Shown here: positions 1 to 64,000 of the stretch, piece by piece
Layout of the letters: each line of letters starts with the position of its first letter
Numbering within the stretch: position 1 is the stretch's first letter
NCBI GenBank assembly: GCA_902826335.1
Contig: CADEEL010000009.1
Location: 4,920-68,919, forward strand
Source of the DNA: an uncultured Alphaproteobacteria bacterium
GTDB lineage: Bacteria; Pseudomonadota; Alphaproteobacteria; Caulobacterales; Aquidulcibacteraceae
Direction of reading: 5' to 3'
Length of the DNA: 64,000 nt
Translations under genes and position numbers: made by a program
Notes under the pieces: model-generated
Told to the model about the DNA's origin: nothing
Database searches by the model: none
The model's input: the letters and a program-made list of their open reading frames with translations, nothing else

Positions 1-1032
1 CCCGGCGACGGCATTGGCCCCGAAGTCATCGCCGAGGTGCGCCGGATCATCAAGGCGATGCGCCTTGATCTCGATAGTGAGGAAGCGGCGTTCGGTGGCG
101 CCTCGATCGATCGAAACGGCGTTCCGATCACGGATGATGTCGTGGCGCAGGCGAAAGGCGTGGATGCGGTGCTGATGGGCGCGGTCGGCGGCCCGCAATG
201 GGCGAAGGTCCCGCGCGAAAACCGCCCTGAAGCGGGCCTTCTCCGCCTGCGCAAGGACATGCAGGTCTTCGCCAATCTCCGCCCCGCGCTCTGCTTCGAT
301 GCCTTGGCCGATGCTTCGCCCTTGAAGCGGGACCTCGTCGCCGGGCTCGACATCGTGATCGTCCGTGAACTGACGGGCGGCGTCTATTTTGGAGCGCCGC
401 GCGGCATAGAGACGTTGGATAACGGAGAGCGGCGCGGCGTCGATACGCAAATCTACACCACAAGCGAAATTCACCGCGTCGCGCGCGTGGCGTTTGAACT
501 GGCGCGAAGGCGCCGCGGCCTCGTCCACTCCGCCGAAAAGTCAAACGTGATGGAATCCGGCCTGCTCTGGCGCGAGGAAGTCACGGCGCTGCACGCGGCC
601 GAGTACACGGATGTGAGCCTGGAGCACATTCTGGCCGACAATTGCGCCATGCAGCTCGTCAAGGCGCCCAAACAATTTGATGTCATCCTCACCGACAATC
701 TCTTCGGCGATCTCTTATCGGATGAAGCCGCCATGCTTACCGGCTCGATCGGTCTCTTGCCCTCCGCCGCCTTGGGCGCGCCAGGCAAGCCGGGCCTTTA
801 TGAACCCGTGCACGGTTCGGCGCCCGACATTGCGGGGCGGGGGCTCGCAAACCCGCTCGCCGCGATCTTGTCATTGGAGATGGCGTTGCGCCTCTCCTTG
901 AACATGCCCAATGAGGCTGATCGCCTCGCCGACGCCGTTAAATCCGCACTCAATGCCGGCGCGCGCACCGCCGATTTAGGCGGAAAGCTCAGTACACGGC
1001 GAATGGGCGACGCCGTGATCGCGGCGTTGTAG
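1..1032 (+). CDS. leuB: 3-isopropylmalate dehydrogenase, 5' truncated by window edge
   Basis: This enzyme oxidatively decarboxylates 3-isopropylmalate with NAD+ in the third step of leucine biosynthesis in the cytoplasm. The frame is open from base 1 and begins with PGDGIGPEV, the N-terminal substrate/cofactor loop of the family, so only the first few residues lie outside the window. Further family marks are the [10 protein letters not shown] segment, the metal-ligand region [19 protein letters not shown] and the NAD-binding stretch [13 protein letters not shown]. The 343 visible residues plus the missing start fit the usual length of about 350-360. The gene ends at TAG 1030. Its upstream neighbours are outside the window. 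Confidence 0.97.
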
Positions 1033-1073
1033 CGACCCGCTGCGACCTGTTCGGAAACAAATTTGGGGAAAGA

Positions 1074-1102
1074 TTGACATGTGCAACCATTGCACATATA
1101 GC
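1074..1102 (+). promoter_or_regulatory. Promoter with embedded palindromic operator of the DUF4160/DUF2442 pair
   Basis: TTGACA at 1074-1079 and TATAGC at 1097-1102 are separated by exactly 17 bp, a good sigma-70-type promoter. The spacer is occupied by a perfect inverted repeat, ATGTGCAA (1079-1086), CCA, TTGCACAT (1090-1097). The expected start of transcription, about 7 bp after the -10 box, falls at about 1109, next to the ATG at 1111, so the mRNA may be leaderless. An operator lying between the -35 and -10 boxes fits autorepression by the HTH protein encoded second in the pair. The sequence pattern is direct; the regulation is inferred. Confidence 0.6.
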
Positions 1103-1110
1103 GATCGCGA

Positions 1111-1338
1111 ATGCCGAGGCTGAAGCGCTTTTCGAGCGCGGAGATCGCGATGTTTTTCGCCGATCACAATCCACCGCACTTTCATGTGCTCGGGCGCGGC
1201 GGCGCCGCGCAGGTGGCGATTGAATCGTTGGAAGTCATTGCGATCAGCGGGCGTGTTGATCTGCGCGAGGCGCTGGAATGGGCGGCGGCGAACCGGGACG
1301 TGCTGTGGGCGAAGTGGAACGAGTTAAGCGGATCATGA
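1111..1338 (+). CDS. DUF4160 family protein, toxin-antitoxin-like first gene
   Basis: This 75-residue protein opens with MPRLKRFSSAEIAMFFADHNPPHFHV, the signature of the DUF4160 family: a short basic start followed by an F-x-x-D-H-x-P-P-H-x-H-V block. Its biochemical activity is not established. DUF4160 genes are often found beside DUF2442 genes, as here, and such pairs are commonly suspected to be toxin-antitoxin modules. The stop codon overlaps the next start (ATGA at 1335-1338), so the two proteins are probably translated together. No Shine-Dalgarno motif precedes the ATG, and a promoter ends only about 8 bp upstream, which suggests leaderless translation. Confidence 0.75.
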   Translation: MPRLKRFSSAEIAMFFADHNPPHFHVLGRGGAAQVAIESLEVIAISGRVDLREALEWAAANRDVLWAKWNELSGS

Positions 1339-1766
1339 TTGGCAAGATTGTAAGCGTCGCCGCGCCTGGCGATCGGCGATTGGAAATTGGCTGGGACGAT
1401 GGCTGCGTCGCGCCCGTCGATTTCAGCGACCTGATCGAAGCGCACAAGGCGCTCGCGTCTCTGAAGAAGAAGGCCGAGTTTGCGCGCGTGACAGTGAGCG
1501 GCGATGGCTGGTCGCTCGAATGGCCGTGCGGAATTGATTTTGGCGCCGAGCAAGTGCGCCGCTGGGCGGATGAACAAGCCGGCGAAATCATGCGCGTCGC
1601 CGATTTCCGCGCCTGGATGGATGAGCATGAATTGACGCAGGAAGCCGCCGCGCAGGCGCTCGGCCTCTCACGCCGCATGATCGCGTATTATCTCAGCGGA
1701 GAGAAAGTGATTCCGAAAACGGTGATGCTGGCGACGGAGGGATGGGCGGCGAGGGTGGAGGCTTGA
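1335..1766 (+). CDS. DUF2442 domain protein with C-terminal helix-turn-helix
   Basis: This 143-residue protein has two parts. Residues about 1-80 look like DUF2442 (GWDDGCVAPVDFSDLI and a WPCGIDFGAE block), and residues about 90-135 form an XRE-like helix-turn-helix (ELTQEAAAQALGLSRRMIAY, then LSGEKVIP). I chose the ATG at 1335 because it overlaps the upstream stop as ATGA; an in-frame start at 1278 would lie deep inside the previous gene. The DNA-binding half makes it the likely repressor of the palindromic promoter at 1074-1102 and the antitoxin-like partner of the DUF4160 protein. Domain calls are by pattern; the toxin-antitoxin role is inferred. Confidence 0.75.
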   Translation: MIGKIVSVAAPGDRRLEIGWDDGCVAPVDFSDLIEAHKALASLKKKAEFARVTVSGDGWSLEWPCGIDFGAEQVRRWADEQAGEIMRVADFRAWMDEHELTQEAAAQALGLSRRMIAYYLSGEKVIPKTVMLATEGWAARVEA

Positions 1767-1827
1767 CGCGGCGCTTCGCGGCGCCCGGATGATGTTCTGG
1801 TCGACTCGGACTAGGGTCTAGGTCACA

Positions 1828-2247
1828 ATGCAGCGGCATTCGCCATTCGCGGCCGGCTTTGAGTTTGGCCAACGTCACCGGAACAATCCGATCATGCACG
1901 CACTGGGCTGGGCCGCTACTGCGGCCTTGTTTCTGGCGCACGCCATAAAGTGGCTCGTCTACATCGCCGGAGCGATGCTTGGACTATTCCTCGTCGGCGG
2001 CGTGCTCAATTCCATGTTGACGTGGAATTGGTCGGCGATTGGAGCACATGCGTTCATATTTTTGGCGGCATGTTTGGCCTTGTGCGTTACGCTTGCGTTG
2101 CTGCGAGGCGCGTTGGCGGCTGCGCCGGCGGCTATTCTGTTCGCCGTCGTTGGGGGATTTTGGGGTGGTGGCCCAGGAGCCTTGCTCGGCGCGGCTCTTG
2201 GAGGAGTTGTAGGCCTTGTGACTCTTGCGGCGCAACGCCGCGTCTAA
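1828..2247 (+). CDS. Hypothetical membrane protein, Gly/Ala-rich
   Basis: I do not recognise a family in these 139 residues. After a short polar start the sequence is hydrophobic throughout: LGWAATAALFLAHAIKWLVY, then YIAGAMLGLFLVGGVL, AFIFLAACLALCVTLALLR and a final Ala/Gly-rich stretch ending in AAQRRV. This suggests three or four inner-membrane segments with a basic C-terminus. No clear ribosome-binding site precedes the ATG, so the start is uncertain. It is the only open frame of this size between the DUF2442 gene and the convergent Uma2 gene. Nothing in the neighbourhood assigns it a function. Confidence 0.55.
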   Translation: MQRHSPFAAGFEFGQRHRNNPIMHALGWAATAALFLAHAIKWLVYIAGAMLGLFLVGGVLNSMLTWNWSAIGAHAFIFLAACLALCVTLALLRGALAAAPAAILFAVVGGFWGGGPGALLGAALGGVVGLVTLAAQRRV

Positions 2248-2288
2248 ATCCCGCTCGCAATATTGCGCGTCATAGTATCCGCGTGCCT

Positions 2289-2855
2289 TTACCCCAGCGC
2301 TTTCGTCTCCACGTTCAGCGCCGGAACGGTCAGCATCGTCGCGCTTTCGCCAAAACGTAGCGGCTCGCGGCGCGCATAGCCGCCGGCCAGCGGGCCGTCA
2401 TGGCGCAGCAACAGCTTGCCCTTGATGTCGGCGACCCAATATTCCGCGAGGCCCGCGCGCGCATAATCGGCGAGCTTGTCGCCAAGATCATCGGCAAGGC
2501 TTGTGTCGGACACTTCAACGACGAGCTTCACGGCGCTGGCCGGAATGGGCCCGTCGAGATCGGCGGGCGCCTCGGCCGGGTTCCACACCACGATGTCCGG
2601 CATCGGCTCGAAGCCGTCAAAAAACGCGACCGAGACCTCTTGATCAACAATCCAGGGCAGACCGGCGCGCTCGATCCCCGCCTCGATGGCCTTAGCCAAG
2701 AGGCGCTTGACGCTGGCATGCGGCACGTGTTGCGGGCTCATTTCGACGATCAATCCCCCGCGCAGCTCCACGCGCGCGCGCCCGAAGCCGCCCGCGCGCG
2801 CGATGCGGCCGAACTCGGCGCTGGTGAAGGTCTTGAGGTTCACGGGCGCATTCAT
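2289..2855 (-). CDS. Uma2 family (DUF820) putative PD-(D/E)XK endonuclease
   Basis: The 188-residue protein has the layout of the Uma2/DUF820 family: an N-terminal ELRGGLIVEMSP block, HASVKRLLAKAIEAG, EVSVAFFDGFEPMPDIVVWNP carrying the conserved Asp, and VKLVVEVSDTSLADDLGDKL with the Glu and a following Lys. Together these match the restriction-endonuclease fold. The biological role of Uma2 proteins is mostly unknown; they are abundant in cyanobacteria and scattered elsewhere. It lies directly downstream of rpoN on the same strand, where the Gram-negative rpoN locus more often carries hpf and ptsN, so it may be an accessory insertion. Confidence 0.85.
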   Translation of the reverse strand: MNAPVNLKTFTSAEFGRIARAGGFGRARVELRGGLIVEMSPQHVPHASVKRLLAKAIEAGIERAGLPWIVDQEVSVAFFDGFEPMPDIVVWNPAEAPADLDGPIPASAVKLVVEVSDTSLADDLGDKLADYARAGLAEYWVADIKGKLLLRHDGPLAGGYARREPLRFGESATMLTVPALNVETKALG

Positions 2856-2917
2856 GGGCGAAGTATAGTTCAGATCGCGATGGCGGCCAATACGGACAAA
2901 TCCTGAGTAACGCCGCC

Positions 2918-4408
2918 TTAAATCCCGCTCGCCATCCGCCGCTTGCGCTCGACGCTCGATGGCAGGCGCAGGCTTTCGCGATACTTCGCCACCGTGCGGC
3001 GCGCGATGTCGATGCCGGCCTCGCGCAAAATGTCCACGATCCGATCGTCGGATAAGATCTCCTCCGCCGTTTCTTGCGCGATCATCTGCTTGATGCGGTG
3101 CCGCACGGCTTCGGCCGAATGCGCTTCCCCGCCATCGGCCGAGGCGATCGAGGCGGTGAAGAAATATTTGAGTTCGAAGACGCCGCGCGGCGTCGCCATA
3201 TATTTGTTGGTGGTCACGCGGCTCACGGTCGATTCATGCATATCGATGGCGGTCGCCACGGTCTTGAGATTGAGCGGCCGCAAATGCGCGACGCCATAGG
3301 CCAGAAACGCATCCTGCTGGCGCACGATTTCACGCGCCACCTTGAGGATCGTGCGCGCGCGTTGATCGAGGCTTTTCACCAGCCAGCTTGCGTCCGCCGC
3401 GCATTGGGTGAGGAACGATTTGTCCTCCTCGCGCTTCGCCGTCATGGACACGCGCGCATAATAGCGCTGATTCATCAGCACGCGCGGCATCGTGTCGGTG
3501 TTGAGCTCCACAAGCCAGGCGCCGTCCGCGCTCGCGCGCACATAAACGTCTGGCGCGATCGTCTGCGCCGGCCCGCCGCCGAACGAGGCACCGGGCTTGG
3601 GCGTCAGCGCCCGCACCTCGGCGATCATGTCGACGAGGTCCTCGCGGTCGACGCCGCACAGATGTTCCAGCTTGTCGAGTTGGCTCTTGCCCAGCGCATC
3701 AAGATTGGCGAGCAGCGCCTGCATGGCCGGATCGTAGCGGCCCCGCTCCTTCAATTGCAGCGCCAGGCATTCAGAAAGGTCGCGCGCCATGACGCCGACC
3801 GGTTCGAAGCCCTGCATCAGCGTCAGCACACGGAGAATATCCGCCTCGTCCGCGCCCAGTTGACGCGCCAGATCGAGGCAATCGACGCGGCAATAGCCCC
3901 AATCATCGAGGAGATCGATCAGCCGCGCCCCGATCAGCCGGTCGCCCGGCGACAGCGCCGCCGCCATCAATTGCGCATCGAGGTGATCGGCCAGCGACAC
4001 CTCGCGCGCGAGTGTGGATTCAAGTTCCGGCAAATCCTCGAGCGATTTGCCGGAGGGCGCCTTGGACCAATCCTGCAACGGCGCCGCGCCCGCCTCGCTG
4101 AGCTCGGCCGCGGTAAGATCAGGATGGAGCCGATCCGCGTCCGCATCGAAGGTCGCGTCATCGCCCGGATCGGCGCCCGAGAGTTCTTGCGGCGCGGCTT
4201 CGGCGGCGTCAGGCTCGCCCGCATCAGGCTCGCGCCGCTCGGCTTCCGGTTCTTCCCGTTCGAGCAGTGGATTGCGCTCTAGTTCCGCTTCGACGTACGC
4301 GGCGAGTTCGAGATTGGAAAGTTGCAGGAGCTTGATCGCTTGCTGCAATTGCGGCGTCATCACCAGGGCCTGGCCCTGACGCATATCGAGGCGAGGGGTC
4401 AACGCCAT
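2918..4408 (-). CDS. rpoN: RNA polymerase sigma-54 factor
   Basis: This alternative sigma factor binds -24/-12 promoters and needs AAA+ activators; in stalked alphaproteobacteria it drives flagellar and stalk genes. The 496 residues contain the Gln/Leu-rich region I (GQALVMTPQLQQAIKLLQLS), an acidic region II at about 45-110, the core-binding region, a helix-turn-helix (MHESTVSRVTTNKYM) and the RpoN box ARRTVAKYRES near the C-terminus. I place the start at ATG 4408, preceded by a GAGGG ribosome-binding site; the longer TTG start at 4420 overlaps the lptB stop. It follows lptB almost without a gap, the usual lptC-lptA-lptB-rpoN order. Confidence 0.97.
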   Translation of the reverse strand: MALTPRLDMRQGQALVMTPQLQQAIKLLQLSNLELAAYVEAELERNPLLEREEPEAERREPDAGEPDAAEAAPQELSGADPGDDATFDADADRLHPDLTAAELSEAGAAPLQDWSKAPSGKSLEDLPELESTLAREVSLADHLDAQLMAAALSPGDRLIGARLIDLLDDWGYCRVDCLDLARQLGADEADILRVLTLMQGFEPVGVMARDLSECLALQLKERGRYDPAMQALLANLDALGKSQLDKLEHLCGVDREDLVDMIAEVRALTPKPGASFGGGPAQTIAPDVYVRASADGAWLVELNTDTMPRVLMNQRYYARVSMTAKREEDKSFLTQCAADASWLVKSLDQRARTILKVAREIVRQQDAFLAYGVAHLRPLNLKTVATAIDMHESTVSRVTTNKYMATPRGVFELKYFFTASIASADGGEAHSAEAVRHRIKQMIAQETAEEILSDDRIVDILREAGIDIARRTVAKYRESLRLPSSVERKRRMASGI

Positions 4409-4416
4409 GCGCGCCC

Positions 4417-5190
4417 TCAATTCTGAAACGTATCGCCCAGATAGACCTTCCGCACGTCGGGATTGGCCAGGATCGCCTGCGGCGTCCCGGAGAACAGCAC
4501 ATCGCCATCATACATGATGTAGGCCCGGTCAACGATGCTCAATGTCTCGCGGACATTGTGATCGGTGATGAGAATGCCCAGCCCGCGATCCTTCAGAAAA
4601 CTGATGAGGTCGCGGATGTCATGGATGGCGATGGGATCGATCCCGGCGAACGGCTCGTCGAGCAGCATGTAGGACGGCCGCGTCGCCAAGGCGCGCGCGA
4701 TTTCCACGCGCCGCCGCTCGCCGCCCGAAAGCGCCGAAGCAGGGGAATCGCGCAGATGATCGATGTGCAACTCGCGCAGCAACTGGTCCACGGCGTCCTG
4801 CCGCTTTCCCTTGTCGCTTTCCACGAGCTCGACGATGGCCATCACGTTTTGCTCAACGGTCAGACCACGGAAGATCGACGGCTCCTGGGGAAGATAGCCG
4901 ACGCCCAGGCGCGCACGCTGGTACATGGGCAGGCCCGTGACGTCCACGCCGTCAATGGTGATCTGCCCCTGGTCCACGCGTACGAGCCCCGTGATCATAT
5001 AAAAGCAGGTGGTCTTGCCCGCTCCGTTGGGACCCAGGAGGCCGACGATCTCTCCGCGCCGCAATTCGAGGGATACATCCCCCACGACACGCCGCTTACG
5101 GTAGGACTTACCGATGCGGATCGCGGCGAGCCCGGTTTCAACGGTCTCGTCCGCGTCGATCGAGCGGCCTAAAGCGCCCTCAGGGCTCAT
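4417..5190 (-). CDS. lptB: LPS export ABC transporter ATP-binding protein LptB
   Basis: LptB is the cytoplasmic ATPase that, with LptF and LptG, drives lipopolysaccharide from the inner membrane onto the Lpt bridge. The 257-residue protein has a Walker A motif GPNGAGKTT at residues 53-61, the Q-loop in YLPQEPSIF, the ABC signature LSGGERRRVEIARAL, Walker B YMLLDEPFAGIDP and the switch His in LITDHNVRE. A 20-residue N-terminal extension precedes the core. It lies 43 bp downstream of lptA and upstream of rpoN, so it is part of a lptC-lptA-lptB-rpoN transcription unit. lptF and lptG are not in the window. Confidence 0.97.
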   Translation of the reverse strand: MSPEGALGRSIDADETVETGLAAIRIGKSYRKRRVVGDVSLELRRGEIVGLLGPNGAGKTTCFYMITGLVRVDQGQITIDGVDVTGLPMYQRARLGVGYLPQEPSIFRGLTVEQNVMAIVELVESDKGKRQDAVDQLLRELHIDHLRDSPASALSGGERRRVEIARALATRPSYMLLDEPFAGIDPIAIHDIRDLISFLKDRGLGILITDHNVRETLSIVDRAYIMYDGDVLFSGTPQAILANPDVRKVYLGDTFQN

Positions 5191-5233
5191 ATCAATCCAT
5201 CGCCGCTAAGAATTCGTAAGCACAGGCTAAAAA

Positions 5234-5782
5234 TTACTGCCCTTGCCGGGCGCCGGAATTGCGCGGACGGAAAACGCCCTGCACGCGGCCCCGTCCCGCT
5301 CCGGGCGCCAGCACCGTGCGCCCGCTATTGACGTTGAGCACCAGCGTCTCGCCCCGCAGCACATTCGAATCGCTGGCCACCACGACATTGCCGGAGAACG
5401 TTACGCTGTCCGTGGTGACTTCATAGACCGCGCGATCGCCGCGCGCTTCCTGCTGCGGGCGGATATAATAGACTTGGCCTTCGGCGATCATCCGGGTGAT
5501 GTCGCCCGATCCGACGCCCGAACCGCCGCCGCCCCCTGCGGCGAAGAACAGTGTGAGCGTGTCGGAGCGCAGGCGCGCATCGCCCTGCACGACATCGACA
5601 TCGCCCGTCAGCACCAGCCGGCGTTCCGTGTCGAAATATTCCAGCGTCCCGGCCGAGTAGGAAATCGGCCCGCCGCTTGAGCTCAGCTGCGCATAAGCGG
5701 GCGTGGCCGCCGCGCCGATCAGCGCGGCCGCGCACCCGAGCGCGCCGAGAACAGTTCTTTGCGCCACGGTCGAGTGCGCCAT
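5234..5782 (-). CDS. lptA: LPS transport periplasmic protein LptA
   Basis: LptA forms the periplasmic bridge that carries LPS between LptC and LptD. The 182-residue protein starts with a Sec signal peptide (hydrophobic GALGCAAALIGAA, cleavage near AYA-Q) followed by an OstA-type beta-jellyroll: ISYSAGTLEYFDTERRLVLT, GDVDVVQGDARLRSDTLTLF, AVYEVTTDSVTFSGNVVVAS and LRGETLVLNVNSGRTVL. An unusual Gly-rich insert (about residues 75-90) interrupts the jellyroll. The start at 5782 is supported by an AGGAG site inside the lptC stop region, and a longer frame upstream would overlap lptC. It belongs to the lptC-lptA-lptB unit. Confidence 0.92.
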   Translation of the reverse strand: MAHSTVAQRTVLGALGCAAALIGAAATPAYAQLSSSGGPISYSAGTLEYFDTERRLVLTGDVDVVQGDARLRSDTLTLFFAAGGGGGSGVGSGDITRMIAEGQVYYIRPQQEARGDRAVYEVTTDSVTFSGNVVVASDSNVLRGETLVLNVNSGRTVLAPGAGRGRVQGVFRPRNSGARQGQ

Positions 5783-5786
5783 CGCC

Positions 5787-6443
5787 TTACTCCTGAACCG
5801 GGCGCGGCGTTTGCGCCGCGTCCCCACGCTCCGGCATGACGCCCTGCACCCCACCGCGAAGGACGAGCGCGCGATCCGACTGCCGCAATTCATAGGACCG
5901 GGCGCGCATATAGCCAAGGGGCCCGGCGCCGGTCACGCCCTGGTCGCCATGGACGACCCCGGTCCGCGTATCGATCCGGACCGACGGGGTCGTGAACCGA
6001 TTGCCCTGCCGGTCGGTGAACACCACGCCGTCCACCAGCCGCACATCGCGGGCCGCCTCGTCATACGTCCCGCGCGGCGCGATGATGGCCGCGCCCATGG
6101 CGTCGCGATAGATGGGGGCCGCCAGCTGGAGCAGCCGCTCGCCCTCGGCCCCGCGCGCCGCGATGTCGGCGGTGAGCTGATAGGCGCGCCCATCGCTGGT
6201 CCGCCCGGTGAACCTGGGATTGACCATCTGCAGCGGCTGGGCGTTGCGCAGATCGCCGCCCGAAAACCCCCCTTGCGCCGCGAACACGCCCATCGCCACG
6301 AACACCGAGGCGAACGAGGCGCCGGCGAGGGCGGTGAAGAGCCGTCTGAGCCGCCCGATCAGCCGGGAGCGCGCCCGCGCATGCGCAAGCGAAAGCTCGC
6401 GCCGGGGCGTCCAGACATCGTGTGCGTCATACGTGGCGGCCAT
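5787..6443 (-). CDS. lptC: LPS export system protein LptC
   Basis: LptC is the bitopic inner-membrane protein that hands LPS from LptB2FG to LptA. The 218 residues have a cytoplasmic basic start, one transmembrane helix (LFTALAGASFASVFVAMGVF, about residues 50-70) and a periplasmic OstA-like jellyroll with NPRFTGRTSDGRAYQLTA, GVVFTDRQGNRFTTP and the repeated GVVHGDQGVTG/GPLG elements. I start it at ATG 6443; the extra 32 upstream residues in the same frame come from repeat DNA at 6490-6537. The start of lptA follows its stop by 4 bp. Spacing and order with lptA, lptB and rpoN make the assignment firm even though LptC sequences are poorly conserved. Confidence 0.88.
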   Translation of the reverse strand: MAATYDAHDVWTPRRELSLAHARARSRLIGRLRRLFTALAGASFASVFVAMGVFAAQGGFSGGDLRNAQPLQMVNPRFTGRTSDGRAYQLTADIAARGAEGERLLQLAAPIYRDAMGAAIIAPRGTYDEAARDVRLVDGVVFTDRQGNRFTTPSVRIDTRTGVVHGDQGVTGAGPLGYMRARSYELRQSDRALVLRGGVQGVMPERGDAAQTPRPVQE

Positions 6444-6489
6444 GGATGGCCCAGATAGGCGCCCGCGCGCGTCGGAAGCAAGGCGTCCG

Positions 6490-6537
6490 GAGCGCGATAG
6501 CCAAAAGTGGATACCGGTTTTGGCGACCATCACGCTC
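6490..6537. repeat. Palindromic repeat, type A copy 1
   Basis: This 48-bp palindrome runs GAGCGCGATAGCCAAAAG ... TTTTGGCGACCATCACGCTC around the core GTGGATACCGG. A second copy of exactly the same length lies at 18526-18573. It is followed 15 bp later by a second, unrelated palindrome at 6553-6595, making a paired unit. It sits between gluQ and lptC, both read leftward, so it is transcribed if they are cotranscribed. Confidence 0.85.
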
Positions 6538-6552
6538 ACATACTGAATTGGG

Positions 6553-6595
6553 AGCCGGATCGCTTGAGATCAATGCAATCTCAAGCGATCCGGCT
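6553..6595. repeat. Perfect 18-bp hairpin covering the end of gluQ, type B
   Basis: AGCCGGATCGCTTGAGAT (6553-6570) and its exact reverse complement (6578-6595) flank a 7-nt loop. The right arm encodes the last residues and stop codon of gluQ (TGA complement at 6581-6583). It lacks a T-tract on the minus strand, so it is not a classical terminator for gluQ. It may be a REP-like element that overran the gene end, or a processing or stability hairpin. Confidence 0.85.
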
Positions 6596-7426
6596 TTTCG
6601 CCATGCCCAGCGCGAGGCGGATGTCCTGCGCCGTCCGTCCCGCCGCCCGCAGCGCGCGCAGTGTCTGCGCGGCGTCCCGCTTGGCCAAGCGCTTGCCGTC
6701 CGGGCCCAAAATGAGTTGGTGGTGATGGTAGCGCGGCGTCGGCAGATCGAGCAGGGCGTGCAGCAGGACGTGCAGATGCGCCGCCTCGCGCAAATCCTCG
6801 CCGCGGATGATGTCGCTGACGCTCTGCGCGGCGTCATCGAGCACGCTGGCGAGGTGATAGCTCGCCAGGAAGTCCTTGCGCGCCAGGATCGCGTCGCCCA
6901 GCCGCGCCGGATCGGCGCCGATCTCCGCGCCGTCGGACTCAAAAGTCAGCGCGTCCCAACGCGATCCGAGCGCATCGCGCGCCCGGTCGAGCCACAGCCG
7001 CCAGGCGAATGGGCGCCCTTCGGCGAGCAGCGCCGCTTCATCGCCCGGGGCCAGCGGGCCGCCCCGCACCGCCTCGCCAGGGCCATGCGGCGCGCCCGCG
7101 CTGTCGGCCAGGAGGTCCTTGCGGGTCTTGAAGCAGCGATAAACGAGCCCGTCCGCGATCAGCCGGCTGAGTGCGCGCTCATAATCCGCCATGTGCTCGG
7201 ATTGCCGGCGCACGGGTGTTTCCCAGCTCAGGCCGAGCCAGGCGAGGTCTTCATGGATCGCCGCCTCATAGGCTGGCCGGCGGCGGCCCACATCGAGATC
7301 CTCGATGCGCAGAAGAAAGCGCGCGCCCGCACCCCGCGCCCAGTCGAACGCGGTCAGCGCCGAAAAGGCGTGGCCCAGATGGAGAAAGCCGGTGGGCGAG
7401 GGCGCGAAGCGTGTGGCCAGAACCAT
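6581..7426 (-). CDS. gluQ: Glutamyl-Q tRNA(Asp) synthetase
   Basis: This truncated GluRS paralogue activates glutamate and attaches it to the queuosine base at position 34 of tRNA(Asp). The 281 residues show the class I HIGH-type motif (FAPSPTGFLHLGHAFSAL) at the start, RIEDLD, RGEDL, and the KMSKS equivalent GKRLAKR near residue 255, and there is no anticodon-binding domain, which separates it from GltX. The zinc-binding cysteines of the E. coli enzyme appear reduced to one Cys (VYRCFKTRKDL). I use ATG 7426, directly before the motif. A queuosine-precursor-type transporter is encoded elsewhere in the window at 19607-20218. Confidence 0.9.
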   Translation of the reverse strand: MVLATRFAPSPTGFLHLGHAFSALTAFDWARGAGARFLLRIEDLDVGRRRPAYEAAIHEDLAWLGLSWETPVRRQSEHMADYERALSRLIADGLVYRCFKTRKDLLADSAGAPHGPGEAVRGGPLAPGDEAALLAEGRPFAWRLWLDRARDALGSRWDALTFESDGAEIGADPARLGDAILARKDFLASYHLASVLDDAAQSVSDIIRGEDLREAAHLHVLLHALLDLPTPRYHHHQLILGPDGKRLAKRDAAQTLRALRAAGRTAQDIRLALGMAKSRIA

Positions 7427-7611
7427 AAGGCCAATAAACCCTTTGGCGCGTCTTGTGGTCGAGATGTCACGAAGCTGTCGCCTCGAATCGGCAAAGACTA
7501 GGCTCACGGCGGCGAACCGGCTAAAGCTCGCCCCGCAAGGAGCCGCGTCTTCAAACAGACATCGCCCGCCCCCGCGCCCGTCCTCGCCTGGCTCACGAAA
7601 GAGCGCCAGGG

Positions 7612-8172
7612 ATGAACGTATCCGCCGCCCCTCTTTCCGGCTGGCCGGCGCTCGTTCTCAATGCGGATTACCGTCCGCTGTCTTATTTTCCGTTGTCATT
7701 GTGGCCGTGGCAGGAGGCGGTGAAGGCCGTCTTCCTTGAGCGCGTCGATGTCATCGCCGAATATGACCACAAAGTGCATTCGCCCTCGTTCGAGATGGCG
7801 CTGCCCTCGGTCATCTGCCTGCGCGATTACGTATCGCAAGATCGCCCGCCGGCGTTCACGCGGTTCAATGTGTTCCTGCGCGACGGCTTCGCCTGCCAAT
7901 ATTGCGGCGCCCATGAGGATTTGACCTTCGATCACGTCCTGCCGCGCTCCAAGGGTGGGCGCACCACGTGGGAGAACATCGTCACCGCCTGCGCGCCGTG
8001 CAATCTGCGCAAGGGCGGCAAGCTCGCCAGACACATCGGCATGCGCCCGGCCCGTCATCCGCGCCGCCCCAACATGCATGAGCTGCAATGCGTCGGCCGC
8101 CGCTTCCCGCCCCACCACCTCCATGAGACGTGGGTGGATTATTTGTATTGGGATGTTGAGTTGGAAGCTTAG
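7612..8172 (+). CDS. HNH endonuclease family protein
   Basis: The 186-residue protein carries a zinc-stabilised HNH domain in its second half: CQYCG, then LTFDHVLPRSKGGRTTWEN with the catalytic His, and CAPCNLRKGG supplying the second Cys pair and the Asn. The N-terminal half (WPALVLNADYRPLSYFPLSL, WQEAVKAVFLERVDVIAEYD) is typical of a widely conserved bacterial HNH family that occurs outside restriction or phage loci. Its cellular role is unknown. It is divergent from gluQ and ends just before a pair of palindromic repeats. Confidence 0.9.
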   Translation: MNVSAAPLSGWPALVLNADYRPLSYFPLSLWPWQEAVKAVFLERVDVIAEYDHKVHSPSFEMALPSVICLRDYVSQDRPPAFTRFNVFLRDGFACQYCGAHEDLTFDHVLPRSKGGRTTWENIVTACAPCNLRKGGKLARHIGMRPARHPRRPNMHELQCVGRRFPPHHLHETWVDYLYWDVELEA

Positions 8173-8220
8173 CGCGGTTTCAGGCCGAGTGGGAACCGGT
8201 CGGCCGCCCGGAAACCGCGC
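8172..8220. repeat. Palindromic repeat, type C copy 1
   Basis: A 49-bp palindrome with arms GCGCGGTTTC and GAAACCGCGC and core GAGTGGGAACCGGTCGGCC. The reverse complement of nearly the whole unit reappears at 61953-62003. It begins where the HNH gene ends (stop at 8170-8172) and is paired with a second palindrome at 8232-8285. Confidence 0.88.
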
Positions 8221-8231
8221 AAGCAAAATAT

Positions 8232-8285
8232 TTAGACCGCTTTCTGACGGAAAAGCGTAGCACACTTAACCTGAAAGCGGTCTAA
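8232..8285. repeat. Palindromic repeat, type D, supplying the flp stop codon
   Basis: TTAGACCGCTTTC (8232-8244) and GAAAGCGGTCTAA (8273-8285) form perfect 13-bp arms. The right arm contains the stop codon of the Flp pilin gene (TAG on the minus strand, 8282-8284). Its outer arms resemble those of the element at 61855-61940 (TAGACCGC...TTC). Confidence 0.85.
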
Positions 8286-8452
8286 GGCGCCGCGCCCGTG
8301 AAAGCGGGGATGAGCGCGCCGTTGAACATGCCGGTCACGCTGTCGCCCATGAGGCCGATCGCGCCGACGACGCCAAGCGCGATGAGCCCGGCGATCATCG
8401 AATATTCGATCGCCGTGTGGCCGGCGCGGTGTGCGAGAAAGGCCCGGATCAT
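8282..8452 (-). CDS. Flp family type IVb pilin, 56 aa
   Basis: This small ORF encodes a Flp-type pilin subunit. After an 11-residue leader ending HRAG comes HTAIEYSMIAGLIALGVVGA, which has the prepilin peptidase site after Gly, Glu at +5, Tyr at +6 and the long hydrophobic assembly helix typical of Flp/PilA in Tad pili. The rest (LMGDSVTGMFNGALIPAFTG) is short, as usual for the family. Its ATG overlaps the mutT stop as ATGA, so it is likely translated from the mutT mRNA. No tad/cpa assembly gene lies nearby; it may be an orphan or accessory pilin that uses a secretion machine encoded elsewhere. Confidence 0.88.
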   Translation of the reverse strand: MIRAFLAHRAGHTAIEYSMIAGLIALGVVGAIGLMGDSVTGMFNGALIPAFTGAAP

Positions 8453-8862
8453 GACGCGGTCTCCGCAAGGAGGCTTTGGATGAGCGGCAGGTCCGCCGGC
8501 GGCATGGGATAGCGGGAAAGCTCCGCAGGGAGCGCCCAGGCGAGCGCGCTGTGCTCGCGCGCGACCGGCTCGCCCGCCCAGCGTCGCGTCACATAAAGCG
8601 GCATCAGCAGGTGGAAATCGGGGTAGGCGTGCGAGGCGAAGGCGCGGGGCGCTAGCGCGTCGGTCTCGATGATCACGTCCAGCTCCTCTCTCAATTCGCG
8701 CGCAAGCGCCGCTTCGGGACGCTCGCCGGGTTCGACCTTGCCGCCGGGAAACTCCCAGAGGCCGGCCATGGATTTGTGCTCCGGCCGCTGTGCGATGAGC
8801 ACACGGCCCCGCGCATCAATGAGCGCGGCGGCCACGACCAGAACCAGGCGAGTATGCGTCAT
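8449..8862 (-). CDS. mutT: MutT-type Nudix 8-oxo-dGTP diphosphatase
   Basis: The enzyme hydrolyses oxidised purine nucleotides such as 8-oxo-dGTP to protect against mutation. In 137 residues it has the MutT start (VVAAALIDARGRVLIAQRP), WEFPGGKVEPGE and a complete Nudix box G-x5-E-x7-RELREEL. The C-terminal half (ASHAYPDFHLLMPLYVTRRW, AWALPAELSRYPMPPADLPL) matches MutT rather than generic Nudix proteins. In the same leftward series as argJ, it overlaps the Flp pilin gene downstream by 4 nt. Confidence 0.9.
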   Translation of the reverse strand: MTHTRLVLVVAAALIDARGRVLIAQRPEHKSMAGLWEFPGGKVEPGERPEAALARELREELDVIIETDALAPRAFASHAYPDFHLLMPLYVTRRWAGEPVAREHSALAWALPAELSRYPMPPADLPLIQSLLAETAS

Positions 8863-8914
8863 GTTTTCTTAAGGCCGCGTGCGCGCGGAGGGTGAATAGG
8901 CGTTAATTGCCAAA

Positions 8915-10159
8915 TCAACTCCGATAGTCCCCGTTGATCTCGACATAGCGCTTGGTGAGGTCGCACGTATGCATGACGGCGCGCCCGGCGCCGACGCCGA
9001 CATCGACGGAAATCTCCAGCTCCGCGCCGCGCATATAAGCGCTCATTTTCGTTTCATCGTAAGTCGGCGCGACGCGGCCGTTTCGCGCCGCCCAATGCGG
9101 CCCGAATTTCACGCTGATCTTGTCCCGTTCGATCGGCTGATCGGCGCGGCCCACGGCCATCACGATCCGCCCCCAATTGGCGTCCTCGCCCGCGATCGCG
9201 GTTTTGACCAGCGGGCTTTCGCAAATCGTCCGTGCAATGATCTTCGCCGAGGAATCGTTTTTCGCGCCGGTGACGCTCACCTTGACCAGCTTTGTCGCGC
9301 CCTCGCCGTCGCGCACGATCTGGATCGCCAGATCGGCCAGCACGCGCGAAAGCTTCTTCTTGAAATCCGCGAGCAGAGGGTCGGCCGCGCTTGTGATCCT
9401 CGCATGCGCCGCCTGGCCCGTCGCGATGAGCAGCACGCAATCATTGGTCGAACGATCCCCGTCGACCGTGATCGAATTAAAACTCGCCGCGTTCGCCTCG
9501 CGCAGCAGCGCTTTGAGCACGCCCGCCGGCAGCTTGGCGTCGGTGAACACGAAGGCGAGCATGGTCGCCATGTTCGGCGCGATCATGCCCGAGCCCTTGG
9601 CGATTCCGGCGAGCGAGACCTTGCTTGGCCCGATCTTCGCCGCCCCGCCCGCGCCCTTGGGAAACGTGTCCGTCGTCATGATCGCGCGCGCCGCCGCTTC
9701 CCAGTCGACTGGCCCAAGGCCAGCCGCCAACGCTGGCAACACGGCGCGCGCCTTTGCGTCGTCGAGCGGAACGCCGATCACGCCGGTGGACGCCATCAGC
9801 AAGTCTTCCGCCCGCGCACTGATCGCAGCGCCCGCCGCCTCAAGCGCCCGGCGCGCCGCCGCATAGCCCTCCGGCCCGGTGAACGAGTTGGCGCAGCCCG
9901 CATTGGCCAGGAGCCCACGCACGCGCCCGCGCCCTGCCTTAAGCGCCGCCTTGCACCAATCCGTGGGCGCCGAGCCGACGGAATTGGTCGTAAAGACGCC
10001 CGCCGCCGTCGATCCCGGCGGCGTCGTCACAAAGAGAAGATCGGGCCGAACATGCTTGTAATACCCGGCCCGCCCGATCGCCGCTGCTACGCCGGCGATC
10101 CGGGGCAGGGCGGGAAAGGCGGCGGGCGCCAGCGGCGATGCCGCCCCCGGCCCACTCAC
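8915..10159 (-). CDS. argJ: Bifunctional ornithine acetyltransferase/N-acetylglutamate synthase
   Basis: ArgJ transfers the acetyl group from N-acetylornithine to glutamate (and can also use acetyl-CoA) in the cyclic arginine pathway. The 414-residue precursor cleaves itself into two chains at the Thr of KGSGMIAPNMATM (Thr199), which becomes the N-terminal nucleophile of the beta chain. Other family marks are GVFTTN, LANAGCANSFTG, STGVIG and SFNSITVDGDRSTND. Its start overlaps the stop of the upstream parvulin lipoprotein gene by 4 nt (10156-10159), so the two are cotranscribed despite unrelated functions. Confidence 0.97.
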   Translation of the reverse strand: MSGPGAASPLAPAAFPALPRIAGVAAAIGRAGYYKHVRPDLLFVTTPPGSTAAGVFTTNSVGSAPTDWCKAALKAGRGRVRGLLANAGCANSFTGPEGYAAARRALEAAGAAISARAEDLLMASTGVIGVPLDDAKARAVLPALAAGLGPVDWEAAARAIMTTDTFPKGAGGAAKIGPSKVSLAGIAKGSGMIAPNMATMLAFVFTDAKLPAGVLKALLREANAASFNSITVDGDRSTNDCVLLIATGQAAHARITSAADPLLADFKKKLSRVLADLAIQIVRDGEGATKLVKVSVTGAKNDSSAKIIARTICESPLVKTAIAGEDANWGRIVMAVGRADQPIERDKISVKFGPHWAARNGRVAPTYDETKMSAYMRGAELEISVDVGVGAGRAVMHTCDLTKRYVEINGDYRS

Positions 10160-11283
10160 GTGTCGCGCTCATCCGCCGGCGGCGTGGGCGCCGGCGCGGT
10201 CGGCGCCGGCGTCAGCTCGGGGGCCGGTGGCTCGGGTTCGGGCGTAGGCGCAACCCCGCCCCCGCCAGCCACGCCCCCCGGTCCCATCGGGAACGGGAAC
10301 GGCGGCCGTTCCTGGCGCCGACGGGCTTGGCCCTCAGGCCGTTCCGCCGGCTCGATCGCCTCGCCCTCGGCCGGCGCGCCGGCTGGGCCTTCGGCCGCCA
10401 ATTCGATGCGCGCCGTGGCCTCCAGCCGCTCGCGCAGCCGGCTCGCCTCCTCAAAGCGTTGGAATTGCTCGATCTGGGGCCGGAGCGCGGCAAGGCTCGC
10501 CGCGCCGCGCTGGCGCCGATCGAGGATTTGCACGAGGTGCCAGCCGACTTCGGTTTGAACCGGGCCGACTACGTCGCTGACGCGGCCATTATCCACAGCC
10601 TGACGGATGCCGTCGACCAGATCGGCCGCCAGCCGCCAGCCAAGCTCGCCGCCCTCGGCGGCCGTCTCCCGGTCGCGGGACAATTCGAACGCCAGCGCCT
10701 CGAAACGCTCCCCGTCATTCAGCCGCCGCCGCGCCGCCGAGGCCGCCTCACGGGTATCAAACTGGATATGGCGAAGCTGAACTTCCTGGGCCTCGCCCAG
10801 GCGCCGGGCGTTTTCACGGTAGAGGCGCTCCACCGTGGCCGAATCCGTCGCGCGCTCATCGATCTCGCGATACACGGCGTCGGCGAGGATGCGTTCGCGC
10901 GCCAGTTCGATGTCGCGCCGCACCTCGGGGTCGCGGTCCAGCCCCCGCGATTCCGCCTCCATGGCGAACAAGCGACGCTCGATGAGTGCGTCGAGCGCGA
11001 GGTGAAAGGCGTCGGAATCGGTTGGCAATTCCGCCCCTTCCTGGGCGTAGCCGCGCTGCACCGCATAGGCGCGCACGTCTTCGTTATAGATCGGCCGGCC
11101 ATTGATCTTGGCGGCGATGAATGTGTCCTCGAATTGCGTGCGGCGCGCCCCGCCGCCGCCTTGCTCGCCCAGCCCGCAGCCCGCGAGCGCCGCCGCGCCC
11201 AGCGCGATCAGCGCCAGCGCCGCGCGCAGACCTGAGGAAAGCCGGCCGCCGCGAGGTTTAAGGTCGCCATCGGTGTGAGCCAT
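10156..11283 (-). CDS. Peptidyl-prolyl cis-trans isomerase lipoprotein, parvulin/SurA-like
   Basis: This is a predicted envelope foldase. The N-terminus has a basic region, a hydrophobic stretch and a lipobox LAGC (Cys36), suggesting an outer- or inner-membrane lipoprotein. Residues about 55-155 resemble the SurA/PrsA N-terminal chaperone region (INGRPIYNEDVRAYA, ALDALIERRLFAMEAESRGL). The parvulin domain follows: VQLRHIQFDT, FEALAFELSRDRETAAEGGELGW and VGPVQTEVGWHLVQILDRR. A Pro/Glu-rich tail of about 70 residues ends the 375-residue protein. It is the first gene of the leftward series with argJ and lies next to secA, which fits a role on exported proteins. Confidence 0.88.
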   Translation of the reverse strand: MAHTDGDLKPRGGRLSSGLRAALALIALGAAALAGCGLGEQGGGGARRTQFEDTFIAAKINGRPIYNEDVRAYAVQRGYAQEGAELPTDSDAFHLALDALIERRLFAMEAESRGLDRDPEVRRDIELARERILADAVYREIDERATDSATVERLYRENARRLGEAQEVQLRHIQFDTREAASAARRRLNDGERFEALAFELSRDRETAAEGGELGWRLAADLVDGIRQAVDNGRVSDVVGPVQTEVGWHLVQILDRRQRGAASLAALRPQIEQFQRFEEASRLRERLEATARIELAAEGPAGAPAEGEAIEPAERPEGQARRRQERPPFPFPMGPGGVAGGGGVAPTPEPEPPAPELTPAPTAPAPTPPADERDT

Positions 11284-11340
11284 GGATTACGCACTCGCTT
11301 GTTGCGACTGAGGATTTCTGGGTGCGCGGCGCGGGTCGCA

Positions 11341-11369
11341 TTGACACCGCCTAGGGGCGCTCTTAAGTC
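11341..11369 (+). promoter_or_regulatory. Candidate secA promoter
   Basis: TTGACA at 11341-11346 is followed 17 bp later by a weak -10-like TAAGTC. It lies in the 219-bp gap between the divergent parvulin gene and secA, about 135 bp upstream of the secA ATG. A GAGTC (GANTC-type) site lies at 11382-11386. The -10 match is poor, so this is tentative. Confidence 0.3.
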
Positions 11370-11502
11370 TCGCCGACGCGCGAGTCGAGAGCCTTTCGCA
11401 CGCGTGTGGGCATCGAAACGGGCCACGAGCCGGGGCGTTTTGGGCCGCGCACATTACGTCCTCGCGCCTCTCGGCCTGGGCGCAGCCAGGTGACGCCGAT
11501 CC

Positions 11503-14202
11503 ATGCTCAGCTTCGCAAAAAAAGTCTTCGGTTCGGTCAATGAGCGCAAAGTGCGCGGGATGCGCGCGCTCGTCACCCGCGTCAACGCGCTGGAGCCGAA
11601 TTACGAGGCGCTGTCGGACGAAGCGTTGCGCAACAAGACGAGTGAATATCGCCAGCGCCTCGCGCGCGGCGCCAAGCTTGATGAGATACTCCCCGAGGCG
11701 TTCGCCACGGTGCGCGAGGCCGCCAAGCGCACCTTGGGCCAGCGCCATTATGACGTGCAGCTGATGGGCGGCATGGTGCTGCACAATGGCAAAATCGCCG
11801 AAATGCGCACGGGCGAGGGCAAGACGCTTGTCGCCACCTTGCCGACTTATCTGAACGCCCTTGAAGGCCGTGGCGTTCACGTCATCACCGTCAACGATTA
11901 TCTCGCCAAGCGCGACAGCGAATGGATGGGCCAAGTCTATCGCTTCCTGGGCCTCACCACCGGCGTCATCGTTCACGGCCTTTATGATAATGAGCGCCGC
12001 CAAGCCTATGTGGCCGATGTCACCTACGGCACCAATAACGAGTTCGGCTTCGATTATCTGCGCGACAATATGAAATACTCGCTGGGCGAGATGGTCCAGC
12101 GCGGCCACCGCTACGCCATCGTCGATGAAGTCGATTCGATCCTCATCGATGAAGCGCGCACGCCGCTCATCATTTCCGGCCCCACCGAAGATCGCACGGA
12201 TTTTTATCGCTCCGTCGATGCGCTGATGGCGCACTTGGAGGCCGACGATTTCGAGCACGATGAAAAGCAGCGCTCAGTCACCTTCACCGAAAAGGGCTCG
12301 GAGCGTATCGAGGAATTGCTGGTTGAGCGGGAATTGTTGCAGGGCTCTCTCTACGAGCCCGCCAACATCTCGATCGTGCACCACGCGAACCAGGCGTTGC
12401 GCGCGCATAAGCTGTTCCACCGGGACAAGGATTACATCGTCAAGGACGGCGAGGTGATCCTCATCGATGAATTCACCGGCCGCATGATGCAGGGCCGGCG
12501 CTTGAGCGAAGGCCTCCACCAGGCGATCGAGGCCAAGGAAGGCGCGTCAATTCAGCCGGAAAACCAGACGCTGGCCTCCATCACCTTCCAGAACTATTTC
12601 CGCCTCTATGACAAGCTGGCGGGAATGACCGGCACCGCCTCCACCGAGGCCAACGAATTCGCCGATATTTATAAACTCGACGTCGTCGAAATTCCCACCA
12701 ATCGCCCCGTTCTCCGCATCGATGACGATGACGAAGTCTACCGCACCGCCAAGGAGAAGAACAAAGCGATCATTGAGGACATCGAAGCCACCTATAAGCG
12801 CGGCCAGCCCATTCTGGTCGGCACGGTGTCGATCGACAAGTCGGAGCAATTGTCCGAACTCTTGAAGCGCCGCGGCATTCCTCACCAGGTTCTGAACGCG
12901 CGCTATCATGAGCAGGAAGCGCAGATCGTGGCGCAGGCCGGCGTGCCCGGCGCCGTCACCATCGCCACCAACATGGCCGGCCGCGGCACGGATATTCAGC
13001 TGGGCGGCAACATCGACATGCGCCTGAAGGCGGTGCTCCAGGGAAGTGAATCGCCCGATCAGATCGCCGCCATGAAGCGCGAGCTTCAACTCGATGTGGA
13101 CGCCAAAAAGCATCGCGCGCTCGCCACCGGCGGCCTTTATGTATTGGGCACGGAACGCCACGAAAGCCGCCGGATCGACAATCAGTTGCGCGGCCGCACG
13201 GGTCGCCAGGGCGATCCCGGCAAATCGAAATTCTACATCTGCCTGGAAGATGATTTGCTGCGCATTTTCGCGGCCGAACGGCTCGATGCGATCATGCGCA
13301 GTCTTGGCATCCAGGAAGGTGAGGCGATCGTCCATCCCTGGATGAACAAGGCGCTCGAAACGTCGCAACGGCGCGTCGAGCAGCGCAATTTCGAAATTCG
13401 CAAGAACTTGCTGAAGTATGACGACGTCATCAACGATCAGCGCAAGGCCATCTTCGAGCAGCGCATTGAGTTCATGCGCACCGCCGATGTGGCGCCCATC
13501 GTGCGGGACATGCGCCACGACGTGGTCGAAAAACTTGTGACGCGGCACATGCCGGAGAAGGCCTACCCCGAACAATGGGACATATTGGGCCTCGTCGATG
13601 AATCGAATGAAATTTTCGGCCTCGATCTCGATATTGACGGATGGGCTAGGGAAGAGGGCGTCGATCAGGCGATCATCCTTGATCGTCTGATGAAGGAGGT
13701 CGATCACGCCCACGCTTCGAAGGCCGCGGCCTTGGGGCCCGAGCGCCTGCGCGCCATCGAAAAGCAGATCCTTCTCTCCGTGGTGGATATGCGTTGGCGC
13801 GAGCATTTGGGCCAAGTCGATCACCTGCGCAGCGTCATCCATTTGCGCGGCTATGCGCAGCGCGATCCGCTGAACGAGTTCAAGACGGAAGCGTTCACCT
13901 TGTTCGAACGCATGCTGCTTGACTTGCGCACCACCGTCACGCGCATGTTGCTCCGCCTGCAGATCAGCGCGGCCGACGAGGCGCCCACGCCTCATATGCC
14001 CGCGCACATGATCGAGGTGCACCAGGACCCGCGCACCGGCGAGAACGAGATGGAGGCGCCGGAGCCCACGCTCGTCGCCGCGTTTGATCGCACCGATCCG
14101 CGAACCTGGGGCAAGATTTCGCGCAACGCGCCGTGTCCATGCGGGTCCGGCAAGAAATACAAATATTGCCACGGCGATCTGGGCCAGGCCGCCAGCGCGT
14201 GA
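11503..14202 (+). CDS. secA: Preprotein translocase ATPase SecA
   Basis: SecA is the cytoplasmic motor that pushes unfolded preproteins through SecYEG. The 899-residue protein has the N-terminal helicase core with Walker A in [13 protein letters not shown], the DEAD-type box [20 protein letters not shown], the preprotein cross-linking domain, the second RecA domain ([24 protein letters not shown]), the helical wing and scaffold domains, and a C-terminal zinc-binding tail [14 protein letters not shown] that contacts SecB and lipids. Length and domain order are normal. It is transcribed alone, divergent from the parvulin lipoprotein gene. Confidence 0.98.
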
Positions 14203-14228
14203 TCGGCGCTTAGTTTGAAGGTGATGGC

Positions 14229-14309
14229 ATGATTGCTGTGTATTTGATCGGCGGCTTCATTCTGGTGGTGACGCTGTTCAACATCCTCGAGTTCGGCCGG
14301 CCGGATTAG
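14229..14309 (+). CDS. Predicted 26-aa single-pass membrane protein
   Basis: Between secA and the convergent PAS gene lies a tiny ORF preceded by a GAAGG site (14217-14221) 7 nt before the ATG. It encodes one hydrophobic helix (YLIGGFILVVTLFNILEF) followed by a charged GRPD end, the layout of bacterial micro-membrane proteins. Its stop overlaps the convergent gene's stop over 14306-14309. It may be cotranscribed with secA. I know no named family. Length alone would not support it; the ribosome-binding site, uninterrupted hydrophobic helix and tight fit do. Confidence 0.5.
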   Translation: MIAVYLIGGFILVVTLFNILEFGRPD

Positions 14310-15115
14310 TCGCGCGCACGCACGAGCGCGCGCACGGTTTGCGCAAGGCGGCGCGTGAAATTGCGTCGCTCCACAACGGCGTCAACCGTGAACGCAGGAT
14401 CGCCGCCGGCTAATTTCGCACCGACCGCTTCGTTACATAAGGCGATCAGCGGCGGGTCCGCCACGCCAAGACCGAATGTGCGCAGCCGCGCGCACAGCGC
14501 CTGTCCATGGGCGAACCCCGCGCCAACTTCAATAAGCGCGCAAGCAAATGTGCGCCGATGCGCCTTCGCTACCGCATCATCATAGCTCGCCGCGCGGATC
14601 ACCACGAACTGCGCGCGCGCCAATTCGTCATGGGCCGCCTGCGCCAAGGCCAGTGAGCGCGCGACCAGCAGAACCGGTGCATAAGCGTGTGGCTCGGAGC
14701 GGCCCTCAACCGCGCGAAAGGCCTGCGCCACCGCCGGGCCGCCATCCCATGCAACGCGACGCGCCATCATTTCAACCGTCATGGCCCGCCCGCGTGCGTC
14801 ACGCATGCGCCGTTCGCCAAAATACGCGCGTCCATTCGCCAATTGGCGCCACGCCGCGCGCGCGTTTTGTTGTGTGTCTTCATCGAACAGCGCGATGAAT
14901 TCGGCGCGCGCGAGGCGCGGGCTATCAAACGCAAAGAGATCGAGAAACAATCCATTCCACCACAGCGGCCGAAATGCGCGATGCACGATCTGCGCTTGAA
15001 GGGAGACTCTCGTCACCGCGTCGAACCGCGCCAGCGCGCTGCGCTCGCCCGGATGCAAAGCAGATTGTCCGCCCCCTAGGCGCCCCTCCAAACCATCCTC
15101 CGCCGCGACACTCAA
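14306..15115 (-). CDS. PAS domain protein with degenerate receiver domain
   Basis: The 269-residue protein seems to have two signalling modules. Residues about 28-130 resemble a PAS fold (VSLQAQIVHRAFRPLWWNGLFLDLF, then AEFIALFDEDT and a GERRMRDARGRAMTVEMMAR strand pair). Residues about 145-265 resemble a response-regulator receiver (PVLLVARSLALAQAAHDELA, FACALIEVG, GVADPPLIALCNEA, VVERRNFTRRLAQTVRAL), but the acidic pair is replaced by Ala-Arg and the phospho-acceptor Asp position by Glu. It would then be a phosphorylation-independent pseudo-receiver. There is no kinase or output domain. Domain assignments are by eye and moderate in confidence. Confidence 0.6.
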   Translation of the reverse strand: MSVAAEDGLEGRLGGGQSALHPGERSALARFDAVTRVSLQAQIVHRAFRPLWWNGLFLDLFAFDSPRLARAEFIALFDEDTQQNARAAWRQLANGRAYFGERRMRDARGRAMTVEMMARRVAWDGGPAVAQAFRAVEGRSEPHAYAPVLLVARSLALAQAAHDELARAQFVVIRAASYDDAVAKAHRRTFACALIEVGAGFAHGQALCARLRTFGLGVADPPLIALCNEAVGAKLAGGDPAFTVDAVVERRNFTRRLAQTVRALVRARD

Positions 15116-15176
15116 CTAAAGGTAGCAGTGTGTGGTTTAATGATCGTAAACAAGGCGCTATTTGTCCGGATACGCA

Positions 15177-15710
15177 CTATTCCCGCGGCGCGGCCGCGAA
15201 ATGGCGTACATAATCATGGAGTGACCAGGCCGTCGCCAGCGCCGCCATCCAGGACAGCGTGGTGATGATACCATCCGTGTACGGTGCATTAAGAAATAAC
15301 GCCAGCAGAATGCCGATAATCGCGCCGCCCTGCGCGACGGCCTTAACCTTGCCGCTGAGCCGCGCGCCAATGGCCATGCCGCGCTGCGTTGCGTGAACGC
15401 GCGCATATGCGACGATGACGTCGCGCACGATCAGCAGGGCCAGCAGCCAATAACTGATCCACCCGGCCGCGACAAACGCCGCGAATATGAGCAGACGCGC
15501 GATGGAATCCGCCATCGGATCAAGCATGGCGCCAAGTGAAGTCGTGCGTTTGCTCGCGCGCGCCACCGCGCCATCCAGAACATCGGAGGCTTCGCAATAG
15601 ATCGCCGCAACGAGCGCCGGCAGGAGAAGCGGCGGCGCATGCACGATGAGTCCCGCCGTCAGCGCCGCGGCGGGTATGCGGCTAAGCGTGACATAATCCG
15701 CCGGATTCAT
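15177..15710 (-). CDS. CDP-alcohol phosphatidyltransferase family protein
   Basis: The enzyme should transfer a phosphatidyl group from CDP-diacylglycerol to an alcohol in the inner membrane. The 177-residue polytopic protein carries the family motif in full: D-VL-DG-AV-AR-x8-G-x3-D-x3-D (SDVLDGAVARASKRT, then TSLGAMLDPMADS). PgsA (phosphatidylglycerophosphate synthase) is the nearest guess, and pgsA often follows uvrC, but the usual DPxADK ends here in Ser, so the acceptor alcohol is uncertain. Its ATG overlaps the stop of the upstream HAD phosphatase gene by 4 nt, which suggests linked reactions. Confidence 0.85.
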   Translation of the reverse strand: MNPADYVTLSRIPAAALTAGLIVHAPPLLLPALVAAIYCEASDVLDGAVARASKRTTSLGAMLDPMADSIARLLIFAAFVAAGWISYWLLALLIVRDVIVAYARVHATQRGMAIGARLSGKVKAVAQGGAIIGILLALFLNAPYTDGIITTLSWMAALATAWSLHDYVRHFAAAPRE

Positions 15711-16483
15711 TGCGCCGCCCGCGCGGCGATGAGCGCATTGGCGAGCTCGACAAATCCGGCCCCGCGCGCCGCGGCAGTGATCCAGCGCGGTCGCGCCGCC
15801 ATCATCGGCAAGAAGGGCGCGATGTTCGCAACGCCGACGGTGAGTTCAAACGCCGCGAAGTTTGGCTCATCGTTTGCGGAATCGCCCACATAAAGCGTCG
15901 CCTCACTTGGCACATCGAGCGCGGAGAGCAAGTCCAGCGCAGTGCTCGCCTTTGAATAAGCGCCCGCCCAGGCGTTCACATGAATGGAACTGATTGTCGC
16001 TTGAAAGCCCTGCGCGCGAAAGAGGTCGCGCACGCGTTCCGCAGTCGCGAGCGGGAAGGGGCCGACATCTTCCGCGAAATCCACGGCGATATCGGCGATG
16101 CGAAAAGGCTGATCCGCGGCAAGCCGAAGCGCGGGCTGATCCGCAAGCGCGGCTCGCGCGCACGCCATCAATTTGTCGAACCGGCGCGCCTCCACATAGG
16201 TGCGCCGCGCGATGGCGCCGCGCGCGGTGCGCCAGAACGCCAGCGCCCCATTCTCGCCGACGATGCCGAGAATTGGCCAGAGCCTCACAAGCGCGTCGCA
16301 CCAGCCCGCGGGCCGGCCCGTCACCACGATGGTTGGAACGCCCGCCGCGCGGAGCCGCTCGATGGCGCCGAGCGTGTCGCTATGCACCGCGCCATGCTCC
16401 GTCAACGTATCATCCAAATCGGTGAGCACGCAGCGTACGCGCGCCAAGGCTTCCCGTGGTGCGGCGGCGAGAGGCGCGCTCAT
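15707..16483 (-). CDS. HAD-superfamily (IIB) phosphatase
   Basis: The protein has the four HAD motifs: motif I DLDDTLTEHG with nucleophile and acid-base Asp, motif II Thr in VVTGRPAGW, a Lys region (AYSKASTALDLL), and motif IV GDSANDEPNF. The cap lies between motifs II and III, as in type IIB enzymes such as mannosyl-3-phosphoglycerate phosphatase and sucrose-phosphatase-like proteins. The substrate is unknown. I use ATG 16483 (258 aa); an in-frame GTG at 16504 adds 7 residues. It lies 34 bp downstream of uvrC and is translationally coupled to the CDP-alcohol phosphatidyltransferase, so a phosphorylated lipid head group or precursor is a reasonable guess. Confidence 0.85.
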   Translation of the reverse strand: MSAPLAAAPREALARVRCVLTDLDDTLTEHGAVHSDTLGAIERLRAAGVPTIVVTGRPAGWCDALVRLWPILGIVGENGALAFWRTARGAIARRTYVEARRFDKLMACARAALADQPALRLAADQPFRIADIAVDFAEDVGPFPLATAERVRDLFRAQGFQATISSIHVNAWAGAYSKASTALDLLSALDVPSEATLYVGDSANDEPNFAAFELTVGVANIAPFLPMMAARPRWITAAARGAGFVELANALIAARAAQ

Positions 16484-16516
16484 AAGCGAGGGGCATGCAT
16501 GCACGGGCGCCGCCGG

Positions 16517-18517
16517 TCAAGTCGGTCGGAAATGATCGAATATGCGGCGCGCCAACTCGCCGCTGACGCCAGTTACGCTTTCAAGTTCGCCCAGCGCCGC
16601 GCGCGCCACCCCGCGCGCCGAGCCGAACCGGTCGAGCAGGGCGCGCTTGCGCGCCGGCCCCACGCCGTCAATGTCGTCGAGCGGGCTGCGCGTGAGGTCG
16701 GACTTGCGCCTTTGCCGATGCGCGCCGATCGCGAAACGGTGCGCCTCGTCGCGAAGGCGCTGCAGATAATAGAGAACGGGGCTTTTTTCATCGAGCCGGA
16801 ACGGCGCGCGGCCTGCCATGAAGAAGTGTTCGCGGCCCGCGTCGCGATCTTCGCCCTTGGCGACGCCCACCAGCGTGACGCTTCGCTCGAGATTGAGCTC
16901 ATTCAACGCCGCACGCGCCGCCGCAAGCTGGCCCGCGCCGCCATCGATGAGCACGAGATCGGGCCAGCGGCCGAATTTTGCATCCGCATCACGATCCGTC
17001 GCCTTTGAGAAATCCACGCCGCCGTCAATCGCCGGCTCATCCTCGCCGCTCTGCGCGCCGGGCTCGCCCGCCGCCAGTCGCGCGAAGCGCCGCCGCAGCA
17101 CTTCGCGCATCATGGCGTAATCATCGCCAGGCGTGAGGTCGCGGTCGCGAATATTGAACTTCCGATACTGGCTCTTCTCGAACCCGTCAGGCCCCGAGAC
17201 GATCATGGCGCCGACCGCGTTTGTCCCCTGAATGTGGGAATTGTCATAGACTTCGATCCGCTCGGGCGGGGCCGGCAGATCGAACGTGTCCGCGACCCCC
17301 ACGAGCAGGCGCGCCACGCTCTGCGTATCCGCGAGCCGCCGCGCGAGGGCCTCGCGCGCATTGAGCACGGCCGCTTCGACGATCTCCCGCTTCTCGCCGC
17401 GCTCCGGCGTGCGAATCTCCACGCGGCGCTCCATCCGCAGGGACAACGCCTCCTCGATCAGATCCACATCAAGCGGCGCATGACTGCACAGGATGAGTTT
17501 CGGCGGTTCCTTGTCGTCATAGAATTGCGCAATGAAACTGGCCAGAATGCCAGCCGCGTCAGGCTCGGCGTCGGTGCGCGGGAAATAGGCGCGGTTGCCC
17601 CAGTTTTGGCCCGCGCGAAAGAAGAACACTTGCACGCATGTATGGCCGCCTTCCTGATGGAGCGCGATCACGTCAGCCTCTGCGAATGTCTGCGGATTGA
17701 CGCCCTGCACGGCGCGCACGTCCGCCAGCGCGCGAATGCGATTGCGCAGCCGCGCCGCCTGTTCGAACTCGAGCGCGTCGGCCGCCGCCCGCATGTCCTT
17801 GGCCAATCGCTCCTGCAGCGCCGCCGAATGGCCGTCGAGAAACGCCGCCGCGTCCGCGTGCAGCGCGGCGTATTCCGTCATGCTGACGAGGCCGACGCAC
17901 GGCGCGCTGCATCGCTTTATCTGATGCAGCATGCACGGGCGCGTGCGCGCCGCGTAGGCGCTGTCGGAGCACGAGCGCAGCAAGAACGCCTTCTGCAACG
18001 TATTGAGCGTACGATTGACGGCGCCTGCCGAGGCGAACGGGCCGAAATAGCGCCCCTTGAAGCGCTTGGCGCCGCGGTGCTTTTGAATCACCGGCGCTTC
18101 ATGATCGGTGCGAATGAGAATGTAGGGAAAACTTTTGTCGTCGCGCAGGATCACATTGTAGCGCGGCTTCAGCCGCTTGATCATGTTCGCTTCAAGCAAC
18201 AGCGCTTCGGTTTCCGTCGCCGTGACGATCACTTCGAGCGTCGCGGTCTGCGCGATCATGCGGTGGATTTGCGCGGCGTGCGCGCGGCCCTGTGCGTATT
18301 GCGCGACCCGCGCCTTGAGGTTTCGCGCCTTGCCGACATAGAGCACGTCGCCATTGTCCGCGATCATGCGATAGACGCCCGCCTTCGTGGGCAGGGACCG
18401 CCACGCCGCGCGGATGGCGCCGATGCCGCGCAAAGCTTCCGCGCCGGCCGCTTCAACGGGCAGGGAGGTGAGATCTGGTGTGTCGGGCTTATCCGCCTTC
18501 GCCATCGCGACAAACAT
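16517..18517 (-). CDS. uvrC: Excinuclease ABC subunit C
   Basis: UvrC makes the two incisions around bulky DNA damage after loading by UvrA/UvrB. The 666 residues contain the N-terminal GIY-YIG nuclease ([20 protein letters not shown]), the Cys-containing region [25 protein letters not shown], the UvrB-binding UVR motif ([20 protein letters not shown]), the RNase H-like C-terminal nuclease ([25 protein letters not shown]) and the closing helix-hairpin-helix pair ([20 protein letters not shown]). Type A palindrome copy 2 ends 9 bp upstream of the start. uvrB is encoded about 7 kb away at 25823. Confidence 0.98.
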
Positions 18518-18525
18518 AGGGCCTG

Positions 18526-18573
18526 GAGCGCGATAGCCAAAAGTGGTTGCCGGTTTTGGCGGCCATCGCGCTC
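18526..18573. repeat. Palindromic repeat, type A copy 2
   Basis: A second 48-bp copy of the 6490-6537 element, with identical left arm GAGCGCGATAGCCAAAAG and a more perfect right arm ending CCATCGCGCTC; the core is GTGGTTGCCGG. It lies immediately upstream of uvrC and, as at the first site, is followed by a different palindrome (18587-18637). Confidence 0.85.
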
Positions 18574-18586
18574 AAATTATTTGAAT

Positions 18587-18637
18587 GAGAGCCTGATTCA
18601 CGTTTGGGATTTAACCATCTTGAACGATCAGGCTCTC
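18587..18637. repeat. Palindrome paired with type A copy 2
   Basis: GAGAGCCTGAT (18587-18597) and ATCAGGCTCTC (18627-18637) are perfect 11-bp arms around a 29-nt loop. The spacing from the type A element and the GAGCC start match the 6553-6595 hairpin, but the arms differ and are changed symmetrically. Confidence 0.75.
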
Positions 18638-18645
18638 GCGGCGCT

Positions 18646-18680
18646 GAAACAAAAACGGCCCGCGGGCGCGCCCACGGGCC
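18646..18680 (-). terminator. Rho-independent terminator of the cold-shock gene
   Basis: On the minus strand, GGCCCGTGGG, a CGCG loop and CCCGCGGGCC form a strong GC hairpin followed by G and a run of five T. It lies 28 bp downstream of the cold-shock gene stop and is well placed to end its transcript before uvrC. Confidence 0.85.
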
Positions 18681-18707
18681 TTATTTTGAGTGCTGCGCGT
18701 GAAAAGC

Positions 18708-19403
18708 CTAATCCGCGAGGCGCAGATTGACCGCCTTCGGCCCCTTGCCCTTTGAGTCCGGCAGCGTCTGGAAATTGACGCGCTGGCCTTCATTGAGGGG
18801 CGGCAGGCCCGCCCGCTCGACCGCGCTCACATGCACGAACACATCGGCGCCGCCATTGTCCGGCGTGATGAAGCCGAAGCCGCGCGCGGCGTTGAAAAAC
18901 TTGACCGTGCCGTCTTGCGGATCGCCAAGCGGCGCGCGCGGCGCCCGATCGCCGCCAAATCCTTCGTCGCGGGAGCGAAATCCCCCCCCGCCGCCGCCGC
19001 CGCCGCGAAATCCGCCGCCGCCGCCGCCGCCGCGATACCCACCGCCGCCGCCGCCGCCGCGATAACCACCGCCGCCGCCGCCGCCGCCGCGATAACCACC
19101 GCCGCCGCCACCGCCGCCGCGATAACCACCGCCGCCGCCGCCGCGATATCCGCCGCCGCCACCGCCGCCATAACCACCGCCGCCGCCGCCGCCATAACCG
19201 CCGGAGCGCTCACCGCCGCCGAACCCGCCGCCGCCGCCGCGGTATCCGCCGCCGCCGCCGAAGCTTTCGCCGCCGCCGCCGCCGCCGCTGAATTCAGGCG
19301 GCGTTGGTGCAAACTCATCCGGGCCGCGTTCGCGCCCTCTCTTGCGTTCTTTCTTCTTGTCGCCGCCGGCGTCGTCGTCGTCGAATTCGTAATCGTCGCT
19401 CAT
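18708..19403 (-). CDS. Cold-shock domain protein with long Gly/Arg/Tyr-rich N-terminal region
   Basis: The C-terminal 70 residues are a cold-shock OB-fold: [20 protein letters not shown] holds RNP1 and [14 protein letters not shown] holds RNP2, so it should bind single-stranded RNA or DNA. Ahead of it is an acidic-then-basic start ([20 protein letters not shown]) and about 110 residues of low-complexity glycine blocks punctuated by [12 protein letters not shown] and YGGGG, much like eukaryotic RGG/GAR tails. Family members of about 70 residues normally lack this. GAGGA lies before the ATG and a terminator follows the stop. An RNA-chaperone role follows from the domain; condensate formation is an inference. 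Confidence 0.92.
18981..19289. repeat. GGC/GCC trinucleotide-rich low-complexity tract within the cold-shock gene
   Basis: About 310 bp are dominated by CCG/GCC repeats interrupted by short CGATAACCA or CGATATCC-type units that encode Tyr-Arg. The repeat is coding (glycine blocks). Such tracts are prone to slippage, and steps of three bases would change the tail length without a frameshift. Confidence 0.85.
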
Positions 19404-19606
19404 TCCTCAGGTCCTTGACTTTGGCGCGCCCGCGCCTTTTCACGCGCGGTCTCCCGCGCGCTCACATGTGGTTCTCAGCCGATTGTGGGGGAGGAAAAAT
19501 CTGCCGCACGCTGCGGAACGTCTTACCTTCGCCGGCACGTCGCCAAGCGTTCACGATCAAGGCTTATGCGCGCCGGCGGGGGCAGGCGCAAGAGGAAAGG
19601 GCCCCG

Positions 19607-20218
19607 TTACGCCGCCTTCATCTCGGCTTGGCGCTCCTGCCTGGCGAGAACGGCGGCCACGATGGCCGCGCCCAGCAGCTTCGAGACGATGCCGGTCATG
19701 ATCGTGCCCCAGGCGAAGATGCCGGGCACCACGAACGAGGCGAGATAGATGAACACTACCTGGTCAAGCGGGGCTGAAAGCGCGCTCGACAGCATCACCC
19801 GTTGCGACAACGGACGCTTCACGAATGTGTAGACCGCCCAATCGACTGTCTCGCTGATCAGGAAGGCCGCGCCTGACGCGAGCACGATCGTGATCCACGA
19901 AGTCAGGGTGGAGAGGGCGAGGCCCACAAGCATCGCGGCCAGCACCCAATTTCGGATTTCGCGCTGGGCGAAATCGCGTGCGACCAGAACAAGGCCCGTC
20001 ACGATCGCCAGCGGCTGGAACTCGCCCCCGCCCAGATTGTCCGGGATCGTCGCTGTCGGCACCGCCGCGAAGGACCAGTTGATCAGCGGCATCAGCGCCA
20101 CATAAAGCGCCGTCCATGGCCGTTGCAGCGCGAACGCGATGATCAACACTGTTCCCGCGCAGATCGGAATGGCGATGTGCGGCTGCTGCAGGATGGTGAG
20201 GAGCGCGGTGGGGGTCAT
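19607..20218 (-). CDS. VUT-family transporter, probable queuosine precursor importer (YhhQ-like)
   Basis: This 203-residue polytopic protein has about six membrane segments and the conserved segment ASGAAFLISETVDWAVYTF followed by KRPLSQRVMLSSALSAPLDQ, characteristic of the YhhQ/VUT family, which imports queuosine precursors such as preQ0/preQ1. The long hydrophilic part after LINWSFAAVPTATIPDNLGG is also shared by alphaproteobacterial members. A functional link within the window is gluQ, which modifies queuosine in tRNA(Asp). The substrate is inferred from the family. No preQ1 riboswitch was recognised upstream. Confidence 0.82.
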   Translation of the reverse strand: MTPTALLTILQQPHIAIPICAGTVLIIAFALQRPWTALYVALMPLINWSFAAVPTATIPDNLGGGEFQPLAIVTGLVLVARDFAQREIRNWVLAAMLVGLALSTLTSWITIVLASGAAFLISETVDWAVYTFVKRPLSQRVMLSSALSAPLDQVVFIYLASFVVPGIFAWGTIMTGIVSKLLGAAIVAAVLARQERQAEMKAA

Positions 20219-20250
20219 GCGCGGATCGTGGACGAGGGCGCGCCGGGAAT

Positions 20251-21081
20251 CTAGAGCGGGAGCGCGCCAGCCGTGAACCGCCCCGCGCCGCCCCCGAGCC
20301 GCTCCGCGAGCGCCGGCCCAGCTTCAGCCAGGGTCGCCGCGAGCGTGTGGGGCGGGTTCACCAGCAAAAGGCTCGACGCGGTGAGCGGGCCCTCTACGGT
20401 CGGCGGCGCGATCGCCAGATCGATGCGCAGCGCCTCGCCCCCATGCGCCAGAGCCTCCGCGTCCGCCCGCGCCAGCGCGCTTTCGTCCTTGAGCGGGCGC
20501 CACCAGAGCACCATGCCGCCGTTGAACTTCGCGTGCGCGGCGCGAACGGCGCGGGCCGCGCGCGCGAGCTCGTCGGGCGCTTCATAAGGTGGATCGATTA
20601 CGATGAGTCCGCGCCGTTCGGGAAAGGGCAGCAGCGCGCCAAGCGCCTCCCATCCGTCGCGCGCGTGAACGTGAACATTGCGCGCGGCGCGAAACGCACG
20701 CCGGGCCGCGGCGGCGTCCGCCTTGTGCAGCTCGCACGCGGCTAAGCGATCTCCCGCGCGCAGTGCGCCGGCGATCAGCGCCGGCGAACCAGGATAGATC
20801 TTGAGATCACCGTCCGGATTTGCGGCATGCAGAGCGGCGACATAGGCTTGCACGCACGCCGGCGCCTCGCGCCACGCCCACAGGCGCAGCGCGCCCGCGC
20901 GCCACTCGCCCCCGCGCATCGCTTCATCGCCGCCGAGATCGTAAAAGCCGCGCCCCGCATGCGTATCGAGCACGGCGAACGGCGCCGGCTTCTGCTTGAG
21001 ATGATCGAGGCACGCGAGCAGCACGACGTGCTTCAGCACATCCCCATGGTTGCCGGCATGGTAGGCGTGGCGATAATTCAT
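20251..21081 (-). CDS. rlmJ: 23S rRNA (adenine(2030)-N6)-methyltransferase RlmJ
   Basis: RlmJ methylates A2030 of 23S rRNA. The 276-residue protein begins with the diagnostic MNYRHAYHAGNHGDVLKHVV, has the AdoMet-binding region VLDTHAGRGFYDL and the N6-adenine methyltransferase catalytic motif DPPYE. The helical insertion (DLGGDEAMRGGEWRAGALRL) and the second substrate region YPGSPALIAGALRAGDRL match the family. Length is normal (about 280). It is read leftward between the BLUF gene and the VUT transporter gene, with no obvious shared pathway. Confidence 0.95.
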   Translation of the reverse strand: MNYRHAYHAGNHGDVLKHVVLLACLDHLKQKPAPFAVLDTHAGRGFYDLGGDEAMRGGEWRAGALRLWAWREAPACVQAYVAALHAANPDGDLKIYPGSPALIAGALRAGDRLAACELHKADAAAARRAFRAARNVHVHARDGWEALGALLPFPERRGLIVIDPPYEAPDELARAARAVRAAHAKFNGGMVLWWRPLKDESALARADAEALAHGGEALRIDLAIAPPTVEGPLTASSLLLVNPPHTLAATLAEAGPALAERLGGGAGRFTAGALPL

Positions 21082-21118
21082 GGCGCGCGATGGGGTGTGC
21101 GCCGCGCGCGCGCGGCCT

Positions 21119-21565
21119 TCAAGCCATGACCACTTGCAGCGCCGGCGCGTCGCGCGCCACGCGCTGGGCGTCCGCCATGGCGATGCGGAACAGCGCGCGC
21201 AGCTGCACGGCGTTCAAAAGCCGCGGCTCCCACAGGCGATCCCCGCCCACGCGCCGCCAAATGGCGTGGATTTTCTCGCGATCATTGAGCAGCGCGAGGC
21301 CCCATTTCGGATAGGAGAGCGCCTCGATTTCACTGACATCGGCCACGATCACGTCAGTGTGGCGCCCGTCGCGCGCGATCGAGGCGAACACCTGCGAAAC
21401 CAGCGCGCGAGGGCCCTCCAGAATCTGCATAAACACCGTGCGGTCCGCGATCAAAAGCCCGGTTACGCCGAGGCTCTCATTGCGCGCGGCGGCGCGCGCC
21501 GCGAGGCGAATGACCTCGCCATCGTCGCAGGCGCGTACGCTGTAATAGACAAGTCTGTTCAACAT
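21119..21565 (-). CDS. BLUF-domain blue-light photoreceptor (single domain)
   Basis: BLUF domains bind FAD non-covalently and switch hydrogen bonding around the flavin in blue light. This 148-residue protein has the essential set: an N-terminal Tyr (LNRLVYYS), Asn29 in ARNESLGVTGLLI, Gln47 in VFMQILEGP, and DGRHTDVIV with Trp88 in YPKWGLAL; the usual Met near Trp is Leu. The C-terminal 40 residues form the cap helices, with no attached output domain, so it probably acts by protein-protein contact. I choose ATG 21565 because AGGTGGGG precedes it; a GTG lies 9 bp further upstream. The partner is unknown; the divergent neighbour is a small GNAT-like gene. Confidence 0.9.
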   Translation of the reverse strand: MLNRLVYYSVRACDDGEVIRLAARAAARNESLGVTGLLIADRTVFMQILEGPRALVSQVFASIARDGRHTDVIVADVSEIEALSYPKWGLALLNDREKIHAIWRRVGGDRLWEPRLLNAVQLRALFRIAMADAQRVARDAPALQVVMA

Positions 21566-21657
21566 GGGCCCCACCTGCCCGAGTGCGATTTCTCAAGCGC
21601 ACATTACACGGTCTGGGTTAATGTCTCGGTCTACAAACCGGCGAATAGGAGCGCGCC

Positions 21658-21930
21658 TTGAGCGCATTCATGAATAACAAGGCGCTACAGCGATTTGAAT
21701 TGAGCGCCGGGGAAGGCGTCGTCTTCGCGCGCTATCGCCGCGACGGCGCTGTTTGCATCATCGATCACGTCGAAACGCCACCGGCCCTGCGCGGGCAGGG
21801 CTTGGCGGGCCGGCTCATGGAGGCGATCATGGCGGCCGCGCGGGCCGAAGGCTTCAAGGTGAGGCCGGTCTGCGGCTACGCGGTCGCCCATCTGCGCCGC
21901 CATCCAGAACATCGCGATCTCATCGCCTGA
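21658..21930 (+). CDS. Small GNAT-like N-acetyltransferase (YjdJ/Gcn5-like)
   Basis: The 90-residue protein fits the short GNAT family of YjdJ type: IIDHVETPPALRGQGLAGRLMEAIM contains the acetyl-CoA pyrophosphate loop (R/Q-G-x-G-x-A/G) and VRPVCGYAVAHLRRHPEH the characteristic end in which Cys and His/Tyr lie near the active site. The substrate is unknown. An AGGAG motif sits 6 nt before a TTG at 21658; the first ATG is at 21670 but with poor spacing, so a TTG start is preferred. It is divergent from the BLUF gene and may share its promoter region. Confidence 0.85.
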   Translation: MSAFMNNKALQRFELSAGEGVVFARYRRDGAVCIIDHVETPPALRGQGLAGRLMEAIMAAARAEGFKVRPVCGYAVAHLRRHPEHRDLIA

Positions 21931-21947
21931 GCTTCATCGCCCGAGCT

Positions 21948-22700
21948 TCATCGTCCAAGCAGCGCGGCGCGCTCGCCGCCGGTGAGCGCGCGCCATCGCC
22001 CCTCGGGAAGATCGCCAAGCGAGAGCGGCCCGATGCGCACGCGCGCCAGATCACTGACATCAAGGCCAACCGCCGCGCACATGCGCCGGATTTGGCGCTT
22101 GCGCCCTTCGCGCAGCACGAAACGCAGGCGCCCCGCCCCCAGCGGCGTCACCTGGGCGGGCTTCAGTACGCGCCCGTCGAGCGACAAGCCGTGGCGCAGC
22201 AGGGAGAGTTTGCCCGCATCGATCGCCCCGGTGACCGTCACCAAATATTCCTTGTCGAGGTCCGAGTGCGGGCCGATCACCGCCTTGGCCAGCACGCCAT
22301 CCTCGGAGAGCAGCAAAAGCCCCCGCGAATCTTGATCGAGGCGCCCCAGCGGCGCCAGCCGCGCCTCCCGGCTTGGCGCCGGAAGCGCGGGCCCATGGAG
22401 GTTGGCGCTGGTCAGCAGCCGCGCGGCGGGAATCTGTCCTGGTTCCGGCTGGGCCGAAACATAGCCAACCGGCTTGTTGAGCACATAGGTCGCCCCAACG
22501 GGGGCGGCGCCCCCAACCAGCGCCAGCCTCTGGCCAGGGTGGATTTTCACGCCAGGCGCGGTGGCGGTCTCGCCATCGATCGTCACCTGGCCCGCCGCGA
22601 GCAGGGCCTCCGCCTCGCGGCGCGAGCACACGCCCTCATGCGCGAGCCACTTATTGACGCGCGCGGCTTCCGGGCCGTCGAAAACCTTGGTCCAGCCCAT
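21948..22700 (-). CDS. Ribosomal pseudouridine synthase, RsuA/RluB/RluF family
   Basis: The enzyme isomerises a specific uridine in rRNA. Residues about 13-60 are an S4 RNA-binding domain (RVNKWLAHEGVCSRREAEALLAAG). The catalytic motif GRLDQDSRGLLLLSEDG carries the essential Asp, and KEYLVTVTG, LREGRKRQIRRMCAAVG are further family blocks. The 250-residue size and sequence are closest to RluF-type enzymes (U2604 in E. coli 23S rRNA), but the target cannot be fixed from sequence alone. It is divergent from ompW. Confidence 0.92.
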   Translation of the reverse strand: MGWTKVFDGPEAARVNKWLAHEGVCSRREAEALLAAGQVTIDGETATAPGVKIHPGQRLALVGGAAPVGATYVLNKPVGYVSAQPEPGQIPAARLLTSANLHGPALPAPSREARLAPLGRLDQDSRGLLLLSEDGVLAKAVIGPHSDLDKEYLVTVTGAIDAGKLSLLRHGLSLDGRVLKPAQVTPLGAGRLRFVLREGRKRQIRRMCAAVGLDVSDLARVRIGPLSLGDLPEGRWRALTGGERAALLGR

Positions 22701-22769
22701 TGACTTAGATCAAAGCTGAAGTTGACGCCGGCGTCATTATCAAATTCCACAATTTTGAAGGGGGAAGTC

Positions 22770-23414
22770 ATGTTGAGATGGAGTGCGGCGCTTGTGTCGG
22801 CCGCCGCGTTGATGAGCTTCGCCGCCCCGGCGCACGCGGGCGTGCTGGACAATGTGCAGATCACGCTGGGGGTCAGCGGCGTTCTGCCGAACGAGAGCGC
22901 CGATATCTCCGTCATCGGCGGTGATGTGAGTATTTCGGATGAATATGTGCCGACGCTCGCCATCGAATACTTCTTCAATGACAATGTCTCGTTGCAGCTG
23001 CTCTGCTGCGCCGCCCGCCATGATGTGCGCGCGATCGGAACCAGCGTCGGGTCCGGCACGGTCGATCTGGGGCAAATCACGCATTTCCCGCCGACCCTGA
23101 CCTTGAAATATCATTGGACTGATTGGGGGAACTTTCAGCCCTATGTCGGCGCGGGCGTCAATTACACGCACTTCTTCGATGAGGAACTGCCCGCCGGCGG
23201 CGTCGCCACCTCGATTGATTATAGCGATTCCTTCGGGCCCGCCCTTCAGGCCGGTTTCGACTATCGCTTGAATGAACACTGGGCGCTGAACTTTGACGTC
23301 CGCCACATCTGGATCAATTCCGATGTGACCATCTACGCGGGGCCGACGCGGATCGATGCCGACGCTGACATCAATCCCTGGGTCATCACCACCGGCGTCG
23401 CCTACAGATTCTAG
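22770..23414 (+). CDS. OmpW family outer membrane protein
   Basis: OmpW proteins are eight-stranded outer-membrane barrels with a hydrophobic channel. The 214-residue precursor has a clear signal peptide (LRWSAALVSAAALMSFAAPAHA-G) and barrel features: GVLPNESADIS, PTLAIEYFFNDNVSLQLL, FPPTLTLKYHWTDWGNFQPY, GAGVNYTHFF, AGFDYRLNEHWALNFDVRHI and a closing Phe. I choose ATG 22770, 5 nt after a strong GGGGGAAG site. A strong bidirectional terminator follows. Regulation is not visible. Confidence 0.93.
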   Translation: MLRWSAALVSAAALMSFAAPAHAGVLDNVQITLGVSGVLPNESADISVIGGDVSISDEYVPTLAIEYFFNDNVSLQLLCCAARHDVRAIGTSVGSGTVDLGQITHFPPTLTLKYHWTDWGNFQPYVGAGVNYTHFFDEELPAGGVATSIDYSDSFGPALQAGFDYRLNEHWALNFDVRHIWINSDVTIYAGPTRIDADADINPWVITTGVAYRF

Positions 23415-23435
23415 AGATCGATCCCTCCAACCTCG

Positions 23436-23467
23436 CCCCGCCGCGTCCGCGCGGCGGGGTTTTATTT
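23436..23467. terminator. Bidirectional terminator between ompW and the convergent gene
   Basis: CCCCGCCGCG, loop TCC, then GCGCGGCGGGG and TTTTATTT form a strong hairpin with a T-tract for ompW. The minus-strand side has a less regular tract, but it also overlaps the stop of the convergent gene at 23462. Confidence 0.88.
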
Positions 23468-24043
23468 GTGGCGCCGCGCGTCGAGATCGGGATCGAGGGG
23501 AAGGTCCGCGTCGAGCTGCACGCCGAACGTGTTCAGCATCATGGAGACTTGCGTGTACTGGCCGGCGGTGAACACCGCGTCCATGCATTGCTTCTGCGTG
23601 AAGTGCGCGGTGAGCTTCGCCCAGGTCGCGTCGCTGATGAAGTGACGCGCATGAAGCTCGTCGCACGCGGCGAGCAGGGCGGCTTCTGCCCCTGACCAGC
23701 CCGGCGCGTCCGCGCCTTGCTTGATGCGCGCGATCTCTTCTGCATTGAGGCCGGCGCGCAGGCCGATTTCCGTGTGCTGCGCCCATTCGTAACCGGAACG
23801 GCAGAGAAAACCGATGCGCAGGATGATGAGTTCGCGATCGCGCGGTGAGAGCGCGTTCTTCTTCGAGAGCACATAACTGCCCCAGGCGAGGAAGGCGCTC
23901 AGCGCTTCGGGCGCATGCGCCAGCGTGCGAAAAATATTGAGCGGCCCGAGCGGGCCTTGCGCCACTGGCGCCAGCGCCGCGCGTTGGGCGTCGCTAAGTT
24001 CGTGATCCGCGAGCGGAGCGATGCGGGGGGAGGGGAGGCGCAT
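23462..24043 (-). CDS. Carboxymuconolactone decarboxylase (AhpD-like) family protein
   Basis: The 193-residue protein belongs to the CMD/AhpD-like alpha-helical family: PRDRELIILRIGFLCRSGYEWAQHTEIG has the Cys and His of the active-site region, but the second Cys of true AhpD is absent (CRSGYEW). The C-terminal half (LLAACDELHARHFISDATWAKL, QYTQVSMMLNTFGV) is typical of enzymes annotated as CMD family. The reaction is unknown. The ATG at 24043 overlaps the stop of the upstream retropepsin gene as ATGA; an alternative start 54 bp upstream would lie inside that gene. Confidence 0.88.
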   Translation of the reverse strand: MRLPSPRIAPLADHELSDAQRAALAPVAQGPLGPLNIFRTLAHAPEALSAFLAWGSYVLSKKNALSPRDRELIILRIGFLCRSGYEWAQHTEIGLRAGLNAEEIARIKQGADAPGWSGAEAALLAACDELHARHFISDATWAKLTAHFTQKQCMDAVFTAGQYTQVSMMLNTFGVQLDADLPLDPDLDARRHK

Positions 24044-24495
24044 CAGGATGCGAAATCGTCGTGATCTGGCGGTCGCTGCGGACGCGCGAAGTGGCACACA
24101 TCGGCAGGGCCGTCATAGGTGAAGACGAACTCCTTGAGCACCGAGCGCCCAGTCAGCACACTGTAATTGATGCGCTCAATTTTCGGCGCAAAAAGCCGAT
24201 CCAATCGCTTGAAGCCAAGTTGCGGGATTTCGAGCATGCCCAGGAACACCGCGACCTGAATGGGACCGCCGACTGTGCCGATCGTGCGTTGGTCGATCTG
24301 GCGGAGCTTGAGCGCGTGGGCGATGCGATAATCTATGCAAGTGGCGGAGGCGCCTGTGTCGATCATCGCCCCGTGCTCAAGGAATGCGGGCACGCCGTCC
24401 GCGGGCGTCGCATTCGGTTCGCGGTGAATGATCACATCGATCACGATGCCTTCGATCGTGATGAGTGGGCCGGGCGCTTGCGAAAGCGTGTTCAC
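24043..24495 (-). CDS. Retropepsin-like aspartic protease
   Basis: The 150-residue single-domain protein has AMIDTGASATCI with the catalytic DTG at residues 46-48, the flap-like TVGGPIQVAVFLGMLEIP and YSVLTGRSVLKEFVFTYDG, which stands for the second hydrophobic loop of clan AA proteases. One DTG per chain means it should act as a dimer, as viral and bacterial retropepsins do. No signal peptide or membrane segment is seen, so it is probably cytoplasmic. It overlaps the upstream small gene and the downstream CMD gene by 3-4 nt each. Substrates are unknown. Confidence 0.85.
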   Translation of the reverse strand: MNTLSQAPGPLITIEGIVIDVIIHREPNATPADGVPAFLEHGAMIDTGASATCIDYRIAHALKLRQIDQRTIGTVGGPIQVAVFLGMLEIPQLGFKRLDRLFAPKIERINYSVLTGRSVLKEFVFTYDGPADVCHFARPQRPPDHDDFAS

Positions 24496-24731
24496 GCCGC
24501 CTCGACGACCACGAGCGGCACATGCGGAACATGCTCTTCCGTATGGCGGATCAGGAATTGCGCGTCGGGGAAATTGTCGAGCGCGAAAGTGGCGGCGGCG
24601 TCAAATTCCCTGAACGCGCCTTTGAATTCCGCGCTAATGAAGACAACCCAAGCCGCGCCGTGCTCCTGCAACAGGCGCGGCCGCTGCGCTTGAAACGCCG
24701 AGATCGTTTCGGACATGTCCAATTCAGCCAT
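24492..24731 (-). CDS. Small hypothetical protein upstream of the retropepsin
   Basis: This 79-residue protein (ATG 24731; an ATG 9 bp upstream is possible) has the pattern WVVFISAEFKGAFREFDAAATFALDNFPDAQFLIRHT, a short alpha/beta unit of the kind often encoded next to clan AA aspartic proteases and sometimes labelled DUF5678-like. I cannot assign a family with confidence. Its stop overlaps the retropepsin start, so production of the two is probably coupled; it could be a substrate, inhibitor or chaperone of the protease. AAGGG lies 9 nt before the chosen ATG. Confidence 0.65.
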   Translation of the reverse strand: MAELDMSETISAFQAQRPRLLQEHGAAWVVFISAEFKGAFREFDAAATFALDNFPDAQFLIRHTEEHVPHVPLVVVEAA

Positions 24732-24851
24732 GGCCCTCATCCCTTACGCCATCGACCTAGCTGAAGCGAGTCGTGCGCCGCGTCGCGGAAAGAGGGGGTT
24801 AATGGGGAAAGGCGAGTGTGTGTTACCCTTATCAGATTTCGCGCCTCATCT

Positions 24852-25054
24852 CCGTCATTCCCGACGCGCCCCCGGGTCCGGCCAAAGGCCGGCCCGAGGA
24901 TGAACTCCGCGCGATCCGGAACCCAGGGGATCGTCGAGCGCAAACCGCGCAACAGCTTTCGCCTTCCACCAACGCAACACCATCCAGCAGCGCGTTTGCG
25001 CCTGAGTTCCGGGCGCGGCCCCAAATCAAGTGTGGGGCCGCCCCGGAATGACGG
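24852..25054. repeat. Interspersed element with 10-bp inverted ends (MITE/REP-like)
   Basis: CCGTCATTCC at 24852-24861 is matched by GGAATGACGG at 25045-25054, delimiting about 203 bp. Inside are GGTCCGGCC-AAA-GGCCGGCCC (a nested palindrome) and blocks such as GATCCGGAACCCAGGGGATC. CCGTCATTCC...GGAATGACGG elements are a familiar kind of interspersed repeat in alphaproteobacteria. It fills the only gap longer than 300 bp without a gene (24741-25097); the rest of that gap shows nothing I recognise. Confidence 0.7.
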
Positions 25055-25097
25055 TGTGTGATGTTAGGTGCGAAAGAGTGTCACTCCCTCACCAGGA

Positions 25098-25826
25098 TCA
25101 AGGTGGGGCTGGAAGCCCGGAGAGTTGATCAATTCGTTTCCATTCCTGGAAACGAAGGAGCATTTCGTCTGACTTGTTCAAAATGAAAGTGCCGTGGATG
25201 TCGTTCTTGTACGCCCAGCCCACGAGGTGGTCCCAAATTCGACCAGCGTGTCCATTGAGGTCTGATAAGAGCAATTGCTGGGTCGCTTCGTCTTCAGAGA
25301 GCAAAACGCCCGCACCGGGAACTGGGTGGCCGCCAAACTCGCAATGATAGCCGTAGTCCTTGCTGCGGAACTTGCCTTGCGCCGCTTGTCTCAGTTTCGC
25401 TGGCCGGAAGAAGTCTTCGCGTATCTCGCGGTCGCTGCGTAGCCAGCGCTCTGCGTCGCCGTCACGTGTTTCGAAGGCCCAGGCCAAATATTCCACCTCA
25501 ACCAACTGCCTCAGCAGTGCCGCGCCAGCGTAAGGCCGCCCGCTGGTCAACAAATCCGCCGCTGCAGCAACAAGCTGGTTGGCGATGCGCAACAAAACCG
25601 AAACGCCCACAGCCTCGTCGCTGCCGTGGCCAAATGGAGATTTGCCGTCCTTTCGGTCGGAGCCGAAAATGTGTCCTGTTGCGTATATTTGGTTGCCGAC
25701 CTCAAGGAAGACCTGCGAGGCAAAGATCGCCACATCGTAACGTACTTTCGACTGCGATGGATCAGACGCATGCAACCGGATCGCTTGCTTGACCAGATCA
25801 GTTTGAGCGTTCGTCTGCGTGTTCAC
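25098..25826 (-). CDS. Hypothetical protein, possibly horizontally acquired
   Basis: I do not recognise this 242-residue protein. It begins Met-Asn-Thr-Gln (GTG start overlapping the uvrB stop as GTGA). It has a helical centre ([39 protein letters not shown]) followed by charged [20 protein letters not shown], with a soluble, helical look. Poorly characterised families such as DUF5677 have similar helical cores, but that is only a suggestion. The base composition looks less GC-rich and the codons more mixed than in neighbouring genes, and it lies beside an interspersed repeat, which suggests acquisition. Confidence 0.7.
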
Positions 25827-28099
25827 TTCGATCCCTTCCTCCTCCGCCCCCGAAACGCCCCCCGCCGCCCCGGCGTCGCCGTCTTCCCTGCGCCTTCGCG
25901 CACTTTCGCCTCCGCCGCTTCGCGCACATCCGCCTGCCGCGCCAGAGGATCATCCGCGATCAGCAGATCGGTTTCCTGCAAGCGCTTGATCTCATCGCGC
26001 AGGCGCGCGGCGGTTTCAAATTCGAGATCGCCCGCAGCTTCGCGCATCTGCTTTTCAAGGTCCGCAATGTAGGCCTTGAGATTGTGCCCGATGAGTGGCC
26101 CGGATATCGCCTTGCCCTTCGCGCCTTTGCCAAGCCGCTTGAAGCCCAGCGGATCGCCGGTGTCGACCGTCAGTGAATCCCGCTCATAAACGCTCTGCAT
26201 AATGTCCTGGATGCCGCGTTTGATCGATTGCGGCGTGATGCCGTGCGCTAGATTGTACGCCGCCTGCTTTTCGCGCCGGCGGCTGGTTTCCGCCAGCGCC
26301 CGCTCCATCGAGCCGGTGATGCGATCCGCATAGAGAATAACCTTGCCATCCACATTGCGCGCCGCGCGCCCGATCGTCTGCACCAGTGAGGTTTCGCTGC
26401 GCAGAAAGCCTTCCTTGTCCGCGTCGAGAATAGCCACCAGCCCGCATTCGGGAATGTCGAGCCCTTCGCGCAGCAGATTGATGCCGACCAGCACATCGAA
26501 CACGCCAAGGCGCAGGTCTCGGATGATCTCAATGCGCTCGACCGTGTCGATGTCGGAGTGCATATAGCGCACGCGCATGCCTTGCTCGTGCATATATTCG
26601 GTCAAATCCTCGGCCATGCGCTTCGTCAGCACCGTCACCAGCGTTCTCAATCCGGCCTTGGCCGCGTCCTTCGCCTCGGCGATCACGTCATCGACTTGGC
26701 TCGCGCCTTGCTCCGAAACCGGACGAATCTCCACCGGCGGATCGATGAGGCCGGTCGGCCGGATGACTTGCTCGACGAAGACGCCCCCCGTGCGCTCCAG
26801 CTCCCACGGGCCGGGCGTGGCGGAGACATGCACGGTCTGCGGCCGCATCGCCTCCCATTCCTCGAACTTCAAGGGCCGGTTGTCCAAGCAGGAGGGCAGG
26901 CGGAAGCCGTATTCGCTGAGCGTGCGCTTGCGGTTGAAATCGCCTTTGTACATCGCGCCGATCTGCGGGATCGTCACATGGCTCTCATCGGCGAAGATGA
27001 GCGCGTTGTCCGGCACATATTCAAACAGCGTCGGCGGCGGTTCGCCCGGCTTGCGCCCGGTGAGGTAGCGCGAATAATTCTCGATGCCCGGGCACGAGCC
27101 CACCGCCATCATGGATTCAAGATCGAAGAGCGTGCGCTGCTCCAGCCGCTGCGCTTCCAGGAGCCGCCCTTCGGCGCGGAACCAGGCGAGGCGCTCGGCC
27201 AACTCCGTGCGGATTTGATCGACCGCCTGCTGCAGCGTGAGTTTCGGCGTCACGTAATGGGAATTGGCGTAGAGCTTCACCGCCTCCATCTCGCCCGCGC
27301 GCTTGCCGGTGAGTGGGTCGAACTCGGTGATCGTCTCGATTTCGTCGCCGAAGAAGGAAAAGCGCCAGGCCCGATCCTCCAAGTGCGCGGGATAGACTTC
27401 AACATTATCCCCGCGCACGCGGATCATGCCCCGCGAAAAATCATTCTCGTTGCGCTTGTAATGCAGCGCGATGAGATTGCGAATGAGCTCCTGTTGCCCA
27501 TACGCTTCGCCTCGCTTCACGGTGAACGTCATCGACGTATAAGTCTCGACCGAACCAATCCCGTATATGCACGAGACGGAGGCCACGATGATCACATCGT
27601 CCCGCTCCAGGATCGCGCGCGTCGCCGAATGGCGCATGCGATCGATCTGCTCGTTGATGTTGGATTCCTTCTCGATATATGTGTCCGTACGCGGAACATA
27701 AGCTTCCGGCTGGTAATAATCATAGTACGATACGAAGTACTCGACGGCGTTTTCCGGAAAGAAGCTCTTGAATTCCCCATAGAGTTGGGCCGCCAGCGTC
27801 TTATTGGGCGCGAGCACGAGGGCAGGGCGCTGCACCGTCTCGATCACCTTGGCCATGGTGAAGGTTTTTCCAGAACCCGTGACGCCCAGCAGCACCTGAT
27901 CGCGCTCCCCGCGATCCGCAGCGGACACCAACTCCGCGATCGCCTGGGGCTGATCGCCCGCCGGCTCATACTCGCTGACCAGCTTGAAGCGCCGCCCGCC
28001 TTCCAGTTTCTCCCAGCCGCGCTCGGGCCGATGCGGCGTCCAGATCGCGGCGGCGCGGTCGAACACGGCGTTGGCGTCGGGGGGTGCGGAACGGGCCAT
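25823..28099 (-). CDS. uvrB: Excinuclease ABC subunit B
   Basis: UvrB verifies DNA damage with UvrA and then recruits UvrC. The 758-residue helicase-like protein has Walker [16 protein letters not shown], the beta-hairpin region ([20 protein letters not shown]) that inserts between the strands, the DEAD-like box [13 protein letters not shown], motif [11 protein letters not shown] and the C-terminal UVR domain ([20 protein letters not shown]) that docks on UvrC. The last 40 residues are a basic Gly/Arg-rich tail. ATG 28099 is preferred over a GTG 6 bp upstream. The partner uvrC lies at 16517-18517. Confidence 0.98.
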
Positions 28100-28176
28100 G
28101 AACACAAACCTAGGCGCCCGCGCGCGCTTTGGCTAGGTTGAGCGCGCGGCGACGCGTCGGCGGCGAGGGTGAACTC

Positions 28177-30102
28177 ATGCGGATCATGGTGACGATGGCG
28201 GCGGTGTGCTTGTTGGCGGCGAGCGCGTTGGCGCAACCGGCCGCGCCGCCCGCGCGCATCGAACGCGGCGCGCTGCTCGTGGAAAACGTGCCGGAAACGC
28301 CGCCCGCCGTGCGCGAGCGCCTGCGCCAATATGTCAATGCGCGCACGGCGAGTTTCCAGGACTGGCAGCCCGACGGCGCCATGCTGGTGCTGACACGCTT
28401 TGGCGGCACCAATCAGGTGCACCGCGTCGCCGCGCCCATGGGCGCGCGCGCGCAGCTCACTTTCTACGACGAGCGCGTCACCGGCACGCAGACACGCAAC
28501 GGCGCGGCGTCGTTTTTCTTTTCACGCGATGTCGGCGGCGATGAACGCTTCCAGGGTTTTTTGAGCGATCCGGGAACCGGCCGCGCCACGCAATTCACCG
28601 AGCCCGGCACGCGCAACGAAAATCTCGTCCAAAGCCGGGACGGGCGCTTGATCGCTTGGTCCTTGGCGCCGGCGGATTCGCCGAACTACGATATTTTTAT
28701 CGCCGACCCGCAAAACGCAGCGTCGCGCCGGCTTGCGCTTCATGGCGAGGGCGCGGTCGGCCCCATCGATTTTTCACCCGATGGGCGCACGCTGCTGATC
28801 GGGCGGTATGTCTCGATCGCGCGCTCGCGGCGGTTTCTCTTGGATGTGGTCTCGGGCGCGCTGCGCGAACTGACGCCTGATCTTGAAGTCGCTTATGGCG
28901 GCGGCGAATTCACACCGGACGGACGCGCCGTCATTCTGTTGAGCGATGAAGGCTCGCAATTCGTCGGCCTCGTGCGCCTCGACATCGCGACCGGCGCGCG
29001 CACATTCCTGACGCCCGGATTGAATTGGGATGTCGAGGAGTTCGATGTGTCGCCCGATGGGCGCACGATCGCTTATGTGGTCAATGAGGCGGGCCAGTCG
29101 CGGCTTCGCCTGATGGACGCGCGCGCAGGGCGCGCACGCCCCGCGCCCGATCTGCCGGCCGGCGTGGTTTATGGCGTGCGCTTCGATCCGCGCGGCGCGC
29201 GCATCGGATTTACGTTGAACAGCGCGACCGCGCCGGGCGACGCCTATTCATTTGATCTGCGCACGCGCGCCTTGACCCGCTGGACGCAGAGCGAAGTCGG
29301 CGGCCTCGATCCCGTCGGTTTCGTGACGCCTGAACTTGTTTCATGGACGAGCTTCGATGGCCGCGCCATCAGCGGTTTCTATTATCGTCCGCGTACAGAG
29401 GGCCCACATCCCATTATCGTCAACATCCATGGCGGCCCGGAATCGCAGGCCCGCCCGACCTTTTCCTCCACCATCCAATATTGGGTGAATGAGCTGGGCG
29501 TCGCGGTGATCACGCCAAACGTGCGCGGCTCCTCCGGCTACGGGCGCGATTTCCTGGCGCTCGACAATGGCGAGCGGCGTGAGGATTCGGTGCGGGATAT
29601 TGGCGCATTGCTGGATTGGGTCGCTGCGCGGGACGAACTCGATGATCGCCGCGTCCTCGTCTATGGCGGTTCCTACGGCGGCTACATGGTGCTGGCGTCG
29701 ATGACGCACTATAATGAGCGTCTCGCTGGCGCGGTCGATATCGTCGGCATTTCGAACTTCGTCACCTTCCTTGAGAACACCAGCGGCTATCGCCGCGATC
29801 TGCGCCGCGCCGAATATGGCGATGAACGCGACCCGGCCATGCGCGCGACTCTGACGCGCATCTCGCCGCTCACCAATGTCGCCCGCATCACCCGGCCGAT
29901 GTTCATCGTGCACGGCGCCAACGATCCGCGTGTGCCCGCGAGCGAGGCCGAGCAGGTGCTCGCCGCCGTGCGCGCCAATGGGGGAGAGGCCTGGCTCATG
30001 CTGGCGCGCAATGAAGGCCACGGCTTCCAACGCCGCGAAAACCAGGAAGCCCAGCGCGAGGCCGAAACGCTCTTCTTTCAACGGGTGCTGAGATTGAACT
30101 GA
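28177..30102 (+). CDS. S9 family (prolyl oligopeptidase-type) peptidase, secreted
   Basis: The 641-residue precursor has a signal peptide (RIMVTMAAVCLLAASALA-Q), a seven-bladed beta-propeller of WD/TolB-like repeats (DPQNAASRRLALHGEGAVG, PIDFSPDGRTLLIGRYVS, FDVSPDGRTIAYVV) and a C-terminal alpha/beta hydrolase domain. The nucleophile Ser lies in YGGSYGGYM, the acid Asp in VHGANDPRVP and the His in NEGHGF. It probably cleaves short peptides in the periplasm. ATG 28177 starts the signal peptide. It is divergent from uvrB. Confidence 0.93.
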   Translation: MRIMVTMAAVCLLAASALAQPAAPPARIERGALLVENVPETPPAVRERLRQYVNARTASFQDWQPDGAMLVLTRFGGTNQVHRVAAPMGARAQLTFYDERVTGTQTRNGAASFFFSRDVGGDERFQGFLSDPGTGRATQFTEPGTRNENLVQSRDGRLIAWSLAPADSPNYDIFIADPQNAASRRLALHGEGAVGPIDFSPDGRTLLIGRYVSIARSRRFLLDVVSGALRELTPDLEVAYGGGEFTPDGRAVILLSDEGSQFVGLVRLDIATGARTFLTPGLNWDVEEFDVSPDGRTIAYVVNEAGQSRLRLMDARAGRARPAPDLPAGVVYGVRFDPRGARIGFTLNSATAPGDAYSFDLRTRALTRWTQSEVGGLDPVGFVTPELVSWTSFDGRAISGFYYRPRTEGPHPIIVNIHGGPESQARPTFSSTIQYWVNELGVAVITPNVRGSSGYGRDFLALDNGERREDSVRDIGALLDWVAARDELDDRRVLVYGGSYGGYMVLASMTHYNERLAGAVDIVGISNFVTFLENTSGYRRDLRRAEYGDERDPAMRATLTRISPLTNVARITRPMFIVHGANDPRVPASEAEQVLAAVRANGGEAWLMLARNEGHGFQRRENQEAQREAETLFFQRVLRLN

Positions 30103-30153
30103 TCCGGCGCGTGTCGATTGAGCAATTCTCGGATCTCACCTACTGGTATCGTC

Positions 30154-31407
30154 ATGTCTGAACAATCCGTTGCAAAACCCAAGCTCGTCGCGGTCCCCGC
30201 CGCCTTGCCCGTCACTTATGAGGATATCCTCGCCGCCGAACAGCGCATCGCCGGCAAGGTTGAGCGCACGCCGATGCGCCTGTCGCGCACGCTCTCGGAA
30301 ATCACCGGCGCCGAAGTCTGGATCAAGTTCGAGAATCTGCAATTCACCGCCTCCTTCAAGGAGCGCGGCGCCTGGAACAAGCTTTCGCAGCTGACGGAGG
30401 CCGAACGCCGCGCCGGCGTCATCGCCATTTCCGCCGGCAATCACGCCCAGGGCGTCGCTTACAACGCCCAGCGCCTTGGCATTCCCTCCACCATCGTCAT
30501 GCCGATCGGCACGCCGTTCGTGAAGGTGGAGCATACGCGCAAGCATGGCGCGCGCGTGCTGCTGCATGGCGAGACCATGGCCGAGGCCTTCACCTATGGC
30601 TATCAGGTCAAGGAGCGCGAGGGGCTGACGCTCGTGCACCCGTTCGACGATCCGGCCATCATCGCCGGCCAGGGCACCATCGCGCGCGAAATGCTTGAAA
30701 AAGCGCCCGATCTCGATCTGCTGCTCATTCCGGTCGGCGGAGGCGGGCTCATTTCCGGCAACGCCATCGCCGCCAAGCATCTGAAACCGAACATCGAGAT
30801 CATCGGCGTCGAAGCGCGTATGTATCCCTCGCTGCATGCCGAGATGCGGGGGGAGGAGCCGGTCGTCGGCGGCCAGACCATCGCCGAGGGCATCGCGGTC
30901 AAGCAGGTCGGCCGGCTCAACCTCGAAATCTGCCGGGCGCTGGTCAGCGATGTCGTCCTCGTCGATGAACCACACTTGGAGCAGGCCATCTCGCTCTTCG
31001 CGAATGTTGAAAAGACGATCGCCGAGGGTGCGGGCGCTGCGGGCCTCGCCGCGCTCTTGGCGCACCCGGCGCGCTTCGCCGGCAAGAAGGTCGGCGTCAT
31101 TCTCTGCGGCGGCAACATCGACGCACGCCTCTTGGCTTCGGTGCTGACGCGCGGCCTGGTGCGCGAGGGGCGGATCTCGTCGCTTCGCCTGGTTGGGGAT
31201 GATCGCCCCGGCCTGCTCGCGCGCGTCTCGAAAGTGATCGGCGATCTCGGGGCCAACATCATCGACGTGGCCCACAATCGCCTCGCGCTCGATGTGCCGG
31301 CCAAGGGCGCCGAGTTCGACATCATGATCGAAACGCGGGACGCCCAGCACACGCAGGAAATCGTCGATGGGCTCGCGGCGAATGGTTACCCGCCGCGCAG
31401 GCTTTAG
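30154..31407 (+). CDS. ilvA: Threonine ammonia-lyase (threonine dehydratase) with ACT domain
   Basis: This PLP enzyme deaminates threonine to 2-oxobutanoate, the entry to isoleucine synthesis. The 417 residues contain the PLP lysine in TASFKERGAWNKL, the phosphate-binding GGGGLISG and ISAGNHAQGVAYNAQ, and a short C-terminal ACT-like domain (SLRLVGDDRPGLLARVSKVI). One ACT-like domain makes it shorter than biosynthetic IlvA of E. coli (514 aa) and closer to the short form found in many alphaproteobacteria. ATG 30154 is chosen because the alignment-like start VTYEDILAAEQRI follows. Confidence 0.93.
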   Translation: MSEQSVAKPKLVAVPAALPVTYEDILAAEQRIAGKVERTPMRLSRTLSEITGAEVWIKFENLQFTASFKERGAWNKLSQLTEAERRAGVIAISAGNHAQGVAYNAQRLGIPSTIVMPIGTPFVKVEHTRKHGARVLLHGETMAEAFTYGYQVKEREGLTLVHPFDDPAIIAGQGTIAREMLEKAPDLDLLLIPVGGGGLISGNAIAAKHLKPNIEIIGVEARMYPSLHAEMRGEEPVVGGQTIAEGIAVKQVGRLNLEICRALVSDVVLVDEPHLEQAISLFANVEKTIAEGAGAAGLAALLAHPARFAGKKVGVILCGGNIDARLLASVLTRGLVREGRISSLRLVGDDRPGLLARVSKVIGDLGANIIDVAHNRLALDVPAKGAEFDIMIETRDAQHTQEIVDGLAANGYPPRRL

Positions 31408-31549
31408 CCGGCCTGAGGCGCTCGCGCGGCGCAAATGTGACGTTTTCGGGAAGCGGGTGACCGGGCCATGAAGGCGTGGTAATGCCTGCGCCGTGAGGGC
31501 TATCGGCGGGTCGGGCTTTTGGGGCCGTCCGCCCCCCAAGGAGCGGGAA

Positions 31550-32503
31550 ATGGGCCAATTCTTCAAAATGTTAAGTGTGGCTGTTGGGGCGACGGCGGCT
31601 TTGGCCGGCGCCGCTGTGGCGCAGCCGAATCGGGATCGCGGCCGGGACCTTGATCGCGACGAACCGGTCGTGGTGCCGACTTGCACCCGCAGCCTCGGCT
31701 CGATCACCATGGTCGATGGCGATCGGGATGGCTGGCGCGCTTACAATCTTTCCTCGCCGCAAACCATGCTGCGCGTCGTGGTGCAGCGCTCGCGCTGTTT
31801 CACCATCGTGGAGCGCGGGATCGGCATGGATGTGGCGCAAGGCGAACGCAATCTCGCCGCCGGCGGCGATCTCCAGCGCGGTCAGAATATGGGCCGTGGG
31901 CAGATGCGCGCGGCCGATTATGTGCTGATCGCGGAAGTCGCGGCGCAGGATAACAATGCCGGCGGCGGCGCTGTCGGCGGCATCATCGGCGGCCTGATCG
32001 GCGGCACGGCTGGCGCCATCGCCAGCGGCATTCGCGTGCAACGGCAAGAAGCGCAAGCTGTCTTGTCGCTGACGAACGTACGCACCACGGAAACCGTCGC
32101 GGTCACTGAAGGCCGCGCCCAGAACCGCAACATCGGCTGGGGCGCCGGCGCCGGCACCATCGGCACGACAGGCTTCGGCGGCGCGGTCGGCGGCGGCTGG
32201 GAAGATACGGACATCGGCCGCGTCGTCTCCGCGGCGTTCGTTGACGCCTATGCGCAACTGGTCACCCAATTGGGCGGCCTCGATCCGAATGCGACCACGA
32301 CAGCGCCGCCGCGCGCCTTCGTGACGCGTCAACAGGCCAATCTGCGCGCCAGCCCATCGACCAATGCGCGCGTCGTGCGCACATTGCCGCCGGGCTCGAT
32401 GGTGCATCCCTCCGGCGCTCAGCAGGGCCTCTGGTGGGAAGTGTTCGACGAGAACGACAATTCGGGCTGGATCCGCAACGATCTGCTCGAACCGATGCGC
32501 TGA
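31550..32503 (+). CDS. CsgG-family secreted protein with C-terminal SH3-like domain
   Basis: The 317-residue precursor has a signal peptide (MLSVAVGATAALAGAAVA-Q), then a region resembling CsgG/curli assembly or holdfast-anchor (HfaB) proteins: SSPQTMLRVVVQRSRCFTIVERG, AADYVLIAEVAAQD and a Gly-rich segment GGAVGGIIGGLIGGTAGAIA, with LSLTNVRTTETVAVTEGRAQ. The last 70 residues are an SH3b-type domain (VTRQQANLRASPSTNARVVR, GLWWEVFDENDNSGWIRNDLL), a cell-wall or peptide-binding fold. AAGGAG precedes ATG 31550. It may be an envelope lipid- or protein-binding factor; the exact role is unknown. A strong terminator follows. Confidence 0.85.
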   Translation: MGQFFKMLSVAVGATAALAGAAVAQPNRDRGRDLDRDEPVVVPTCTRSLGSITMVDGDRDGWRAYNLSSPQTMLRVVVQRSRCFTIVERGIGMDVAQGERNLAAGGDLQRGQNMGRGQMRAADYVLIAEVAAQDNNAGGGAVGGIIGGLIGGTAGAIASGIRVQRQEAQAVLSLTNVRTTETVAVTEGRAQNRNIGWGAGAGTIGTTGFGGAVGGGWEDTDIGRVVSAAFVDAYAQLVTQLGGLDPNATTTAPPRAFVTRQQANLRASPSTNARVVRTLPPGSMVHPSGAQQGLWWEVFDENDNSGWIRNDLLEPMR

Positions 32504-32526
32504 GCGCATAGGCGTTGCAAAGCTCA

Positions 32527-32562
32527 ACCGGCGGCGTCCTCATGCGCCGCCGGTTTTGTTTT
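32527..32562 (+). terminator. Rho-independent terminator after the CsgG/SH3 gene
   Basis: ACCGGCGGCG (32527-32536), loop TCCTCATG, then CGCCGCCGGT (32545-32554) and TTTGTTTT. It is a perfect 10-bp stem with a T-rich tail, 24 bp after the stop codon. Confidence 0.92.
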
Positions 32563-32592
32563 GGGCGCCGTTTGGCGAACAGGGAATAGAAC

Positions 32593-33264
32593 GTGACCAC
32601 GCCCAAACTCTATATCGGCAACAAGAACTACTCGTCCTGGTCGATGCGGCCCTGGCTGGCGCTGCGCTGGGGCGGCGTTGCGTTTGAGGAATTTGTCATC
32701 CCGTTGGGCGGCGAGGGGTACGGGAAGTCCAAGATCGAGGAGATCGTCGCCATCTCGCCGAGCGGGCGTGTGCCGGCGCTACATGTGGATGGCTTGGTCA
32801 TCAATGACTCGCTCGCCATTTGCGAATGGGCCAACGAAGCCGCGCCCGACGCGCGCCTGTGGCCCGAAGCGCCCGCGGCGCGGGCCCTGGGGCGCGCAGC
32901 CGTCGCGGAAATGCATGCGGGTTTCGCCGCTTTGCGGCGGGATATGTCGATGAACATTCGCCGCCGTCTGCCCGCGCCGCCGGCGTGGCCTGACGATACG
33001 CGCGCCGATCTCGTTCGCCTGTTCGAGCTGTGGGCGGCCTTGCTCGATCGCTTCGGCGGCCCGTGGTTGGTCGGATCGCGCAGCATCGCGGATGCGATGT
33101 ACGCACCCGTCGTCACGCGCCTGCGCACCTATGCGGTGGAGACGCCGCCGCCCCTGCGCGCCTATTGCGAGACGGTGCTGAACGATCCTGATGTCCGCGC
33201 ATGGGAGGCGGCCGCCAGCGCGGAGCCGTGGACGATCCCGCAAGCCGACGGCCTCTACGCATGA
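32593..33264 (+). CDS. Glutathione S-transferase family protein
   Basis: The 223-residue protein has a thioredoxin-like N-terminal domain (LYIGNKNYSSWSMRPWLALR with a Ser-Ser active-site region, then ISPSGRVPALHVDGLVINDSLAICEWANE) and an all-helical C-terminal domain. The start MTTPKLYIGNKNYSSWSMRPWL is that of a common bacterial GST subfamily. It probably conjugates or isomerises small electrophiles; the substrate is not predictable. It starts with GTG at 32593. Its stop overlaps the following FKBP lipoprotein start (ATGA at 33261-33264). Confidence 0.92.
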   Translation: MTTPKLYIGNKNYSSWSMRPWLALRWGGVAFEEFVIPLGGEGYGKSKIEEIVAISPSGRVPALHVDGLVINDSLAICEWANEAAPDARLWPEAPAARALGRAAVAEMHAGFAALRRDMSMNIRRRLPAPPAWPDDTRADLVRLFELWAALLDRFGGPWLVGSRSIADAMYAPVVTRLRTYAVETPPPLRAYCETVLNDPDVRAWEAAASAEPWTIPQADGLYA

Positions 33265-33821
33265 CCTATCGGCTCGCAATCGTCGCGATCCTCGCCGTTA
33301 CGCTTGCGGCGTGTGAACGCGAATCCGGCGTGATGAACGAGATCGCCCGCGCCGAACAAGAAGGCAAAGCCCGCGCGGGCGCGAGCGTCGCCGAGTCCGC
33401 CGCATTTCTTACTCGCCAGCGCGCGCGCGCGGGCGTGCGCGCCACCGCGTCCGGCCTTCTCTACGAAATCACACGTGCATCCACCGCGCCGAACTTGCCC
33501 AGCCCGCCCGCGAACGCGCAGGTGCTCGTTCACTATGAGGGGCGCCTTCCCAATGGCGATGTCTTCGACTCGTCATTCGAGCGCGGCGAACCAGTCGAGT
33601 TCCCCATTGGCGGCGTTGTTCCAGGCTTCGCCGAAGCGCTGCGTCTGATGCGCCCAGGCGATGAGCTGATCGCCTATCTGCCGGCGAATTTGGGCTACGG
33701 CGCCGAGGGCGCGCCGCCCGATATTCCGCCAAATTCGGCGCTGCAATTTCGTATTGTATTGTTGGCATGGGGCACGGCCGACGGCCGCATCGTCGCCGCC
33801 CCGGGACTGGAGACACGCTGA
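33261..33821 (+). CDS. FKBP-type peptidyl-prolyl isomerase lipoprotein 1
   Basis: The 186-residue precursor starts with a short signal and lipobox LAAC (Cys18), so it is a probable lipoprotein. A helical linker (residues about 20-65, EQEGKARAGASVAESAAFLT) leads to an FKBP domain: VLVHYEGRLPNGDVFDSSFE, EFPIGGVVPGFAEALRLMRPG and YGAEGAPPDIPPNSALQFRI. The Trp that lines the proline pocket in FKBP12 (the IRGW position) is Phe here (VPGFAEA). It overlaps the GST gene upstream and touches the second FKBP gene downstream (TGATG), a tandem foldase pair. Confidence 0.92.
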   Translation: MTYRLAIVAILAVTLAACERESGVMNEIARAEQEGKARAGASVAESAAFLTRQRARAGVRATASGLLYEITRASTAPNLPSPPANAQVLVHYEGRLPNGDVFDSSFERGEPVEFPIGGVVPGFAEALRLMRPGDELIAYLPANLGYGAEGAPPDIPPNSALQFRIVLLAWGTADGRIVAAPGLETR

Positions 33822-34282
33822 TGCGCCGCCTTTTTAGTTTGCTTATCGCCTGCGGCCTGCTTGCCGCATGCGCAACGGCGTCACCAGCGCAAAACGCCGC
33901 TCGAAGCCATCAATTCCTCGCCGAGAACGCCCGTGCGGCCGGCGTGGTCGCAACGCCGTCCGGCCTGCAATACCGCGTCGTGACCGCCGTGGCCGGCGGC
34001 GCGCGCCCGCGCGCGACAGACCTTGTCACCGTGCGTTATGAAGGGCGCTTTCCCAATGGGCGCGTCTTTGACTCCGCGTCCGAGCCAGTCGAATTTCCGC
34101 TCAATCGTGTGATCCGCGGCTGGATCGAGGGCCTCCAACTCATGCGCCCGGGGGAGACGTACGAATTCTATGTGCCGCCGGCGCTCGGCTATGGCGAGCG
34201 TGGCACGGCGGATGGAACCATCGGGCCAAACCAGGCGCTTGTCTTTCGCGTCGAGCTCATCAGCGTGCGCGGCGCGTCATAG
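33821..34282 (+). CDS. FKBP-type peptidyl-prolyl isomerase lipoprotein 2
   Basis: The 153-residue precursor has a lipobox LAAC (Cys17) and an FKBP domain with VTVRYEGRFPNGRVFDSASE, VEFPLNRVIRGWIEGLQLMRPG and VPPALGYGERGTADGTIGPN. Unlike its upstream neighbour it keeps the pocket Trp (IRGW). The two are probably a local duplication that has since diverged. Its ATG overlaps the upstream stop by one base. Confidence 0.93.
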   Translation: MRRLFSLLIACGLLAACATASPAQNAARSHQFLAENARAAGVVATPSGLQYRVVTAVAGGARPRATDLVTVRYEGRFPNGRVFDSASEPVEFPLNRVIRGWIEGLQLMRPGETYEFYVPPALGYGERGTADGTIGPNQALVFRVELISVRGAS

Positions 34283-34322
34283 TCGCTCGCGCCGGTAACA
34301 ATGGCCGGATCGTATTGCGCCG

Positions 34323-35180
34323 TTACGCGCCGTGGGAAATGAGCGCCAGCGCGCGTCGCGCTTCGGCGCTCGCCGCCGCCCCGCCGAACGCCACTAGCCC
34401 GTCGACGGCGAATTTGCGCGCCGCATGCCCGTAAGTGAGTGGTGCGCCATGGACATCGCACACGCCCCCGCCGGCCGCGACGAGCACGGCGTGGCCGGCC
34501 GCCACATCCCATTCGGAAATCTCACCGAGCCGCGGATAGAGATCGACCAGCCCTTCCGCGATCAGGCAGAACTTGATCGAGGAACTGGCGCGCCGCTCTT
34601 CCACCGCGCCAAGCGCTTCCAGAAAGCGCGCCGTGCGCGGTCCGCCCGAGCGGCGGCTCGCCGTCACGCGCCACGGCGATGCCCCATCCGCCACCTGGAT
34701 CGCGCGCGTGGAAGAAAGTTCATCGCCGCCGCGCGCATCCCAATCCCCGCGCAGCGCGCGGCCGGGTTCGCCCGCATAGAGCGCGCCCGTCGCCGGCGCG
34801 TAGACAACGCCCAACGTGGGCGAGCCACACTCAATGAGCGCGATATTGACTGTGAACTCCCCGTTCTCGCCGGATACAAAATCACGCGTGCCATCAAGCG
34901 GATCGACGCAGAAATAGAAGTCGCCAAGCGTCGGCGTGCGTCCCGCCGCGACCTCTTCTTCCGCCAGAACCGGCGCGCCGGGCGAGAGGGCGGCCAGCCC
35001 TTCGAGGATGATCGCTTCGGCCCGCGAATCCGCGAGAGTGACGAGCGATCCATCGGCCTTGTGCGTCGCCACGGCCCCTTCGTCTTTAACCGCCATGATG
35101 GCGCGGCCCGCCGCGCGCGCCAGGATCATCAGCGCCTCGAGGCTTGGTCTCCGATAGGGGCTCATCGCGGGCGCTGTCAT
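34323..35180 (-). CDS. cysQ: 3'(2'),5'-bisphosphate nucleotidase CysQ
   Basis: CysQ hydrolyses 3'-phosphoadenosine 5'-phosphate, a by-product of sulfate assimilation and sulfotransferases. The 285-residue protein has the lithium-sensitive phosphatase motifs: acidic EEEVAAGRTP, metal site DPLDGTRDF and WDVAAGHAVLVAAGG. Other inositol-monophosphatase-like activities cannot be excluded. I start it at ATG 35180; another ATG lies 15 bp downstream, and no good ribosome-binding site separates them. It is divergent from the epimerase gene. Confidence 0.92.
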   Translation of the reverse strand: MTAPAMSPYRRPSLEALMILARAAGRAIMAVKDEGAVATHKADGSLVTLADSRAEAIILEGLAALSPGAPVLAEEEVAAGRTPTLGDFYFCVDPLDGTRDFVSGENGEFTVNIALIECGSPTLGVVYAPATGALYAGEPGRALRGDWDARGGDELSSTRAIQVADGASPWRVTASRRSGGPRTARFLEALGAVEERRASSSIKFCLIAEGLVDLYPRLGEISEWDVAAGHAVLVAAGGGVCDVHGAPLTYGHAARKFAVDGLVAFGGAAASAEARRALALISHGA

Positions 35181-35267
35181 TATGCGGACCATTTGCGCCG
35201 CGCCCCGCCGCGTCAACTGGGGAATTCGTTTTGACGTGCGGGCGCGCGCTCGTTAGCACGTCCGCTC

Positions 35268-36233
35268 ATGATCGTGCTCACCGGCGCGGCCGGCTTCATT
35301 GGCTTTCACGTGGCGCGGCGGCTTGGCGCGGCCGGGCGCTCAATTGTGGGCGTTGACAGCCTCAATTCCTATTATGATCCGGCGCTGAAGCGCGCGCGCC
35401 TCGACATCCTGTGCGAATTTCCAACATTTCGGTTTGTCGAAGCGGATATCGCGGCGGAGGGCGCGCTCGAAGCCGCGCTCGCGCCGAGGGACGTCGGCGC
35501 CATCATTCATCTTGCCGCGCAGGCTGGCGTGCGCCACTCGCTTGAGGCGCCCTTTGAATATGAGCGCGCCAACCTCGCCGGCCATCTGCGCGTGCTTGAA
35601 TATGCGCGCGGGTCCGAAAACCTCAAACACCTCGTCTACGCGTCCTCTTCATCCGTATACGGAGATCGTGCGGACGGGCCGTTTCGAGAGACGGACAGGT
35701 GCGATGCGCCTGCCTCTCTCTATGCGGCGACCAAGCGATCGTGCGAGCTGATGAGCGAAACCTATGCGCGGCTGTTCGCCATTCCGCAGACGGGCCTGCG
35801 CTTTTTCACGGTCTATGGGCCGTTCGGCCGTCCGGATATGGCTTACTGGACCTTCACGAAGAAAATTCTCGCCGGCGAGGAAGTGACGCTTTACGGCGAA
35901 GGCAGGCTCGCGCGCGACTTCACCTATATTGACGATATGGCGCCGGCCATCGTGCGTGCGCTCGATCTTCCGCCTGCGGATGTGCCGCCGCACAGGATCG
36001 TCAATCTCGGCAATCACAAGCCGCACACGGTTCTGGACTTGGTCGCCGCCATCGAGCTGGCCACTGGGAAAACAGCCAAGCGCGTGCTGGCGCCACGCAA
36101 CGCGGTGGAGGTGCAATCCACATTCGCGGACATCACGCGCGCCCGGGCGCTCTACGAATTTGAGCCATCCACGTCCTTGCACGATGGCGTCGCGCGCTTC
36201 GTGTCCTGGTACCGCCAGTACACGAACAGCTAG
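35268..36233 (+). CDS. UDP-glucuronate 4-epimerase-like NAD-dependent epimerase
   Basis: This SDR-extended enzyme should interconvert a nucleotide sugar, most likely UDP-glucuronate to UDP-galacturonate, for surface polysaccharide. The 321 residues have the NAD-binding GAAGFIG, GVDSLNSYYDPALKRARL (a strong mark of uronate 4-epimerases), SSSSVYG and YAATKRSCELM with the catalytic Tyr and Lys, and RFFTVYGPFGRPDMAYWTFT. It is convergent with nadE, and the two genes share their stop codons in the sequence CTAG at 36230-36233. galU and hldE in the window supply related sugar nucleotides. Confidence 0.88.
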   Translation: MIVLTGAAGFIGFHVARRLGAAGRSIVGVDSLNSYYDPALKRARLDILCEFPTFRFVEADIAAEGALEAALAPRDVGAIIHLAAQAGVRHSLEAPFEYERANLAGHLRVLEYARGSENLKHLVYASSSSVYGDRADGPFRETDRCDAPASLYAATKRSCELMSETYARLFAIPQTGLRFFTVYGPFGRPDMAYWTFTKKILAGEEVTLYGEGRLARDFTYIDDMAPAIVRALDLPPADVPPHRIVNLGNHKPHTVLDLVAAIELATGKTAKRVLAPRNAVEVQSTFADITRARALYEFEPSTSLHDGVARFVSWYRQYTNS

Positions 36234-38311
36234 CCCAGCGTTTCCGGCGTATTGCGCTCGAGTTCCTGAAGCCATGGCGCCGCGCCGCCATCGCTTGGCG
36301 CGCGCCAGTCTCCGCGCGGCGAGAGCGCGCCCGCGCTCGTCAGCTTCGGCCCGTTCGGAGCCGCCGAGCGCTTGAATTGGCTCATGCCGAAAAAGCGCGT
36401 GAGAAACACAATGAGCCATCCGCGCAATTCTTCGTACGAATAAGCGCGCCGCGCCTTGTCAGGCGTCGTCTCGGGCCACGATCCCAGGTCCGCGTCGCGC
36501 CACGCGGACCACGCGAGAAACAGAGTCTTGCTGGGCGAAAAGCCCCAGCGCGTTATGTAATGCAGGTTGAAATCCTGCAGACTATAGGGGCCGATCGCGG
36601 CCTCCGTCGATTGCGGTGCGCCATCGCGCGCGGGCACCAGCTCGGGCGTGATGTCGCTGGCGAGGATTGCGCGCAGCGTGTCGCTCGTCGCGGCGTCGAA
36701 CAAGCCTTCGCGCGCCACCCATCCGATCAGGTGCTGGATCAGCGTCTTCGCCGCGCCGGCGTTCACATTGTAATGCGACATGTGATCGCCCACGCCATAG
36801 GTGCACCAGCCGAGTGCGAGTTCCGAGAGATCGCCCGTGCCGACCACCAGTCCGCCCTCTTGGTTGGCGAGGCGGAAGAGGTAGTCCGTCCTGAGGCCGG
36901 CCTGCACGTTTTCATAAGTAACATCATGTACGGCCTCGCCGCGCGCCGCCGGGTGGCCGAGGGTGTCGAGCATCAGCTCCGCCAGCGGGACGATGGATGT
37001 CTCCCGTGCATCGACGCCGAGCGCGCGCATCAGGCGCCATGCATGCGCGCGGGTTTCCGCGCTGGTCGCGAAGCCAGGCATGGTGGCGCCGATAACATCC
37101 GTACGCGGACGGCCCATCAAATCCATCGCGCGCGCGGCGACGATCAGCGCCTGCGTCGAATCGAGGCCGCCGGACACCCCTATGACGCATTTCTTGGAGC
37201 CGGTCGCCTCAAGGCGCGTAACCAGTCCGGCGACCTGGATATTGTAAGCCTCAAAGCAATCTTGATCGAGGCGCGCGGGATCGGCCGGCGCGAACGGGAA
37301 GCGCGCAATGGTGCGCTGAAGGGGCAAGGCGCGCTTCGGCGGATCGAGCGTGAAGGGAATGGCGCGCATGGCGCTGATGCGGTCCGCGCCATGCGCGCGC
37401 GCATCGCGAAACGTGTTTGTGCGCCGCCGCTCCTGCGCGATCCGCCCCACATCGACGTCGGCGATGAGAAAGCCGGCTTCGCGCGCGAAACGTTCGCTCT
37501 CCGCAAGCTTCTCATCAAGTTCAAACGCCGACAATTGCCCGTCCCACGCCACGTCGGTGGTGGATTCCCCGTGGCCGGCCGCAGCGTAGATGTAGGCCGA
37601 GCAGGTGCGCCGTGCATGCCCCTCGATCAGCACATCGCGCGCTGCGGCCTTGCCGATCGTGATGTTTGACGCCGATAAATTTACCAGCACCGTCGCGCCT
37701 GCGAGCGCGGCCCAGCTCGATGGGGGAATGGGCGCCCACATGTCTTCGCAAATCTCCGCATGGAAGGCGAAGTCGCGAACGTCGCGCGCCGTAAACACCA
37801 AATTGGCGCCGAAGGGAACATGTTCGCCGCACAAAGTGATTGAATCGGCGCACGCATCGCTCGCCGCCGCGAATTGGCGCCGCTCATAATATTCCCGATA
37901 GGTCGGCAAATAACTCTTCGCCGCCACGCCCAGCACGCGGCCCCGATGCAGAACCACCGCGCAATTATAAAGCGCCCCATGCGCCCTGAGCGGCGCGCCA
38001 ACAACCAGCGCTGGCGTCAGATCGGCGCTCGCGGCCGCGAGCAGAGCGAGGGCGTGCTCGACGCCCCCCTGCAACGCATCCTGCTGCAGCAAATCGTCGA
38101 TCGAATAGCCGCTGAGCGCCAGCTCGGGAAAAACGCACAGCGCCGCCGAAGCGTCATGCGCGCGGCGCGCCAACGCCAGGATGCGCGCTGCGTTTGTCGC
38201 GGGATCAGCCAAGGCAACCACGGGCGACGCGGCGGCGACGCGCACGAAGCCGTGCGTGTACAGACACTGGAATTGGTCGGCGAGGGGGGCCTTGGGGGCC
38301 GCGCGGGCCAT
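36230..38311 (-). CDS. nadE: Glutamine-dependent NAD+ synthetase
   Basis: NadE makes NAD+ from nicotinate adenine dinucleotide, ATP and ammonia taken from glutamine. The 693-residue bifunctional enzyme has an N-terminal nitrilase-type glutaminase (Glu63 in VFPELALSGYS, catalytic Cys in HAEICEDMWAP) and a C-terminal synthetase with the P-loop GVSGGLDSTQA, plus LSELALGWCTYGVGDHMSHY. The minus-strand leader has GGAGG before the ATG and a palindrome at 38326-38346 that could be an operator. Confidence 0.95.
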   Translation of the reverse strand: MARAAPKAPLADQFQCLYTHGFVRVAAASPVVALADPATNAARILALARRAHDASAALCVFPELALSGYSIDDLLQQDALQGGVEHALALLAAASADLTPALVVGAPLRAHGALYNCAVVLHRGRVLGVAAKSYLPTYREYYERRQFAAASDACADSITLCGEHVPFGANLVFTARDVRDFAFHAEICEDMWAPIPPSSWAALAGATVLVNLSASNITIGKAAARDVLIEGHARRTCSAYIYAAAGHGESTTDVAWDGQLSAFELDEKLAESERFAREAGFLIADVDVGRIAQERRRTNTFRDARAHGADRISAMRAIPFTLDPPKRALPLQRTIARFPFAPADPARLDQDCFEAYNIQVAGLVTRLEATGSKKCVIGVSGGLDSTQALIVAARAMDLMGRPRTDVIGATMPGFATSAETRAHAWRLMRALGVDARETSIVPLAELMLDTLGHPAARGEAVHDVTYENVQAGLRTDYLFRLANQEGGLVVGTGDLSELALGWCTYGVGDHMSHYNVNAGAAKTLIQHLIGWVAREGLFDAATSDTLRAILASDITPELVPARDGAPQSTEAAIGPYSLQDFNLHYITRWGFSPSKTLFLAWSAWRDADLGSWPETTPDKARRAYSYEELRGWLIVFLTRFFGMSQFKRSAAPNGPKLTSAGALSPRGDWRAPSDGGAAPWLQELERNTPETLG

Positions 38312-38325
38312 GTGGCCGCCTCCGC

Positions 38326-38346
38326 ATTATGCTCAAGATGAGCATA
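38326..38346 (-). promoter_or_regulatory. Inverted repeat in the nadE leader, candidate operator
   Basis: TTATGCTC-AAGAT-GAGCATAA is a perfect 8-bp palindrome 15 bp upstream of the nadE start codon, between hldE and nadE. It is AT-rich compared with its surroundings and overlaps a CATAAT that could act as -10 box. It might be the site of a repressor of NAD synthesis such as an NrtR-type regulator; the position is seen, the regulator is a guess. Confidence 0.4.
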
Positions 38347-38390
38347 ACAAGGTAGGGCGCGCCGCCCTTACAAGCAAGCGCCAGGCATGG

Positions 38391-39869
38391 TTAAGCGCGC
38401 TCTTTCGCTTTTCGAACAAGTTCGCTGGTCGATTGGCCCGCGCTCAATCGCGCCCGCACGATGCGCCCGCCCGCCGCCTTCACGAGATCGCCGCCTACGA
38501 CTTCGGACTCTTCATAATCCGCGCCTTTCACCAGCACGTCGGGCTCAAGCGCCGCGATCAGCGCGAGCGGCGTGTCCTCCTCGAAGGTGAGCACCAGATC
38601 GACGCCGCGGAGCGCCGCCATGATCGCCGCGCGCGCAGGCAGCGATTGCAGCGGACGGCTCTGCCCTTTTAGTCGGCGTACGGAGGAATCGGAATTGAGC
38701 GCGACGATCAGTCGGTCGCATGCCGCCGAGGCCTGCGCGATGAGCGACACATGCCCCTCATGCAGCAAATCGAAGCAGCCGTTTGTGAAGCCGACCACAT
38801 GGCCTTCCGCGCGCCAGCGCGCCCTGAGCGCGCGCGCCTCTTCGATCGTCGCTGGAAGCGCGGGCGCGGTTGATTCGCCGTGCGACGGGCTCGGATGGCC
38901 CTGCGCGACGAGTGCGGCGGCGAGTTCGGCGTCGGTGACGACGGCGGTGCCCACCTTGGCGACTACAGCGCCGGCGGCCGCGTTGGCGATGCGCATCGCT
39001 TGTTCGTACGGCAACGCCGCCGCCAGCGCGAGCGCGAGCCCGGCCACAACGGTGTCGCCCGCGCCCGTCACGTCAAACACCTCGCGCGCCGTTGCAGCAA
39101 GGTGAAGCGGCGCCGCGCCTGCCCGATAAAGCGACATGCCTTTTTCAGAGCGCGTCAGCAGGATCGCCGCGCCGCTGTCTCTGATGGCGATGTCAGCCGC
39201 ATGCGCGGCCTCCTCATCGGAATCGGTTGGCGCGTCGGCGGCGCGCGCCAATTCCTTCCGGTTTGGCGTAATGAAACTGGCGCCGCGATAATCGCTGAAT
39301 TTTGGGCGTTTTGGATCGACGATCGAGGGCTTGCCCGCGCGCGCGCAAGCGGCGAACAGCGCCGCCAGCACGTCATCCGTCAACACGCCCTTTCCGTAGT
39401 CGGACACAACCACGACATCGCAAGCGCTGACCGCGCGTTCAATGTCGGCGATCACCGCGTCGGCGAGCGCGCCCGTTGCGGGCGTCGCACTTTCACGATC
39501 GACGCGCACGACCTGTTGCGCGCCGCCCAGATAGCGCGTCTTGGTGACGGTCGCCCGTTCGCCGGCCACCTGTAGGCGCCCTGTGATCGCCCCGCCATGG
39601 GCGTCGATCAGGGCTTGAACGGCCGCGCCGCCCGCGTCCGCGCCGACTAGTCCGATGAGTTCCGCCGCGCCGCCCATGGCGGCGATGTTCGCGGCCACAT
39701 TGCCTGCCCCGCCAAGCGCGCGCCGTTCATGATCAATCAAAAGCACCGGCACTGGCGCTTCGTCGGAAATACGGCTTGCGCGGCACACGACATGGTTATC
39801 GAGCATCACGTCGCCGACGACGGCGATGCGTGCGCCGCGAAATTTCTGGAGCAGGGTGGGAAGGGCCAT
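38391..39869 (-). CDS. hldE: Bifunctional heptose 7-phosphate kinase / heptose 1-phosphate adenylyltransferase
   Basis: HldE makes ADP-heptose for the inner core of LPS: its first domain phosphorylates heptose 7-phosphate at C1 and its second adds AMP. The 492 residues show a pfkB/ribokinase fold (DRESATPATGALADAVIADI, VTGAGDTVVAGLALALAAAL with the catalytic Asp) and from about residue 345 a nucleotidyltransferase domain with the HxGH-type motif FTNGCFDLLHEGHVSLIAQA. Length matches family members. It follows nadE on the same strand with a 79-bp gap. Confidence 0.95.
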   Translation of the reverse strand: MALPTLLQKFRGARIAVVGDVMLDNHVVCRASRISDEAPVPVLLIDHERRALGGAGNVAANIAAMGGAAELIGLVGADAGGAAVQALIDAHGGAITGRLQVAGERATVTKTRYLGGAQQVVRVDRESATPATGALADAVIADIERAVSACDVVVVSDYGKGVLTDDVLAALFAACARAGKPSIVDPKRPKFSDYRGASFITPNRKELARAADAPTDSDEEAAHAADIAIRDSGAAILLTRSEKGMSLYRAGAAPLHLAATAREVFDVTGAGDTVVAGLALALAAALPYEQAMRIANAAAGAVVAKVGTAVVTDAELAAALVAQGHPSPSHGESTAPALPATIEEARALRARWRAEGHVVGFTNGCFDLLHEGHVSLIAQASAACDRLIVALNSDSSVRRLKGQSRPLQSLPARAAIMAALRGVDLVLTFEEDTPLALIAALEPDVLVKGADYEESEVVGGDLVKAAGGRIVRARLSAGQSTSELVRKAKERA

Positions 39870-39900
39870 ATCTTCTGTTTAGCGCTGACGGCCGGTCGTG

Positions 39901-40173
39901 TCAGTCCGCCTCGTCCGGCGCGCGATCCGCGCCATGGGCGCGCGCGTCATAGCCGCGCCGCGCCGAATGGAAGCTGAGCATCATCAGCCCCGCGCCAAGC
40001 CCGATCGAGAACAGCGTGCACAGGGCCAGCGCGATCCACGCATGCATGGACATGACCGCGCCGAAGGCGTTGAAGGCCTGAGCCGCGCCGATCGCCGCGA
40101 ACGCAAGGACCGCGCCCAGACTTAAGACGAGCAGGGCCGCCTTCACGCGTGCACGCAAGCGCGGCGTCGCCAT
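39901..40173 (-). CDS. Hypothetical two-pass membrane protein
   Basis: The 90-residue protein has a basic start, two hydrophobic helices (ALLVLSLGAVLAFAAIGAAQ and AWIALALCTLFSIGLGAGLM) and a polar, acidic C-terminus (GYDARAHGADRAPDEAD). I do not recognise a family. It lies between hldE and the ydbL gene on the same strand and could belong to the envelope operon, but there is no direct evidence. Confidence 0.65.
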   Translation of the reverse strand: MATPRLRARVKAALLVLSLGAVLAFAAIGAAQAFNAFGAVMSMHAWIALALCTLFSIGLGAGLMMLSFHSARRGYDARAHGADRAPDEAD

Positions 40174-40186
40174 GGCGACGCGGCGC

Positions 40187-40597
40187 TCACCGGGGGCAGA
40201 AACTCGGGATCAGAACCGGCGCGCTCGCCGTGCGCTGGCGCCATTGATTGTTTTCATCGCGATAATGCTCGCCGACATTGATGCGCTGGGTGAAAATCTG
40301 GCACGAAACCGCCGCCGCCATTTCATTGACGGTGACGCCGCGCGCCTGCGCCCGCTCGGTATAGGCGGCGCGGCGGCGGATATTGAGCTGATCGACCCGC
40401 GCGCGGACATCGGCGCTGGCGCTGGCGCCCGGAACGACGCCGACAAACCCATCCGCCTGCTCACCGACAATCCCGGCCGCCTTGGCCTGATCGATGGCTG
40501 GATCCGCCTGAGCGCTTGCCGGGGCGGCCAGAAGCAAAGCGCCCAGTAGGACGCCCGCGAGCGCTGGGAGGCGGAGCGTGAAGGATGTTCGAGCCAT
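40187..40597 (-). CDS. ydbL: YdbL family (DUF1318) periplasmic protein
   Basis: The 136-residue precursor has a signal peptide (ALAGVLLGALLLAAPASA-Q) and then DPAIDQAKAAGIVGEQADGFVGVV, INIRRR-type helix (QLNIRRRAAYTERAQARGV), which match the YdbL/DUF1318 family. In E. coli YdbL is encoded with YdbH and YnbE and tunes their interaction. The tail CQIFTQRINVGEHYRDENNQW has a Cys and ends in Cys-Pro-Arg. The start at 40597 is 71 bp downstream of ynbE on the same strand. Confidence 0.85.
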   Translation of the reverse strand: MARTSFTLRLPALAGVLLGALLLAAPASAQADPAIDQAKAAGIVGEQADGFVGVVPGASASADVRARVDQLNIRRRAAYTERAQARGVTVNEMAAAVSCQIFTQRINVGEHYRDENNQWRQRTASAPVLIPSFCPR

Positions 40598-40668
40598 TGT
40601 CCTGTTCCTATGCCCGTTAGACTTGCGCAGTGTGCGCTCGGGCGCTGAACCGCCCATGAGCGCGCTGT

Positions 40669-40881
40669 TCAGAATAGGTCCGGGTTGTTTTGCAGCAGAT
40701 CGCGTGCATCGCCCTCGAGCCGCACCACGACTTCCTGTCTTATGGTGACATTGAGGTTGATCTCGATGGGCCGGTCGGGCGTGGCGTTGACCTGCACGCA
40801 CGCCGCGCTGATGAGCCCCATCGCCGCGCAGGCGAGAAGAGGCGCTACTCTGTGTACTCGCCGCATGCCGCGCTCCGCCAT
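40669..40881 (-). CDS. ynbE: YnbE-like outer membrane lipoprotein
   Basis: The 70-residue lipoprotein precursor has a hydrophobic signal and lipobox SAAC (Cys28) followed by a short mature part VQVNATPDRPIEINLNVTIR and VVVRLEGDARDLL, matching YnbE, which pairs with YdbH by beta-strand addition to span the envelope. GGAGG lies directly before a first ATG and 6 nt before a second, so I use the second (40881). It starts 11 bp after the ydbH stop. Confidence 0.85.
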   Translation of the reverse strand: MAERGMRRVHRVAPLLACAAMGLISAACVQVNATPDRPIEINLNVTIRQEVVVRLEGDARDLLQNNPDLF

Positions 40882-40892
40882 ATCCATCCTCC

Positions 40893-43800
40893 TTATCTGG
40901 GCGCCGTGGGGGGCGGGTCAATGGGAGATTCCGGCGCCGGCTGCGCGCGTTCGATGAGGCTCGTCGCGTCGCCCAGGCTGGCGGCAGTCTCCGCCAGGCG
41001 CCGGAACGGGGCAGTGACCCGCACATTGAACCGGAAGGGGATATCGCCCCCGCCCAGCGTCGGCACATTGCCGGGCGTGACGTCGCTCAGATTCAGTGCG
41101 GCGTCGTTGCGGCCGCTGAAATTGATGGTCGTGATCACGTCCCCGCCCAGGTCGCCGTTAAGCACCAGCGCCAGATCGTCATAGGTGAAGGCGCGCAATG
41201 CGCCGAATGCGAGCGCCGCCACGCCTTCGGCGCTGTCGCCGGCGCGTCCTGTGTATTCGATACGGCCCCCGCCGTTCACGGTGCGCAGCGCGCCATTTTC
41301 GATCAACGCCGTGGTCGCCGTCAGCAGCAGGGGAAAATCCCCTTCGACATGGCCGGTCGCGCTGAGATCCGGTACGTTGAGCGTCTGAAGAAGCTGCGCC
41401 ACGTCGATGTCGCGCAAGGCGAGGTGAAGCCGCGTTTGATCTGCGCCAAGCGTCAGCGTCGTCGCAGCGACCGCAATGTGCCCGCCCGCGAAAGGCCAGC
41501 GCGCATCCTCAAGCGAAACGCGCCCATCGCCCAGCAATTGAAACCGCACCACGCCATTGCTCACGGCGATGCCGGGATTCAGCCGGGCGATGGTGAGCGT
41601 CTGCCCGGGCGGGGTGTGAATGGTGAAAAGATCGTCGAACACCACATCGCCGGACACGCCCTCGATGACAGGCAGCGTCGCGGAAGCCAGGGATACGTTG
41701 TTCAGCGTTGCACGGCCGCGCGCCGTAAGCGTCGTCGGCGTCCACTCTATGTGCGCCTGACCAATTGCCGGCCCCCGCACATTTTCCGCCGCGCCGCGCG
41801 CCAATTCGGAGAGCATATAGGGCTGCAGGCGCGCATCGAAGGTGAGGTCGCGCGTCGTCACATCGGCCTCGCCCACGCCGCGCGCGATGTCATGGCGCGC
41901 GTCAAATCCACCGATCACCCGCCCATTGGCGCCGAGCGCGATGGTCCCGGCGCCGCGGACTTGTCCGTCCGCAATGTCGGCGCTGACTCTGTTGACGATA
42001 AGCGGTTGAAACGCCGGCCGGCGGTCCCTCGGCGCGTCGGCTGGCGGGCGGTCTGTCACGCGCGCGCGTCCGTTGAGAATGTGCACCACAGCGTCGTTTC
42101 CGCGCGGTTCGGCGCGCCAGTCGGCGGCGATCTCGGTCACGTGCGCGGGAAGCGCGTCATCGCGCAGCACGCCTGCCTCGAAGCGTCCTTCGGTGGACCA
42201 GCTTCCCGCCGTAGTGAGCGTACGCGCCGTCACCCGCGCGCCGCGCAGGTCGAGCGTGCGGCCCGGCGCCAAACGAACCTCGAGCGCTGGCCGGTCCGCG
42301 ATGACATCGAGGATCAATTGGCTGGCCGGCCCAGAAAAACGCCCAAGCACGCCATCGCTTGTCATGCTGGTGCGTTGCGCCGGCGCGCCCGCAGCGTGGC
42401 CGGCAAGCGAAAGCCGCGCGATCCGAAACCCGCCCGATGCGATCCCACGCGCGTCGGTTGCGAAGAAGCCATCCGGTTCGGGACAAATACTGAAGCCGCC
42501 ATTGGCGAACGTGAACCCGGGAATTGTCAGCTGCGCGAAGCGCGCGGGCGTGCAGCGCCGCTCGGGCGTTGCGATGCGCACGCCATCGCCCCATTGGATG
42601 GAGAGGTCGAGCGGCGCGGCAAGCTCGCCCACCGCGCCGCCGGCGAGCGGGCCGCTGATACGTGCATCGCCCGAAAGGCGCAGGTCGCCGCGTGCGCCAT
42701 CCAAGGTAAGCGTCGTTGTCAAGGCGGGCGCCGCGAGGCGCGCATCGTCGGTGACCCAATCGGCGATGCTGAGACGCCCGCGTGCAATGACCGGCCTCGT
42801 CCCTTCGCCGCTGATCGCATCAAAGCGCCAGGTGGCGTCCGGAAACCCGCCGCCGGAGAGGGCGATCTGCGCACTGCCGCGCCACGCGCCCGAACTGAAC
42901 GCCAACACTGGGGCGCCAGAACGTGAGGGTGCGACACGCAACCGGGCGCCGTTGCCGGCGCGCACCAAGAAGGCGCGCGGCGCCGCCGCGCCCAAACCCG
43001 CGCGCCCGAACGTGAGCGCAATTGGGATGTCGAGGGACACATCCGAGAGGGCGGCGAGCGCGGCCGCGCGGCTGGATTGAAAGAGCGGTCCAAGCGGCGT
43101 GCCGCCGAGCGACGGCCAGGCGCGCGTCAGAGCCGTGCGTCCGGCCTCGGTTTGCGCGGCGTGCGCGACAACCAGGGCGCCGTCCAAATCGAGCCCAATA
43201 CCATTGTCGGCGCGAAGACGAATGTCGCCGGCCGCATTGATTTCCGGTGCGCGCAGACCACTCACGTCGCTGTCCGACGCGGTGACACGCCACGCGCCTT
43301 GTCCGGCGCCGGCGCGGCCGGCCAGAGTCGCCTGGGCTGATGGCGCGGTGAAACGCGCGCCGCTGATGGCGAGCGCGCCAGCGCGGACGCGCGCCGCGCC
43401 GCGCCAATCTGCGAACGCCAAGCCCATCGGTCCAAGCGCGCCGGCGATGCGCGCGTCCCCGGCGACGGCGGAGGCTGTAATGCTTGCGTTTTCAAGCGCT
43501 CCGACGCGCCAGGTCACAACGCCGTCCGCCCGCTCAAGATCGTTCGGCGCCCGCAGCGCGGCCTGGACCAAGAGGTTCTCGATCGTGTCGGCGCCCAAGG
43601 CGATCCGCGTTGCGTTTATGTCGAGCGCCGCGTTGGTCCCTTGCGGCGTGGAGCGTGCGGTGAAAACGGCGGATGCGCCGACGAGGCGCCCGCGCGCGCC
43701 GCCTTGTGTAGTGGAGGCAAGCCGCGCGACGGCGGTGAAGTCTTGCCTCAGCCGCCCTTGCGCCTCGAACGAAAGCGGCAAGGCGCCGAACGGCGTGTCG

Positions 43801-44249
43801 AGCAGGCCTTCGCCGCCAACGATGTCGATGCGCCAATCGGGCAGGGGCCGGCGGGGTCGGGGCGGACCCGAGAGGAGGCGGTCCAGCGCGCCAAAGGAGA
43901 GGCCAGTCTCGGAAGCCGTGAACCGCAAGCGCGGGCCAATGAGTGCGATCGACGATACCCCGCCCAGATCGAAAGTAAGGTTGACGCGCTCGATCATCGC
44001 GGCCGGCGCGTCCTCGTCGCCGAGCCGGACCGCCGAAAGGCTCGCGCCCGCGAGGCCGAGCCGATCGATCGTGAAATCACTGTCGACGCCGCGTTGCGCC
44101 AGATAGCCAGTGAGGGCGCCATGCGCGAGCGGGGCGCGAAACGCCCAGCCGGCGCTCAGCGCGGCGCCCACGGCCACGGCGACGCCCAAGCCGAAGACGG
44201 CGCCTCCGGGGCGGCGCGCGCCGGGCGGCGCTGGCTCAACTTGGTCCAT
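40893..44249 (-). CDS. ydbH: YdbH-type AsmA-like intermembrane phospholipid transporter
   Basis: YdbH belongs with TamB and YhdP among large AsmA-like proteins that bridge the periplasm and carry phospholipids to the outer membrane. This 1118-residue protein has one N-terminal membrane helix (AVFGLGVAVAVGAALSAGWA) and then repeated beta-taco strands rich in the patterns GxFxARxLTL and DLRGARVTARTLT, with a C-terminal block VSGDVVFDDLFTIHTPPGQT and IEYTGRAGDSAEGVAALAFG matching the YdbH C-terminal domain. The order ydbH-ynbE-ydbL is that of E. coli. ATG 44249 is preferred over a longer frame that overlaps the divergent gene's leader. Confidence 0.87.
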   Translation of the reverse strand: MDQVEPAPPGARRPGGAVFGLGVAVAVGAALSAGWAFRAPLAHGALTGYLAQRGVDSDFTIDRLGLAGASLSAVRLGDEDAPAAMIERVNLTFDLGGVSSIALIGPRLRFTASETGLSFGALDRLLSGPPRPRRPLPDWRIDIVGGEGLLDTPFGALPLSFEAQGRLRQDFTAVARLASTTQGGARGRLVGASAVFTARSTPQGTNAALDINATRIALGADTIENLLVQAALRAPNDLERADGVVTWRVGALENASITASAVAGDARIAGALGPMGLAFADWRGAARVRAGALAISGARFTAPSAQATLAGRAGAGQGAWRVTASDSDVSGLRAPEINAAGDIRLRADNGIGLDLDGALVVAHAAQTEAGRTALTRAWPSLGGTPLGPLFQSSRAAALAALSDVSLDIPIALTFGRAGLGAAAPRAFLVRAGNGARLRVAPSRSGAPVLAFSSGAWRGSAQIALSGGGFPDATWRFDAISGEGTRPVIARGRLSIADWVTDDARLAAPALTTTLTLDGARGDLRLSGDARISGPLAGGAVGELAAPLDLSIQWGDGVRIATPERRCTPARFAQLTIPGFTFANGGFSICPEPDGFFATDARGIASGGFRIARLSLAGHAAGAPAQRTSMTSDGVLGRFSGPASQLILDVIADRPALEVRLAPGRTLDLRGARVTARTLTTAGSWSTEGRFEAGVLRDDALPAHVTEIAADWRAEPRGNDAVVHILNGRARVTDRPPADAPRDRRPAFQPLIVNRVSADIADGQVRGAGTIALGANGRVIGGFDARHDIARGVGEADVTTRDLTFDARLQPYMLSELARGAAENVRGPAIGQAHIEWTPTTLTARGRATLNNVSLASATLPVIEGVSGDVVFDDLFTIHTPPGQTLTIARLNPGIAVSNGVVRFQLLGDGRVSLEDARWPFAGGHIAVAATTLTLGADQTRLHLALRDIDVAQLLQTLNVPDLSATGHVEGDFPLLLTATTALIENGALRTVNGGGRIEYTGRAGDSAEGVAALAFGALRAFTYDDLALVLNGDLGGDVITTINFSGRNDAALNLSDVTPGNVPTLGGGDIPFRFNVRVTAPFRRLAETAASLGDATSLIERAQPAPESPIDPPPTAPR

Positions 44250-44434
44250 CGGCCGGTTGCCTCTACGGAACTTCGGGGCGCCCGCCCCCTCAACTCGCTC
44301 GCCTGGCGTGGCTCTTGCTGGTATTTTCAATTAAATGGCCCTGCCGTGCCAGGGTGGGGATACACCATATGGCTGCCAGATCCCTAAATCGGTCACGTTG
44401 CACTGATAGGGCCGCGTTGGAGAAGCGGGACACG

Positions 44435-45880
44435 ATGGACGAATTTGGCGTCCCCCAGTCGCCAGCGCATGCCGTGCCGGCCGGTGCGCTGCCCTCGGCC
44501 TATGGCACCGCGGCGGTTTCGCCGCCGCGCACGCCGCCACGGCTCATGCTGGCGCTCGGCGGCGGCGCGCTGGCCGCCGCCCTGGCGGTCGGCCTCTATT
44601 GGGCCGTGCAGGCGGGATTGTTTGGCGGCGGTTTGTCGCCAGAGGCGGCGGCGCGTGCGGCCGCCGCCCAAGCGGCGGAGGAACGCCGCCTCCAGCACGA
44701 GGCGTTTACGGATATTTACCTGGGGCAGCACACCTCGGAGGTGACGATCGGCGCAGGTGAATCGCTTGCGCGCGTGCTCACCCGCGCTGGCGCAACGGCG
44801 CGCGACGCCCAGGCCGCCGCCGCCTCGATTTCGGAAGTGTTCGATCCACGCCGCATTCGTCCCGGCGTGCCGGTGAATGTCGTGTTCTTGCAGGACTCGG
44901 CGGCGCCGCCCCGGCTCTCCGGCCTCGCCTTCCGCTCCGCGCCGGGCATGACAGTCACCGTCAATCGCTTGAACGCCGGCCGCTTCAACGCCCGCCAGGT
45001 CGCGATGCCGCTGACCTATGAGCGCACGCGCATCCTCGCGCGGGTGGAATCCAGCCTTCATGACGCGGCTGTGGCGCGCGGCGCCACAACGGGCGTCATC
45101 GCGCAGATGGCGGACGTGTTCGCCTTCGACGTTGATTTTCAACGCGACGTTCGCCCCGGCGATCCGTTCGAACTTGTGTTCGATCGTTATTATGACGACG
45201 AAGGCGTAACCGTCCGCACCGGCGAACTCTCTTACGTGGCGCTGACGACGCGCGGGCGTTTGCGGGAGTATTATCGCTTCCAGGCGGAAGGGGATCGCAC
45301 GCCCCAATGGTATGATCCCGCCGGGCGCAGCGCGCGTAAGTTTCTTATGATGACGCCGGTGAACGGCGCACGGCTCTCCTCGGGCTTCGGCCTGCGCCGC
45401 CATCCGATCCAGGGCTTTACGCGCATGCATCGCGGCACGGATTTCGCCGCGCGCACCGGAACGCCGATCATGGCGGCCGGCGATGGCGTCATTCAGCGCG
45501 CGGGGCGCTTCGGCGGCTATGGCAATTACATCCGCATTCGCCATTCCACGCGCTACGACACCGCCTATGGCCATATGTCGAGCTTTGCGCGCGGCATGCG
45601 GCCCGGCGTACGTGTGCGCCAAGGCCAGATCATCGGTTATGTCGGCTCGACCGGCGCCTCCACCGGCCCGCACCTTCATTATGAAGTGTTTCAAGGTGGC
45701 GTGCAGATCAATCCGATGACGATGCGGGTCGAGACCGGCCGCAACCTTGCTGGCGATGATCTTGCGCGATTCCAGGGCGAGCGCGCGCGCATCGATCTTC
45801 TGCGTGTCCGGCGCGATGAGCAGGCGATGGCGCAAGAAACCGCCGCGCCGAGCCCGCCCGCGCGAGGCGGCCTGCGTTAA
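44435..45880 (+). CDS. M23 family peptidoglycan endopeptidase (MepM-like)
   Basis: This enzyme or regulator cuts peptide cross-links of peptidoglycan. The 481 residues have a cytoplasmic Pro/Ala-rich start, one transmembrane helix (LMLALGGGALAAALAVGLYW), a LysM/OapA-like substrate region (EVTIGAGESLARVLTRAGAT), a helical middle and the LytM domain with zinc ligands HRGTDFAA (H-x3-D) and GPHLHYEV (H-x-H). The domain keeps all ligands, so it should be active. ATG 44435 follows an AGAAGCGGG-like site. It is divergent from ydbH, with another envelope role. Confidence 0.92.
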   Translation: MDEFGVPQSPAHAVPAGALPSAYGTAAVSPPRTPPRLMLALGGGALAAALAVGLYWAVQAGLFGGGLSPEAAARAAAAQAAEERRLQHEAFTDIYLGQHTSEVTIGAGESLARVLTRAGATARDAQAAAASISEVFDPRRIRPGVPVNVVFLQDSAAPPRLSGLAFRSAPGMTVTVNRLNAGRFNARQVAMPLTYERTRILARVESSLHDAAVARGATTGVIAQMADVFAFDVDFQRDVRPGDPFELVFDRYYDDEGVTVRTGELSYVALTTRGRLREYYRFQAEGDRTPQWYDPAGRSARKFLMMTPVNGARLSSGFGLRRHPIQGFTRMHRGTDFAARTGTPIMAAGDGVIQRAGRFGGYGNYIRIRHSTRYDTAYGHMSSFARGMRPGVRVRQGQIIGYVGSTGASTGPHLHYEVFQGGVQINPMTMRVETGRNLAGDDLARFQGERARIDLLRVRRDEQAMAQETAAPSPPARGGLR

Positions 45881-45889
45881 CGTCCGGCC

Positions 45890-46582
45890 TTACGCCGCGA
45901 CGACGGCTTCCTGCGGATCGCGCAGCACATAGCCGCGGCCCCACACGGTCTCGATGTGGTGGTCCCCAGCCGCCGCCTGCAGCTTCTTGCGCAGCTTGCA
46001 GATGAACACGTCGATGATCTTGAGCTCAGGCTCGTCCATGCCGCCATAGAGATGATTGAGGAACATCTCCTTGGTCAGCGTCGTGCCTTTGCGCAGCGAG
46101 AGCAGCTCGAGCATCTGATATTCCTTGCCCGTCAGGTGCACGCGCTGGCCGTTCACTTCCACGGTCTTGGCGTCGAGATTGACGGTGATGTCGCCCGTCT
46201 TGATGAGGGCGTGGGCGTGGCCCTTTGAGCGGCGCACGATGGCGTTGATGCGCGCGACCAGCTCGTCCTTGTTGAACGGCTTGGTCATGTAATCGTCGGC
46301 GCCGCCGCCCAGGCCCTTCACCTTCGTTTCGATGTGCGCATCGCCCGAAAGGATGAGAATCGGCGTATTGACCCGCGAGACGCGTAGCTGCTTCAGCACG
46401 TCGAACCCGTTCATGTCGGGCAAGGTGAGATCGAGCAGAATGATGTCGTAATCGTAGAGCTTGCCAAGGTCGATGCCTTCCTCGCCCAGATCGGTCGAAT
46501 AGACGTTCAAGCCTTCGGACTTGAGCATCAATTCGATGCCCTGCGCCGTGGCGTTGTCGTCCTCGATCAGCAGAACCCGCAT
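45890..46582 (-). CDS. ctrA: Cell cycle response regulator CtrA
   Basis: CtrA is the essential DNA-binding regulator of asymmetric division in Caulobacterales, controlling flagellum, pili, methylation and replication origin. The 230-residue protein has an intact receiver with acidic pair IEDDN, phospho-acceptor Asp51 ([14 protein letters not shown]), and [14 protein letters not shown] with the conserved Lys, followed by an OmpR/PhoB winged helix ([45 protein letters not shown]). It ends AVVAA like Caulobacter CtrA (Ala-Ala proteolysis signal). GAGGG precedes the ATG. It is divergent from fliI, with probable autoregulation. Confidence 0.98.
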
Positions 46583-46869
46583 CGCGCCCTCTCAAAACTC
46601 ATGCGCCGCGTGGCGCAATTCCCCGCAAACTTACGTCCCCGACTCACTGTTTAACGCTTTGCGTTAACAAAGCGTTGTTTCACGAGCCGACGCGGATCAG
46701 AATCTTGTTCGTCTCTTCACGCAAGAGTCCGGAGCATGAACAAAGCCTGCCGCAATCGGGAGCCATTGATTCCGATACAGAAACGAGCCGGACGCCGCCG
46801 TTAGGTTTTGCGTAACCATACCGCGCCAGCGTGCCGGCGATTTATTTTTCTGTGGACGCGCCTGTGGAT
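46583..46869. promoter_or_regulatory. ctrA-fliI regulatory region: palindromic TTAA boxes and four GANTC sites
   Basis: The gap between the divergent ctrA and fliI holds TTAACGC-TTT-GCGTTAA (46651-46667), overlapping a second perfect repeat AACGCTTTG-CGTTAA-CAAAGCGTT (46653-46676), and TTAG-N7-GTAACC (46801-46817), close to the CtrA box TTAA-N7-TTAAC. GANTC, the CcrM target, occurs at 46641, 46700, 46725 and 46768; about one would be expected by chance in this length. The first TTAA pair is spaced by nine rather than seven, so CtrA binding there is a prediction. Confidence 0.7.
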
Positions 46870-48201
46870 ATGAAATCGTCGGCCCTCGCCCGCATCGTCG
46901 CCGATATCGACGCCATGGAGCCCCGCCGCTTCGAGGGGCGCGTCACGGGCCTGAGCGGTCTGGTGATCGAGGCCTCGGGCCCGGCCGAGGCGTTAAGCGT
47001 CGGCGCGCGCGTCGCGATCGAAGGCGCTAGGCCAACGCGTGGGGAAATCGTCGGCTTCAAGGGCGCGCGCGCGCTGATCCTTCCTTATGACGCAGCGGAG
47101 TCCATTCGCCCCGGCGCGCGCGTGCGGATGGAGGGGCGCTCGCCGATGGTGCGGCCCTCCGCCGCTTGGCTCGGCCGCGTTGTCGATGCGTTTGGCGCGC
47201 CGGTGGATGGTCTCGGCCCCTTGCCGTACGGAACCAAGCCGCGCCCGGTGTGCGCCGCACCGCCGCCCGCGCACGCACGTGCGCGCGTCGGGACGCGTAT
47301 GGATCTGGGCGTGCGCGCACTCAATATCTTCGCCGCTGTGTGCCGCGGCCAGCGCATGGGCCTCTTCGCGGGCTCGGGCGTGGGCAAATCGGTGCTGTTG
47401 TCGATGCTGGCGCGCGGCGCCGCCGCCGATGTTGTCGTCATCGGCCTTATTGGCGAGCGCGGCCGCGAAGTGAACGAGTTTCTGCAGGATACTTTGGGCG
47501 AGGAGGGGCGCGCACGCTCCGTTGTCGTGGTCGCGACCTCCGATGAGCCCGCCGCGCGCAGGCGCCTCGCCCCGAAACTCGCCTGTGCCATCGCCGAGCA
47601 TTTCAGGGACGAGGGCAAGGACGTGCTCTTGCTGCTGGACAGCGTCACGCGCTTCGCCATGGCGCAACGCGAAATCGGCCTCGCGGCGGGCGAGCCGCCG
47701 ACCACGAAAGGCTACACGCCCTCCGTGTTCGCCGAACTGCCCAAATTGCTCGAGCGCGCGGGCCCGGGCGTGCCCAACGGCGCCAAGACCGGCTCGATCA
47801 CCGGCCTCTTCACGGTTCTGGTCGATGGCGATGATCACAATGAGCCGATCGCGGACGCCGTGCGCGGCATTCTCGATGGTCACATCGTCATGGAGCGCCA
47901 GATCGCCGAGCGCGGCCGCTATCCCGCGATCAACGTGTTGAGATCGATCTCGCGCCTGATGCCGATGTGCCATTCGGAATCCGAAAACGCGCTCGTCGCC
48001 CGGGCGCGCTCGCTCCTGTCGGTCTACGCGGAAATGGAGGAGCTTATTCGGCTGGGCGCGTACAAGGCGGGCGCCGATCCCGAGATCGACGAGGCGATAC
48101 GCCGCCGCGCCGCACTGGAGGGCGTGCTGCGCCAAGGGCGCTTCGAGCACGCCGATTTCGCCGCCGGCTTCGCCGCGCTCGATGCGGCGCTGAACGCGTG
48201 A
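46870..48201 (+). CDS. fliI: Flagellum-specific ATPase FliI
   Basis: FliI is the cytoplasmic hexameric ATPase of the flagellar type III export apparatus. The 443 residues show the beta-barrel N-terminal domain, Walker [15 protein letters not shown] (GSGVGKS at about 168-174), Walker [19 protein letters not shown], and the C-terminal [20 protein letters not shown] choose ATG 46870, whose product [16 protein letters not shown] lines up with the usual start; a GTG at 46831 would add 13 residues. The TTAG-N7-GTAACC box lies about 55-70 bp upstream. It precedes fliJ by 7 bp. Confidence 0.95.
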
Positions 48202-48208
48202 CGGCGCC

Positions 48209-48625
48209 ATGAAAGCGCTCGCCACGCTCATCCGCCTGGCCAAGGAGCGCGTGGAAGAGGCGCGTCGCGCCTTCGCCGAAGGCCAAGCGCGCCACGCACG
48301 GGCGGTGGCGCGCATCGCCGATCTCGAAACCCACGTGGCGAGCGAGCAAGTCGAGGCGGCCAAGGCGCAGAGCGTCTGGAGCACCTATGGCGCCTTCGCC
48401 GCCGTTCGCGCGCGCGATCGCCGCCTTCTGGAAGCCGACGAACGCGCCTGCGCCGAGGCGGCCTATGTCCTGCGCGATGCGCTCACCGCCGCGCACGTCG
48501 ACCTCAAGAAGCTTGAAAAACTCGCCGAACTTGAAGCCGCGCGCGCGGCCGAGCGCCAATTGCGCCGTGAGCAGGCCGAGTTGGACGAAGCCGCCACCCT
48601 CCGCGCCGCGCGCCGCACGTCCTGA
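48209..48625 (+). CDS. fliJ: Flagellar export protein FliJ
   Basis: FliJ is the small coiled-coil chaperone-like stalk that sits in the FliI ring and helps load substrates. The 138 residues are almost all helical and charged, with heptads such as LIRLAKERVEEARRAFAEGQ and KKLEKLAELEAARAAERQLR. The sequence family is weakly conserved, so the assignment rests on coiled-coil composition, length, and its position directly after fliI, the standard order. Confidence 0.85.
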   Translation: MKALATLIRLAKERVEEARRAFAEGQARHARAVARIADLETHVASEQVEAAKAQSVWSTYGAFAAVRARDRRLLEADERACAEAAYVLRDALTAAHVDLKKLEKLAELEAARAAERQLRREQAELDEAATLRAARRTS

Positions 48626-48689
48626 CGCGTGAGAAAGCGCTTGAACGCCGCGCTGTCTTCATGCACGCGCGGCAGGCCGGAGGCCATGC

Positions 48690-49739
48690 ATGAAAACGCC
48701 GCGCTCATTCTTCAAGCCCCTCGCCATCGGCGCACCCGCGCCGCTCCGCGAACCGCCGGTCAAGCTCGAGCGCATGATTCACTTCGTGCCGACCCATTTG
48801 GAGAAAGTGCGCGCCAAGGCGCCGGACGTTGCCCGCGAAGTGGATGTCGTGCTCGCCAATTTGGAGGACGCCATCCCAGCCGATGCGAAGGAGGCGGCCC
48901 GCGCCGGCGCCATCGAGATGGGCCGCGCGACGGACTTCGCTGCGCTCGGCGTCGGCTATTGGGCGCGCATCAATCCATTGAATGCGCCCTGGCATCTGGA
49001 TGACGTGATGGAGCTGGTCGCTGGGCTCGGCGATCGGATCGATGTGCTGATGATCCCCAAGGTCGAAGGGCCATGGGACATCCATTACATGGATCAGCTG
49101 CTCGCGCAGCTTGAGGCGCGCCATGGTCTGACCAAGCCGATCCTGTTGCACGCAATCCTCGAAACCGCCGAAGGCGTCGCCAATGTCGAGGCAATCGCTG
49201 GCGCATCGCCGCGTATGCAGGGAATTTCACTCGGCCCCGCCGATCTCGCCGCGTCCCGCAAGATGAAGACGACGCGGGTGGGCGGCGGCCATCCCGGCTA
49301 CCGCGTAATTGAAGATGTCCGCGCGGATGGCGCCGTGCGCGCCAGCGCCCAGCAGGATCTCTGGCACTATACGTTCGCGCGCATGGTCGATGCCTGCGCC
49401 ATGCACGCGATCAAGCCGTTTTACGGCCCGTTCGGCGCCATCGACGATCCCGAGGCGTGCGAGCAGCAATTCCGCAACGCTTTTCTGATGGGCTGCGTCG
49501 GCGCCTGGACGCTGCATCCGTCCCAGATCGCTATCGCCAAGAAAGTGTTCAATCCGGATCCGGACGAAGTGAAGTTCGCCGTGCGCATACTGGAGGCCAT
49601 GCCGGATGGGACGGGCGTCGCCATGCTCGATGGCAAGATGCAAGACGACGCAACCTGGAAACAGGCCAAGGTCATCGTCGATCTCGCCCGTCAGGTCGCC
49701 GCGAAGGATACAGACATGGCGGCCGCATACGGGTTCTGA
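48690..49739 (+). CDS. HpcH/HpaI-type CoA ester lyase (malyl-CoA/beta-methylmalyl-CoA lyase-like)
   Basis: The 349-residue enzyme of the CitE/Mcl family should cleave or form malyl-CoA-type esters. Marks are [20 protein letters not shown] with the magnesium site, [54 protein letters not shown] (Glu) and [13 protein letters not shown]. It is closest to the L-malyl-CoA/beta-methylmalyl-CoA lyase of the ethylmalonyl-CoA pathway. It follows fliJ on the same strand with 64 bp between them. Confidence 0.85.
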
Positions 49740-49810
49740 TCTGCCTTGAAATGGCCATTGGACTTTTCCCCATCCGTGCGCTTAGGTCCACGCCGACGCG
49801 GGGGACGTTC

Positions 49811-50293
49811 ATGCGGAGTTATCCCATGCTGCGCGCGTCTATCGTCACGCTTGTATCGTCATTGTTGTTATTGGGCGCCGCGTCCGCGCAGCCGGCCGGC
49901 CCCGGCCGGCTCACCGCGCGCGCGCCCGATCTTGCGCCCTTGTCCGCCCGCATCGAGCACGGCGTCGTCGCCGTGCGAAATGTGGGCAGCGCCGCTTCGC
50001 CGCCGTCGATTGTCACGGTTGAGTGCAGCGTGGTCGGCCGGCGCGGCGGCTGTCCGGAAATTCCGCGCCGCTTCGCGCGCCGCTATTCGGATGCCGCCTA
50101 TCCAAACAAGATCGTGATCCATGTGCCGGCGTTGCCGGCCGGCCACGTGCATAATCACAATCTCGCCTTCTGGGGCGCGTTGGTCTGGCCGTCGGGCTCG
50201 TACAATTTTGACTTCATGGCCGACGCGGGCTCGGCGGTCGCTGAGACCAACGAGGCGAACAACGCGCAGAGCCATGTCTGGGTCGTGCCGTAA
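49811..50293 (+). CDS. Secreted CARDB-like domain protein
   Basis: The 160-residue precursor has a signal peptide (RASIVTLVSSLLLLGAASA-Q) and an all-beta domain with IEHGVVAVRNVGSAASPPSI, VTVECSVVGRRGGCPE and the end SYNFDFMADAGSAVAETNEANNAQ, the last a common mark of CARDB-type Ig-like domains, in which ETNEANN recurs. One disulfide may join the two Cys (VECSV and GGCPE). ATG 49811 follows GGGGACG. The role is unknown; a binding or matrix protein is plausible. Confidence 0.75.
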   Translation: MRSYPMLRASIVTLVSSLLLLGAASAQPAGPGRLTARAPDLAPLSARIEHGVVAVRNVGSAASPPSIVTVECSVVGRRGGCPEIPRRFARRYSDAAYPNKIVIHVPALPAGHVHNHNLAFWGALVWPSGSYNFDFMADAGSAVAETNEANNAQSHVWVVP

Positions 50294-50308
50294 GGCCCGG
50301 CGCGTGAA

Positions 50309-50346
50309 GCTGGCGCGGCGCTTATTGGCCGCCGCGCCGCGCCAGC
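50309..50346. terminator. Possible bidirectional hairpin between convergent genes
   Basis: GCTGGCGCGGCG (50309-50320) and CGCCGCGCCAGC (50335-50346) form a perfect 12-bp stem with a 14-nt loop that contains the xerD stop. There is no T-tract, so this may be a factor-independent hairpin of weak effect or merely coding symmetry. Confidence 0.3.
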
Positions 50347-51245
50347 GGGTGCGCGCGTTCGACGATGGCCTTGAGCCGTTCATCGGCGACATGCGTGTAA
50401 ATCTGCGTCGTCGCGATGTCCGCGTGCCCGAGCAGCATCTGCACGGTGCGCAAATCCGCGCCGCCCTCCACCAGATGCGTGGCGAATGCGTGCCGCAGCA
50501 CGTGCGGTGAAACGGCCCGCGCATCGAGGCCCGCCGCGCGCGCCGCTTGATCCAAAATTTGCGCCACGCGCCGCCGTGTCAGCTTGCCGTCCCGCGCGGT
50601 CGGCGATGGAAACAGCCAACGATCGGCTTTGTCGCGCTGCGCGGCGCTCTTGGGCAGAAACGCCGCGCGCACCGCGAGATAATCCGCCAAGGCCGAGAGC
50701 GCCGGCGCGCCGAGCACGATCATCCGCGCACGCCCGCCCTTGCCAGTGATGGTGAGGTGGCATTGCCCCGGCGCGGGCGCGGCCCTGAGCGGCAGCGCCG
50801 TCAGCTCGCTGACCCGAAACCCTCCGCCATAGAGCAGCTCCACGAGGGCGCGGTCGCGCGCCGATGTTGCGTCATGCCCAGCGCTTGCGCCGTCTATGAG
50901 GCGTGCGACCTCTTCGCGCGTCATGGTTTTCGGCAAGGCCCGCGCGCGCGCGGGCGGTTCGATGCGCGCGGTTGGATCGTCGCCCCGATCGCCTTCTTCC
51001 AGCAGGAACCGATAGAATTGCTTGAGCGCGGATATGCGCCGGCGCACCGTCGCCGCCGAAAGGCCGCGCCGGGTCAGCGCCGCCACATACGCCTCGACAT
51101 CCTGCGCCGAAGCCGCCGTCATCGGCGCCGGCAGCGCGCCAGCCGCATCGGCGAGATCGCGGCGATAGGCGTCGAGCGTATTGACCCGCGCGCCGCGCTC
51201 GGCGGCGAGCATTTCCAGAAACGCTTCGACGCGCGCCGCGGTCAC
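50322..51245 (-). CDS. xerD: Tyrosine recombinase XerD
   Basis: XerD with XerC resolves chromosome dimers at dif. The 307-residue protein has an N-terminal SAM-like core-binding domain and a catalytic domain with all six active-site residues: Arg144 (GGGFRVSELT), Lys169 (TITGKGGRAR), His248 and Arg251 (SPHVLRHAFATHLVEGGADL), His274 (LLGHADI) and nucleophile Tyr283 (TTQIYTHVADER). GTG at 51245 overlaps the upstream stop as GTGA. Size and lack of phage genes or att-like repeats indicate the housekeeping protein, not an integrase. Confidence 0.9.
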   Translation of the reverse strand: MTAARVEAFLEMLAAERGARVNTLDAYRRDLADAAGALPAPMTAASAQDVEAYVAALTRRGLSAATVRRRISALKQFYRFLLEEGDRGDDPTARIEPPARARALPKTMTREEVARLIDGASAGHDATSARDRALVELLYGGGFRVSELTALPLRAAPAPGQCHLTITGKGGRARMIVLGAPALSALADYLAVRAAFLPKSAAQRDKADRWLFPSPTARDGKLTRRRVAQILDQAARAAGLDARAVSPHVLRHAFATHLVEGGADLRTVQMLLGHADIATTQIYTHVADERLKAIVERAHPLARRGGQ

Positions 51246-52840
51246 GCCGGAGGCCCCGCATTGAGCGCTTCGATCGCCAAGCCGCGCGCCGCGTCGTCCA
51301 ACTCGGCGGTCCTGAGCGCGCGGATGAGCGCCGCGAGCGAGTCGGCGTCGAGGCCGCCCGCGCCGCCCGCCGCCGCGATCGCGGCGATCAGCGCGGTCTC
51401 GCCAATCGATCGGCCTTGCGCGGCGCTTTGCGCGGCCGCGAGCAAACCGGATTCAACTCGCCGTCCCCCTTGCGGTGGATTGGCGGTGAGAAACGCGCGC
51501 GCCGCGCCATCGATCGGAAAGCCGAGCGCGGACAGGATTGTCACATCGCGCGCCGCCGCGCGCGCGTTCGGCCCGGCCGCGTCGATCCGCCTACGGACAG
51601 CCAGCGCCGCCCCCTCGGCGTTGAGGCGCTGGCCGATCGCCAGCGCTGCGTGCGCGGACGCGAGCAGGCGCGGCTCGACGCCAGCCTGTGCGGCGTTGTC
51701 CGCCAGGCGCGCGCCAAGCGGCATGTCCCCGGTGGCGATCGCCGCGCGCGTGAAGGCGAGCGCGCCGGCCGCGTCGGGCGCGGCGGTGAGGGCGGCGATG
51801 TCGTCGTGGAACAATCGGGCGGCCGCGAAGAAGGCCATATAATTGGCGCTTCCGTTGAGGGCGCCGGCGATCGCGGTCGCCGCCGCGAGGGACCCTGGCG
51901 CGGCTTCTACCTGACGTACGGCCTGCCCAAGCGCGGGCAGGCTCGCCGGCGGCGCCTCGCCGCCCCGTAACGCTGCGCGCGCCGCCGCGAGCGGAAGAAT
52001 GGCCCGGCGAAAGGCGAGGCCGGCGGCCTGTGCGCGCAACGCCGCCGGCGCCGCTTCGTTCCGCGCTACGGTGACCAGCGCCAGCGCCGATGCGTTTGTC
52101 AGCGGCGCGGCGCCGGGCGCCAGGCGCGCCGCAAGGGATACGGACGCGTTGAGACTCGAATCATAGCGTGCTGCGATCGGGCGCGGCGGCGGCGCGGCGA
52201 TGGCGCCGATCGCGGACCGGAACCAGGCGTCCTCCGCATTGGCGCTACGCGCGACTTCCAGTGCAAGATCGGCGCTCGCGGCCTCACCAGCCGCCGCCGC
52301 GCAGAAGGCGCGCAGCCTCAGCAAGAACGGCGTGGGCTCGCCGACGCCGTCGGCGCGGCTGCGTTGGCATGCGGGCTGGATGCGCCCGCGCGCCAATTCC
52401 GCCTGCGCGGCGTATTGGGCGATGGCCGCGTCAGCGCTTGCCGCGCCCGCCGCCATCGTGGCCAATTCGTCCGCCATGCCGAGCCGCCCAAGCGCGGCGT
52501 AGCGTTTGCGTGCGGCCTCGTCGCGCCCGTCTCCGACCGGCGCATCGCCCGCCGAAGCAAGCGCGCGTCGCGCCAGCGCCAGAGCCGCAGGGGAGTCGAA
52601 CGTCGCCGGCAGCCGATCGAACAACACGCCCAGAAAATCCGGGTCGCTGCCGGCCCAGAGCGCGGGAGGCAGCCCGCCTTGATTGCGCGCGAGCGCGCCG
52701 ACCGTCCAAGCGTCGAGCGCGCGCAGGGCGCCCGACTCGATCGGCGCGGGGCTTTGCGCGGGCGCCGGCTCTGTCTGCCCGCTGGCCGTGGCGGAAAGGC
52801 ACAACGCGGCCATACCGGCCGCAACAAGCAAGGGTCTCAT
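51242..52840 (-). CDS. Secreted Ala-rich helical repeat protein of unknown function
   Basis: The 532-residue precursor has a signal peptide (MRPLLVAAGMAALCLSATASG) and a long, Ala-rich helical sequence (ASADAAIAQYAAQAELARGR, LARRALASAGDAPV) that looks like TPR/armadillo-type superhelix repeats of an envelope scaffold. I cannot name a family. ATG 52840 is preceded by its upstream neighbour's overlapping stop (52837), and its own stop overlaps the xerD start, so three genes form one coupled unit. The longer frame upstream to 53260 is non-coding. Confidence 0.72.
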   Translation of the reverse strand: MRPLLVAAGMAALCLSATASGQTEPAPAQSPAPIESGALRALDAWTVGALARNQGGLPPALWAGSDPDFLGVLFDRLPATFDSPAALALARRALASAGDAPVGDGRDEAARKRYAALGRLGMADELATMAAGAASADAAIAQYAAQAELARGRIQPACQRSRADGVGEPTPFLLRLRAFCAAAAGEAASADLALEVARSANAEDAWFRSAIGAIAAPPPRPIAARYDSSLNASVSLAARLAPGAAPLTNASALALVTVARNEAAPAALRAQAAGLAFRRAILPLAAARAALRGGEAPPASLPALGQAVRQVEAAPGSLAAATAIAGALNGSANYMAFFAAARLFHDDIAALTAAPDAAGALAFTRAAIATGDMPLGARLADNAAQAGVEPRLLASAHAALAIGQRLNAEGAALAVRRRIDAAGPNARAAARDVTILSALGFPIDGAARAFLTANPPQGGRRVESGLLAAAQSAAQGRSIGETALIAAIAAAGGAGGLDADSLAALIRALRTAELDDAARGLAIEALNAGPPA

Positions 52841-53022
52841 GGCGTTCCGTCCTTGATCGCGTCCGGCAATTCGATTCGCTCGAGCGTTTGAGTGGGCGTG
52901 ATGTCGTCGGCGCGGCCGATCAGTAGAATGAACGAGATTAGTCCCGCCGCACCCGCCGCCGCGAACAAAATCAGCCGCAGGCGAGGATCGGAGCGGCCGC
53001 TCCGGCGTCTTCGTCGTCTCAC
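52837..53022 (-). CDS. Small hypothetical single-pass membrane protein
   Basis: The 61-residue protein has a very basic start (RRRRRRSGRSDPRLR), one hydrophobic helix (LILFAAAGAAGLISFILLIG) and an acidic tail (PTQTLERIELPDAIKDGTP). GTG 53022, preceded at 7 nt by AAGGG, is preferred to a TTG at 53064. It opens the unit that ends with xerD and overlaps the next gene by 4 nt. Topology suggests cytoplasmic Arg-rich N-terminus. Function unknown. Confidence 0.6.
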   Translation of the reverse strand: MRRRRRRSGRSDPRLRLILFAAAGAAGLISFILLIGRADDITPTQTLERIELPDAIKDGTP

Positions 53023-53127
53023 TTGTATACCCTTTGCATTGCGGCGAACCGAGATTGACCCCAAAATGCGGCGAGTTTCCAGCCCGCGCGGTGAAGCTGG
53101 CCGGCCTCGCCGGGCGAACGGAGGATT

Positions 53128-53739
53128 GTGGTGAGCGGCCCAGCCGGGGAGGCCAGTTCAGTGGACACGCAGGCCGCGTCGGATACGGCGCTGGCGTCAG
53201 GGCTGCGAATCGAGCGCACGATTGCGCTGGTCGGTCTGATGGGCGCCGGCAAAACCACAATCGGCCGTCGGCTCGCTGTCGCGCTCGGCTTGGCGTTTCG
53301 CGACGCCGATGAGGAAATTGAGCGCGCGGCGGGGCTGAGCGTGGCCGAGATATTCCGTCGCCATGGAGAGCCGGAATTCCGCCGGGGCGAGCGCGGCGTG
53401 ATTCGCCGGCTTCTTGATGAGGCGCCGCACGTCCTGGCGACCGGCGGGGGCGCCTTCATCGATCCCGAGACGCGCGATTTGATGCGTGAACGCGCCATAA
53501 CCATTTGGCTCCGCGCCGATCTCGACACACTTATGCGCCGGGTGGAAAAGCGCGATCATCGTCCATTGTTGAAGGAAGACGATCCCCGCGCCGTCATGGC
53601 GCGCCTGATGGCGGTGCGCTATCCGATTTACGAGGAGGCTGAGCTGACCGTGGATTCGAGCAATACGCCGCACGCCCGCGCGGTGGCGTCGATCTTACGC
53701 GCGCTCGCCGCCCGCCAGCACGCGCGGGCGCGGCCGTGA
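53128..53739 (+). CDS. aroK: Shikimate kinase
   Basis: The enzyme phosphorylates shikimate in the common aromatic pathway. The 203-residue protein has an N-terminal extension of about 28 residues before the kinase fold: P-loop GLMGAGKTT (36-44), Asp-rich RDADEEIERAAGLSVAEIF, Arg/Gly motif PEFRRGE and GGGAF, and the lid KRDHRPLL. GGAGG at about 53120 precedes two tandem GTG codons (53128, 53131). Its stop overlaps the aroB start by 4 nt, the usual aroK-aroB pair. Confidence 0.95.
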   Translation: MVSGPAGEASSVDTQAASDTALASGLRIERTIALVGLMGAGKTTIGRRLAVALGLAFRDADEEIERAAGLSVAEIFRRHGEPEFRRGERGVIRRLLDEAPHVLATGGGAFIDPETRDLMRERAITIWLRADLDTLMRRVEKRDHRPLLKEDDPRAVMARLMAVRYPIYEEAELTVDSSNTPHARAVASILRALAARQHARARP

Positions 53740-54851
53740 CGGAAGAAATTGTCCGCGTCAATCTCGGCCCGCGATCCTATGATGTGCGGATTGGGCGCGG
53801 CCTCATCGAGCGCGCTGGCGCTTTGATCGCTCCGCTTGCGCGGCGCGTCGCCATTGTCACGGACGAGACCGTTGCGCCGCTTTACTTGGGCGCCCTGGAG
53901 CGGAGCCTTGCGGCGTCCGGCCTCGCCGCGCAGGCAATTCTCATCCCGCCGGGGGAAGCGCAGAAGAGCTTCGCGGGCTTGGAGCGGGTCGCCAACGCGT
54001 TGCTGTCCCACGGCTTGGACCGCCGCGACCTCGTCATCGCGCTGGGCGGCGGCGTCGTTGGGGACCTTGCCGGATTTGCGGCGGGAATTCTCAAACGCGG
54101 CGTCGACTTCGTTCAAATTCCCACCACCTTGCTGGCGCAGGTGGATTCTTCCGTAGGCGGAAAAACCGCGATCGATACGTCGCACGGCAAGAACCTTGTC
54201 GGCGTCTTTCATCAGCCGCGCCTCGTCCTGGCGGACTTGGATGCGCTCGCCACGCTGCCAGCCCGGGAAATGCGCTGCGGCTATGCGGAGATCGTCAAAT
54301 ATGGCCTGATCGGGGACGAGGCGTTTTTCGCCTGGTGCGAGGAAAACGGCCGGCGGGTGATAGCGGGCGATTTCGATGCGCTCACACATGCCGTGAAGAT
54401 CTCGGTGGAGGCCAAGGCGCGCATCGTCGAATCCGATGAGCGTGACGCCGGCGCCCGCGCCCTGCTCAATTTGGGCCATACGTTCGCGCACGCCTTTGAG
54501 GAGAGCGCGGGTTTCGGGGACGAACTAAAGCATGGCGAGGCTGTCGCGGCGGGATTGGCGCTCGCGTTTCAATTGTCCGCGCGCCTGGGCCTGTGCGCGA
54601 CCGCCGCGGCGGACCGCGTCACACGCCATTTGCGCGGCTTGGGCTACGCCGTCGATTGTGAGCATGTCCCGGGCGGCCCGTTCAAGCCTGACCGCCTGCT
54701 GGCCGCCATGCGCCAAGACAAGAAGACGCAAGGCGATGAATTGACATTCGTTCTCGCGCGCGCAATCGGCGATGCAGTCATACAGCGCGGCGTTGCGCCA
54801 GAGGCCGTGCGCGCGCTTATCTCCGACGCGCCAGCCGCCGAGCCAAGGTGA
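53736..54851 (+). CDS. aroB: 3-dehydroquinate synthase
   Basis: AroB cyclises DAHP to 3-dehydroquinate with NAD and zinc. The 371 residues have GGGVVGDLAGFAAGIL (NAD site), IPTTLLAQVDSSVGGKTAID, and the zinc ligands Glu (in CGYAEIVKYG) and two His (GHTFAHAFEE and LKHGEAVAAGL). It starts with GTG at 53736 inside the aroK end. The next gene follows 10 bp after its stop. Confidence 0.97.
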   Translation: MTEEIVRVNLGPRSYDVRIGRGLIERAGALIAPLARRVAIVTDETVAPLYLGALERSLAASGLAAQAILIPPGEAQKSFAGLERVANALLSHGLDRRDLVIALGGGVVGDLAGFAAGILKRGVDFVQIPTTLLAQVDSSVGGKTAIDTSHGKNLVGVFHQPRLVLADLDALATLPAREMRCGYAEIVKYGLIGDEAFFAWCEENGRRVIAGDFDALTHAVKISVEAKARIVESDERDAGARALLNLGHTFAHAFEESAGFGDELKHGEAVAAGLALAFQLSARLGLCATAAADRVTRHLRGLGYAVDCEHVPGGPFKPDRLLAAMRQDKKTQGDELTFVLARAIGDAVIQRGVAPEAVRALISDAPAAEPR

Positions 54852-54861
54852 TCAAAGCGCC

Positions 54862-56160
54862 ATGATTATTCCGCCAATTTTGGCCGCGATCGGGCTCGCC
54901 GCGCTGAGCGCGATCGTACTGGCGCTCATTTCAGGGTTTTTCTCGGCGGCTGAAACCGGCCTCACCGCCGCCTCGCGCGCGCGCATGCATCAATTGGAGA
55001 CGCAAGGCGACGCCGGCGCCAAGCGTGTCAATGAATTGCTCGATCGGCGTGAGCGCACAATCGGCGCGCTGCTGCTTGGAAATAATTTGTTGAATACGAT
55101 GGCGGCGGCGATAACCACATCTCTATTGGCAGCGCCCCTGGGAGACTTTGGCGTCGCGGTGGCCACCGGCGTAACGACGCTGATCGTGCTCGTCTTCGCC
55201 GAGGTTCTGCCGAAAACCTATGCGATCGCCTATCCGGATCGCACCGCGCTCGCGGTCGCGCCGGCGGCGCGCTTCTTCGTGCGTGTCTTGTCCCCAATCG
55301 TCATCGCCGTGCAATTCATCGTGTCGCGCACGTTGAAAATGATCGGCGTCACGCCGCGCGGCGCGCCGGACGCGTACGAGGCCGAAGAGGAAATTCGCGG
55401 CGCGGTGGAGCTGCACTCGGAGGAGGGCGCCGTCGAAATTGATGTGCGGGACCGACTGCGCGGCGCGCTCGATCTGCGCGCTCTGACCGTTGCGGACATG
55501 ATGATCCACCGCAAGGCGATGAAGATGATCTCCGTCGATCTGCCGCCGCGTGAGATCATTGCGCAAGCCATGGCCAGTTCCCATACGCGCCTGCCTCTGT
55601 TTGAGGACGAGCAGGAAAACATCATCGGCGTTCTGCACGCGCGCGATCTGCTGCGCGCGATCTCGGAGCACGGCCGCGATGGCGTCGTGGCGCGCGATGT
55701 CGCGCGCGCGCCCTGGTTTGTGCCGGAGACCACCAGCGCCGAGGATCAGTTGGCGGAATTCCTGCGCCGCCGCGAACACTTTGCGATCGTCGTGGACGAA
55801 TATGGCGCGCTCAAGGGCCTCGTGACGCTCGAAGACATTCTCGAAGAGATCGTGGGCGACATCAAGGATGAGCATGACATCGCCGTGCAAGGCGTCCGTC
55901 CCCAGCCGGATGGGGCGGTCAATGTCGATGGCACGGTGCCCATTCGCGATCTCAATCGCGTTATGAATTGGAGCCTGCCAGACGAGGAGGCGGTCACCAT
56001 TGCCGGCCTTGTCATCCACGAGGCCCAGGCGATTCCAGAGCCCGGACAGAGGTTCATGTTTCACGGCTATCGCTTTCAAGTGCTGCGGCGAAACCGCAAC
56101 CAGATTACGGCGCTGCGCGTCGAGCGTGACGAATCCGCCGAGATCGCGGTGGGCACGTGA
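54862..56160 (+). CDS. CNNM/CBS-domain hemolysin-like transporter (HlyC/CorC family)
   Basis: The 432-residue membrane protein has an N-terminal CNNM/DUF21 transmembrane domain (GFFSAAETGLTAASRARMHQ, LVFAEVLPKTYAIAYPDR), a pair of CBS domains (VADMMIHRKAMKMISVDLPP, REHFAIVVDEYGALKGLVTL) and a C-terminal CorC/HlyC FAD-like domain. Family members are implicated in magnesium or cobalt efflux and membrane stress; the substrate is not certain. ATG 54862 follows the aroB stop. Its end overlaps the next gene as GTGA. Confidence 0.92.
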   Translation: MIIPPILAAIGLAALSAIVLALISGFFSAAETGLTAASRARMHQLETQGDAGAKRVNELLDRRERTIGALLLGNNLLNTMAAAITTSLLAAPLGDFGVAVATGVTTLIVLVFAEVLPKTYAIAYPDRTALAVAPAARFFVRVLSPIVIAVQFIVSRTLKMIGVTPRGAPDAYEAEEEIRGAVELHSEEGAVEIDVRDRLRGALDLRALTVADMMIHRKAMKMISVDLPPREIIAQAMASSHTRLPLFEDEQENIIGVLHARDLLRAISEHGRDGVVARDVARAPWFVPETTSAEDQLAEFLRRREHFAIVVDEYGALKGLVTLEDILEEIVGDIKDEHDIAVQGVRPQPDGAVNVDGTVPIRDLNRVMNWSLPDEEAVTIAGLVIHEAQAIPEPGQRFMFHGYRFQVLRRNRNQITALRVERDESAEIAVGT

Positions 56161-57221
56161 ACGTCTATGACGTCGCCATTGTCGGCGGCGGCTTTGCGGG
56201 CCTCGCCGCGGCCAAGGCGGCGGCCGGGGCGGGCGCCCGCGCCATCGTTTTGGAAGCCAAGCCGGAAATTGGCGCGCGCCTACACACAACGGGCATCCTC
56301 GTGCAGGAGGCGTATGACCTGATCAGGCCCCCGGCGGAGATCGTGCGCAAGGTTGAGCGTGTTCGCCTTTATGGGCCGAGCCGCGCGCATCGCGATCTCG
56401 CCCAAGGCGGTTACGCCTTCTACACGACAGACACTGCGGCTCTGCTTCGCTGGATGGCCGATGAAGCGCGCGCCGCAGGCGCGGAAATCCGAACCGGCGC
56501 GCCGTTTGCGAGTGGCTTTCAAAGCGAAGGTCGCGTCGACATCGTCGCCGGTGATGAGGCATTGTCGGCTTGGTTTGTGATCGGCGCGGACGGCGCGAAG
56601 TCGCGCGTGCGCGAAGCGTTCGGCTTGGGCGAAAATCGCCGGTTTCTGGTCGGCGTCGAGCGCGAATACGCCGATATCGGACGAATGGACCCGGCTTATC
56701 TGCATGTCGTGCTCGATAGTGTCGCCGCGCCGGGCTACGTGGCGTGGGCGGCGGCCCATCCGCGCGGCGCGCAAGTCGGCCTTGCGGTAAGCCATGGGCG
56801 CAAACCTCTCATTGACCCGATCCTCCATGAGATGGAGCGGCGCTTCGGCCTTGATCGCACGCGGATTTACGAACGGCGCGCCGGCCTTATTCCCTGCGGC
56901 GGCGTTGTAAAACCATGGATGCGCGGCGTTGTGGCCTTGACCGGCGACGCCGCTGGTTTGGTCTCGCCTTTGACGGCGGGCGGCATTCGCACCGCGCTGC
57001 ATTATGGCGCCGAACTCGGCGCCGCCGCCGCCGCCTGGGTGCGCCGCAAGGGCCCGCCCGTCGACTTCGCCCTTGCCGGCCGACTGCCGAAGTTCGGCCT
57101 TCGTCCTCTATTGCGCCGTGCGCTCGATGTCGCGCCCCCAAATTGGGCGCTGCAATTGATTGTCGACGCCGCCCCGATCGCCTCGTTCGCGCGGCGTGTG
57201 TTCTTCACGCGGCCGGGATGA
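56157..57221 (+). CDS. FAD-dependent oxidoreductase, geranylgeranyl reductase-like
   Basis: The 354 residues form an N-terminal Rossmann FAD-binding motif (VAIVGGGFAGLAAAKAA, GGGFAG at 10-15), an acidic end of the second strand (LEAKPEIGARLHTTG), a middle substrate domain and the ADP-contacting GDAAGLVSPLTAGGI. That pattern, GDAAGxxSPLTxGGI, is typical of geranylgeranyl reductase-type and related flavoproteins that act on isoprenoids or lipids. The substrate is unclear. It overlaps the preceding gene by 4 nt and is followed by a glycosyltransferase gene. Confidence 0.85.
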   Translation: MNVYDVAIVGGGFAGLAAAKAAAGAGARAIVLEAKPEIGARLHTTGILVQEAYDLIRPPAEIVRKVERVRLYGPSRAHRDLAQGGYAFYTTDTAALLRWMADEARAAGAEIRTGAPFASGFQSEGRVDIVAGDEALSAWFVIGADGAKSRVREAFGLGENRRFLVGVEREYADIGRMDPAYLHVVLDSVAAPGYVAWAAAHPRGAQVGLAVSHGRKPLIDPILHEMERRFGLDRTRIYERRAGLIPCGGVVKPWMRGVVALTGDAAGLVSPLTAGGIRTALHYGAELGAAAAAWVRRKGPPVDFALAGRLPKFGLRPLLRRALDVAPPNWALQLIVDAAPIASFARRVFFTRPG

Positions 57222-57222
57222 C

Positions 57223-58080
57223 ATGGCGGGCGTCAGCGTCATCATTGTTTCCTATTTCACCGGCGCGCCGCTGTTCGACTGTCTCAACGCCGTGCGGGCT
57301 GATCCAATCGTCGGAGAATGCATACTCGTCGATAACGGCAATCCCTTGGATGTAGCGCGCCAATTGCGGAATTACGGCGATGTTCTGTACGGCCATGGCA
57401 ATATCGGGTTCGCCGCCGGCTGCAATTTGGGCGCGCGCCGCGCCAGCGGCGATGTGCTCCTGTTCGTCAATCCCGATGCGGTTCTGGCGCCCGGCGCGGT
57501 CGCCCGCATCGCGCGGACGCTTCAAACCGCGCTGGGGCCGGCGATTGTTGGCGGGCGTCTGGTCGATGCGAGCGGTTTAGAACAGCGTGGGTCGCGCCGA
57601 GATCAACTGACGCTGTGGCGCGCGTTTGTGACTTTTACCGGCCTGTCGCGGTTTGAACGTCTGAGTGCGCGCCTGCGCGATATGGATCGTTCGCGCGATC
57701 CGCTTCCCGCCGACGCGATTGAGGTCGGCGCGGTCAGCGGCGCGCTTCTGGCGATGCGGCGTGTGGACTTCGAGACCCTGGGTGGGTTCGACGAGGGCTA
57801 TTTCCTGCACGTGGAGGATATCGATCTGTGTCGGCGCTGTTATGAAGCCGGCGGCGTCGTCCTATTCGAGCCGCGCGCCCATGCGCGCCATGTCGGCGCC
57901 ACGAGCCCAGCCTCACCGGCCTTCATTGCACGCTGCAAGGCCAGGGGCTTCGCGCGTTACTTTCGCAAATTCGCGCGTGGACCTTTTGAACGCGGCGCGG
58001 CGCACGTCGCCGCAGCCGCGCTATCGGTCATTCTGCCGCTACGGGCCGTTTGCGCGCCGCCTCGCCAAGCGCCTCGGTGA
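57223..58080 (+). CDS. Glycosyltransferase family 2, rhamnosyltransferase-like
   Basis: The 285-residue GT-A enzyme begins AGVSVIIVSYFTG and has ILVDNGN, GNIGFAAGCNLGARRASGDV, the nucleotide-sugar/metal site LLFVNPDAVL, and GGFDEGYFLHVEDIDLCRR with the conserved GFDExxF-ED block of WbbL-like inverting transferases. It probably adds a sugar to a lipid- or polysaccharide-linked acceptor. ATG 57223 is taken as the start. The last 53 bp overlap the convergent galU gene. Confidence 0.9.
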   Translation: MAGVSVIIVSYFTGAPLFDCLNAVRADPIVGECILVDNGNPLDVARQLRNYGDVLYGHGNIGFAAGCNLGARRASGDVLLFVNPDAVLAPGAVARIARTLQTALGPAIVGGRLVDASGLEQRGSRRDQLTLWRAFVTFTGLSRFERLSARLRDMDRSRDPLPADAIEVGAVSGALLAMRRVDFETLGGFDEGYFLHVEDIDLCRRCYEAGGVVLFEPRAHARHVGATSPASPAFIARCKARGFARYFRKFARGPFERGAAHVAAAALSVILPLRAVCAPPRQAPR

Positions 58081-58987
58081 GCGCCGCCGCCGCCGCGCCT
58101 CCATAGCGCGCATCAGCGAGCGCGAACGCCGCGATCGCACGCAAATAGCCAATCCGGTCCCCGCAATCATAGGAGCGGCCATCATATTCCACGGCGTGAA
58201 ACGGCTGGCTTTGCATCAGCCGCGCCATGGCGTCGGTGAGCTGAATTTCGCCGCCCGCGCCGGCGCCTTGCTGCTCAAGCAGGGCGAAAATTTCGGGCTG
58301 CAGAATGTAGCGGCCCGTGATGAACAGGTTGGACGGTTCGGTTCCCGCCGCCGGCTTCTCGACCATGCCGCGCATCTCGATGAGGCGCCCGTCCCGTGCG
58401 GCGGGATCGATTATGCCGTACAAGGATGGATCGTCCGTCTGCTCCACGGCGATCACATTGCCGCCCACCTGCTGATATGCGGCGACCATCTGGCTGAGGC
58501 ACGATGGCGCCGCCATCGTCAGCATGTCCGGAAGTAGGATGGCGAATGGCTCCGCGCCGATGACATCGCGCGCGCACCAGATGGCGTGGCCGAGCCCGAG
58601 CGGCGCCTGCTGACGCACGAAGCTTGCCGCGCCGGGCGGCGGCGTCGAGCGCGCGAGATCGGCGAGCAAGTCCGTCTTGCCCTTGGCGCGCAGTGTTTCC
58701 TCTAGCTCGAAGGCGCGGTCGAAATAATCCTCGATCGCGTTTTTGTTGCGGCCGGTGATGAACACGATGTGCTCGATGCCGGCGTCGAGCGCTTCGTCCA
58801 CGACATATTGGATCGCCGGGCGATCGAACACCGGCAGCATTTCCTTGGGGATCGCCTTCGTCGCCGGCAGCACGCGTGTGCCGAGCCCCGCCACGGGCAG
58901 TACGGCTTTGCGGATCGGGCGTTGGGTCAATTCGGCCTCCGGCGAACGCGACGCAATTTGGTTCACGCGCAGTTCATGACGCCTCAA
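58028..58987 (-). CDS. galU: UTP-glucose-1-phosphate uridylyltransferase
   Basis: GalU makes UDP-glucose for LPS, capsule and osmoregulated glucans. The 319 residues show the nucleotide-binding VLPVAGLGTRVLPATKAIPK, PLGLGHAIWCARDVIGAEPF, KPAAGTEPSNLFITGRYILQ and GEIQLTDAMARLM. Around 24 residues precede the core; a GTG at 58966 is an alternative start. Its stop (58028) lies inside the convergent GT2 gene by 53 bp, so the two 3' ends overlap. Confidence 0.95.
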   Translation of the reverse strand: MRRHELRVNQIASRSPEAELTQRPIRKAVLPVAGLGTRVLPATKAIPKEMLPVFDRPAIQYVVDEALDAGIEHIVFITGRNKNAIEDYFDRAFELEETLRAKGKTDLLADLARSTPPPGAASFVRQQAPLGLGHAIWCARDVIGAEPFAILLPDMLTMAAPSCLSQMVAAYQQVGGNVIAVEQTDDPSLYGIIDPAARDGRLIEMRGMVEKPAAGTEPSNLFITGRYILQPEIFALLEQQGAGAGGEIQLTDAMARLMQSQPFHAVEYDGRSYDCGDRIGYLRAIAAFALADARYGGAAAAALTEALGEAARKRPVAAE

Positions 58988-59060
58988 TCATGGTCCGTTC
59001 AAGTCTGACTTTCGCCGTTAAGCTTAGTCTGATATGGGGTTCCCTTGAGGCGAGATTTCC

Positions 59061-59399
59061 ATGTCCATCCATGCACGTAATGAGCGCGCCGCCGAGCGTC
59101 CGGCGGGCCCGAAATCGCAATTGCCGGTGGTTATCGGCAGCTTTGTAACGGGCGTCGCCGCTATGACGTTGGTGGGCGTGTTGGCCCCGACCATCGCGGC
59201 CGCCGGCGCGCCGAACCGTGGGCGCGAGGCGCCGGCGTTCGCGTTCGAGCATGCGCCGGACGCATTCGCCCGGATCACGCCTGCCCAGCGGGCGGAGATT
59301 GATCGCCGCCTGGCCGCGGCCGCGCGCGAGATCGCCGAAGCGCGCGGCGAAACGGACCGCGCCGTCTCCCGTTTGAACGCCCTCGCGCGGCGCGGTTAA
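59061..59399 (+). CDS. Hypothetical membrane-anchored coiled-coil protein
   Basis: The 112-residue protein has a polar start, one hydrophobic helix (LPVVIGSFVTGVAAMTLVGV) and a helical, charged tail (ITPAQRAEIDRRLAAAAREI, then ARGETDRAVSRLNALARRG). No family is recognised. The tail suggests a small coiled coil on one side of the membrane. Its stop is the first base of the palindromic element at 59399-59470. Coding probability is moderate because no Shine-Dalgarno site is obvious. Confidence 0.55.
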   Translation: MSIHARNERAAERPAGPKSQLPVVIGSFVTGVAAMTLVGVLAPTIAAAGAPNRGREAPAFAFEHAPDAFARITPAQRAEIDRRLAAAAREIAEARGETDRAVSRLNALARRG

Positions 59400-59470
59400 T
59401 GTCTCGGACTTGAATTGCGATCCACCCAAGGGATCCTCGGAGCATCGCAATTCAAGTCCAAAAGAGACAT
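59399..59470. repeat. Palindromic repeat, type E
   Basis: ATGTCTCGGACTTGAATTGC and GCAATTCAAGTCC-AAAAGAGACAT are near-perfect long arms (23 bp with a small bulge) around a loop of about 22 nt. It begins at the stop of the preceding ORF and is followed 18 bp later by another palindrome. Confidence 0.85.
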
Positions 59471-59488
59471 TAGAATCAATAATTTGCA

Positions 59489-59559
59489 GAGCGGCTAATG
59501 GACTTCAAATTCGCGCCTCGTCCGCCATCACGATGAGGCGAATTTGAAGTCCGCCGCTC
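59489..59559. repeat. Palindromic repeat, type F
   Basis: GAGCGGC (59489-59495) and GCCGCTC (59553-59559) bound a longer inner stem in which GGACTTCAAATTCGC (59500-59514) pairs exactly with 59538-59552. Shared GGACTT with the type E element next to it (GGACTTGAATT) suggests related origin. It ends 11 bp before the stop of the fsa gene. Confidence 0.85.
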
Positions 59560-59570
59560 GAGGCCACAAT

Positions 59571-60224
59571 CTATAGGATGGATTGGCCCGTCGCGGCCCA
59601 GTCCTTGTTGAAGGCCGCGAGGCCAAGCTCGGTCAGCGGGTGCTGATAGAGCGCGCGGAATATGCCGGGCGGCAGCGTGGCGCAGTCCGCCCCGGCGAGC
59701 GCGGAATCCCGCACATGCCCCACATGCCGAATGGAAGCCGCGAGAATGCGGGTCTGGAAATTGTGGGCGTCGTATATGGCCCGGATTTGCCGGATGAGAT
59801 CGACGCCGTCCTGACCGGCGTCGTCGAGGCGCCCGATAAAGGGCGACACATAGCTCGCCCCCGCCTTGGCCGCGAGCAACGCCTGGCCGGGCGAAAAGCA
59901 CAAGGTCACATTCGTCGCCACGCCCTCGCGCGCCAACAGGCGGCACGCCTTCAGCCCCTCCACGGTCAACGGCAGCTTAACCACGATATTGGCGGCGAGC
60001 GCCGCCAAGACGCGTCCCTCGGCGATCAATCCGGCCGAATCACTTGCCACCGCTTCGGCGCTGACTGGCCCCTCAATGGCGGCGCAAATGGCCTTAAGCG
60101 CGTCTTTGAACGGCGCGCCAGACTTGGCGACCAGGGAGGGATTTGTCGTCACCCCGTCGATCAGGCCGGTCTCTGCGAGCGTTTTGATTTCTTCGGAAAC
60201 CGCTGAATCTAAAAATAAAAGCAC
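59571..60224 (-). CDS. Fructose-6-phosphate aldolase / transaldolase (TalC-like)
   Basis: The enzyme uses a Schiff-base lysine to transfer or split a dihydroxyacetone unit. The 217 residues match the short TalC/FSA family: [34 protein letters not shown], and the catalytic Lys in NIVVKLPLT, then [16 protein letters not shown] and [15 protein letters not shown] and transaldolase activities are hard to separate by eye. Two genes with TIR-like domains separate it from tkt, another non-oxidative pentose phosphate gene. Confidence 0.93.
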
Positions 60225-60378
60225 GACTTTTCACGCCTCCATTGAGCGCCGCGGCGCACGTGTGGACCTCAACCGCGACAGGCCGCCGCGCATTCCCCTG
60301 TGAGTGGAGCGGCGATTTTAGATGCGCCACATGGGCGAATAGTCATACATTTTTAACCGGGTCTTGGGGGAGGCGGTT

Positions 60379-61296
60379 ATGACCGTCGCTGTAATTGTGC
60401 ATGTCGAGGCGGATCGGCCTTACGTCGATTCGCTTCAGGGTGAACTCGAGGGCGTGCGGCTGATCGCCTGCGCGGTCGCGCCGCGGACGCCGATCATGGC
60501 GTTTGATCCGCGCTTGCCGTTGGTGCTGGTCTGGTCGCCCGCCGCGATAGAGATTGGCGCGGCGGCGACATATTTGGCGCTTGCGGCGGCGCATCGCGGA
60601 GAAATCATCCTCTGTGTGGTCGATCGCGCGCCTTGCCCGCGCCCGTTTGAGCGTCTTCGCTGCGCCATCGTCGATGGCTCGCCAAACTCGTCCTTCTTTC
60701 CCGGCGGGCTGAGCGCGGCCCTGATTGAGGCGCATCGCCGCCGCCTGTTCACCGAGGCGGCGGGCGCGCGCGATGGCGCTGTCCGCGCCGACGCCACGCA
60801 GCGTGCCTTGGCGGCGGGCATCGCGCGCGGCCTGGCCGGCAGCGTGGCTGTGTTCGGGGTGGGCGGCGCGGCCGCCATGGCGGTCGATCACTTGCCGGCG
60901 GGCTTCGATCCGGGCGGCGGCCCGCCCATGCCGGTCGATGTCGCCTATCTCGATACTGTGGCCGATATGGCGGAAGAATCGTCGCTCGCCCCCGGCGTGT
61001 GGGCTGACGCCGAACTGATCGTCGTCGATCCCGCTCAGGCTGATGTGCCTTTGGCGAATCCGTCGCTTGAGCGCGTGGCGGCCCGGCGCGCGGCGGCGTT
61101 CGTCACCGATGTGCCGCTGCAAATATGGTCGCCCGAGGATGAGTTGGACGCGACCTTCGCCGAACTGACCGAGATGGCGCCGATCGAACTGCCGAGCGAG
61201 TCGGTTCAAACCGCGATCACGCCTGTTTATGATGGCGCGACTCTCGTCAGTCAGGCCGCTCTAGACCAAACCGCTGAAGCCTTGCCGGCCATTTGA
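60379..61296 (+). CDS. Putative TIR-like domain membrane protein 1
   Basis: I do not recognise the family firmly. The first 100 residues have the outline of a TIR-type fold: strand VAVIVHVEA, helix YVDSLQGELEG, strand VRLIACAVA, then LPLVLVWSPAAIEIGAAATY followed by GEIILCVVD. A possible membrane helix (AGSVAVFGVGGAAAMAVDHL, about residues 150-170) separates it from a 130-residue acidic C-terminal part. ATG 60379 has GGGGGAGG before it, an unusually strong ribosome-binding site. It precedes a second, smaller protein of similar outline by 6 bp. Confidence 0.6.
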   Translation: MTVAVIVHVEADRPYVDSLQGELEGVRLIACAVAPRTPIMAFDPRLPLVLVWSPAAIEIGAAATYLALAAAHRGEIILCVVDRAPCPRPFERLRCAIVDGSPNSSFFPGGLSAALIEAHRRRLFTEAAGARDGAVRADATQRALAAGIARGLAGSVAVFGVGGAAAMAVDHLPAGFDPGGGPPMPVDVAYLDTVADMAEESSLAPGVWADAELIVVDPAQADVPLANPSLERVAARRAAAFVTDVPLQIWSPEDELDATFAELTEMAPIELPSESVQTAITPVYDGATLVSQAALDQTAEALPAI

Positions 61297-61302
61297 TCGC
61301 CT

Positions 61303-61857
61303 ATGGTCAATGTTGTTTTGCTTCACGCACCGGCCGACGAAGCGCGCGCGCGCCGCATCGCGCGGCTATGGCGCGATGGGCGGGCCACCTTGTGCCCCAT
61401 GGGGCCGCATCGCCGCCGCATCGCGCTTGGGGCGCGCTCTGTGCTGATTGGCATTTGGTCAACCAAGGCTGAGACCGCCGCGCCCCTCGGCGTGGCGATG
61501 GGCGAGCGCATGGCGAGTGTGCTGACACAGTCGGCGCCGCGCGCGATGCTGGCGGTCTGGGACGGGCGCCCACCGCTGGCGGCCGCGACGGCGGGCGCCG
61601 TCTCGGTGATTGTCGCGTCGGACTCGGAAGAGGCGTCGGTCGAGCGGTTGGCCGCCGCCGCGAAGGATCTTGTCAGCGGCGGCGAAGTTCAGTCGGACTT
61701 GGGCGCCCGGCGCGGCGGCGCGTCGCTCGCCGGCGCACGAAATTGGGGCGTGGTGATTGGCGTCGCGCTGGGCGTCCTCCTGGCGATCGGTGGACTTGCG
61801 CCGATGGCACAGCGCCTCGGCGCGGATGCGTCGCAATCATCGCCGCCGCGCGACTAG
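61303..61857 (+). CDS. Putative TIR-like domain membrane protein 2
   Basis: The 184-residue protein has an N-terminal part of similar outline to its neighbour (VNVVLLHAPADEARARRIAR, RSVLIGIWSTKAETAAPLGV, MLAVWDGRPPLAAATAGAVS) followed by a single hydrophobic helix WGVVIGVALGVLLAIGGLAP and a short tail. The ADEARA and IWSTKAE elements recall TIR strand A and box-like helix C, but catalytic Glu cannot be assigned. It ends immediately before the palindromic repeat 61855-61940. Confidence 0.6.
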   Translation: MVNVVLLHAPADEARARRIARLWRDGRATLCPMGPHRRRIALGARSVLIGIWSTKAETAAPLGVAMGERMASVLTQSAPRAMLAVWDGRPPLAAATAGAVSVIVASDSEEASVERLAAAAKDLVSGGEVQSDLGARRGGASLAGARNWGVVIGVALGVLLAIGGLAPMAQRLGADASQSSPPRD

Positions 61858-61940
61858 ACCGCGTTCAGGAAAAGTGGGAACCGGTTTTCCGGCCTGATTT
61901 TTCATTTTCGAAAAATCGAAAATGAGGGCGAACGCGGTCC
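61855..61940. repeat. Palindromic repeat, type G, with nested hairpin
   Basis: GACCGCGTT (61857-61865) and AACGCGGTC (61931-61939) form the outer arms. Inside are GGAAAAGTGGGAACCGGTTTTCC, a palindromic core shared in part with types A and C, and CATTTTCGAAAAATCGAAAATG. The core AAAAGTGGGAACCGGTTTT is widespread in alphaproteobacterial interspersed repeats as I recall. It overlaps the end of the preceding gene. Confidence 0.85.
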
Positions 61941-61952
61941 AGATCAGTGATT

Positions 61953-62003
61953 ATTGCGGTTTCCTGGCGGCCGACCGGTTTCCACTCTGCCTGAAACCGC
62001 AAT
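61953..62003. repeat. Palindromic repeat, type C copy 2, inverted
   Basis: ATTGCGGTTTC (61953-61963) and GAAACCGCAAT (61993-62003) flank GGCGGCCGACCGGTTTCCACTC. This is the reverse complement of the 8172-8220 element over almost its whole length, with two symmetric arm changes. It lies 13 bp after the type G element and 70 bp before the tkt start. Confidence 0.88.
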
Positions 62004-62072
62004 GATCTTGGCGCGCGCGCCGCTTTGGCGCACACACCCATGACGAGACCGGCGAATTATGGAGACGATCGG

Positions 62073-64000
62073 GTGGGGGATGGTGACCAGCAGCTGCGGC
62101 GCGCGGCGAACGCCGTGCGCGCCCTGGCCGTCGATGCAGTGGAGGCGGCCAAAAGCGGCCATCCCGGCATGCCGATGGGCATGGCCGATGTCGCAACGGT
62201 GCTCTTCGCGAACCACTTGAAGTTTGACGCCGCCGCGCCCGACTGGCCGGACCGTGATCGCTTCGTCCTGTCCGCCGGCCATGGCTCGATGCTGCTCTAC
62301 GCGCTGCTGCACCTCACCGGCTATGCCGACATGACGATCGAGGAGATCAAGCGCTTCCGCCAGCTTGGTTCGATCACCGCCGGGCACCCTGAATATGGCC
62401 ACGCGACGGGTGTGGAGACCACAACGGGCCCGCTTGGTCAGGGCTTGGCCAACGCGGTTGGCATGGCCATCGCCGAAGCGCACCTCGCCGCGCGCTTTGG
62501 CGAAACGCTTGTCAATCACCGCACGTGGGTGATCGCCGGCGATGGCTGCTTGATGGAGGGCGTCAGCCACGAGGCGATCGCGCTTGCAGGCAAGCAGCGG
62601 CTCAATCGCCTCATCGTGTTGTGGGATGACAATTCCATTTCCATCGATGGGCAGGTGGAATTGGCCGATATCACGGATCAGCGCGCGCGCTTCGCGGCGG
62701 CCGGGTGGATGACGCTCGCGTGCGATGGCCACGATATTGCGTCGATCGATGCGGCGCTGACGAAAGCCGCATCGAGTGACCGGCCCGTTCTGATCGCCTG
62801 CAAGACAGTGATCGGCTATGGCGCGCCCACCAAGGCGGGAACGAAATCCGCCCATGGCGAAGTGTTAGGCGCAGCGGAAGCCGCCGCGGCCAAGGCCGCC
62901 TGGGGGTGGACGAGCGCCCCGTTTGAAATACCCGAAGACGTGGCCGCCTTTTGGCGCGCGATTGGCGCGCGCGGCCAGGCCGCGCGGCGTGATTGGTCCG
63001 CGCGTTTGGCGGCGTCGCCGCATCGCAGCGCGTTCGAAGCGGCGCTCGAGGGCGATGTTTCGCAGGCGGCCCTTGCTGCGTTGCGGGCGCATACGAACGC
63101 CATGGCGCAAACGAAGCCTGCGCTGGCGACGCGCGCGGCCTCCGGCGCGGCGCTGGAGGCGATGTTCGCCGCTGAACCCGCGCTGATTGGCGGCTCGGCC
63201 GATCTCACCGGCTCCAACAACACCCTGGTGAAAGGCGCCGGCGTCTTTTCGCCCAGCGCGCGCGGCGGCCGCTACATCCATTATGGCGTGCGCGAACATG
63301 CGATGGCCGCCGCCATGAACGGCATGGCCTTGCATGGCGGCGTCATTCCCTATGGCGGTACCTTTCTGGTGTTCTCGGATTATGCGCGTCCGGCGATCCG
63401 TTTGGCGGCGCTGATGGGCGTGCGCGTCATACATGTGGCGACGCATGACTCGATCGGCCTCGGCGAGGACGGGCCGACGCACCAGCCGGTCGAACACCTC
63501 GCCAGCCTGCGCGCCATCCCCAATCTCCACGTGTTTCGTCCCTGCGATGCGGTCGAGACGGCCGAGTGTTGGGAGCTTGCCTTGCTGCGCAAGGACGGGC
63601 CAAGCGTGCTCGCCCTCTCGCGCCAGGCGACGCCGGCGCTGCGCGCAGACGCAGACGAAAATCTCAGCGCGCGCGGCGCTTACGAACTGACGCCGGCCGA
63701 TGGGAAGGCGAAGGTCTCTCTCTTCGCCACGGGCACGGAAGTCGCCTTGGCGTTGGCCGCGCGCGACATATTGCAGGCCGAGGGATTGCCGACGCGGATC
63801 GTGTCTGTGCCGTGCTTCGAGCTGTTTGAGCTGCAGGACGATGATTACACGAACAGCGTGATCGGGGACGCTGAGGCCGCCGTGGCGATCGAGGCGGGAA
63901 TCGCCCAGGGCTGGACGGACTTGATCGGTCCGTGCGGCTTCGTCGGCATGTGGGGCTTCGGCGCCTCCGCGCCGGCGAAAGACCTATACCGCCATTTTGA
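62073..64000 (+). CDS. tkt: Transketolase, 3' truncated by window edge
   Basis: Transketolase moves two-carbon units between sugar phosphates in the pentose phosphate pathway using thiamine diphosphate. The frame stays open to the window end (643 codons). Marks are [20 protein letters not shown], the ThDP/magnesium site [20 protein letters not shown] with Asn in [35 protein letters not shown] and [21 protein letters not shown] choose GTG 62073 because GGAGA sits 8 nt upstream; an in-frame ATG at 62040 would add 11 residues but lacks a binding site. Nearly the whole protein is present (family length about 660). Confidence 0.95.

Follow-up and report, generated by a model that had tools for sequence, protein, structure and literature searches.

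DUF4160/DUF2442 toxin-antitoxin modules form a small but established type II kind, known from Dickeya dadantii 3937 and Thermus thermophilus. In D. dadantii, DhiT is toxic while DhiTA is not, and the two genes are co-transcribed with the toxin first (PMC8198452); the available part of the DhiTA report does not describe an operator. The Thermus module PEM stabilises plasmids, and deletion of its second open reading frame gave a plasmid that could not be introduced (PMC12724237).

The locus analysed here lies in a stretch of 64,000 nucleotides from an uncultured alphaproteobacterium, referred to below as the window. As in DhiTA, the DUF4160 toxin comes first and is overlapped by the DUF2442 antitoxin. 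PEM shares this gene order, with a second open reading frame that is required to tolerate the first, but it is plasmid-borne and encodes an antitoxin of 92 aa (locus L134) with no helix-turn-helix (HTH) domain and no operator of the kind described below. Against the equivalog models of DhiT (NF048015) and DhiA (NF048016), the locus scored 33.7 and 17.9 bits, far below the cut-offs of 100 and 200 bits. Moreover, HTH proteins of the HI1420-like antidote family are what the DhiA model matches in its C-terminal part, whereas the HTH of the locus is NE0471/Aca1-like. The locus was therefore classified as a variant with a different DNA-binding module. A search of the phylum with the DhiA model returned no genuine DhiTA locus and no match above the cut-off. 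The Acidovorax pair Aave_1720/1719, which surfaced together with DhiTA, was rejected as a relative, being BrnT/BrnA-like.

The antitoxin has the DUF2442-HTH layout of NE0471 from Nitrosomonas europaea (PDB 2AUW), a protein for which we know of no published function, and a near-identical recognition helix. The full-chain match (phmmer E 5e-24 over residues 4-139, Foldseek E 4e-12) places it with this protein. Its HTH is also 33-35% identical to that of the anti-CRISPR-associated repressor Aca1, and Aca1 sites share the core GCA-N5-TGC with the palindrome of the locus (site sequence from PMC9410881). For Aca repressors, the inverted repeats are placed within the core promoter (PMC9410906). In contrast to Aca1-type repressors, which are stand-alone HTH proteins of anti-CRISPR operons, govern anti-CRISPR genes and lack DUF2442, the HTH of the locus is fused to DUF2442 and its partner is a DUF4160 protein; the half-site is TAGGCACA for Aca1 versus TAGTGCAA at the locus. 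By analogy with relatives in which toxicity is known, the pair, a DUF4160 gene overlapping a DUF2442 gene, appears to belong to the type II toxin-antitoxin modules of the DhiTA/PEM kind. No defence system was assigned to the locus, the sole PADLOC match being a weak one of the HTH to mad1.

The gene pair and its promoter

The window opens inside leuB, which ends at 1032, and the following features were found downstream:

1074-1079, + strand: -35 element TTGACA (6/6 to consensus)
1079-1097, + strand: palindrome ATGTGCAA-CCA-TTGCACAT (8+3+8, zero mismatches), predicted operator
1080-1096, + strand: promoter spacer of 17 bp between the -35 and -10 elements
1097-1102, + strand: -10 element TATAGC (4/6 to consensus)
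1109-1111, + strand: predicted transcription start with a leader of 0-2 nt, from the -10 spacing
1111-1338, + strand: DUF4160 toxin gene, 75 aa (Pfam; weak match to the DhiT model NF048015)
1335-1766, + strand: gene of the 143-aa antitoxin, a DUF2442 protein with an HTH at its C-terminus (Pfam; collinear with NE0471, 2AUW)
1671-1697, + strand: HTH recognition helix RRMIAYYLS, residues 113-121 (a helix in predicted model mb53c277e5581)

Pfam upheld the families and the pairing given in the original prediction, with DUF4160 (E 1e-12) in the toxin and DUF2442 (E 5e-9) and the C-terminal HTH_3 (E 1e-5) in the antitoxin all exceeding the curated cut-offs. The ATGA overlap of toxin stop and antitoxin start, at 1335-1338, was found as proposed. 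Every coordinate checked for TTGACA, the palindrome, TATAGC and the first ATG also agreed, and the -35 and -10 elements at 17-bp spacing do enclose a perfect palindrome, which shares the last -35 base and the first -10 base. TTGACA is separated from the end of leuB by 41 bp. An automated promoter scan of the window missed this promoter because it demands T at the last -10 position. Since it occupies the promoter spacer and is conserved in relatives, the palindrome is strongly predicted to be an operator.

The toxin gene can begin no earlier than the ATG at 1111, since an in-frame TAG is located at 1099-1101. The fold of the toxin was predicted at pLDDT 94. A structure search revealed no credible solved relative of this fold (best E 0.37), a sequence search of solved structures with the toxin likewise gave nothing credible, and no enzymatic activity is therefore proposed. 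The toxin is intact and keeps the PHxH and Trp residues that are invariant in the alignment of relatives and represent a candidate active or binding site.

In relatives such as L016 (toxin start at 2153, - strand), L047 and L078, early stops or frameshifts interrupt the toxin frame while the antitoxin frame beside it is intact, the pattern expected of toxin-antitoxin decay, and many relatives are metagenome assemblies in which such breaks may be assembly errors. These loci, together with L011, which keeps just the last 24 antitoxin codons, would fit a view of the pair in the window as a decayed or domesticated remnant, in which the HTH protein still autoregulates but the DUF4160 protein has lost its toxicity. 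Given the intact frame of the window's toxin, its retained PHxH and Trp residues and its coding constraint, we regard this explanation as unlikely and favor a functional toxin-antitoxin pair.

Several observations concern the surroundings of such pairs. A gene for a putative nuclease of the Uma2 family (PF05685, E 1e-25) lies just downstream of the pair in the window, at 2289-2855 on the - strand. Sphingobium plasmids (L104 at 4759-5426 and 8626-9274, L105 and L106) carry the same kind of pair near replication and partition genes, and the DUF4160/DUF2442 pair is next to or near replication genes on Thermus and Azospirillum plasmids. Plasmid pMI4 contains two DUF4160/DUF2442 pairs and a RelB/YafQ-type pair. 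The 24 codons in L011 (3001-3072) are joined to unrelated DNA as the remnant of a lost module. A search of phage records found no relatives.

Predicted operator and recognition helix in related loci

The analysis of palindrome conservation covered 61 loci, none identical to another and all with a DUF2442 partner; 45 have an HTH and 16 do not. They were obtained by genome searches, one contig scan and from plasmid records, with the taxonomic spread of relatives resolved to the level of same order, class or phylum. The query core GTGCA-N5-TGCAC was taken from the window, and the 90 nt preceding each toxin gene were scored for its best match; since the core derives from the window itself, the remaining loci constitute a fair test. 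A score of at least 8/10 was obtained in 36 of the 45 HTH-bearing loci and in none of the 16 HTH-less ones (Fisher p 1e-8), the counts being of loci that are phylogenetically correlated. Among HTH-bearing loci, 30/45 scored at least 9 and 21/45 reached 10/10, while no HTH-less locus (n=16) scored above 7. Elsewhere in the same loci, the background rates were 4.3% (at least 8), 0.26% (at least 9) and 0.003% (10/10). The upstream regions are otherwise unrelated, with 43/45 independent at 70% identity. The palindrome is thus conserved in homologous pairs, the point on which the original prediction had called for an alignment.

Matched controls gave the same picture. Locus L010, with a toxin 71-73% identical, has no HTH and no operator, and this is also true of L002, the second DUF4160/DUF2442 copy of the host genome:

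G000:C7:70197-70689: second DUF4160/DUF2442 pair of the host genome (L002, L012)

The rule that links HTH and operator is not universal, since nine HTH-bearing loci lack the operator; several operator-less loci, among them L050 and L082, contain other palindromes. In L083, L089 and L023, two tandem operator copies are apparently present upstream of the toxin gene.

The presence of the operator also followed the recognition helix. Two adjacent arginines occur in this helix in 32 of the 36 operator-bearing loci but are absent from all nine HTH loci that lack the operator (p 8e-7, counted by locus, some of the loci being related). Within a single genus, L026 combines the helix SRRTVAYY with the operator, while L027 and L028, with SRPSVVKY and SRASVIRY, have neither the operator nor a separate promoter. 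In L080, L083 and L084 the first arginine is missing and the half-sites are ATGCAA/TTGCAT, which is no more than suggestive.

Short palindromes are common, and inverted repeats of similar strength occur nearby in relatives, so the palindrome could in principle be a chance repeat or the site of another host regulator unrelated to the antitoxin. We consider this very improbable, because across families and orders the palindrome follows both the HTH and the helix with which it would read DNA. In the 2.9-Mb host genome, RTGCAANNNTTGCAY has two sites, the toxin promoter and one imperfect match, which apparently falls where a glyoxalase-like coding sequence begins. With these two genomic sites only and a motif recurring upstream of relatives, the palindrome is more than chance. 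The HTH of the antitoxin is very likely the binder of the palindrome, as predicted from this co-variation, and would silence its own promoter; the earlier proposal of the HTH as a natural repressor is supported accordingly, with binding as a sequence-based prediction. The same proposal had described the compact autoregulation as new. This holds for the operator itself, whereas autoregulation in the family is already known from DhiTA, the promoter of which is repressed by the antitoxin and more strongly by the complex (PMC8198452).

In the search of the order, hits confined to the HTH (L029-L044) were set aside, as they are apparently separate single-domain proteins without DUF2442. They represent a single-domain HTH protein widespread in another family of the same order, with an HTH related to that of the antitoxin (about 40-50% identity).

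The predicted leaderless toxin start

Placing the transcription start seven bases after the -10 element gives position 1109, and positions 1109-1111 are all purines. A Shine-Dalgarno site is absent at the toxin gene (anti-SD duplex energy of -0.2 kcal/mol), and RNA folding around the toxin start showed nothing unusual. The distance from the operator end to the ATG is 9-16 nt in 20 of the 36 operator-bearing loci, hereafter the leaderless class, in which the predicted leader is about 0 (-4 to +3); in the other 16 it is 19-62 nt. Promoter boxes at fixed offsets from the operator provided a safer test than the separate choice of a -10 element, which was optimised over a few offsets. TTG is located 7-8 bases before the operator in 16/20 loci of the leaderless class and 8/16 of the others, compared with about 3-5% at control offsets, and TA directly follows the operator in 19/20 and 14/16, respectively.

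Shine-Dalgarno energies were weak in the leaderless class (above -3 in 15/20 loci) and stronger in the leader class (p 3e-4). Exceptions were found: in five of the 20 loci the energy is SD-like, at -6 or below, and in L007, also of this class, the best-scoring -10 element puts the start inside the open reading frame. Among the nearest relatives, L004 and L006 have a longer spacing from operator to ATG, and the promoter boxes of L004 are poor. The two classes intermix on the antitoxin tree, which forces at least four changes, and the geometry is therefore not that of one frozen ancestor. The predicted leaderless geometry was thus borne out as a spacing class that recurs in more than half of the operator-bearing loci.

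The same pair and operator could also be combined with a toxin that is not leaderless, transcribed from upstream by read-through from leuB or translated from Met14 (ATG at 1150). A terminator scan found none between the leuB end and the promoter, and read-through could therefore add transcripts that carry a long leader; GGAG is present a few bases before the ATG at 1150, and in some relatives the toxin gene has a leader that includes a Shine-Dalgarno site. On the other hand, comparison of relatives showed that toxin codons 2-13 vary mostly at third positions, a pattern absent from the 39 nt that precede the ATG, and that the position of Met14 is occupied by Leu or Val. Since codons 2-13 evolve as coding sequence, a start at Met14 is argued against. 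Moreover, 20 loci whose flanks are unrelated share a conserved promoter immediately ahead of the ATG. We therefore judge a non-leaderless toxin to be improbable, although its chances are a shade better than those of a decayed remnant. Judging from promoter geometry, the toxin message probably starts at the first codon.

Leaderless messages are common in Caulobacter, where 375 are reported (PMC4117421). In Mycobacterium tuberculosis, 32 of the 37 toxin-antitoxin operons with a primary start are leaderless; they resemble the locus as pairs without a leader but belong to other families and another phylum, and the leaderless state was measured there and is predicted here (PMC3898074). Against this background, the prediction is plausible and not surprising.

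Proposed autoregulation and its significance

In the proposed mechanism, the DUF2442 domain at the antitoxin N-terminus would bind and neutralise the DUF4160 toxin, as suggested by DhiTA and the Thermus PEM. The NE0471/Aca1-like HTH would bind GTGCAA-N3-TTGCAC, presumably as a dimer in view of the palindrome and of the Aca proteins. Since the palindrome fills the 17-bp spacer, antitoxin binding should exclude RNA polymerase, which would set up an autoregulatory loop, and the toxin would probably reinforce this loop as a co-repressor. Transcripts from the active promoter would begin no more than about 2 nt from the toxin ATG and be leaderless, and the antitoxin would be made by translational coupling via the ATGA overlap. 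We assign a probability of about 80% to this reading as a whole, that of a self-repressing DhiTA-like toxin-antitoxin operon with an operator in the promoter spacer, a leaderless toxin and a coupled antitoxin.

The anatomy and families of the locus, the conservation of operator and spacing, and the co-variation of HTH and operator are established at the sequence level. They favor, with rather less certainty than the reading of the locus itself, a branch of DUF2442 antitoxins that have an Aca1-like HTH and use the 17-bp spacer as operator, in part as a 40-bp cassette of promoter, operator and leaderless start. In this branch the helix would set specificity, and the leaderless state would have been gained or lost several times.

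A barely characterised toxin-antitoxin family thereby gains an operator that is precise and portable, as well as a regulator-operator code that can be tested. The findings connect an antitoxin DNA-binding domain with the Aca1 repressors of anti-CRISPR operons, and they offer a natural setting in which one self-repressed toxin operon, present on chromosomes and on sphingomonad plasmids, can be compared in leaderless and leadered form.
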